Part shown: positions 1 through 35,633 of the stretch, one piece after another | Layout of the letters: each line of letters begins with the position of its first letter | How positions within the stretch are numbered: position 1 is the stretch's first letter | DNA from: Thiobacillaceae bacterium | GTDB taxonomy: Bacteria; Pseudomonadota; Gammaproteobacteria; Burkholderiales; Thiobacillaceae | Length of the DNA: 35,633 bases | Direction of reading: 5' to 3' | Assembly: GCA_025054655.1 (NCBI GenBank) | Contig: JANWZL010000016.1 | Location: 1-35,633 of the forward strand | The notes under the pieces: generated by a model | The model's input: the letters and a program-made list of their open reading frames with translations, nothing else | Databases searched by the model: none | What the model was told of the DNA's origin: nothing | Translations under genes and position numbers: made by a program

Positions 1-227
1 GCGCCTATGCGGAAGCTGAGTTCCTCCCCCTCAAAGTAACTGAAACGCCCTTCGCCATCGGTGATTCCACTGCTGCCCAGGGTGCCTTCATAGGCCACTC
101 CAGCCACGGGCGCATCCAGCAGCACACCCTGTTTGGGCGTGGGATCATCTTCGCTACAGCCGGACAAGGCGTTGACGAACAGGACGAAAAAAAGGGTGTA
201 ACCCATCCGTCGCAGCGTAACAGTCAT
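1..227 (-). CDS. Predicted lipoprotein, N-terminal part only (cut by window edge)
   Basis: The reading frame opens at an ATG at 227 behind a good ribosome binding site (GGGAGGAACGCC before the start) and runs out of the window without a stop. The first 23 residues are a basic then hydrophobic signal ending in the lipobox LSGC, so the protein should be lipidated on Cys24 and exported. The visible mature part carries an AP-V-AGVAYE...SGITDGEGRFSYFEGEELSFRIG pattern. That pattern is typical of the Ig-like or carboxypeptidase-regulatory-like beta repeats found at the start of many large proteobacterial surface lipoproteins. Only about 75 codons are seen, so the family of the complete protein cannot be stated. 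It is transcribed leftward and is separated from metK by about 90 bases. Confidence 0.75.
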   Translation of the reverse strand, partial: MTVTLRRMGYTLFFVLFVNALSGCSEDDPTPKQGVLLDAPVAGVAYEGTLGSSGITDGEGRFSYFEGEELSFRIG

Positions 228-317
228 GGCGTTCCTCCCGGAGGTTCTCCGGAGCGTGAATGTAATCCGTCCGGGTTACGCCAGGATGAAACCGTTGCTG
301 ACAGGGGTGAGCCTGGC

Positions 318-1502
318 TCAGCCGCGCAGGGCCTCGACCTTGTCCGTGCGCTCCCAGGGCAGCCCCAGGTCCATGCGCCCCACCTGCCCGTAGGCGGCCA
401 GGCGGTGGTAGAAGCCGCCGCGGTGGCGCGCGGGCAGGTGGCGCAGCTCGTAGGCACGGATGATGCCGGCGGGGCGGAAATCGAACTGCGCCTTGATCCG
501 CTCGGCCAGGACCTCGTCCGCCAACACGCCGGTGCCGTGCGTGTCCACCTGCACGCTCACGGGCTGCGCCTGACCGATCGTATAGGTCAACTGCACCTCA
601 CAGCGGCGCGCCAGCCCCGCCGCCACCGCGTTCTTGGCGGCATGGCGGGCGGCATAGGCGCCCACGCGGTCGATGCGGGTGGGGTCCTTGCCGGAGAGGG
701 CAGACTCGCTCTGGCGCGAGTATTCGCCATAGGTGTCGACCGCGTTCTTGCGGCCCGTGAGGCCCGAGTGGCTGGCCGGGCCGCCGTTGACGAAGGGGCC
801 GTCGGGGTTGACGAAGATCGCCGTGGCGCGGTCCGGGCGCAAGGGCTCGTCGAGGAAGACCGGCTCGATCACGTGGGCGTAGAGGTCGTCGCGCAGCCGC
901 CGCTCGCTCACCTGCAGGGCACGCTGCTGGCTCGCCACCAGGGTGATGCTGTGGATGCGGTGCGGCCGGCCATCGCGATATTCCACCCCGACCTGGGTCT
1001 TGCCGTCGGGGGCGAGGTAAGGCAGCTGCCGCTGCAGCCGCACCGCGGCGAGCCGGCGCGCGAGTTTGTGCGCAAGCCAGATCGGCAGCGGCATCAACGC
1101 CGCCGTCTCGTCGCAGGCGAAGCCGAAGGCGTTGGCCATATTGCGCGCGGGGATGCGCTCCAGCTCGTCCTCGTCCAGCTCGCGCTCGTCGCGCTGGACG
1201 ACGAAGGGCAGTTCGCTGAGGTTGGTCATCACCGTGCAGGCCTCGGCGTTGAAGTCCTCGCCGGCGTAGCCCACCTGACGGATGATGGAGCGGGCCACCT
1301 CGGGGATGTCCACCGTGGCGGTGGAGGCGAAACGCGCGGCGATGAACAGCACGCCGTTGGCCACGGCGCATTCGGCCAGCACGCGGCTCATCGGGTCTTG
1401 GCGCAGGAAGCGGTCCACCACCGCATCGGCGATCTGGTCGCACAGCTTGTCGGGGTGGCCCTCGGTGACAGACTCGGAGGTGAACATGTAGTGCGTCTTC
1501 AT
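318..1502 (-). CDS. metK: Divergent S-adenosylmethionine synthetase (methionine adenosyltransferase), 394 aa
   Basis: By family this enzyme makes S-adenosylmethionine from ATP and methionine, releasing phosphate and pyrophosphate in the cytoplasm. Visible motifs are the N-terminal ATP loop GHPDK (residues 15-19), FACDET (128-133), and the long conserved stretch GLTGRK (247-252), DTYGEY (256-261), SGKDPTRIDR (270-279), which supplies the canonical Lys and Arg phosphate ligands. Length is normal for the family. One thing is odd: the mobile active-site loop, GAGDQG in ordinary bacterial MetK, is replaced around residues 116-128 by IPARNMANAFGFA and has no GDQG. Its ATG overlaps the stop codon of the upstream ATPase gene as ATGA, so translation is probably coupled. 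It ends the leftward ppdK-ATPase-metK string. Identity as a MetK-fold enzyme is secure; whether it is the housekeeping copy or a second paralogue cannot be seen here. Confidence 0.9.
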   Translation of the reverse strand: MKTHYMFTSESVTEGHPDKLCDQIADAVVDRFLRQDPMSRVLAECAVANGVLFIAARFASTATVDIPEVARSIIRQVGYAGEDFNAEACTVMTNLSELPFVVQRDERELDEDELERIPARNMANAFGFACDETAALMPLPIWLAHKLARRLAAVRLQRQLPYLAPDGKTQVGVEYRDGRPHRIHSITLVASQQRALQVSERRLRDDLYAHVIEPVFLDEPLRPDRATAIFVNPDGPFVNGGPASHSGLTGRKNAVDTYGEYSRQSESALSGKDPTRIDRVGAYAARHAAKNAVAAGLARRCEVQLTYTIGQAQPVSVQVDTHGTGVLADEVLAERIKAQFDFRPAGIIRAYELRHLPARHRGGFYHRLAAYGQVGRMDLGLPWERTDKVEALRG

Positions 1503-4500
1503 CGCGGCGCTCCCTCGTGGTTGGGGGCAAGGTTGCGTTTGGCCGCCTCGATGGCCAGATAGGGCAGACCCGCGCCAGCGGCGATGGCGAGCCAGTCGGC
1601 CGGCTGCGGCAGGCTGTTGCCGAGCAGCCCACGCAGCGGCGGCAGCAGCACGGTGCCGGCCTGCAGCAGGGCGGTGCCGGACAGGGCCAGGGTGAGCCAG
1701 CGGTTGTCCGGCAGCCGCCCACGCGTGAACAGCCCGTGCGTGTCGGAGCGGCAGGACAGGGCGTGCAGCAGCTGGCCCAGGGTGATGCTCATGAAGGCCA
1801 CGGTGTTGGCCTGTGCACCGGGCCCGTAACGGGCCACGCCGTAGCCGTAGGCAGCGAGGCTGCCCAGGGTGAGGGCGCCGGCCTCGAAGCCGTAGCGAGC
1901 GAGGTCCTGCCGGCGGATGATGGGCTCCTGCGGGTTGCGCGGCGGCCGCCGCAACACGTCCGGCTCGGGCGGCTCCAGCGACAGCGCCAGGGCCGGGAAG
2001 ACGTCGGTGACCAGGTTGATCCACAGCAGTTGCAGGGTGTTGAGCGGCTGTCCAAGCCCCAGGGCGATAGCGGCGAAGGTGAGCCCGATCTCGCTCAGGT
2101 TGGAGGAGACCAGGTAGTGCACCGACTTGCGGATGTTGGCGTACAGGGTGCGCCCCTGCGCCACCGCCACGATCATGGTCTGCAGCTCGTCGTCCTCCAG
2201 CACCACGTCGGCCACGCTGCGCGCCACCTCGGTGCCACCCGCGCCCATGGCCACGCCGATGTCGGCCGCCTTGAGCGCCGGCCCGTCGTTGATGCCATCG
2301 CCGGTCATGGCCACCACCCGCCCTGCCCGCTGCAGGGCCTGGACGATGCGCAGTTTGTGCGCAGGGCTCACACGCGAGAAGATCTCCACCCGCTCGGCCA
2401 GGGCAGCCAGCAGCTCGGGGTCCAGGGCCTCGATGCGGGTGGAGTCGAGGATCTCCAGCTCGCGGCTGCCGGAGAGGTCGAGCTGTTTGCCGATGGCATA
2501 GGCGGTGGCGCTCTGGTCGCCGGTGATCATCACCGTCTTGATGCCGGCGGCGTGGAATTGGGCGATCAGCTCACGCACACCGGGCCGCAGGGGATCGGCC
2601 ATGCCTGCCAGCCCCAGCCACACCAGCCCGTGCGTATCCGGCTCCCCTGCACCACGCCAGTAGGCGAACGCGAGCACACGTAGGGCCTCGCCGGCCATGC
2701 GCTCGTTCTGCATGCGTACGGCATCGACGAACTCCGGCGTGATCGGCGCGAGCTCGGCGCCGTTCTGATGCCAGCGGCACAGGGCCAGCACCTGTTCGGG
2801 GCTGCCCTTGACGGCGAGTAGGGTCTCGCCCGCCTCGGCCGCGTGCCAGGTGGCCATCCAGGCGCGGCCTTCGCTGCGATACTGGGTCTTCAACACGGGG
2901 TGGCGCGTGCGCAGGCCCTGCACGTCCACGCCGGCGCTCAGGGCCAGGGCGAGCAGGGCGTTCTCGGTGGCGCTGCCCTCCAGGCTGTAGCTCCCCCCAC
3001 CGCCGTTGAGCCGGCTTTCGTTGCACAGCACCGCCACGTGCAGCAGCCTGAGCAGCGCGGCGTGGTCGTGCGGGGCACGCTCGCCGTCGGCGGCGAGGAA
3101 GCGGCCCTCGCGCACGCTGAGCCGCTCGCCGTCGACCCAGACCGCCTGCACTGCCATGCGGTTTTGCGTGAGCGTGCCGGTCTTGTCCAGGCAGATCACC
3201 TGCACCGAGCCCAGGGTCTCCACCGCTGCCAGCCGGCGGATGAGCACGTGGTGGCGGCGCATGCGCGCAAGGCCCAAGGCGAGCGTGGTGGTGGCCACGG
3301 TGGGCAGCCCTTCGGGGATGGCGGCCACCGCCAGCGACACGGCCGCACGCAGCATGGGCAGCACGCCGTAGCCGCGTGCCAGGCCGACGACGAACACCGC
3401 GGCACAGATGGCGAGCGAGGCCCACACCAGCTGATTGCCCAGCTGGTCGAGCTGGCGCTGCATAGGGGTGTCGGGCGGGCGGGCGCTGTCCACCAGGCCC
3501 TGGATGACGCCCAGTTCGGTGTCGCGGCCCGTGCCCACCACCACCGCCAGGGCGCTGCCACCGGTGACCGCCGTGCCCATGTACACCATGTTGCAGCGTT
3601 CGGCCAGCGGCACCTCCAGCGTGGCGAGCGCCTGCGCATGCTTGGCCACGGGTAGGCTCTCGCCGGTGAGGGCCGACTCGTCCACGCGCAGGTCGCGCAC
3701 GTGGATCAGCCGCGCATCCGCGGGCACCTGCGTGCCCGGGGTGAGCAGCACGAGGTCGCCCGGCACCACCTGCTCGGCCGGCAACAACGTCGGCTGCCCG
3801 TCGCGCAACACTTGCGCGTGCGGGCGTGGACCGGCGGTGAGGGCGTCGATCACCCGCTCGGCCTGGCTCTCGGTGACATAACCGATGCCGGCATTGATCA
3901 CCACCACGCCGAGGATCACCGCCGCATCGGCCAGCCCGCCGGTGGCGGCGGACAACACCGCCGAGGCGGCGAGCAGCAGGACCGGCAGGCTGCTCACCTG
4001 CTCCAGCAGCAGGGCGAGGCTGGAGCGGCGCTGTGGCTGCGGCAGGCGGTTCAAGCCGAAGCGCTGCAGACGCGCCTGCGCCTCGGGCGTGCTGAGGCCG
4101 CCGTCCAGCGGGACCGCGAACTGCCGCAGCACCTCGGCGGCAGGCAGCGTGTGCCAGGGGGTGCGTGCGACCGCGGCGGCCTGCACCGGGGCCGGATCGG
4201 GTGGGTCGGCCCGCCGCGCGAGCACTGGATTGGCCATGCGCCGTAGCGAGGGCGGCATGGGTGCGTCCGGCAAGGCACCATCCAGCCGCTGGCCGAGCTC
4301 CTGCAGCAGCCGCTGCAGGGGCCAGTCGCGCGGGTAATTGAGCAGCACGGTGCCGGTGAGCGGGTTCGCCGCACCAACCGCCACCCCCGCGAGGTCCTGC
4401 AGCAGCGTGCAGACCGTGCGGCAGGCGGCCGGGTCGCGGTATAGCCCGCGCACACGCAGCCGCACGCGACCGGGCACGCCGGCATGCACGACCTCGAAGG

Positions 4501-4516
4501 CCTCCGTCGCCGTCAC
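1499..4516 (-). CDS. P2-type cation-transporting ATPase with HMA-like N-terminal domain, 1005 aa
   Basis: A membrane pump that should move cations using ATP through an aspartyl-phosphate intermediate. Motifs in order: TGES in the actuator domain (284-287), PEGLP in transmembrane helix 4 (401-405), the phosphorylation site DKTGT (444-448), KGSPE in the nucleotide domain (570-574), ITGDQS (664-669) and MTGDGINDGPALK (737-749). PEGLP and the NLVTD stretch in helix 6 place it with the Ca2+/Na+/K+ (P2) ATPases, not the CPx heavy-metal pumps. Before the cation-ATPase N-domain there is an extra segment of about 60 residues resembling a heavy-metal-associated (HMA_2-like) fold but without CXXC. I chose the GTG at 4516, with GAGG seven bases upstream, 23 bases after the ppdK stop. 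An in-frame extension further upstream would run into ppdK and is low-complexity. Substrate ion is not determinable from sequence alone. Confidence 0.9.
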   Translation of the reverse strand: MTATEAFEVVHAGVPGRVRLRVRGLYRDPAACRTVCTLLQDLAGVAVGAANPLTGTVLLNYPRDWPLQRLLQELGQRLDGALPDAPMPPSLRRMANPVLARRADPPDPAPVQAAAVARTPWHTLPAAEVLRQFAVPLDGGLSTPEAQARLQRFGLNRLPQPQRRSSLALLLEQVSSLPVLLLAASAVLSAATGGLADAAVILGVVVINAGIGYVTESQAERVIDALTAGPRPHAQVLRDGQPTLLPAEQVVPGDLVLLTPGTQVPADARLIHVRDLRVDESALTGESLPVAKHAQALATLEVPLAERCNMVYMGTAVTGGSALAVVVGTGRDTELGVIQGLVDSARPPDTPMQRQLDQLGNQLVWASLAICAAVFVVGLARGYGVLPMLRAAVSLAVAAIPEGLPTVATTTLALGLARMRRHHVLIRRLAAVETLGSVQVICLDKTGTLTQNRMAVQAVWVDGERLSVREGRFLAADGERAPHDHAALLRLLHVAVLCNESRLNGGGGSYSLEGSATENALLALALSAGVDVQGLRTRHPVLKTQYRSEGRAWMATWHAAEAGETLLAVKGSPEQVLALCRWHQNGAELAPITPEFVDAVRMQNERMAGEALRVLAFAYWRGAGEPDTHGLVWLGLAGMADPLRPGVRELIAQFHAAGIKTVMITGDQSATAYAIGKQLDLSGSRELEILDSTRIEALDPELLAALAERVEIFSRVSPAHKLRIVQALQRAGRVVAMTGDGINDGPALKAADIGVAMGAGGTEVARSVADVVLEDDELQTMIVAVAQGRTLYANIRKSVHYLVSSNLSEIGLTFAAIALGLGQPLNTLQLLWINLVTDVFPALALSLEPPEPDVLRRPPRNPQEPIIRRQDLARYGFEAGALTLGSLAAYGYGVARYGPGAQANTVAFMSITLGQLLHALSCRSDTHGLFTRGRLPDNRWLTLALSGTALLQAGTVLLPPLRGLLGNSLPQPADWLAIAAGAGLPYLAIEAAKRNLAPNHEGAPR

Positions 4517-4539
4517 GCCGGTGCCTCGTGGCTCTCCGG

Positions 4540-7326
<2,787 letters not shown>

Positions 7327-7375
7327 CTCCGACCTCCGTCTGACGATGTCTGCACACCTTGCGCGCGTGCGTGGC

Positions 7376-7945
7376 TCAGGCCTTTGCGAGCGGGCCGTAA
7401 CGCGCCAGCCACAGCAGCCCCATCACCGTCTTCGCCTCGCAGATGCGCCCGTCGGCGATCATCGCCAGCGCCTCCTGCATGGGTAGGCGCAGCAGCTCGA
7501 TGAATTCGTCGTGGTCGGGCGCATGCCCCACATGCTCGAGCCCGCGCGCCAGGAAGAACACCAGCCGCTCGTCGGAGTAACCGATGCAGGGGTAAAAGGT
7601 GGCGAGATAGGTCCACTCGCGCGCCGTATAGCCGGTCTCCTCCAGCAATTCACGCTGCGCGCAGGCAAGCTCCGTCTCGCCCGGGTCGAACTTGCCCGCC
7701 GGCAGCTCCAGGAAGTCGCGCCGCAGGGGATAGCGGTGCTGGCGCTCCAGCAGCACATCCCCGTTGTCGAACAGGGGGATCACCACCGCGGCGCCGGGGT
7801 GCACCAGGTATTCGCGCGTGGACTCCTGCCCGTTGGGCAGCCGGACACGGTCGCGGCGGGCGTGCAACAGCCGGCCCTGGAACACGGTCTGCGTCTCCAG
7901 GGTTTGCTCGCTCAGGTCCCTGGGCGAAGGTTCGATCTCGTTCAT
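7376..7945 (-). CDS. Nudix hydrolase of the ADP-ribose pyrophosphatase type, 189 aa
   Basis: A cytoplasmic Mg2+-dependent pyrophosphohydrolase. The complete Nudix box is present: Gly84, Glu90, then REL(L)EE with Arg98, Glu99, Glu102, Glu103 and Gly105. It is preceded by LPAGK, a combination typical of the NudF/ADP-ribose pyrophosphatase group, which cleaves ADP-ribose to AMP and ribose 5-phosphate. Other nucleoside-diphosphate sugars remain possible substrates. The ATG at 7945 has only a weak upstream purine stretch. It is the first gene of the leftward string nudix-ppdK-ATPase-metK and is divergent from the toxin-antitoxin pair, so the 116-base spacer must carry promoters for both directions. 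Confidence 0.9.
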   Translation of the reverse strand: MNEIEPSPRDLSEQTLETQTVFQGRLLHARRDRVRLPNGQESTREYLVHPGAAVVIPLFDNGDVLLERQHRYPLRRDFLELPAGKFDPGETELACAQRELLEETGYTAREWTYLATFYPCIGYSDERLVFFLARGLEHVGHAPDHDEFIELLRLPMQEALAMIADGRICEAKTVMGLLWLARYGPLAKA

Positions 7946-8004
7946 GCGGGTGCGCCTTACATTCGCAGTATAGGCCCCGATTAAGATACCTGACGGAGAT
8001 GACC

Positions 8005-8032
8005 TTGCAGAGGATCATCTGATCTGTACAAT
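8005..8032 (+). promoter_or_regulatory. Sigma70-like promoter of the toxin-antitoxin operon
   Basis: A -35-like TTGCAG at 8005-8010, a 16-base spacer and a -10-like TACAAT at 8027-8032. The -10 lies inside the operator palindrome, so a bound antitoxin would block RNA polymerase directly. This is a pattern match only. Confidence 0.5.
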
Positions 8033-8043
8033 AAAATTGTACA
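8025..8043. promoter_or_regulatory. YefM-type operator: two TGTACA half-sites in a perfect palindrome
   Basis: TGTACAAT (8025-8032), AAA, ATTGTACA (8036-8043) is a perfect 8-base inverted repeat with a 3-base spacer, placing two self-complementary TGTACA hexamers 13 bases apart centre to centre. TGTACA is the established core of the YefM-YoeB operator in E. coli, which is also made of two adjacent copies. It sits 18 bases upstream of the antitoxin ATG, supporting both the gene call and autoregulation. Confidence 0.8.
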
Positions 8044-8061
8044 TATACGCGGTGCGAACCC

Positions 8062-8349
8062 ATGCTCGAGACCACATACAGCCAGGCACGTGCGCGGCTC
8101 AAATCCCTCATGGACCACGTGGTGGCAGACCGCGAGGTGGTCTTGGTGCGCCGGCGCAGCGGCGGAGACGTGGCCTTGATCGCCGCAGATGAGCTGGCCA
8201 GCCTGATGGAGACGGCCCACCTGCTACGCTCGCCGCGTAACGCCGAGCGCCTGCTGAGGGCGCTCGAACGCGCCCGCCGCGGCGGCCACGGCGATCTGGC
8301 GCCCACGGACCTGGCCGCGCTGCGCCGTGAGGTCGGACTCGAGCCCTGA
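8062..8349 (+). CDS. YefM/Phd-family antitoxin, 95 aa
   Basis: A DNA-binding antitoxin expected to neutralise the co-encoded YoeB-type toxin and to repress its own operon. The N-terminus MLETTYSQARARLKSLMDHVVADREVVLVRRRSGGDVALIAADELASLMET (given in parts: TTYSQARARLKSLMD, then VVLVRR, DVALIAADE, LASLMET) follows the Phd/YefM domain layout, an N-terminal dimer/DNA-binding fold with the conserved LIAADE-like turn. The remaining 40 residues, rich in Arg and Leu (LLRSPRNAERLLRALERAR), would be the toxin-binding tail. No clear Shine-Dalgarno sequence precedes the ATG at 8062. The TGTACA operator lies just upstream. The 3' end overlaps the toxin start by 23 bases. Confidence 0.88.
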   Translation: MLETTYSQARARLKSLMDHVVADREVVLVRRRSGGDVALIAADELASLMETAHLLRSPRNAERLLRALERARRGGHGDLAPTDLAALRREVGLEP

Positions 8350-8605
8350 ACGGCTGGCGGTCTGCCATCCGGAGTTCATCGAGGACCTGCGCCATTGGGT
8401 GCAGACCGACCGCCGTGTGGCGCTACGGCTGCTGGCCCTGATGCAGGCCGTGCTGCGTGACCCCTCCACCGGCATCGGCAAACCCGAACCGCTCAAATAC
8501 CTGGGGCCCGACGTGTGGTCGCGCCGCATCACACAGGAACATCGCTGCGTCTATCTCGTCCGGGCGGATCGGGTCGAATTCCTGCAGGGGCGTTACCACT
8601 ATTGA
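8327..8605 (+). CDS. YoeB-family ribosome-dependent mRNA endonuclease toxin, 92 aa
   Basis: By family, YoeB binds the ribosomal A site and cuts mRNA there, stopping translation. The C-terminal two thirds show the family signature GIGKPEPLKYLGPDVWSRRI, then EHRCVYLV and the terminal RYHY, where the conserved Glu, Arg and His of the catalytic site fall. The start is a GTG at 8327 inside the antitoxin gene, giving a 23-base overlap. An ATG is not available before the conserved core, so coupled translation from GTG is the best model. The frame is intact, and all recognisable catalytic positions are kept, so the toxin is probably active. Confidence 0.88.
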   Translation: MRSDSSPERLAVCHPEFIEDLRHWVQTDRRVALRLLALMQAVLRDPSTGIGKPEPLKYLGPDVWSRRITQEHRCVYLVRADRVEFLQGRYHY

Positions 8606-8707
8606 TCTGGTCATCCCCGTGGTCGTGGGCTGCAGTGCCCGACCGGACGGTCGGGCCGTTACGGCCCTGCCTGCCTCTGCCGTGCCCTGTAGACGCTCCT
8701 CTAGCGC
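8606..8707. other. Short non-coding spacer with a GC hairpin
   Basis: Between the toxin stop and the inverted-repeat element I see no gene. A perfect 7-base stem (CCCGACC at 8638-8644, GGTCGGG at 8649-8655, loop GGAC) lies 33 bases past the toxin stop. No T-run follows, so it is not a standard intrinsic terminator, though it may protect the 3' end of the toxin mRNA. Confidence 0.4.
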
Positions 8708-8712
8708 TTTAA
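8708..8712. repeat. Target-site duplication, left copy (TTTAA)
   Basis: TTTAA here and at 8958-8962 directly flank the 18-base terminal inverted repeats. This is the signature of a transposition event with a 5-base staggered cut. Confidence 0.7.
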
Positions 8713-8957
8713 CCCAGATTGTCCATTAGGCCGGCTTTGCCTTCGGTGAGGACACGGCCTATGCCGAACGCAGCCGCGTGCCGACACGGCTTCACCGCCT
8801 ACGCGGGCTCGGCTGCCCCTGCTCGGCCATCCTGCGCGCGAGCCCTCGGCCAGGTGTTCAACCTGGCCTGCGGCCGTCGCGCACAACCTGCCTCGATCAT
8901 GGGCTTCGCGCCTGCCCGCGTCCTCGCGCCTGCCCGCGTCCTAATGGACAATCTGGG
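8713..8957. mobile_element. MITE-like non-autonomous element, 245 bp, with 18-bp terminal inverted repeats
   Basis: The ends are perfect inverted repeats: CCCAGATTGTCCATTAGG at 8713-8730 and its reverse complement at 8940-8957. Both are flanked by TTTAA. The interior has no plausible transposase frame; the one open frame across it is compositionally biased and continues into the antisense of the neighbouring gene. This is therefore the outline of an element mobilised in trans. A 5-base AT-rich duplication and a CC-starting terminus resemble IS1380-like elements, but I cannot name the parent from sequence alone. The right end abuts, and the duplication contains, the stop codon of the zinc-ribbon gene. 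Confidence 0.7.
8906..8941. repeat. Two tandem copies of an 18-bp unit inside the MITE
   Basis: TCGCGCCTGCCCGCGTCC occurs at 8906-8923 and again at 8924-8941 with no mismatch. The second copy runs into the right terminal inverted repeat. Such subterminal repeats can be transposase binding sites or simple slippage products. Confidence 0.8.
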
Positions 8958-8962
8958 TTTAA
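8958..8962. repeat. Target-site duplication, right copy (TTTAA), containing a stop codon
   Basis: The TTTAA copy on the right side of the element includes 8959-8961, which read on the minus strand is the TAA stop of the zinc-ribbon protein gene. Confidence 0.7.
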
Positions 8963-9414
8963 GAGACCCACTGCCCCAAGGCCTCGGCCAGCTGCTCGAC
9001 CACCCGCGCCAGGTCGTCCTTCCCCACCGGGCCCAGGCGCTCGAACAAGGTCGCGCCGATCTCGGCCTCGGCCTCTTCCTTGAGCTGCGCGCGCAGCGCC
9101 TGCCCGGCGAGCCGATCCACCTCGCCCCCGTCCAACCACACCGCGTGACAGTGCCGACACAGGTCGATCTCCAGCCCCGCGTGCTGCGCCACGTACAGGC
9201 TGCGGCCGCACTGCGGGCAGGTGAGGGCGGAGCGCGGCCAGGCGGCGGCCCGGACGATGATCTCGTCGAGCAAGGGCACCAGCGCGGGCATCATGGACAG
9301 CGGTAGCAAGACACCGCGGCACTGGCTGCAGCGCCACCAGGGTTGTCCCAGATGGTTGTGTTCTACCAGCCGCCCCCGATCGCGCGGGCAGGCCGGTGTC
9401 TGCTCAGACATCAT
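8959..9414 (-). CDS. TFIIB-type zinc-ribbon protein, 151 aa, last gene of a five-gene overlapping cassette
   Basis: Two zinc-binding stretches are visible. The first has Cys9, Cys29 and Cys32. The second, with CPQC (66-69), CRHC (86-89) and VWLDGGEVDRL right after it, matches the zf-TFIIB family pattern CPxC...IDxCxxCxxxWLDxGE, normally a small cytoplasmic zinc ribbon of unknown role. The C-terminal 45 residues are helical and acidic. The start is the tandem ATG-ATG at 9414/9411; I took the first, but either overlaps the upstream gene by 8-11 bases. The stop TAA lies within the target duplication of the adjacent MITE, so the gene ends exactly where the element begins. Function unknown; it may be a regulatory or scaffold partner of the four membrane proteins encoded upstream. 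Confidence 0.8.
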   Translation of the reverse strand: MMSEQTPACPRDRGRLVEHNHLGQPWWRCSQCRGVLLPLSMMPALVPLLDEIIVRAAAWPRSALTCPQCGRSLYVAQHAGLEIDLCRHCHAVWLDGGEVDRLAGQALRAQLKEEAEAEIGATLFERLGPVGKDDLARVVEQLAEALGQWVS

Positions 9415-10393
9415 TGAGCCGCGTGCGGGCGTAGCGGTGGGGCCACAACCGTTTGGCCAGGGCGATGAGCAGCAGGGGCACGGCGAACAGTGTGCCCAGG
9501 ACCTGGATAAGGACCACGAGATAGGACCACTCCCAGGCTACCGGGTGGGCGGGCGGATGCCGCGCCTCGTAAAGGCTGAGGGCGTGGTTGGCGGCAAAGG
9601 CGAACAGCATCCCCACAAAGCCGATCAGCTCGCCGAGCCAACCCGGTTTGGCCGGCAGCCAGGGCCGCGCCAGGGGGTAGGCCGCCAGCCCCAGCCCGCC
9701 CAGGGCGGCCCAGGCCAGGGCGGTGGGGTGGGGCTCCACCCAGGCGAGGCTCACGCCCACCGCCAACAGGGCGCCGGCGGCGATCCGCTCGGCGTGATCG
9801 TACAGCCCCTGCAGCTGCGACTCCTGCGCCGCCCGCTCAGGATCCTCGCGCAGACTGCGGCTGCGCGTCAGTTCCGGCGGCAGGGCGAGCTGCGGCAGGC
9901 GTTGCTCGAGCTCGGCCAGGAATTGCGGCCAGGCGTTGAGCATGACGGGCACATACAGCCGCCGCCCGCCGCCCAGGAAGCACAGGGACTCGAACCGCAG
10001 CTGCACGGAGCGCACCCGTAGCCAGGGCAGGAAGGCGGGCACGCCCCACAGGTCGGGGGCGATCAGGCCATGGTCGTCTGTGCGCACTTCCAAGCGCAGC
10101 AGGGTCAGGCCCACCGCCCCCGACACGCCGGCGTACAGGCCCAGCAGGGCGGCGGCAGTCAGGCGCGAGTCCGGCTCGAACGGGATCAACCACAGCACGA
10201 TGAGGCCTGCGACCGGCCCCAGCAGCACGACCGCCACAGCGGTGAACCACAGGCCGCTGCCCAAGGCATATACGCGCACCGTACCGCGCGGCCGCGGCAG
10301 GGCCTGGCGGGCGCGCGCCTGCAGCCAGGCGATGACGAGCCACAGCAGCGCCGCCCCCGCCGTGGCCCACAGGCGCGGATCATGAGGCGACAT
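9404..10393 (-). CDS. Polytopic membrane protein of unknown function, 329 aa
   Basis: About six hydrophobic segments are visible. One is near residues 8-26, two fall in the LGSGLWFTAVAVVLLGPVAGLIVLWLI and TAAALLGLYAGVSGAVGLTLL areas (roughly 48-100), and three lie after about residue 210. Between the two membrane blocks is a soluble stretch (about 105-205) that reads as a beta-rich domain followed by an amphipathic helix: WGVPAFLPWLRVRSVQLRFESL, then FLAELEQRLPQL. This recalls the bacterial PH-like (bPH2) domains of small membrane proteins, but that is a resemblance only. The 5' end overlaps the preceding gene by 14 bases and the 3' end overlaps the zinc-ribbon gene by 11. I do not recognise a named family. 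Confidence 0.75.
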   Translation of the reverse strand: MSPHDPRLWATAGAALLWLVIAWLQARARQALPRPRGTVRVYALGSGLWFTAVAVVLLGPVAGLIVLWLIPFEPDSRLTAAALLGLYAGVSGAVGLTLLRLEVRTDDHGLIAPDLWGVPAFLPWLRVRSVQLRFESLCFLGGGRRLYVPVMLNAWPQFLAELEQRLPQLALPPELTRSRSLREDPERAAQESQLQGLYDHAERIAAGALLAVGVSLAWVEPHPTALAWAALGGLGLAAYPLARPWLPAKPGWLGELIGFVGMLFAFAANHALSLYEARHPPAHPVAWEWSYLVVLIQVLGTLFAVPLLLIALAKRLWPHRYARTRLNDV

Positions 10394-10757
10394 CGGCCTC
10401 CCCCTTGCGCATGGGTTCGACCTCGATCACCCGGCTGGCCTGGCTGTCGATCCACACCTGTCCGCCGTCGCTGCGCGCGAAGCGGACGAAACGGGTCAGG
10501 GGTTGCGGCAGGCCGGCGGCCCGCGCGCCCGTCTCGTCCATGTACACGGGCTGACTGAGCCCCGTATAGATGGGGCCGTCCTTGAGCCGCACCCGCAGCC
10601 ACCGGCCCGCGCCTGCTCCGTTTGCCAGGTCGAGCGGCGGCCGCCGGCCGAACCGCCAGCGCAGCCAGGCGGCACGCAGGTCGAAGAACAGGCGCAGGGC
10701 GACCACCGTCAGGCCCAGGCTGCCGATGACGAGGACCTGTTCCAGCCCTGCCATCAT
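10380..10757 (-). CDS. Small single-span membrane protein with beta-rich cytoplasmic domain, 125 aa
   Basis: One N-terminal transmembrane helix (about residues 4-25, LEQVLVIGSLGLTVVALRLFF) is followed by a basic stretch (WLRWRFGRRP) that predicts an inside-facing C-terminus. The rest contains RWLRVRLKDGPIYTG and VIEVEP, consistent with a small SH3-like barrel of the sort that follows single membrane anchors in some unknown-function families. The start at 10757 is the first of two consecutive ATGs and overlaps the stop of the preceding gene in an ATGA arrangement. A longer in-frame extension upstream is low-complexity shadow of the neighbouring gene and was dropped. Function unknown. Confidence 0.7.
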   Translation of the reverse strand: MMAGLEQVLVIGSLGLTVVALRLFFDLRAAWLRWRFGRRPPLDLANGAGAGRWLRVRLKDGPIYTGLSQPVYMDETGARAAGLPQPLTRFVRFARSDGGQVWIDSQASRVIEVEPMRKGEADVAS

Positions 10758-11239
10758 GGGTGCGGCACCTCGTCGACGAACAGATGCGCCAGCGGCGCGA
10801 GCCGGGCGCCCACCTGCGCGGTGTCGCGCGCGGGGAAGAAGACGTCCACCGCCGCTGCCGAGGGTTTGAGATAGACGGCCAGATAGCCCGGCGTCAGACG
10901 CAGGGCCTGGATGGCCTCGATGGGGATGGCGCGCGGCCTGAGCCAGGCCCCTTCGCACAACCAGGCGATGAGGCCGCCCTCGGGTGCCTGACCAACGGTC
11001 AGACATCTATTCTCGACGCGGATGAGGCGCAGGATATGCGAGGCCTCCCGCCGCCTGCACCAGGATGCGGCAAGCCCGACGGCCAGACCCACAAGCACGA
11101 TCCAGGCGAGCAGTTCCCGCCAGCGGCCGTCCCCGGCCAGCCCTGCCGCCGGCAACACGGCCAGCATCATCCCCACCACCGACACCTGACCGCACAGCAG
11201 ACACAGAACCGCCCGCTGCCAGCGGCCGGCCTCAGCCAT
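10754..11239 (-). CDS. Two-span membrane protein with PH-like tail, unknown function, 161 aa
   Basis: Two transmembrane helices near residues 10-33 and 42-58 are followed by a soluble tail of about 100 residues. In the tail, VENRCLTVGQ, RAIPIEAIQALRLTPGYLAVYLK and VDVFFPARD alternate strands in the manner of bacterial PH-like domains. No catalytic motif is seen. Start at 11239 overlaps the upstream YIP1-like gene by 8 bases, and the stop overlaps the next gene by 4. The tight packing argues that all five proteins are made in fixed proportion. Confidence 0.7.
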   Translation of the reverse strand: MAEAGRWQRAVLCLLCGQVSVVGMMLAVLPAAGLAGDGRWRELLAWIVLVGLAVGLAASWCRRREASHILRLIRVENRCLTVGQAPEGGLIAWLCEGAWLRPRAIPIEAIQALRLTPGYLAVYLKPSAAAVDVFFPARDTAQVGARLAPLAHLFVDEVPHP

Positions 11240-11783
11240 ACATGCCCCCCACTGCGGCCAGGATGAGGCCCAGGCCGAGGCCGTACAGCAGCAGGCTCAC
11301 CACCACTGACAGCAGCACGCCGGCCACCGTATAGGCCAGGCTCACGCGCGGGATGGCCCCGGCGAGGGCGTTGCCGGTCACCCAGACGGAATACAGCCAC
11401 AGCGGCACGGTCAGCAGCGCCGGCACGCCCAGGGCGGTGAGCCCCGCGCCCAGCACGTCGGGCAGCAGCCAAGAGGCCACCAGCAGGTTGAAAAGCTCGC
11501 CCTGCCCATCCCAGCGCCCGCCGCGCTTGAGCCACACGCGCAGCAGGGTCACCACCAGTGGGGTGAGCAGCAGGACGAGGAGCACGTTGGCCCCCATCAC
11601 CGCGGCGAGCGGCAATTGCGGGGCGCCAGCGCGGTAACCCGGATCCAGCCCCACTAGCAGGCCGATGAGGACCAGGGCCAGCCAGGACTGCCAGCGCGGG
11701 AAGGCGAACCGCTCGAAGGGCAGTTCGCGTAGAAGAAAGAGCGGAAAGGCGGCCGTCAGGAGGTTGCGTGGCGGCTGCGACAT
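11232..11783 (-). CDS. YIP1-like polytopic membrane protein, 183 aa, first gene of the cassette
   Basis: Five hydrophobic segments with the layout of bacterial YIP1-domain proteins: a soluble N-terminus (RNLLTAAFPLFLLRELPFERF), then closely spaced helices with a conserved-looking WLLPDVLGAGLTALGVPALLTVPLWLYSVW centre (given in part: LLPDVLGAGL, VPLWLYSVW) and a final LLLYGLGLGL helix. Bacterial YIP1 proteins have no firmly established role. The ATG at 11783 has AGGGAG about seven bases upstream, and this is the only cassette gene with a free upstream region, so it should be the head of the transcript. No clear -35/-10 pair was found; a TAGAAT lies about 30 bases upstream without a partner. 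Confidence 0.75.
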   Translation of the reverse strand: MSQPPRNLLTAAFPLFLLRELPFERFAFPRWQSWLALVLIGLLVGLDPGYRAGAPQLPLAAVMGANVLLVLLLTPLVVTLLRVWLKRGGRWDGQGELFNLLVASWLLPDVLGAGLTALGVPALLTVPLWLYSVWVTGNALAGAIPRVSLAYTVAGVLLSVVVSLLLYGLGLGLILAAVGGMYG

Positions 11784-11909
11784 GGTCGTACTCCCTGATG
11801 CGTTTGTGCGTATTCTATCTCAGTCACGTCGCTAGCCCTGCGGGTCGAGCCGGGGTCCGGGCCTGAGGCCGGTGCGCGCACGGCAGCCAACGGCCGTTCA
11901 CGACAGGGC

Positions 11910-11937
11910 TTGCGTTGGGCGCAAGGTCGTCTATTAT
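11910..11937 (+). promoter_or_regulatory. Putative promoter for the small exported protein
   Basis: TTGCGT at 11910-11915, 16-base spacer, TATTAT at 11932-11937, in an AT-rich patch that stands out from the GC-rich surroundings. A second -10-like TATACT lies about 25 bases further on. Pattern match only. Confidence 0.4.
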
Positions 11938-12040
11938 TAGATTTGTAGATGTTGATATACTGATTGGTACCGCTCCGGCGTCCCACTCGATCGGTGTCAA
12001 CCATCCGGTGTCAACCTTTTCAACCCACGGAGGAACATCT

Positions 12041-12352
12041 ATGTCCAAGCCACTGACACTCGCAGTCCTGATGGCCGCCCTGTTCGCCACCACCACCCCC
12101 GCCGTCCAAGCGGCCGAGGTGCGCATGGTCGGCACAGTGCAGGAGATCAAGCTGGCCCCGGATGGCAAGTCCGCCACCGTGGTGCTGAAGAACGTCAAGG
12201 GCGGGGCCGAAGTGACGGTCACGGTGGCGGATACCGAGACCCTGGACAAGTTCAAGGATAAGCGCATCGTCAAAGGTGATGAGGTGCGCGTCAAATACGA
12301 CGACGCCAAGAACAACCTGACCTCGTCCTTCAAGAAGACCTCAGGCTGCTGA
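12041..12352 (+). CDS. Small exported protein of unknown function, 103 aa
   Basis: A clear signal peptide (basic start, hydrophobic LTLAVLMAALFATTTPA core, cleavage expected after VQA at residue 24) is followed by a mature domain of about 79 residues. It is made of alternating strands: VGTVQEIKLAPDGKSATVVL, then EVTVTVAD, ending KGDEVRVKYDD. This suggests a small OB-like beta barrel in the periplasm. The protein ends in Cys103, its only cysteine, an unusual place for one and a possible disulfide or ligand site. Start chosen at 12041 because GGAGG lies eight bases upstream and the signal peptide begins there; upstream in-frame codons have no such support. It is monocistronic, with its own promoter-like patch and a strong terminator. 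Confidence 0.85.
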   Translation: MSKPLTLAVLMAALFATTTPAVQAAEVRMVGTVQEIKLAPDGKSATVVLKNVKGGAEVTVTVADTETLDKFKDKRIVKGDEVRVKYDDAKNNLTSSFKKTSGC

Positions 12353-12363
12353 CTGGCGCCGGG

Positions 12364-12390
12364 CGGCTACCCCCTGCGGGCGGGTAGCCG
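12364..12390 (+). other. Perfect 9-bp hairpin just after the small exported protein gene
   Basis: CGGCTACCC (12364-12372) and GGGTAGCCG (12382-12390) with a 9-base loop, starting 12 bases after the stop. No T-run follows. It could be an mRNA-stabilising structure ahead of the true terminator. Confidence 0.5.
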
Positions 12391-12434
12391 TCAGCCGGCG
12401 GCAGTCGCCGGACAGGGCTGTCGGAATCGACCCC

Positions 12435-12474
12435 AAGCCCGGACGGGACGCACGCCCGTCCGGGCTTTTGTTTG
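12435..12474 (+). terminator. Rho-independent terminator
   Basis: A 13-bp perfect stem, AAGCCCGGACGGG (12435-12447) with CCCGTCCGGGCTT (12455-12467), loop of 7, followed by TTTTGTTT. It ends the small exported protein transcript. The reverse side lacks a T-run, so it serves mainly the plus strand. Confidence 0.9.
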
Positions 12475-12497
12475 GCCTGTCGGTGCGCCGGCCGACC

Positions 12498-13187
12498 TCA
12501 GTGCTCCAGCTTCAGCCCCCAACCCTCGAACAGATAGAGGATGGCGAAGCCGTACCACACGGTGTAGAGCACGTAGCCAGCCAGAGCCGCGAGGACGATG
12601 AACAGCATGCGCTGCATGGGCACGGCCTCGATGCCGTAGTAGTTATAGGCTGGCTCCACGCCTTTGGTCATGACCTCACGCACCACCTTGCCCGCGGCGA
12701 ACTGCTGCTGCTGGTCCAGGTCGCGGGCAATGGAGCCGAGCAGGCGATGCCAGTCGTAACCCACCAGCCGCGGCTCAGTCAGATGCTTGCGTTCCAGGCT
12801 GTCCCCATCGTTGCGATAGAGCAGTTCGGCATCGTCGAGCGCCGCCGTGAGCAGGCGGCCCAGGTCGGCATCGATGAGCAGCCGGTTGCCGATACGCTCG
12901 ACCTGTATGCCGGCACCGGCCAGCAGCTCCTCCATGCGCTGGGCCTGGGCCTCGTCGCCGGCGCGCACCATGACGTCCACCGCCTTGCCCGCCTGTGCGC
13001 GCACCTTGTCGCGCAGTTTGGGGATGAAATAGGCCGAATGCTTGGAGATGGCGTTGAAGACGTTGTCCAGGTAATCGATGGTGTTGCGGCCGTTGGCGTG
13101 CAGGGGAGCGAACAGCATGGCGAGCACGGCGAAGAAGCCGACCAGCAGCAACACACCCAGAGTGAACTCGCGTTTGTCGTGGATCAT
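12498..13187 (-). CDS. Membrane protein with periplasmic-type domain, partner of the TSUP transporter, 229 aa
   Basis: One transmembrane helix near residues 10-27, a hydrophilic mostly helical domain of about 160 residues, and a second helix near 196-220. Between them, in order, are NTIDYLDNVFNAISKHSAYF, MVRAGDEAQAQRMEELLAGAG and LLIDADLGRLL. Two helices with a large loop suggest both termini on one side and the loop on the other. Start at 13187; it follows the TSUP stop by only 4 bases, so the two are almost certainly translated together and may form a complex. No named family recognised and no catalytic motif visible. Confidence 0.75.
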   Translation of the reverse strand: MIHDKREFTLGVLLLVGFFAVLAMLFAPLHANGRNTIDYLDNVFNAISKHSAYFIPKLRDKVRAQAGKAVDVMVRAGDEAQAQRMEELLAGAGIQVERIGNRLLIDADLGRLLTAALDDAELLYRNDGDSLERKHLTEPRLVGYDWHRLLGSIARDLDQQQQFAAGKVVREVMTKGVEPAYNYYGIEAVPMQRMLFIVLAALAGYVLYTVWYGFAILYLFEGWGLKLEH

Positions 13188-13191
13188 GGCT

Positions 13192-14502
13192 TCACTGTGC
13201 GTGTTTGAGGTGTTTGAGGTTGGCGAAGAAGGTCCAGAACACCCAGGCGGTGAAGGCGCTCAGGGTGACGAAGAAGATGCCGATGCCGATGCGTTCGAGC
13301 AGCTGGCACAATTCCGGGGACCACCCGATCAGGTTCATGCTGGCCAGCCGTCCGGGCAGCGCGAACACGCGGTTGACGAAGGCGGACATGACCGCCAGGG
13401 CGAAGAAGCCGCGGATGGTCACGTCGGAGACCACCTTGGTGACCAGGGTGCCGATCTGGATGCCGATGAGCGAACCGAGCAGCATCCCCATGGCCAGGGT
13501 ATAGAAGATGAAACCGTAGATGGCGTACTGACCGATGCCGGCGTAGCCGGCGGTGAACACGATCTGCAGGATGTCGGTGCCGACCGTGGTGGGAGCGGAC
13601 ACGCCCAGCACATAGACGAAGATGGGAAAGGTCAGGAAGCCGCCCCCAACCCCCATGATGGCCGCCGCCACGCCGACGATGAAACCGGAGACGATGAGGA
13701 ACCAGGCCGAGATGCGGCGCCCACCGGGCACGACGTGCGCGTCGAAGCGGATCATGGGCGGCAGGCGTACCGCCTGCAGGCGCTGCGCGAGCGGCGGCAG
13801 GTCGCGCCCGCCGTTGTTGACCGGCTCTGGGGCCTCACCGCTGGCGTCGGTGGGGAGCGTGACCGTCTGGCGGCGGCGCTGCCGGCGCGAACGGAAGTAG
13901 TCGATCAGGCCATAAAAGCTAAGAAAACCGAGCAGCAGCACGTAGATCGAGGTGATGAAGGCATCCGACAACACCGGGTTGGTCTCGTAGAGCTGACGGT
14001 TGATGTAGCCGCCGAGGGTGGCCCCACCGATCGAGCCGATCAGGAAGATCACCGCCAGCGGCACGGAGACGTTGCCCAGTTTGCGGTGCAGCACGCTGCC
14101 CATGATGGCCTTGGCGAAGATGTGGAACAAATCGGTGCCGACGGCGAGGATGCCCTTGACCCCTGCGCTCATGAGGGCGGGGGCGATGATGAAGCCGCCG
14201 CCGGCGCCGATGCAGCCGGTGATGAGCCCCGCCACCAGGCCCACGGCCACGGAAGCGGTGAAGATGGTGGGCGTGTAATAGGCCGGGCTGAAGGCCTGTT
14301 TGCTGCCCAGCATGGCGGGCAGGTCAGGCTCACCCGCCTGCGCGAAGGCCAGGCCGATCAGCACGACGGGGGCGAGCATAAATCCCAGCAACCCCAGACG
14401 GCGGGGGCTGCGCAAGATGCGTTGCGAGGTCTCGATCTCCCAGCGCGCGAAACTGCGCGCCCCCAGCATCAGCAGTGTATAGAGGTCTCTCATCGCCTGC
14501 AT
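13192..14502 (-). CDS. TSUP (TauE/SafE-like) sulfite or organosulfonate-type anion exporter, 436 aa
   Basis: A polytopic inner-membrane protein with the two-fold repeat of the TSUP family. Each half has a glycine-rich helix: GLVAGLITGCIGAGGGFIIAP (in part GCIGAGGGF) in the first half and GVAAAIMGVGGGFLTFP (in part MGVGGGFL) in the second. Each is followed by a GTDLFH or GTDILQ motif that is diagnostic of the family. Family members move sulfite, sulfoacetate, thiosulfate or other small anions. A charged loop of about 60 residues separates the halves, and at 436 residues it is longer than the usual 250-300, partly from an N-terminal cytoplasmic extension. ATG at 14502 has AGGGA upstream; an internal ATG nine bases later is the alternative. 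The sulfur-redox neighbours make a sulfur oxyanion the likely substrate (inference). Confidence 0.88.
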   Translation of the reverse strand: MQAMRDLYTLLMLGARSFARWEIETSQRILRSPRRLGLLGFMLAPVVLIGLAFAQAGEPDLPAMLGSKQAFSPAYYTPTIFTASVAVGLVAGLITGCIGAGGGFIIAPALMSAGVKGILAVGTDLFHIFAKAIMGSVLHRKLGNVSVPLAVIFLIGSIGGATLGGYINRQLYETNPVLSDAFITSIYVLLLGFLSFYGLIDYFRSRRQRRRQTVTLPTDASGEAPEPVNNGGRDLPPLAQRLQAVRLPPMIRFDAHVVPGGRRISAWFLIVSGFIVGVAAAIMGVGGGFLTFPIFVYVLGVSAPTTVGTDILQIVFTAGYAGIGQYAIYGFIFYTLAMGMLLGSLIGIQIGTLVTKVVSDVTIRGFFALAVMSAFVNRVFALPGRLASMNLIGWSPELCQLLERIGIGIFFVTLSAFTAWVFWTFFANLKHLKHAQ

Positions 14503-14674
14503 CGTCGATCCCTATCAAAGTACACGCAGCAAGACCCCCACCCTGCCCCACGGGCAGCCGTTCGCATCCACGGTCTCCTTGGTGTCTGCGCCGGCCGCAG
14601 CACGGCGCGTAGTCATGTTCGGTCCAGCCGCAGGGCGGGGGCGGCCCGCCCCGCGGCCCAGACGTGCAGCGGTC

Positions 14675-15271
14675 TCAGTGCACCTCCTCCCAGCCGGTGA
14701 TCATCGCCTTGATGTGCGACAAGGGGGTGGCCCCGGTGGTGGTGAGATAGACGTGCACGATAAGGAAGAGCAAGAAGGTGTAGGCGGCGATCAGGTGCCA
14801 GGTAGCGACGGTAGCGAGCGACAGATCCGCCAGACCCCAGTTGCCCCACTGGTCGTAGAACAGCAACAGCCAACCGGTGGTCCAGATCACGGGCCCTGCC
14901 ACCACCAGCATGAACAGATAGGCCAGACGCTGCAGCGGGTTGTGCTTGCTGAGCGCGGTCTGGCGGTGGGGATGCGGCTCGCCGCGGAAGATGCCTTGGG
15001 TGTAGTAACGCACCATCAGCATCACATTCTTGGTCGTGGGGATGTACTGGCGCCATTCGCCGGTGGTGAAATGCCAGAAGATGGCGAACACCCACAGCCC
15101 GACCAGGGTCCAGGCGGCGATGACGTGGTTGTTGTAAGCCCGCTCGAAACCGAACAGGCTGTACCAGCCGTGAATTTCCAGTCCCGTGATGAGCAGGAAG
15201 ATGATCAGTCCAGCCTGCGACCAGTGCCAGAACCGCTCGAAGCGTTTGAAGATATAGACCTTTTGTGTCAT
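14675..15271 (-). CDS. Membrane cytochrome b (b561 / hydrogenase b-subunit type), 198 aa
   Basis: A four-helix di-heme-type cytochrome b that exchanges electrons between the quinone pool and a periplasmic partner. Candidate heme ligands are His16 (FWHWSQ), His49 (NNHV), His67 (FWHFTTGEW), His159 (TWHL) and His173 (IVHVY); the last two are in the last helix, as in b-type subunits of NiFe hydrogenase and thiosulfate reductase. GEWRQYIP after the third site is also typical. ATG at 15271 has GAGGTG upstream and lies 9 bases after the octaheme cytochrome stop, so the two form an operon and probably a redox complex. Confidence 0.9.
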   Translation of the reverse strand: MTQKVYIFKRFERFWHWSQAGLIIFLLITGLEIHGWYSLFGFERAYNNHVIAAWTLVGLWVFAIFWHFTTGEWRQYIPTTKNVMLMVRYYTQGIFRGEPHPHRQTALSKHNPLQRLAYLFMLVVAGPVIWTTGWLLLFYDQWGNWGLADLSLATVATWHLIAAYTFLLFLIVHVYLTTTGATPLSHIKAMITGWEEVH

Positions 15272-15280
15272 GGCAGCACC

Positions 15281-16897
15281 TCAGTGTGAGCGTTTGCGCG
15301 CGATATGGGCATAGACGCGGATACCGGCGTGTACAAGCACCCCCGCCAGGGCTAGGATGGCCAGCCACTTGGCGGTCTGATCCAACAGCGGGATGTGATC
15401 TCGGCCGGGGATATAGACCCCTTCGACCTTGGCCAGACGCCCGTCGCGGCTGTGACACTCGGCACAGGCGAGCGCGTCCTCCTTCGGCGCCACCATGTGG
15501 GTGATGGGCCACACGCTCAGGGTGCGGATGAAATCGACCTGGCCCGAGAACGGCAGCCCAGCGGTGCGCATGCCGGTCTCGATCGCCTTGTGCCAGTCCA
15601 GGTTAGTCCAGTAAGCGGTGTCGTCCGCGCCGGCCAGATGGGTGACCACCAGGGTCTTGTTGACCGGGTCATAAGGCTGATTGCCATGAAAGACCTTCAC
15701 CGGCCAGATGCGCGAGCGTCCGTCGTCAGGGCTGCCCAGGTAACGGTTGATGTAGATGGGCTCGGCGGACTTGTCCACCTTGTCGCCCGGCAGGGTGTAG
15801 ATCACCTCACCGTTGAGCCACATGTATTGCGGTTTGACGTTCTCGCCGAAGGTGAAGCTGCCCTTGCGGCTTTCGTAGATCTTGTTGCCGTCCTTGTCCT
15901 TGACCACGAACTGTTTGCCCTTGGCGTCGCGGCGGCCGGCGGTGGACCAGTCCCAGGACAGCTTGGTGGCGATGCCGCCACGGGCGTAAGCCGGGACGTG
16001 ACAGGTCTGGCAGGCGAGCTTGACCGTGTGGTCGTTGAGCTTGCCGGCGTTTCTGCCCTTGTGCGGCGTCTGCCCATGGCAGGACTGGCAGGTGGCGGGA
16101 TTGCGCTCGCTGCCCTTGCCGCGGATCATAGGACCGTCCTTGTCGGCCGCGGTCGGCGTGTAGCGACTGCCGGGCACCCGGTGGCCGTCGGTCTGGTGGC
16201 AGGTGGCACAGGTGAAGTTGAGCCCCTCCACGTCCATGTGCACGTCGAGTTTGCGATCGGGGTCCTCCAGCGAGCTGTCGAGGTCACCGTGCTTGACGCC
16301 GTCGCCGCCGCCGCCCATGAAGTGGCAGGTGCCGCAGGATCGGCGGCTGGTCTTGCCCACGCTCTGCGCGATCTTGCGCAGGTTCTGCCCTCTGATGACG
16401 TTGCCTGACCCCGGCGGCAGCTCCACATCCTTCGCCACCACGTTGCCGCCCAGACCGGTGGGCTTGGAGTAGCTGACCGTGGCATGGCAGACCAGGCAAT
16501 CGACCCGCTCGGGCTCCTCGATCAGGCCCTTGTCCGTCATGGCCGCGTAGCCGACGTGACAGGTCGCGCAGGCATGCAGGTTGGAGCCCACCGAGGTGCA
16601 GAAGTTGTTGACCACATGGCGCTTGCCCAAGCGCTGCTGGTTTTTCGGGTTGATGGTCTCCCACTTCCAGTGCAAGGTGTGCATCACCTGCTTGGCCGCC
16701 TCGGTGTGGCAGGACAGGCAGGCACGGGTCACCTCCGGCCCGGACAAGAAGTCCTGCTGAAGCTCCTTGAACTTGCTGTGGTCCGCGGTGGTCCGGGCGC
16801 GTTCGCTCTCGGCCAGCGCCGGGTCCATCCAGACCAAGGTCAGACTGAGCCCACCTGCGCAGAGCGCTGCGGCCCACCTTCGCGATGCTTGCAGCAT
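15281..16897 (-). CDS. Octaheme c-type cytochrome, tetrathionate-reductase (Otr) family, 538 aa
   Basis: A periplasmic multiheme redox enzyme. Eight CXXCH sites are present, starting at Cys60, 110, 134, 188, 230, 270, 296 and 478. Their spacing, with seven in the first 300 residues and the eighth far downstream, fits the octaheme tetrathionate-reductase family known from Shewanella. Members of that family reduce tetrathionate, nitrite and hydroxylamine in vitro. In that family one heme has a lysine ligand; Lys145, in SYSKP just after the third site, is a candidate here. An N-terminal signal peptide (cleavage after ALA, residue 29) and a C-terminal membrane helix (about 511-530, followed by a basic tail) predict a membrane-anchored periplasmic protein. 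I chose the ATG at 16897 because AAGGGGGT precedes it and the signal begins there. In-vivo direction and substrate are not shown by sequence. Confidence 0.92.
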   Translation of the reverse strand: MLQASRRWAAALCAGGLSLTLVWMDPALAESERARTTADHSKFKELQQDFLSGPEVTRACLSCHTEAAKQVMHTLHWKWETINPKNQQRLGKRHVVNNFCTSVGSNLHACATCHVGYAAMTDKGLIEEPERVDCLVCHATVSYSKPTGLGGNVVAKDVELPPGSGNVIRGQNLRKIAQSVGKTSRRSCGTCHFMGGGGDGVKHGDLDSSLEDPDRKLDVHMDVEGLNFTCATCHQTDGHRVPGSRYTPTAADKDGPMIRGKGSERNPATCQSCHGQTPHKGRNAGKLNDHTVKLACQTCHVPAYARGGIATKLSWDWSTAGRRDAKGKQFVVKDKDGNKIYESRKGSFTFGENVKPQYMWLNGEVIYTLPGDKVDKSAEPIYINRYLGSPDDGRSRIWPVKVFHGNQPYDPVNKTLVVTHLAGADDTAYWTNLDWHKAIETGMRTAGLPFSGQVDFIRTLSVWPITHMVAPKEDALACAECHSRDGRLAKVEGVYIPGRDHIPLLDQTAKWLAILALAGVLVHAGIRVYAHIARKRSH

Positions 16898-17294
16898 AAC
16901 GACCCCCTTCAAACAGGACAACACGACTCGGCCCACATCACCCATGCCCCCACCCTCGCTGAGGGCATACGGCATGAGTGCATTAATGAGGACATCAAGA
17001 ACCTTTTAGCATGTTAGTGCCTGCCCACCCACACGCAATGCCGCCCGCACTCCCCGTGCGCACCGAAGACCATCGGATGGCTTGGGCATGCGGCTCGCCG
17101 GACGTGCGGCCGGCCTCAGGTGGCTGCGCCCGCCCTCGCGCTGGGTGTGCGGAGCTGTAATAGGATAACGTCATTTCATGATTCTCTTATATACAAAAAT
17201 TTTAATTTGGCAATCTGGATGCGTTTATCTATAGTGGGTTGCACACGGCGATCGAGCGCCGAGATTGGTCCTGCATGCCGCTTGGAGGTGATCG
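16898..17294. promoter_or_regulatory. Divergent intergenic region between the two arms of the sulfur block
   Basis: About 400 bases with no credible gene. The part next to the octaheme cytochrome is GC-poor around 16970-17015 (CATTAATGAGG...TTTTAGCATG) and should hold the minus promoter, but I could not settle on a -35/-10 pair. The middle (17020-17155) is GC-rich with small imperfect hairpins. The part next to the transporter gene (17158-17235) is an AT-rich island with a strong sigma70-like promoter. No complete FNR, NarL or ArsR-type consensus was found. Confidence 0.6.
17207..17235 (+). promoter_or_regulatory. Strong sigma70-like promoter for the YeeE/YedE-rhodanese operon
   Basis: TTGGCA at 17207-17212, exactly 17 bases, TATAGT at 17230-17235. 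It lies 60 bases upstream of the ATG in an AT-rich island, the best -35/-10 match seen in the window. Confidence 0.65.
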
Positions 17295-18533
17295 ATGCAG
17301 TCGCAGCATGTCTGGCTGGGTGGCTTCAAGGCCGATTACGATCGGGTGTTCGTGCAGGAGTGGTCACCTTATGTGGGCGCCATCCTGCTCGTGGTACTGA
17401 TCCTGGCCCTGATGGTCAACGGCTCGATCTGGGGGGTGTTCGGCGGGGTGCGCTTTTGGGGTGACCAGATCAACGGTCTGCTGGGCCTCGCCCCCTTGCT
17501 CGGCATCGAACAGAAGGACCAAGGGTGGCTGACGCACCGCATGTCGCTCATGAACATCATGCTGCTGCTGGGCGCCTTTGCCGCCGCCCTGATGTCGCGC
17601 CAGTTCATCATCAGCCGCCCGCCCAAGATCGAATACCTCTGGGCCGCCTTCGGCGGCACGCTGATGGGTATCGGGGCCTCACTCGCCGGCGGCTGCACCA
17701 CCGGCGGGTTCTTCAATCCCGTGCTGCACTCCTCCCCTGCCGGCTGGACCATGGCCGCCGGGCTGCTGCTGGGCGCCATACTGGGATTGAAGCTGCTGAT
17801 GTGGGCGCTGGAGCGGGTGACCTGGGGCACCGAACCGCCGCCCACGCTGAACGTGCCATCGGCGCTGGTCCGGCTCTACCCCGTGGCGGGTCTGCTGATC
17901 GTGCTGGGGGTACTGGCCTGGACCCACGCCTGGTATACGTCCGGGGACAGCGCCCTCACCAGCCGCGCCGCCATCGTGGTGCTGGGCTTCGGTATCGGCT
18001 TCGTCATGCACCGCGCACGGCTGTGTTTTGCGCGCGCCTTCCGCGAGCCTTTCATGACCGCCGAGGGCGACATGACCAAGGCCATCCTGCTCGCGCTGGC
18101 CGTGGGCATCCCCAGCGCCGCTTTCCTCTTCAGCCGCGGGGTGATCGATCCCTACACGGCCATCCCGGCGACCTTCTGGCTGGGTTCGCTGGTCGGTGGC
18201 GTGATCTTCGGCATAGGCATGATCTTCGCCGGCGGCTGTGCCTCGGGTTCACTCTGGCGCATGGGCGAAGGCCACCTGAAGCTGTGGGTGGCGATGTTCT
18301 TCTTCGCCTGGATGGGCTCCACCGCGAGCGCCCTGCTCGACCGCAGCGGCTTGACCTTGCCCGACGTGGAGGCCGACGTGGACTACGAGATCACCGCCCT
18401 AGGTTTCCAGGCCTATTGGCCTGAACTGCTAGGTGGCTGGGCACCGGCCTTGATCCTCGGCGGCTGCTTGCTGCTCGTGTGGTACGCCTTCGTGCGCTAC
18501 AACGAATCGACCGAACGTTTCACGGTCGTCTGA
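17295..18533 (+). CDS. YeeE/YedE-family (TsuA-like) thiosulfate transporter, 412 aa
   Basis: A polytopic inner-membrane protein of the family whose characterised member TsuA imports thiosulfate through a line of conserved cysteines. Here the matching sites are Cys134 (LAGGCTTGGFFNP), Cys244 (RARLCFARAFREPF) and Cys315 (FAGGCASGSLWRMGEGH), the internal-repeat signature of the family, with about ten membrane helices. The ATG at 17295 follows GGAGGTGATCG, an excellent ribosome binding site. It is followed after 23 bases by a triple-rhodanese gene; pairing with a sulfur-relay protein is common for this family. Thiosulfate as substrate is inferred from family and context. Confidence 0.9.
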   Translation: MQSQHVWLGGFKADYDRVFVQEWSPYVGAILLVVLILALMVNGSIWGVFGGVRFWGDQINGLLGLAPLLGIEQKDQGWLTHRMSLMNIMLLLGAFAAALMSRQFIISRPPKIEYLWAAFGGTLMGIGASLAGGCTTGGFFNPVLHSSPAGWTMAAGLLLGAILGLKLLMWALERVTWGTEPPPTLNVPSALVRLYPVAGLLIVLGVLAWTHAWYTSGDSALTSRAAIVVLGFGIGFVMHRARLCFARAFREPFMTAEGDMTKAILLALAVGIPSAAFLFSRGVIDPYTAIPATFWLGSLVGGVIFGIGMIFAGGCASGSLWRMGEGHLKLWVAMFFFAWMGSTASALLDRSGLTLPDVEADVDYEITALGFQAYWPELLGGWAPALILGGCLLLVWYAFVRYNESTERFTVV

Positions 18534-18556
18534 CCGTCTGTCACAGGAGAGTACAG

Positions 18557-19744
18557 ATGAAGCTCAAATCGCTCGCCTTGGCCTTATCCGCCATCTTCAT
18601 CACCAGCTACGCCACCGCCACCTCGCCCACCGCGACCGAGGCCAAGCCGGCCGCTGCCGCGCCGTCAGGCGGTGGTGTGGGCGTGGGCAACTATAAGCCT
18701 TACACCAAGATCGTCGATTACGATTATGTCAAGCCCCACGCGACCCCGCCCATCGATCGCAACAAAAACGCCTGGGTGATCGACGCACGCCCGACCAAGC
18801 GTTACGACGTGGGCCACATCCCGGGTGCGATCAACATCCCCGACCCCCTGTTCGACAAGATGAAGGACCGTCTGCCGGCGGACAAGGGCAAGGAGATCAT
18901 CTTCTACTGTCAAGGGCCAGCCTGTGAGCTGTCGCACCAGTCCGCCTACAAGGCCGAGGCCTTGGGCTACACCAACGTCAAGGTCTACCAGGGCGGCATG
19001 CCGGACTGGGAGGCCAAGGGCGGCGAGGTGGCGGTGAGCACCGAGCACGTAGCCAAACTGTTGGCCGACAAGGCCGACGTCCTGCTGGTGGATTCGCGTC
19101 CCGAGCGGGTGTTCGAGAAAGGCAGCCTGCCCGGCGCGATCAACATCCCGGATCCCAAGTTCGACCCGGCCAAACTCCCCGCCGACAAGGCCAAGCCCAT
19201 CATCTTCTTCTGCGGCGGATTGCACTGCGACCTCTCGTCCAACTCGGCCAGGAAGGCGCGCGCGGCCGGCTACACGAATGTGAAGACCTATCCGGAGGGC
19301 TACCCGGCCTGGCAGGCGGCGGCCAAGCCAGTGGCCGCACCCGCAGCCGCCGCCAGCGCACCCGCAGCCCCTGCGGCGCCCGCTGCGGCAGCCGGTGGTG
19401 CCTTTAAAGTGGAGACCGGTAAGGACAAGGAGGTGATCAGCACCGCCTTCTTCGAGCGCATCATGCGCGAATCCCCCGACAAGCTCACGGTCATCGACGT
19501 GCGCAAGCTTGACCAGTGCAAGGCGGGGACCTGGCCCGGCGCGCTGTGCATCCCTTACGAGGAGCTTGAGCGCAAGCTGCCCACTCTGCCTAAGGACAAG
19601 CCCATCGTGTTCGTGTGCGGCACGGGCGCCAAAGCGAGCATGGCCTATGACCTGTGGCTGGAGAAGAAGACCCCGGGCGAGGCCTACATCCTGGATGCGG
19701 AGAGCGAATTCGTGGACGGGCGCATGCGCATCGTGAAGAAATGA
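18557..19744 (+). CDS. Exported triple-rhodanese protein, 395 aa
   Basis: A predicted periplasmic sulfurtransferase. After a signal peptide (MKLKSLALALSAIFITSYA) come three rhodanese domains. Domain 1 is about residues 60-155, with DARP, GHIPGAINIP and active Cys118 in CQGPAC. Domain 2 is about 160-255, with DSRP, GSLPGAINIP and Cys219 in CGGLHC. Domain 3 is about 290-390, with DVRK, GTWPGALCIP and Cys354 in CGTGAKAS. Domains 1 and 2 are close relatives; domain 3 is more divergent and is separated by a low-complexity Ala/Pro linker (about 256-281). All three active cysteines are kept, so a persulfide relay is possible. The ATG at 18557 follows GGAG. It is co-transcribed with the transporter gene and followed by an intrinsic terminator. 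Confidence 0.92.
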   Translation: MKLKSLALALSAIFITSYATATSPTATEAKPAAAAPSGGGVGVGNYKPYTKIVDYDYVKPHATPPIDRNKNAWVIDARPTKRYDVGHIPGAINIPDPLFDKMKDRLPADKGKEIIFYCQGPACELSHQSAYKAEALGYTNVKVYQGGMPDWEAKGGEVAVSTEHVAKLLADKADVLLVDSRPERVFEKGSLPGAINIPDPKFDPAKLPADKAKPIIFFCGGLHCDLSSNSARKARAAGYTNVKTYPEGYPAWQAAAKPVAAPAAAASAPAAPAAPAAAAGGAFKVETGKDKEVISTAFFERIMRESPDKLTVIDVRKLDQCKAGTWPGALCIPYEELERKLPTLPKDKPIVFVCGTGAKASMAYDLWLEKKTPGEAYILDAESEFVDGRMRIVKK

Positions 19745-19779
19745 CCACACCACCTTCGCGCGCTGGACTGCGCGTGTAT

Positions 19780-19802
19780 GGCCGCCGACGGCGGCCTTTT
19801 TT
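19780..19802 (+). terminator. Rho-independent terminator after the rhodanese gene
   Basis: GGCCGCC (19780-19786), GAC loop, GGCGGCC (19790-19796) and TTTTTT (19797-19802). It works for the plus strand; the convergent minus gene ends at 19823 and gains no T-run from it. Confidence 0.9.
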
Positions 19803-19822
19803 GCGGCTGCCGGCGGCCCGGT

Positions 19823-20215
19823 TCAGGGCAGCCGCAGTTTCGCGCTGCGTTGGATGGGGCAGAAGAACTGTTCCGTACTCAGCTCCACCTCCACATGGCC
19901 GTCGCCGGCCCCGGACTGGCGGGCATGCAATAGCCATTCGGCCTGGCTGTTCGGTTCCAGTACGGGCAGCACGGCCACCCAATCACCGTCCTGCTCGCTC
20001 AACGGCGTCGGTCCGCTGGCCGCCGTCAGCGGTTGCGCAGGCGTGAGCCGGGCGCGTAGGCGCACCTGGGTCAGCGGCTCGGCGAAGCGGGTGGCGGGAT
20101 GGCCCAGATGGGTGGCGCGATGGCGATGGGTCTGGGCCTCCTTGGCGGCGAACACGGTCAGTGCGAGCGAGACCAGGCCGGCGGCGCTCAGCAGGCGCAG
20201 GCAGCGTAGGGACAT
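19823..20215 (-). CDS. Small exported protein of unknown function, 130 aa
   Basis: A signal peptide (CLRLLSAAGLVSLALTVFAA, cleavage near residue 24) is followed by a His-rich stretch (THRHRATHLGH, about 29-39) and a beta-rich mature domain ending FFCPIQRSAKLRLP. ATG at 20215 has GGGAG six bases upstream; an in-frame ATG twelve bases earlier is less well supported. The gene is convergent with the rhodanese gene. The His cluster could bind a metal, but that is only suggestive. I do not recognise a family. Confidence 0.65.
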   Translation of the reverse strand: MSLRCLRLLSAAGLVSLALTVFAAKEAQTHRHRATHLGHPATRFAEPLTQVRLRARLTPAQPLTAASGPTPLSEQDGDWVAVLPVLEPNSQAEWLLHARQSGAGDGHVEVELSTEQFFCPIQRSAKLRLP

Positions 20216-20407
20216 GAGGGCTCCCATGCGTAAGGTTGCAGGCGTGGTGAGTGTAGGCCCGGCCGGCGGATGTCTGCTGTCGCCTGCCTTACACCCCCAG
20301 CGCGGGCCTGCCGGGGGCTGCGTGGTCGGGGCGAGATTGCCTGCGTCGAGGGCATGACATGTGGGTACATCAAGGCGGACACGGCTACCGATCCCCCACC
20401 CAGCGGG

Positions 20408-20436
20408 TTGCACAAACGTGTCGGAGCGCACATAGT
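20408..20436 (+). promoter_or_regulatory. Putative promoter for the amidohydrolase-msrA operon
   Basis: TTGCAC at 20408-20413, 17-base spacer, CATAGT at 20431-20436, about 40 bases upstream of the proposed ATG. The rest of the 20216-20474 spacer shows nothing I can assign. Confidence 0.45.
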
Positions 20437-20474
20437 ACGGCAGACGTGTGTGTCCACAGACTATTTACTTCCCC

Positions 20475-21698
20475 ATGCCACCCCATCCCGGAGCCGACGT
20501 GGCCTATCCCTCTGCCGTATTGCCCGAACTGCTCGCCGGCAGGGAACGATACATTACCCTGCGCCGCGACCTGCACGCCCACCCCGAGCTCGCCTTCGAG
20601 GAACGGCGCACTGCCGAGGTGGTGGCCGGGGTGCTACGCGCGGCCGGTATCGAGGTACACACGGGCCTCGCCCGCACCGGCGTGGTGGGGGTGCTCAGAC
20701 GAGGTGAAAGCCCCGCCGCCATCGGCCTGCGCGCCGACATGGACGCCTTGCCCATCGAGGAGGCGAACGATTTCGCCCACCGCTCGCGGCATCCAGGCCG
20801 CATGCACGCCTGCGGGCACGACGGTCACACGGCCATGCTGCTCGCCGCCGCCGAGTATCTGGCCGCGCAGGGCCGTTTCGACGGCACGGTCTATTTCATC
20901 TTCCAGCCAGCCGAGGAGACCGTGGGCGGGGCGCGGGTGATGGTGGAAGAGGGGCTGTTTGAGCGCTTTCCCATGCAGGCGGTGTATGGCATGCACAACT
21001 GGCCGGGGCTGCCGGCGGGTGAGTTCGCCGTGCACAGCGGGCCGGTGATGGCCTGCTCGGATCAGTTCGACATCGTGCTGCGCGGCCGTGGGGCGCATGC
21101 CGCCTTTCCCCAGCTGGGCTGCGACCCGGTGGTGGCTGCGGCCGCCCTGGTGCAGGCCCTGCAAACAGTGGTCAGCCGTACGCTCGACCCTTTGCAGCCG
21201 GCCGTGCTCTCCGTGACGCGGCTCGTGGCCGACGGTGGGGCCTACAACGTGATCCCGGCCGAGGCGCGGCTGGCCGGCACCGTGCGCGCCTTCCGGCCCG
21301 AGGTGCAGGATGCGGTGGAGGCGGCGATGCAGCAACTGGGCGAGGGCATCGCCGCGGCGCACGGCGTGGCGATCGAGTTCAATTACACACGCGGCTATCC
21401 CCCCACGGTGAACGATGCCCGCGAGGCCGCGCGCTGCCGCCAGGTGATCGAGACCCTGGTGGGCCCGCAGCGCGTGCACACCGACCTGCCCCCGTCGATG
21501 GGGGCGGAGGACTTCGCCTATCTCGCGCGCGAGCGCCCCGGCTGCTACGTGTGGATCGGCAACGGCGAGGGGGCAGGCGGCTGCAGCCTGCACAACCCCC
21601 ACTACGATTTCAACGACGCCATCCTGCCGCTGGGGGCGAGCTACTGGGTGCGGCTGGTGGAACATTGTCTGCCGCTATATGAAGGAGGACGAGGATGA
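20475..21698 (+). CDS. M20 family amidohydrolase (hippurate hydrolase / N-acyl-amino-acid type), 407 aa
   Basis: A cytoplasmic dinuclear-metal hydrolase that cleaves N-acyl amino acids or related amides. Family marks are [14 protein letters not shown] near the N-terminus, [13 protein letters not shown], the metal-binding [25 protein letters not shown], and the C-terminal MGAEDFAYL. Length is normal. The start is uncertain: ATG at 20475 has no ribosome binding site, whereas an in-frame GTG at 20499 has GGAG five bases upstream and would give an N-terminus closer to relatives. I list the ATG form. The stop overlaps the msrA start as ATGA. Confidence 0.9.
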
Positions 21699-22237
21699 AC
21701 GGGACGACCGCGCTGGCCACCTTCGCCGGCGGCTGTTTTTGGTGCCTGGAGGCGGTGTATCGGCGGGTGCGCGGGGTGCAGGCGGTCACCTCCGGCTACA
21801 TGGGCGGACAGACCGAACACCCGAGCTATGAGGCAGTGTGCAGCGGCGACACGGGGCACGCCGAGGTGGTGCAGATCGAGTTCGATCCGCAGCAGGTGAG
21901 CTACCGTGAACTGCTCGAGATCTTCTTTGCCATCCACGACCCGACCCAGCTCAACCGCCAGGGCAACGACGTCGGCACGCAGTACCGCTCGGCCGTGTTC
22001 TGGCACGACGAGGCGCAGCGCGACGAGGCACTGGCCATGATCGAAGCGCTGACCCGGGCGGGAGCCTATACCGCCCCCATCGTCACCGAGGTCGCACCGG
22101 CCAGCACCTTTTGGCCGGCGGAGGCCTACCACCAGGACTACTACGCCCGTCATCCGCACCAGCCCTATTGCCTGTTCGTGGTGGCGCCCAAGGTGATGAA
22201 GTTCGAGTCCAGGTTCGCCCATCTGCGCAAGCCCTAG
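21695..22237 (+). CDS. msrA: Peptide-methionine (S)-S-oxide reductase MsrA, 180 aa
   Basis: Repairs methionine sulfoxide in proteins and free methionine. The catalytic GGCFWCLEA is at residues 12-20 with Cys14 as nucleophile. Other family stretches are [26 protein letters not shown] (in part: [14 protein letters not shown]), [23 protein letters not shown] (in part: [14 protein letters not shown]) and AEAYHQDY. No MsrB domain is fused. ATG at 21695 has GGAGG upstream and overlaps the amidohydrolase stop, so the two are translationally coupled. The cytoplasmic form is expected, as no signal peptide is present. Confidence 0.96.
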
Positions 22238-22250
22238 CGCGGGCGCCCGG

Positions 22251-22284
22251 GAGCGGTCCTGCGCGCCGGCGCAGGGCCGCGCTC
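22251..22284. other. Strong GC hairpin between convergent msrA and tatD-like genes
   Basis: Core stem CCTGCGC (22258-22264) with GCGCAGG (22269-22275) and a GCCG loop, extended by GAGCGG on the left and CCGCGCTC on the right with bulges. There is no T-run on either strand, so it is at best a weak or factor-assisted terminator for the two converging genes. Confidence 0.4.
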
Positions 22285-22308
22285 GGGGTGAGGGGTGGTC
22301 CGGCGGGC

Positions 22309-23091
22309 TTACACGGCCGGCAGATCCAGCACGGCGTGGGCGTTGTGCGTGGTCTGGCGGATGATCTGCTCCAGCTCCTCGCCCCGCAGCTCGGCCAGGG
22401 CCCGCGCGATGCGGGCGAGCTCGGCTGGCTCGTTGCGGCCGCGCCCCAGCCATTCGGGCGGGATATCGGGGCTGTCGGTCTCCAGCACGATGGCCTCGAG
22501 CGGCAGCTCCCGCGCCAGTGCGCGCAGGCGGGTGGCGCGCGACCAGGTGAAGGCGCCGCCGAAGCCCAGCTTGAAACCGAGCTTGAGGAATTCGTCGGCC
22601 TGCTGGCGGCTGCCGCTGAAGGCGTGGGCGATACCGCCCCTGACCCGGATGCGGCGCAGGTGCTTGAGGATGAAGTCGTTCGCCCGTCGGCAGTGCAGCA
22701 ACACCGGCAGATCGTATTCGCGCGCGATCTTCAGCTGCTCGACGTAGTAGAACTCCTGGGTGGTGTAGTCGAGGTCGGGCACGAACAGATCCAACCCGAT
22801 CTCGCCCACCGCCAGAGGCCGCCAGGCCTCGATCTGCGCCTTGAGCCGCTGCAGGTGTGCGCGGTGGTGCACGTGGATGTAGATGGGGTGCAGACCCCAG
22901 GCCGGCAGACAGCCGTCATAGCGCCGGCACACCGCCGCCACGTCGCTGAAATTGGCGGCGGTGACGGCGGGGATCACCTGCAGCGACACCCCAGCCGCGC
23001 GCGCGCGAGCATAGGCCTCGTCGCGATCGGTGTCGAATTCGCCCGCGTCAAGGTGGCAGTGGGTGTCGATAAGGAGCGGGACGGATGCCAT
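22309..23091 (-). CDS. TatD-family metal-dependent hydrolase, 260 aa
   Basis: A TIM-barrel metallohydrolase; characterised TatD proteins are DNases. Metal ligands expected for the family are visible: DTHCHLD at residues 9-15 with His11 and His13, VGEIGLD with the bridging Glu, LHCRRA, HAFSGS and the late ETDSPDIPPEW Asp. Length is normal. It is last in the leftward directon after htpX (39-base gap) and is convergent with msrA. The exact nucleic-acid substrate is not predictable. Confidence 0.92.
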   Translation of the reverse strand: MASVPLLIDTHCHLDAGEFDTDRDEAYARARAAGVSLQVIPAVTAANFSDVAAVCRRYDGCLPAWGLHPIYIHVHHRAHLQRLKAQIEAWRPLAVGEIGLDLFVPDLDYTTQEFYYVEQLKIAREYDLPVLLHCRRANDFILKHLRRIRVRGGIAHAFSGSRQQADEFLKLGFKLGFGGAFTWSRATRLRALARELPLEAIVLETDSPDIPPEWLGRGRNEPAELARIARALAELRGEELEQIIRQTTHNAHAVLDLPAV

Positions 23092-23130
23092 GACTACACC
23101 GGGTGTGCATGGCCCCGTCGTCGCGTACGG

Positions 23131-24012
23131 TCAGACCATCCGCTTGAGCGCCTCGATACGCTCCTCGAGCGGCGGATGGGTCATGAACAGGCGCTTGAGG
23201 CTGCTGCCCACGCCGCCGGCGATGCCGAAGGCGGCCATCTGATCGGGCAGCGGCGCGGTGTGCACCTGGCGCAGCCGCTCCAGCGCGGCGATCATGTTCT
23301 CCCGGCCGGCGAGCTGGGCCCCGCCGCGGTCGGCGCGGAATTCGCGTTGGCGCGAGAACCACATGACGATCATGCTGGCGAGTATGCCCAGCACGACTTC
23401 GGCGATGATGGTGGTGACCCAGAAGGCAGGGCCATGGTCGCGCTCGGTCTTGAACACGATGCGGTCGACCAGGTGGCCGATGACGCGGGAGAGGAAGACC
23501 ACGAAGGTGTTGACCACGCCTTGGATCAAGGCCAGGGTCACCATGTCGCCGTTGGCCACGTGCGACACCTCGTGCCCCAGCACCGCCTCGGCCTCCTCGC
23601 GCGTCATGTTCTGCAGCAGCCCCGTGGACACCGCCACCAAGGCGCTGTTCTTGCTCATGCCGGTGGCGAAGGCGTTGACCTCGGGCGAGTCATAGATGGC
23701 CACCTCAGGCATGTTGATACCTGCTTGTTTGGCCTGACGGCGCACGGTCTCGACCAGCCAGATCTCGGTCGGCGTGCGCGGCTGCTCGATCACCCGCGCG
23801 CCGGTCATCTGCTTGGCGGTCCATTTGGACATGGCAAGTGAGATGAAGGAGCCGCCAAAGCCGATCACCAGCGCGAACACGAGCAGGTTGTTGAGATTGA
23901 GCCCCACGCCGGACTCGTCCAAGATGCGCTCTACCCCCAACAGCCGCAGGGTGATCGACAGCACGACGAGGATGGCCAGGTTGGTGGCGAGAAACAAGAA
24001 GATGCGTTTCAT
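23131..24012 (-). CDS. htpX: HtpX membrane zinc metalloprotease, 293 aa
   Basis: An inner-membrane protease involved in quality control of membrane proteins, active on the cytoplasmic side. HEVSH (147-151) gives two zinc ligands and the catalytic Glu. The third ligand is expected at the Glu of [14 protein letters not shown]. Two N-terminal helices (about 3-23 and 40-62) and two more after the active site match the family. The length equals that of E. coli HtpX when started at the ATG at 24012, which has AGGAG five bases upstream; a GTG six bases earlier overlaps that site and was not used. It lies 36 bases downstream of mrpG. Confidence 0.95.
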
Positions 24013-24048
24013 GGGCACTCCTACTTCGCGGGATGTTTGCTCACGGCA

Positions 24049-24408
24049 TTAGTACATTTTATCGTCTCTGGGTTCCATTTCCATTGCAGCCGGTGGCCAG
24101 CCGCGCGGCGGTTGTGACAGCGCCGGAAGTCTCAGGTGCAGGGCGGCCTTGGCGAGCAGATGGGCCGACACCGGCGCGGTGATGAACAGAAACAGGGTGA
24201 TGAGCACCTCGTGCAGGCTCCAGCCCGTCCCGCGGCTGCTGAAGTACAAAGCGGAGGCGAGGAGCAGGCTGCCCACGCCTAAGGTGGTGGCCTTGGTCGG
24301 CCCGTGCAAACGGGTGTAGAAGTCTTGCAGCCGCGCCAGCCCCAGCGAGCCGATGAAGGTGATCACCGCACCGAACAGGATCAGAAAGGACACCACGTAC
24401 TCCACCAT
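24049..24408 (-). CDS. mnhG: Na+/H+ antiporter subunit G (MnhG/MrpG), 119 aa
   Basis: A three-helix small subunit of the multi-subunit Mrp Na+(K+)/H+ antiporter. Family wording is clear: FLILFGAVITFIGSLGLARLQDFYTRLHGPTKATTLGVGSLLLAS (in part: IGSLGLARLQDFYTRLHGPT, KATTLGVG). The tail after about residue 95 is hydrophilic. I chose ATG at 24408, with GAGGGG upstream, over an in-frame GTG at 24423, because the extra codons lie in the heptamer repeat. It is the last antiporter gene. Confidence 0.93.
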   Translation of the reverse strand: MVEYVVSFLILFGAVITFIGSLGLARLQDFYTRLHGPTKATTLGVGSLLLASALYFSSRGTGWSLHEVLITLFLFITAPVSAHLLAKAALHLRLPALSQPPRGWPPAAMEMEPRDDKMY

Positions 24409-24409
24409 G

Positions 24410-24444
24410 GCTTCACCCCTCACGCTTCACGCCTCACCCCTCAC
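24410..24444 (-). repeat. Five tandem heptamers spanning the mnhF stop and the mnhG leader
   Basis: Read on the minus strand the spacer is GTGAGGG, GTGAGGC, GTGAAGC, GTGAGGG, GTGAAGC, then C and the mnhG ATG: five units of GTGA(G/A)G(G/C). The first unit contains the mnhF TGA stop, and the purine-rich last two units supply the mnhG ribosome binding site. Slippage would change the spacing between stop and start by 7 bases. Confidence 0.85.
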
Positions 24445-24710
24445 TCAATGATGTCCCCGCGCAGCAGGTACTTGCAGAAGGCCACCGTGCCGACGAAACC
24501 CATCAGCGCGATCAACAGGGCCGCCTCGAAATACAGGGCGCTGTCGAGCTGGATGCCCAGCAGCACCAAGGCGGCGATGGCGTTCACGTACAGGGTGTCG
24601 AGCGCCAGGATGCGGTCGGGCAGGCTGGGGCCGCGGATGAGGCGCCAGAAACTGAGGCCCAAGGCGGCGGCCACCAGGGCAAAGGCGACGGGCAAGACCC
24701 ACTCTAGCAT
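24441..24710 (-). CDS. mnhF: Na+/H+ antiporter subunit F (MnhF/MrpF), 89 aa
   Basis: A three-helix small Mrp subunit. Family marks are RLIRGPSLPDRILALDTLYVNAIAALVLLG (in part: GPSLPDRILALDTLYVN), with the conserved PDR-x-ALD motif, and ALLIALMGFVGTVAFCKYLLRG at the end. Length is normal. The 5' end overlaps mnhE by 7 bases and the stop lies inside the heptamer repeat that leads to mnhG. Confidence 0.95.
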   Translation of the reverse strand: MLEWVLPVAFALVAAALGLSFWRLIRGPSLPDRILALDTLYVNAIAALVLLGIQLDSALYFEAALLIALMGFVGTVAFCKYLLRGDIIE

Positions 24711-25195
24711 GATTCGAACACCTCCTTAAGCGGTGCCTCGTAGCGCGCCTTGATGGTGGCCACGAGTGTGTCCGTGTCGGGGGCGTGCAGCGCGTGCACG
24801 AGCAACGTGCGCCGGTCGGGCGACAGACAGGCCGAGACCGTGCCGGGGGTGAGGCAGATGGTGTTGGCCAGCAGACTGATGGCCAGATCGGTCTCGAGCG
24901 AAAGCGGCACGATGACGAAGGCGGGCCTCAGTTGCGCCGGCCGGCCCAGGATGCGGCGAGCGACGGCGAGATTGGCCAGCACGATGTCGGACAACAGCAC
25001 GACGATGAAACGCAGCAGAATGAGGGGACGCCGGATGCACACCCGCTGCGGCCAGAAGCGCAGGGTGAACCAGGGAATGAACCAGCCGAGCAGCAAACCC
25101 AGCAGGATGTGGCCCAAGGAGAAGCTATTGTTGAGCAACAGCCACACCGCGGCCAGGATGGGGGTGAGCAAGGGATGGGGCAGCAGTGCGCGCAT
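24704..25195 (-). CDS. mnhE: Na+/H+ antiporter subunit E (MnhE/MrpE), 163 aa
   Basis: Mrp subunit with two or three N-terminal helices (PHPLLTPILAAVWLLLNNSF, ILLGLLLGWFIPWF) and a cytoplasmic domain. The family motif is SLETDLAISLLANTICLTPGTVSACLSPDRRTLLVHAL (in part: LLANTICLTPGTVS). The start at 25195 overlaps the mnhD stop by one base (TGATG), and the stop overlaps mnhF. The long in-frame upstream extension is a shadow of mnhD. Confidence 0.94.
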   Translation of the reverse strand: MRALLPHPLLTPILAAVWLLLNNSFSLGHILLGLLLGWFIPWFTLRFWPQRVCIRRPLILLRFIVVLLSDIVLANLAVARRILGRPAQLRPAFVIVPLSLETDLAISLLANTICLTPGTVSACLSPDRRTLLVHALHAPDTDTLVATIKARYEAPLKEVFESC

Positions 25196-26709
25196 CAGCC
25201 GTCCCCCGCGGACAGTACGGCCTCGATGTAGCCAGCCGGCTCGGCTAGCTGCGCAGCCGTAGCCAAGGTGAAAGTGGTGAGCTGTGGCGCGGCCGCGGTG
25301 AGGGCGACGATGAGCAGCAACAGCCCGGCGATGGGGCTGAGTTCTGCGCCGAGCGCGGCCGCGCCCTTGGCCTCGACCACGGTGTGGGTGCTGCTGCGGT
25401 AGAACAGCAGGCTGCCGCTGCGGGCGAGCAGGATCACGCCCATGAGACCGGCGGCCAGCAGCACGCCGAGCACCCAGACCGAGGCGGGGTGCCCGACCGC
25501 CGCGCGCAGTAGCATGAACTTGGCGATAAAGCCGGCGAGCGGTGGCAGGCCAGCCAGGGCCAGCGCGGTGAGGAAGAACAGGGCGCCCAGCCAGCGCTGC
25601 GCCGGCATGGCCGGCCCCGGATCGAGCGCGTCGGCAAGTGCCCCGCGGCGCACGGCCACGGCCTCGGCGAGCAGGAAGGCGGCGGCGGCGGCAAGGCTGG
25701 TGTGCGGCAAGTAGTAGAGCCCGGCCGCCAGGGCCTGGGGGCTGGCCAGGCCGATGGCGGCGAGCAGGGTGCCGGCCGAGGCCACCACCAGATGCGCCAC
25801 CGCCAACCGCAGGCGGCGGCTGGCGAGCGCCCCCAGGGTGCCCAGCGCGAGGGTGAGGAGCGCGAGCGGCAGCAGCCAGGGGTCCAGTAGACCGGATAGG
25901 GGGCCGCTGGCGGGGCCGAAGACCAGACTGTCGGCACGCAGGATGCTGTAGACGCCCACCTTGGTCATAATGGCGAACAGCGCCGCCACCGGTGCGCTCG
26001 CCTGCGCATAGGTGGCCGGCAGCCACAGGTGCAGCGGTGCGGCGGCACACTTAAGGGCGAACACGGCCAGCAGCAGCAGGCCTGCGGCACGCGCAAGACC
26101 GAGGTGCTCGGCCGGGGTGTGGGCCAGTGCGCGGGCCAGATCGGCCATGTTGAGCGTGCCCGTCACCCCGTAGAGGGTACCGACGGCGATGAGGAACAGG
26201 CTGGAGCCGGCGAGGTTCACCACCACGTATCGAAGCCCTGCCTGCACACGCGCCGCCCCGCCACCGTGCAGCATGAGGCCGTAGGAGGCGATCAGCAGCA
26301 CCTCGAAGAAGACGAACAGGTTGAACAGGTCGCCGGTGAGGAAGGCCCCGGCCAGGCCGAACAGCTGCAGGTGGAAGAGCACGTGGAAGTGCCGGCCGGC
26401 GGCGTCCAGCCCGCGCAGGGCGGCGAGCAGGGCAAACAGGGCGAGCAGCAGGGTGGTCAGCAACATCCAGGCGGCGAGCCGGTCGGCCACGAGCACGATG
26501 CCGTAGGGGGCGGGCCAGTCGCCCAGCGCGTAGGTGAGGATGGCACCATCGGCCACGTGCGCCGTCAAGGCGAAGGCAAGCCCGAGTTGGGCCAGTAAGG
26601 CCGCCACGCTCAGCACTCGGCGCAGGCGCAGATCGAGATGCCGCAGCAGGAGCAGCAACACCCCGGCAGACAGCGGGGCGAGTAGGGGGGCGATGACGAT
26701 GTGGTTCAT
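25195..26709 (-). CDS. mnhD: Na+/H+ antiporter subunit D (MnhD/MrpD), 504 aa
   Basis: A 14-helix proton-pumping subunit homologous to NuoM/NuoN of complex I. Key stretches are FLTGDLFNLFVFFEVLLIASYGLM with the essential Glu in FFEVLL, FALKCAAAPLHLWLPATYAQASAPVAALF (in part: KCAAAPLHLWLP) with a channel Lys, IMTKVGVYSILR with a second Lys, and GLPPLAGFIAKF. Length is normal. The start overlaps the mnhC stop as ATGA. Confidence 0.95.
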   Translation of the reverse strand: MNHIVIAPLLAPLSAGVLLLLLRHLDLRLRRVLSVAALLAQLGLAFALTAHVADGAILTYALGDWPAPYGIVLVADRLAAWMLLTTLLLALFALLAALRGLDAAGRHFHVLFHLQLFGLAGAFLTGDLFNLFVFFEVLLIASYGLMLHGGGAARVQAGLRYVVVNLAGSSLFLIAVGTLYGVTGTLNMADLARALAHTPAEHLGLARAAGLLLLAVFALKCAAAPLHLWLPATYAQASAPVAALFAIMTKVGVYSILRADSLVFGPASGPLSGLLDPWLLPLALLTLALGTLGALASRRLRLAVAHLVVASAGTLLAAIGLASPQALAAGLYYLPHTSLAAAAAFLLAEAVAVRRGALADALDPGPAMPAQRWLGALFFLTALALAGLPPLAGFIAKFMLLRAAVGHPASVWVLGVLLAAGLMGVILLARSGSLLFYRSSTHTVVEAKGAAALGAELSPIAGLLLLIVALTAAAPQLTTFTLATAAQLAEPAGYIEAVLSAGDG

Positions 26710-27034
26710 GGCCGCCGCTCGCCATCGACGTGGTCGTCACCCAGCTCGGCGTAGGCCTTGAGCGCCAGCATGATGACGAAGGCGGTCATGCCGAAGCCGA
26801 TGACGATGGCGGTGAGCACCAAGGCCTGTGGCAGCGGGTCGGTGTAGGCGTGGGCCGTCTCCGCCACGACCGGCGGTGCACCGATCACGAGCCGGCCCAT
26901 GGCGAAGAGGAACAGGTTGACGGCGTAGGACAACAGGGTCAGCCCCAGCACCACGGGGAAGGTGCGCGCGCGTAGCACCAGATATACCCCGCCGGCGGTC
27001 AGCACGCCGATCACCATGGCGACCAACGCCTCCA

Positions 27035-27035
<1 letters not shown>
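26706..27035 (-). CDS. mnhC: Na+/H+ antiporter subunit C (MnhC/MrpC), 109 aa
   Basis: A three-helix NuoK-like Mrp subunit. Family stretches are GVLTAGGVYLVLRARTFPVVLGLTLLSYAVNLFLF (in part: VVLGLTLLSYAVNLF) and DPLPQALVLTAIVIGFGMTAF. The start shares a TGATG junction with the mnhA stop and the end overlaps mnhD by four bases, so the string is fully coupled. Confidence 0.95.
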
Positions 27036-29827
<2,792 letters not shown>

Positions 29828-29913
29828 GGGAACCTCATTCCATCGACCCGTGAGTACTCACTGCAGCGCACGACCGCCCACCCCAGCCCGACCTCGCTTC
29901 GGGCCGGACAAGG

Positions 29914-30381
29914 TCACAGTTCGGTCAAGGGCTTGCCGGCCGCGCGTGCGTCGGCCACTTGCAGACGCCCGGTTACCTCGCGCAGATCGGCCACGAGCCG
30001 CTGCAGGCTGGCCTCGGGCAGCTGCTCCAAGGCGTGGGTGAGCACCCCGGACCAGGGCTGTGGTGCGCGCGCAAGCAGCGCCCGCCCCGCCTCGGTGAGG
30101 CTCAGCTCCACCACACGCTGGTCCTGCGCCTGTCGGCTGCGGCGCACATAGCCGGCACGCTCCAGCTTGTCGAGCAGGTTGCTGGCGGTGGAGGGGTGGA
30201 TGGACAGCCGCTGCGCCAGTTCGGTCACCCGCAGGCCGGGCGAGCGGGCGAGCACCGCCAGGGCCCACACCTGCGCACCGCCCACGCCACAGGCACGCTC
30301 CATCTCGCGCGAGTGCTTGCGCACCGCACCATAGATCAAGCGGAATTGCCTCAGCGCCTCCGCTGCCAGCGCCTCGCTCAT
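29914..30381 (-). CDS. MarR-family transcriptional regulator, 155 aa
   Basis: A winged-helix repressor type. The DNA-recognition core is LRVTELAQRLSIHPSTASNLLDKLERAGYVRR (in part: LAQRLSIHPSTASNLLDKLE) at about 50-80, followed by the wing RQAQDQRVVELSLTEAGRALL (in part: DQRVVELSLTEAG). Helices before and after form the dimer interface. The ATG at 30381 has a poor ribosome binding site. A 22-base palindrome sits just upstream (30405-30426) and probably is its own operator. The Mrp antiporter genes follow in the same direction, so it may control them too; the ligand is unknown. Confidence 0.92.
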   Translation of the reverse strand: MSEALAAEALRQFRLIYGAVRKHSREMERACGVGGAQVWALAVLARSPGLRVTELAQRLSIHPSTASNLLDKLERAGYVRRSRQAQDQRVVELSLTEAGRALLARAPQPWSGVLTHALEQLPEASLQRLVADLREVTGRLQVADARAAGKPLTEL

Positions 30382-30404
30382 AGAGGGAACCCACGACCAC
30401 GCAA

Positions 30405-30426
30405 AAATGTTTATAGGATAACATTT
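30405..30426. promoter_or_regulatory. Palindromic operator upstream of the marR gene
   Basis: AAATGTT (30405-30411), 8-base spacer, AACATTT (30420-30426), a perfect 7-base inverted repeat ending 24 bases upstream of the marR start codon. On the minus strand the spacer reads ATCCTATA and contains a -10-like TATAAA-type stretch, so regulator binding would overlap the promoter. Confidence 0.65.
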
Positions 30427-30456
30427 CGCGTCCCCGCCCGCACGCTCAGGCCGCCG

Positions 30457-32769
30457 TCAACGCCGGTCGGCGAGGGCGCGGGCCAGCGCTGCCGCCATGG
30501 CCCCGAGAGGCTGGGCCTCGCGCCGCGGTGTGCGCCCAGTCACGCCGGAGCGCGCGGCAGGGCGGCCAGGCTCGCCCCCGCCGGCGGCCTGCAGGCGCAT
30601 GGACAGGGCGATGCGGCGCCGCGCCACATCCACCTCCAGCACCCTCACGCGCACGATCTCGCCCACCCGCACCACCGCACGCGGGTCGCGCACGAAACCC
30701 TCGGCCAGCTCGGAGACGTGCACCAGGCCGTCCTGGTGCACACCGACGTCGACGAAGGCGCCGAAGTTGGCCACGTTGGTCACCACCCCTTCCAGCACCA
30801 TGCCGGGTTTGAGGTCCTGCAGCGCCTCCACCCCATCCTGGTAGATCGGCGTGCGAAATTGCGGGCGTGGGTCGCGACCGGGCTTCTCCAGCTCGCCGAG
30901 GATGTCGCGCACGGTCGGCAGTCCGAAACGCTCGTCCGTGTAGCGGGCGGGGTCGAGCCGCCGCAGGGTGGCCGTGTCGCCAATCAGGGTGCGCACGTCC
31001 CGCTGTAAGTCGGCGAGGATGCGCTGCACCACCGCATAGGCCTCGGGGTGCACGGCGGAAGCGTCCAAGGGCTCATCGCCGTCGCGAATGCGCAGGAAAC
31101 CGGCCGCCAGCTCGAAGGTCTTCGGCCCCAGGCGCGGTACGGCCTTGAGCGCCTCGCGGCTGCGGAAGGGGCCGTGCGCGTCGCGGTGGGCGACGATGGC
31201 CTCGGCCAGCGCCCGGTTCAGCCCAGACACGCGCGCAAGCAAGGGCACCGAGGCGGTGTTGACTTCCACCCCCACGGCGTTGACGCAGTCCTCCACCACC
31301 GCGTCCAAGACCTGGGCCAGCTTGGCCTCGCTTACGTCGTGCTGGTATTGCCCTACACCGATGGATTTGGGGTCGATCTTGACCAGTTCGGCCAGGGGGT
31401 CCTGCAGGCGACGGGCGATCGACACCGCGCCGCGCAGGCTCACGTCCAATTCGGGAAACTCGCGTGCGGCCAGTTCCGAGGCGGAATAGACCGAGGCCCC
31501 CGCCTCGTTGACCAGGACGGGGGTCAGCTTCAGCTCGGGATGGGCCTGCGCCAGCTCACGCACCAGGCGTTCGGTCTCCCGGCTGGCGGTACCGTTGCCA
31601 ATGGCGATCAGGCGCACACCGTGCCGCCGCGCCATGCGCTCTAGCTCGGCCAGTGCGCCGGCGCGGTCGTTGCGCGGGGCGAACGGATACAGCGTGGCCG
31701 TCTCCAGCAGCCTACCGGTAGAGTCCACACAAGCCACCTTCACCCCGGTGCGGATGCCGGGGTCGAGCCCGATCACCGGCTGCGCCCCGGCCGGGGCGGC
31801 CATGAGCAGGTCCTTGAGGTTGGCGGCAAAGACACGGATGGCTTCGGCCTCGGCGCGCTCGAACAGGCTGTTGAACAGATCCAGCTCCAGGTGCAGCGAC
31901 AGTTTCACACGCCAGGCCCAGCGCACGCTCTCCTTCAACCAGGCATCCGCCGGTCGGCCGTGGTCGCAGATACCGGCATGCGCGGCGATCATGCCCTCGG
32001 CCGTGGTCTGCCGGGCGGCATCCCAGTCGGGCAGGAGCTCTTCCGGCTGCTTGAGCGACAGCCGCAGCACCCCCTCGCGCCGCCCGCGCAACAGGGCGAG
32101 CGCCCGATGCGAGGGGATGGTGCGCCAGGGTTCGGCGTAGGTGAAGTAATCGCGGTATTTCTGGCCCGCAGCCTCCTGCCCCTCGACCACCTGCGAGACG
32201 AGCACCCCCTGCTGCTGCAGGTAATCCCGCAGCCGGCCCACCAGGGCGGCGTCCTCGGCGAAGCGCTCCATCAGGATCTGCCGCGCCCCTTCCAGGGCTG
32301 CCTTCACGTCCGGCACCCCCTTGCCGGCGTCCACATAGGCGGCGGCCTCGGCCTGCGGGTCGCGCTGCGGCTCGGCCAGCAACCCGAGGGCGAGCGGCTC
32401 CAGGCCCGCCTCGCGCGCGATCTGCGCCTTGGTGCGGCGCTTGGGGCGGTAGGGCAGGTAGAGGTCCTCCAACGCCTGGCGGGTGGCCGCCGCCTCGATG
32501 GCGGCCTGCAGTTGCGGTGTGAGCAGGCCCTGCTGCTGAATGCTCGCCAGCACCGCCGCGCGGCGCTGCTCCAGCTCGCGCAGATAGCCCAGACGCTCCG
32601 CCAGGGCACGCAGCTGGACGTCGCTCAGCCCGCCGGTAGCCTCCTTGCGGTAGCGGGCGATGAAGGGCACGGTGGCGCCCTCGTCCAGCAGGGCCACGGC
32701 GGCGGCCACCTGGCGGGGCGACACACCGAGTTCGGCGGCGATGCGATCGACGATGGAGGGCAAGGACAT
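30457..32769 (-). CDS. tex: Tex family RNA-binding transcription accessory protein, 770 aa
   Basis: A cytoplasmic nucleic-acid-binding protein of the Tex/Spt6-like family. Domains in order: the helical N-terminal Tex domain ([20 protein letters not shown], then [17 protein letters not shown]); the YqgF/RuvC-like fold opening with [20 protein letters not shown] at about 330-350; the tandem helix-hairpin-helix region ([38 protein letters not shown]); and a C-terminal S1 RNA-binding domain ([29 protein letters not shown]). The last 40 residues are a basic low-complexity tail. I chose ATG at 32769, where family similarity begins; no strong ribosome binding site is visible. The long in-frame extension upstream overlaps mltA antisense and was dropped. 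Confidence 0.95.
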
Positions 32770-32880
32770 GGTGGTATGAGGGCGCGCCGAAGGGCCGGGG
32801 CGCATAGCATGGTGTGCGCAGCGCCCCCAGACAAGTCTTGCCAGCCGTGCGCCGAGCTGCTCTCGCCCGCGGCGCCTTGC

Positions 32881-32886
32881 TATACT
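32881..32886 (+). promoter_or_regulatory. -10-like TATACT very close to the mltA start
   Basis: TATACT ends 10 bases before the mltA ATG at 32897; a recognisable -35 was not found at the right distance. If used, the 5' untranslated leader would be only a few bases, and indeed no Shine-Dalgarno sequence is visible before the ATG. Confidence 0.35.
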
Positions 32887-32896
32887 CGCAGCCCAG

Positions 32897-34234
32897 ATGC
32901 CCGGACCGTTGCTCACCCCTCTGACCCTGCTCGTGCTGGCGCTCGTGCTCACCGCCTGCACCAGCCTGCCACCCGGAACGCGCGTGCCCGAGCCGCGCGA
33001 ACGGCGGGCGCCGGAGCCGACGCCACCGGTCCAGGTCGAACCGTCGCCACCCCCGGCCTCATCGCCGCCGTCGGCACCGCCCGCGCCCCCGCTCACCGCC
33101 CCGCCCACACCCGCGCCGCCCGCCGCTGCACCCCGCCCCGCTGCCCAGCTGCGACCGGCCAGCTACCGCGATCTGCCCGGCTGGCAACAGGACGACCCGA
33201 GCCAGGCCTGGCCGGCGCTCTTGCAATCCTGTCGCGTCCTACGCACCCAGCCCGCCTGGACGGTGCCTTGTCAGGCCGCCGAGGCCCTTGGCCAGCCCGA
33301 TGCGGCCACGGCACGCGCCTATTTCGAGCGCCATTTCGTCCCCCATCAGGTCCTGCAGCCGGACGGCAGCCCCGAGGGGTTGGTCACGGGTTACTACGAG
33401 CCGCTGCTGCGCGGCAGCCGCAGCCCCAGTGCGCGTTACCGCCATCCGCTCTATGCGCCGCCCGAGGACCTGCTGGTGATCGATCTCGGCACGCTCTACC
33501 CGGAACTGAGGAATCTGCGCCTGCGCGGTCGGCTGGAGGGGCGGCGGGTGGTGCCCTACTACACTCGCGCCGAGATCGAAACCGGCTCCGCCCCCGTGCG
33601 CGGGCGGGAGCTGCTATGGGTGGACGACCCGGTAGAGCTGTTCTTCCTGCAGGTGCAGGGCTCAGGGCGGGTGTTGCTCGACAACGGCGAGGTGGTGCGG
33701 GTGGGCTATGCCGAGCAGAACGGCCATCCTTACCGCTCCATCGGCCGCTGGCTGGTGGACAACGGCGAGCTGCCGCTGGAGCGCGCCTCCATGCAGGGCA
33801 TCAAGGAATGGGCACAGCGCAACCCGCACCGGCTCACCGAGCTGCTGCACGCCAACCCGAGCTATGTCTTCTTTCGCGAGCTGCCCAAAGAGCTGACGGG
33901 GCCCCTGGGTGCGCTGGGGGTGCCATTGACCGCCGAACGCAGCATCGCCGTGGACCCCAGCATGATTCCCCTGGGTGTACCGGTGTGGCTCGCTACCACC
34001 CGACCCAATTCCAACGTGCCCTTGGAGCGACTGGTCCTGGCCCAGGACACCGGCGGGGCCATCCGCGGGGCGGTGCGGGCGGATTTCTTCTGGGGCTTTG
34101 GTGAGGCGGCCGGCCAGCTAGCCGGGGCCATGAAGCAACGCGGCCGCATGTGGGTGCTGTTGCCGCCAGAGCTGGCAACGGCGCGGACCGCGGAGCCGAC
34201 CAGCGCCACACGATCCGCACGCAACGGCAATTGA
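32897..34234 (+). CDS. mltA: Membrane-bound lytic murein transglycosylase A (MltA), 445 aa
   Basis: An outer-membrane lipoprotein that cleaves peptidoglycan glycan strands. The signal ends in the lipobox LTAC with Cys21 as the lipidation site. A Pro/Ala-rich linker of about 60 residues (about 27-85) follows, longer than usual and probably a spacer through the periplasm. The MltA domain has [32 protein letters not shown] (in part: FFLQVQGSG), [15 protein letters not shown] and [11 protein letters not shown]. The C-terminal 3D domain has the catalytic-Asp stretch [11 protein letters not shown] and [19 protein letters not shown] (in part: [18 protein letters not shown]). It is divergent from tex. 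Confidence 0.95.
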
Positions 34235-34330
34235 ACATTTCCTACCGGGCGGCTGACGCACAAGCGATCTATTCGGGATATACGAATTCTCATATACTGA
34301 ATAAGGCGCAGCACTTCGAGGAGCACGCGC

Positions 34331-34810
34331 ATGCCTATCGTCTGGGAACCCCGACTGGACACCGGTATCGAGGTCATCGACGAACAGCACAAACGCATCG
34401 TCAACTACATCAGTCAACTGGAGGCCGCCCGGCGGTCCGGCGACCGCAATCAGGTCATGGCGGTGATCGAGGAGCTGGTGGACTACACCCAGTCCCACTT
34501 CGGCTTCGAGGAGGCGATGATGGAGGAGGCCGGCTACGAGTTCCTCAAGCCGCACCAGAAGGTGCACGAGCTATTCATCAAGCGGGTGACCGAGTTCACC
34601 ATGCGCGCGGCCAAGGGCGAGGACATCGCCGAAGAGCTGCAGCACACCCTCACCCGCTGGCTCATGAACCACATCGCCAACGAGGACCACAACTACGCCG
34701 AGGCGGTCAAGCGCATGGTGGCGCGCAAACAGCAGGCGGCCGTGACGACACCAGCGGCCGCAACGTCCAAGGGTTTGTTCGCCAGCCTGCTGAAACGTTT
34801 CTTCCGCTGA
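34331..34810 (+). CDS. Bacteriohemerythrin, 159 aa
   Basis: A cytoplasmic four-helix di-iron oxygen-binding protein. All seven family ligands are present: His20 (DEQH), His56 and Glu60 (HFGFE), His75 and His79 (HQKVH), His114 and Asp119 (HIANED). The last 30 residues (Ala/Thr-rich then KGLFASLLKRFFR) form an amphipathic basic tail beyond the domain that could touch the membrane. ATG at 34331 has GAGGAG eight bases upstream. The AT-rich 34255-34300 region before it contains two ATATAC copies and a -10-like TATACT, but no convincing -35. By family it delivers or senses O2; a signalling role is possible but not shown. Confidence 0.93.
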   Translation: MPIVWEPRLDTGIEVIDEQHKRIVNYISQLEAARRSGDRNQVMAVIEELVDYTQSHFGFEEAMMEEAGYEFLKPHQKVHELFIKRVTEFTMRAAKGEDIAEELQHTLTRWLMNHIANEDHNYAEAVKRMVARKQQAAVTTPAAATSKGLFASLLKRFFR

Positions 34811-34846
34811 CGGCGACGCCAGCCACACGCCTGCCGGCGTGGGCGC

Positions 34847-35221
34847 TCAGCCTGAGCCGAAGCGTTGCGCCATCTGCGCGGGTTGCAACTGCGGGGCCAC
34901 CCTACCGTCCTCTTCGCCGACCGCGGTGCTGACAAGGCGTTGGGCAGCCAGCAGAGCGTGCCTTTCGGTGTAATGACAGGATGATCGTTTCCACATTGGG
35001 GCAAGCAGTACACACGCCTGCACGACCTCATCACACTGAGCGACGATGCCGGCCAAGCGGGCGATGGCCTGCCCTTGGTCGGGTGCAAGGCGCAACTGCT
35101 CGCGTGTCAGCGCCTTGAGTTCGGCGTCGGGATGGCCGAGCCGTTCCTTGAGGCTGGCCAGACGGTCGTAGAGCACCGACTGCCCGAGGTGGCGCGTGAG
35201 CAGCTTGGTCAGCACCGACAC
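34847..35221 (-). CDS. Small protein of unknown function, 124 aa
   Basis: A helical, charged protein: VLTKLLTRHLGQSVLYDRLASLKERLGHPDAELKALTREQL (in part: LYDRLASLKERLGHPDAEL), then LAGIVAQCDEVVQACVLLAPMW, with four cysteines in the second half. No domain recognised. The start is a GTG at 35221 with GGAGG five bases upstream, which supports it being a real gene; an in-frame GTG 15 bases earlier has no such site and an in-frame stop lies just beyond. It is convergent with the hemerythrin gene. It could also be a degraded remnant. Confidence 0.5.
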   Translation of the reverse strand: MSVLTKLLTRHLGQSVLYDRLASLKERLGHPDAELKALTREQLRLAPDQGQAIARLAGIVAQCDEVVQACVLLAPMWKRSSCHYTERHALLAAQRLVSTAVGEEDGRVAPQLQPAQMAQRFGSG

Positions 35222-35361
35222 TTCAGCCTCCAGCACGCCTCACCCATCCCAGGTTGGTGAAGACGCGCAGCCCGTCGCGCTGGTCTCGGGCCGCCCGAGA
35301 CCTCAGCCTGCGATGACCTTTGTGCAGATCGAGGTCTGTGCCAAAACCATTGTTGGTACGA
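35222..35361. other. Intergenic stretch with perfect hairpin
   Basis: No gene supported. GGTCTCGGG (35282-35290), loop CCG, CCCGAGACC (35294-35302) is a perfect 9-bp stem without a T-run on either strand. On the minus strand it lies about 60 bases upstream of the small GTG-start gene, so it would be in that gene's leader. From 35340 the composition turns AT-rich toward the riboswitch promoter. Confidence 0.5.
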
Positions 35362-35389
35362 TTGTACTATCAAACGTGTGTTCTATTCT
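35362..35389 (+). promoter_or_regulatory. Putative promoter of the riboswitch transcript
   Basis: TTGTAC at 35362-35367, 16-base spacer, TATTCT at 35384-35389. Transcription would begin near 35396, about 25 bases before the aptamer. GTAC-GATT-GTAC (35356-35367) overlaps the -35 and could be a protein site. Confidence 0.5.
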
Positions 35390-35419
35390 GCCGTTGTTGT
35401 TTCTGTAGCAGGGACCTAG

Positions 35420-35525
35420 CTCGGGATCCCAGGGCAACACCGCCGAAAGGCGGCGACGCAAAACCACGGGCCTAAGGTGTCTGAGGTGTCCAACGGACGC
35501 TAGGGCGGCCGGGTTGCATCCCGAG
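35420..35525 (+). ncRNA. Cyclic-di-GMP-I (GEMM-I) riboswitch aptamer
   Basis: The conserved core is present in order: AGGGCAA (35431-35437); a hairpin CCGCC-GAAA-GGCGG with its GNRA loop at 35445-35448; GACGCAAAACC (35455-35465); GGCCTAAGG (35469-35477), the usual tetraloop-receptor side; and a second arm closing with CTAGGGCGGCCGGGTTGC. The ends pair as an 8-bp P1 stem, CTCGGGAT (35420-35427) with ATCCCGAG (35518-35525). This is the architecture of the class I c-di-GMP aptamer. It lies in the leader of the gene starting at 35590. Confidence 0.88.
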
Positions 35526-35546
35526 GTGGCGGCAAGTCATCGCGCG

Positions 35547-35584
35547 CTCCTCGTGTCCTGGACCCGCTGGGTAGTAACGAGGAG
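35547..35584 (+). promoter_or_regulatory. Ribosome-binding-site sequestering hairpin (riboswitch expression platform)
   Basis: CTCCTCGT (35547-35554) is perfectly complementary to ACGAGGAG (35577-35584), which contains the Shine-Dalgarno sequence of the following gene. CCTCG in the same strand (35549-35553) can instead pair with CGAGG at 35522-35526, part of the aptamer P1 stem. Binding of c-di-GMP could therefore switch translation. The direction of control is inference. Confidence 0.65.
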
Positions 35585-35589
35585 ATGCC

Positions 35590-35633
35590 ATGTGCAACAG
35601 CGCAACCACCACCACAACCAACGCCGGCCTACA
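35590..35633 (+). CDS. Start of a riboswitch-controlled gene, cut by the window edge
   Basis: ATG at 35590, five bases after GGAG, opens a frame reading MCNSATTTTTNAGL before the window ends. A Thr-rich N-terminus is seen and nothing about function can be said. Its place after a c-di-GMP riboswitch makes a lifestyle, surface or signalling protein likely. Confidence 0.5.
   Translation, partial: MCNSATTTTTNAGL

Follow-up and report, generated by a model that had tools for sequence, protein, structure and literature searches.

A class I c-di-GMP riboswitch, probably a Shine-Dalgarno-masking OFF switch, in the leader of a putative pilV minor-pilin operon of a Thiobacillaceae bacterium

At the end of a contig from a Thiobacillaceae bacterium (assembly GCA_025054655.1), a c-di-GMP riboswitch stands in front of a gene of which only the beginning is present, which raises the question of what gene is controlled, and in which direction. 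The stretch analysed, hereafter the window, is one whole contig of 35,633 nucleotides (G000:C23) from an assembly of 2.2 Mb in 157 contigs, rated 84% complete. The gene is indeed cut off by the contig end, as described in the initial annotation (Table 1), and no contig overlapping the window end at 35,633 was found in the assembly. An exact-pattern match in Pseudomonas, among the named genomes, has surroundings unlike those of the window and was taken, by eye, as chance. The assembly contains 14 GGDEF matches, so c-di-GMP signalling is to be expected, and on sequence grounds the organism probably makes this messenger.

The aptamer was computed with a covariance model. A complete class I aptamer closed by a perfect 8-bp P1 had been read from the letters, and both readings hold: the alignment to RF01051 spans model positions 1–87 of 87 with a score far above the cut-off, P1 consists of eight perfect pairs that join the aptamer ends, and each leader element was read at exactly the position assigned to it. 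This is the single RF01051 match found in the assembly. The blocks GGGCAA, GCAAAA and GGGTTGC are present in the RF01051 alignment; they are those that would be expected to hold Vc2 bases G20, A47 and C92. In PMC4744006, these three bases are given as ligand contacts of Vc2. The anti-Shine-Dalgarno element (anti-SD) lies 3′ of P1 and has no base in common with it. A simple scan of the window leader found neither a terminator nor a sigma-70-like promoter.

Table 1. Coordinates of the riboswitch, leader elements and neighbouring genes in the window.
Feature	Position	Strand	Evidence or remark
Tex-like RNA-binding protein gene	30457-33108	-	S1 and ComEA-like helix-hairpin-helix matches, below family cut-offs; full-length relatives
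mltA, lytic transglycosylase A	32897-34234	+	PF03562 220.4 bits, PF06725 86.1 bits
Bacteriohemerythrin gene, between mltA and riboswitch	34331-34810	+	NF002007 213.9 bits, cut-off 109
P1 5′ strand CTCGGGAT	35420-35427	+	sequence read
c-di-GMP-I (GEMM-I) riboswitch aptamer	35423-35521	+	RF01051, 61.8 bits, gathering score 35, E 6.4e-10
P1 3′ strand ATCCCGAG	35518-35525	+	sequence read
CGAGG, possible alternative anti-SD partner (35549-35553)	35522-35526	+	used in some folding settings only
Anti-Shine-Dalgarno (anti-SD) CTCCTCGT	35547-35554	+	leader helix search, shuffle p 0.017
Shine-Dalgarno (SD) ACGAGGAG	35577-35584	+	
Start of controlled ORF	35590-35633	+	ATG 35590; 14 codons and 2 bases, then contig end

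Class I riboswitches are common in the family of the window's organism, RF01051 matches occurring in 105 of 117 genomes. The loci read, chosen from among the matches listed, number 118. The family contributes 110 of them, counting the window, and other families of the same order contribute 8; four lack a clear downstream frame. The 114 classified loci comprise 45 followed by DUF1631-like genes, 8 by PilV-like, 6 by PilX-like and 54 by other or unclear genes, and the window itself. No other single target class is as frequent among the loci read as the DUF1631 proteins (e.g., L020, L005, L014). Membership of this class was assigned by eye and by blastp against ten seed proteins, and all ten members checked (nine seeds and one other) pass PF07793; a literature search found no paper on DUF1631 together with a riboswitch. 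Three of three PilV-like proteins tested exceed the NCBIfam cut-off of 52.2 (G001 94.6, G011 83.3 and G012 73.9 bits), and the downstream proteins of G003 and G006 match G001 PilV by blastp. The PilV calls in G072, G077 and G024 rest on the prepilin motif only, and the PilX label was given by eye. Class I riboswitches also precede subtilase-like, apparently secreted proteins (named by eye) at G003:C34:98121-98221 (L036) and G068:C42 (L124).

The helix that covers the SD was examined in nine pilV-class leaders, window included, by setting the best helix over the SD core against those of 400 dinucleotide-shuffled versions of the same leader. The shuffle p is at most 0.06 in seven of the nine: G011 0.012, G072 0.017, G001 0.037, G077 0.047, G006 0.055 and G024 0.060, in addition to the window. 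The hairpin is weak in G003 (p 0.197) and was not found in G012 (p 0.778), neither leader having an anti-SD that pairs convincingly with the SD core. Fisher's combined p over the nine leaders is 2.8e-5, a value that overstates the support because four of the nine come from one genus. Among leaders outside the pilV class, p is at most 0.1 in 14 of 78 and at most 0.05 in 7 of 78.

The letters of the helix change between leaders, as tallied on helices picked by hand from the leader helix search. The SD and anti-SD read ACGAGGAG/CTCCTCGT in the window, GAGCAGCG/CGCTGCTC in G011 and GGAGCGGC/GCCGCTCC in G006, G077 and G024, and ACGAGGA/TCCTCGT of the window differs from ATGAGGA/TCCTCAT of G001 by a C-G to U-A double change. 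Since the letters differ between leaders, SD masking appears to be conserved as a structure rather than as a sequence. The initial annotation had the SD masked by the anti-SD, and this is corroborated both by the recurrence of the helix, in changed letters, in most pilV-class relatives and by the folding calculations below.

Whether P1 decides SD access was addressed in 120 folding settings (5′ end × 3′ end × temperature), each with P1 free or forced. Forcing serves as a stand-in for ligand binding; the calculations treat folding at equilibrium, with neither ligand nor transcription kinetics, and are blunt in that respect. When P1 is forced, the SD stays shut in 120/120 settings (open fraction at most 0.016). 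With P1 free, SD opening lies between 0 and 0.86, depending on the setting, and it drops by more than 0.3 on forcing in 55/120 settings. The 5′ end matters: such a drop is seen in 53/72 settings that include RNA 5′ of P1 (5′ ends 35360, 35390 and 35409) vs 2/48 in which the RNA starts at or beside P1 (35418 or 35420). With the 3′ end at the window end, it is seen in 3/15 settings. The predicted switch would require RNA 5′ of P1 (at least 11 bases in the settings tested). For RNA starting at 35409, a 5′ end that gives a strong effect, none of 150 leader shuffles matched the SD-opening drop of the window, whichever of two 3′ ends was used.

Two details of the original model are upheld in part. 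Pairing of the anti-SD core CCTCG with CGAGG of P1 does occur in the folding settings, with a probability of up to 0.98, but it loses at full window length, where imposing it costs 5 kcal/mol relative to the free ensemble. The model of mutually exclusive pairings is reproduced in the 55 settings named above; however, it depends on the RNA ends, and only two of eight relatives behave alike, SD opening being clearly reduced by P1 forcing in G012 and weakly in G001. Support from folding for a c-di-GMP OFF switch is thus confined to those 55 settings and varies with the choice of RNA ends.

As a whole, we consider it probable that this class I c-di-GMP riboswitch belongs to the leader of a pilV minor-pilin operon and acts as an SD-masking OFF switch. 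Bound c-di-GMP would hold P1 closed; with P1 closed, the anti-SD would pair with the SD and translation of pilV would be blocked. When the ligand is lacking, a fraction of the molecules would have P1 open; the 3′ strand of P1 would then take the anti-SD, and ribosomes could start. Ligand binding is expected from the aptamer, and the OFF direction, which we infer from the folding model, is in our judgement the likelier one, with a minor share left for ON and the remainder for a constant brake or no function. As regards translational control, proposed at the outset, SD masking and the lack of a terminator in the simple scan speak for it, whereas P1-dependent release of the SD is limited to the same 55 of 120 settings. 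Transcription termination, for which the same scan offers no terminator, was judged less likely.

The opposite direction, in which the ligand opens the SD, is unlikely, though it has a precedent in type IV pili: according to PMC4744006, a class II riboswitch before a pilin gene of C. difficile is an ON switch, through which c-di-GMP increases expression of the pilin. Forcing P1 also raises SD opening in G006 at several 3′ ends. Against this, the SD of the window remains closed in every P1-forced setting, and the position of the anti-SD, 3′ of P1 and sharing no base with it, does not favour opening by the ligand.

A rather small chance is given to the possibility that the SD hairpin is a constant brake, keeping initiation low or providing a site for another regulator, while the aptamer acts otherwise, e.g., through RNA stability or Rho. 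Such a brake would agree with the folding of RNA 35409-35633, in which the SD stays shut whether P1 is forced or free, and with the relatives, in six of eight of which SD opening falls by no more than 0.03 on P1 forcing (five with little change, in addition to G006). The ligand-dependent change supported by 55/120 settings argues for the OFF switch instead.

The identity of the cut-off gene was approached through its surroundings and its aptamer, as the residues of the 14 visible codons give no identification. In the window, mltA lies upstream of the riboswitch on the same strand, with one gene between. Its start codon is not fixed, and the listed ORF overlaps the Tex-like gene. By computed synteny, mltA is the gene immediately preceding the pilV riboswitch in G001, G003, G006, G011 and G012, i.e., in 5/5 pilV relatives with enough upstream DNA (the other three of the eight had 150 bases). 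The order in G001 is the Tex-like gene (minus strand), mltA, the riboswitch 104 bases on, pilV and pilW. PilW follows the riboswitch in all five mltA–pilV loci, and in G003, G006 and G012 the contig also carries PilY1, the contigs of G001 and G011 ending early.

The aptamer points the same way. The nearest of 113 aptamers to that of the window is the pilV aptamer of G001 (79.5% identity), followed by that of G011 (74.7%), and the six nearest all belong to pilV or pilX. When the own genus is excluded (genomes outside the family being grouped with genus g7), the nearest neighbour is a pilV aptamer for 8/8 pilV, 6/6 pilX, 0/45 DUF1631 and 3/54 other aptamers, and also for the window. From synteny (mltA upstream) and aptamer class together we infer that the cut-off gene is very likely pilV, which supersedes its initial description as an unidentified gene. 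Judging by gene order in the relatives, the cut-off gene very probably opens a minor-pilin operon for type IV pili.

No match to PilW or PilY1 was found in the window's assembly, as would be the case with a gap at the contig end, but also with plain incompleteness. Another contig, C15 (G000:C15:1-900, L048), starts within a PilY1-like C-terminus that matches G006 PilY1 at 32% over 117 residues; next come a ComP-like pilin (87 bits to PF16732) and a gene that by eye looks biotin ligase-like. This contig could be the far end of the window's pilus operon; it was left out of the pilV evidence because most relatives carry two PilW genes (5/6 searched) and two PilY1 genes (5/5).

A gene for a DUF1631 protein is an improbable target of the window riboswitch. 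In its favour are the frequency of the class (45/114 classified loci, with 10/10 checked members passing PF07793) and G004, in which the Tex-like gene directly adjoins a riboswitch–DUF1631 unit, so that part of the neighbourhood is not exclusive to pilV. The incomplete assembly also gave no DUF1631 match, in a search in which the controls were silent too. On the other side, mltA was found beside 0/45 DUF1631 loci, 25 of them with at least 1 kb upstream, and outside the own genus none of the 45 DUF1631 aptamers is nearest to a pilV aptamer, whereas that of the window is. The letters differ as well: DUF1631 aptamers of the same genus contain ATCACCGGTCTAA and GCGGGAT(T/C)GCCAGG, while the window, resembling the G001 pilV aptamer here, contains CCACGGGCCTAA and GCCGGGTTGCATCC.

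It is highly improbable that the aptamer is decayed or a chance match that binds no ligand: the basal pair of the P2 hairpin, A35439.C35454 (positions counted by eye), is non-standard and may weaken the aptamer, and 61.8 bits is below the pilV aptamers of G001 (69.4) and G011 (71.3), yet it is above that of G003 (60.0) and is reached over the whole model, with a perfect P1 and in a class common to the relatives.

The pilV reading leaves one peculiarity of the window. Between mltA and the riboswitch lie the bacteriohemerythrin gene and some 600 bases more, compared with 104 bases in G001, and this gene is absent from the mltA–riboswitch interval of the five relatives compared. The idea that this stretch is a mobile element was set aside: it holds the bacteriohemerythrin gene, and it has no match in the plasmid collection. 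A relative of the bacteriohemerythrin gene stands in G004 between genes whose translations look CHAD-like and polyphosphate kinase-like. Elsewhere in the window, an octaheme cytochrome of the tetrathionate reductase family is encoded at 15281-16975 on the minus strand (TIGR04315, 594 bits), and a viral-contig scan showed no relative of the window's MrpA-type antiporter protein.

Leaders of genus g4 have features of their own. In three g4 genomes (G006, G077:C627 and G072:C104), one pilus operon contains two class I riboswitches, one before pilV and the other about 1.5 kb on, before a PilX-like gene; at L066 (G006:C32:70000-89000) the matches lie at contig positions 84602-84696 and 83007-83094. 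The g4 pilX and pilV leaders (e.g., L011, L121) also have a 5′ hairpin, ATCTCG-GGT-CGAGAT, that can take the P1 5′ strand, and their 5′ flank repeats the P1 3′ strand. This hairpin has p of at most 0.1 in 6/6 pilX leaders (one genus), 2/8 pilV, 6/45 DUF1631 and 5/54 others. As a second switching device it was rejected for the window, whose leader does not include it (p 0.64).

Minor pilins prime the assembly of type IV pili, and PilY1 is an adhesin. There is about an even prospect that the loci form a conserved one-family regulon, not found in print, in which c-di-GMP acts through SD-masking class I riboswitches on the translation of the minor-pilin/PilY1 operon and, in g4, a second switch before the pilX-like gene lets the same signal be read at two genes. 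If true, a widespread signal of surface life would be tied directly, at translation, to the pilus-priming proteins and the PilY1 adhesin, and the leaders would be natural variants with the SD hairpin rebuilt in a different sequence. Taken singly, the case is an ordinary one to riboswitch specialists; the comparative set is what would be useful.

The closest relatives of the window leader are the mltA–GEMM-I–pilV leaders of G001, G003, G006, G011 and G012, with which it has the aptamer class and the mltA neighbour in common. Of these, G001, G006 and G011 share its SD hairpin. The window differs from this group by the interposed bacteriohemerythrin gene and by the lack of the short 5′ hairpin of genus g4.

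Among described systems, the nearest likeness is to Vc2 of Vibrio cholerae, which PMC9262584 presents as turning translation OFF by masking a distant ribosome-binding site, P1 being its key element. Vc2 and the window leader would have in common that the aptamer is of class I, that P1 does the switching and that the masked ribosome-binding site lies outside the aptamer (PMC9262584). The target of Vc2 is another one, that of the window being the putative pilV operon, and the direction in the window is the predicted one. The pilM riboswitch comes from Geobacter, where pilM is a pilus gene. It likewise has a GEMM-I aptamer ahead of pilus genes, and is a transcriptional ON switch according to PMC9262584. 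It acts through a terminator, whereas the simple scan of the window leader gave none. Clostridioides difficile belongs to another phylum than the window's organism. Its c-di-GMP riboswitch before a pilin gene, as given in PMC4744006, resembles the window in the control of type IV pili and differs in being of class II and an ON switch. A search of the open-access literature, including passages of PMC9262584, PMC8835794, PMC4744006 and PMC13234629, turned up no class I c-di-GMP riboswitch described in front of a pilV operon. With pilV as a target apparently undescribed for class I, the window leader is probably a further translational switch of the Vc2 kind.
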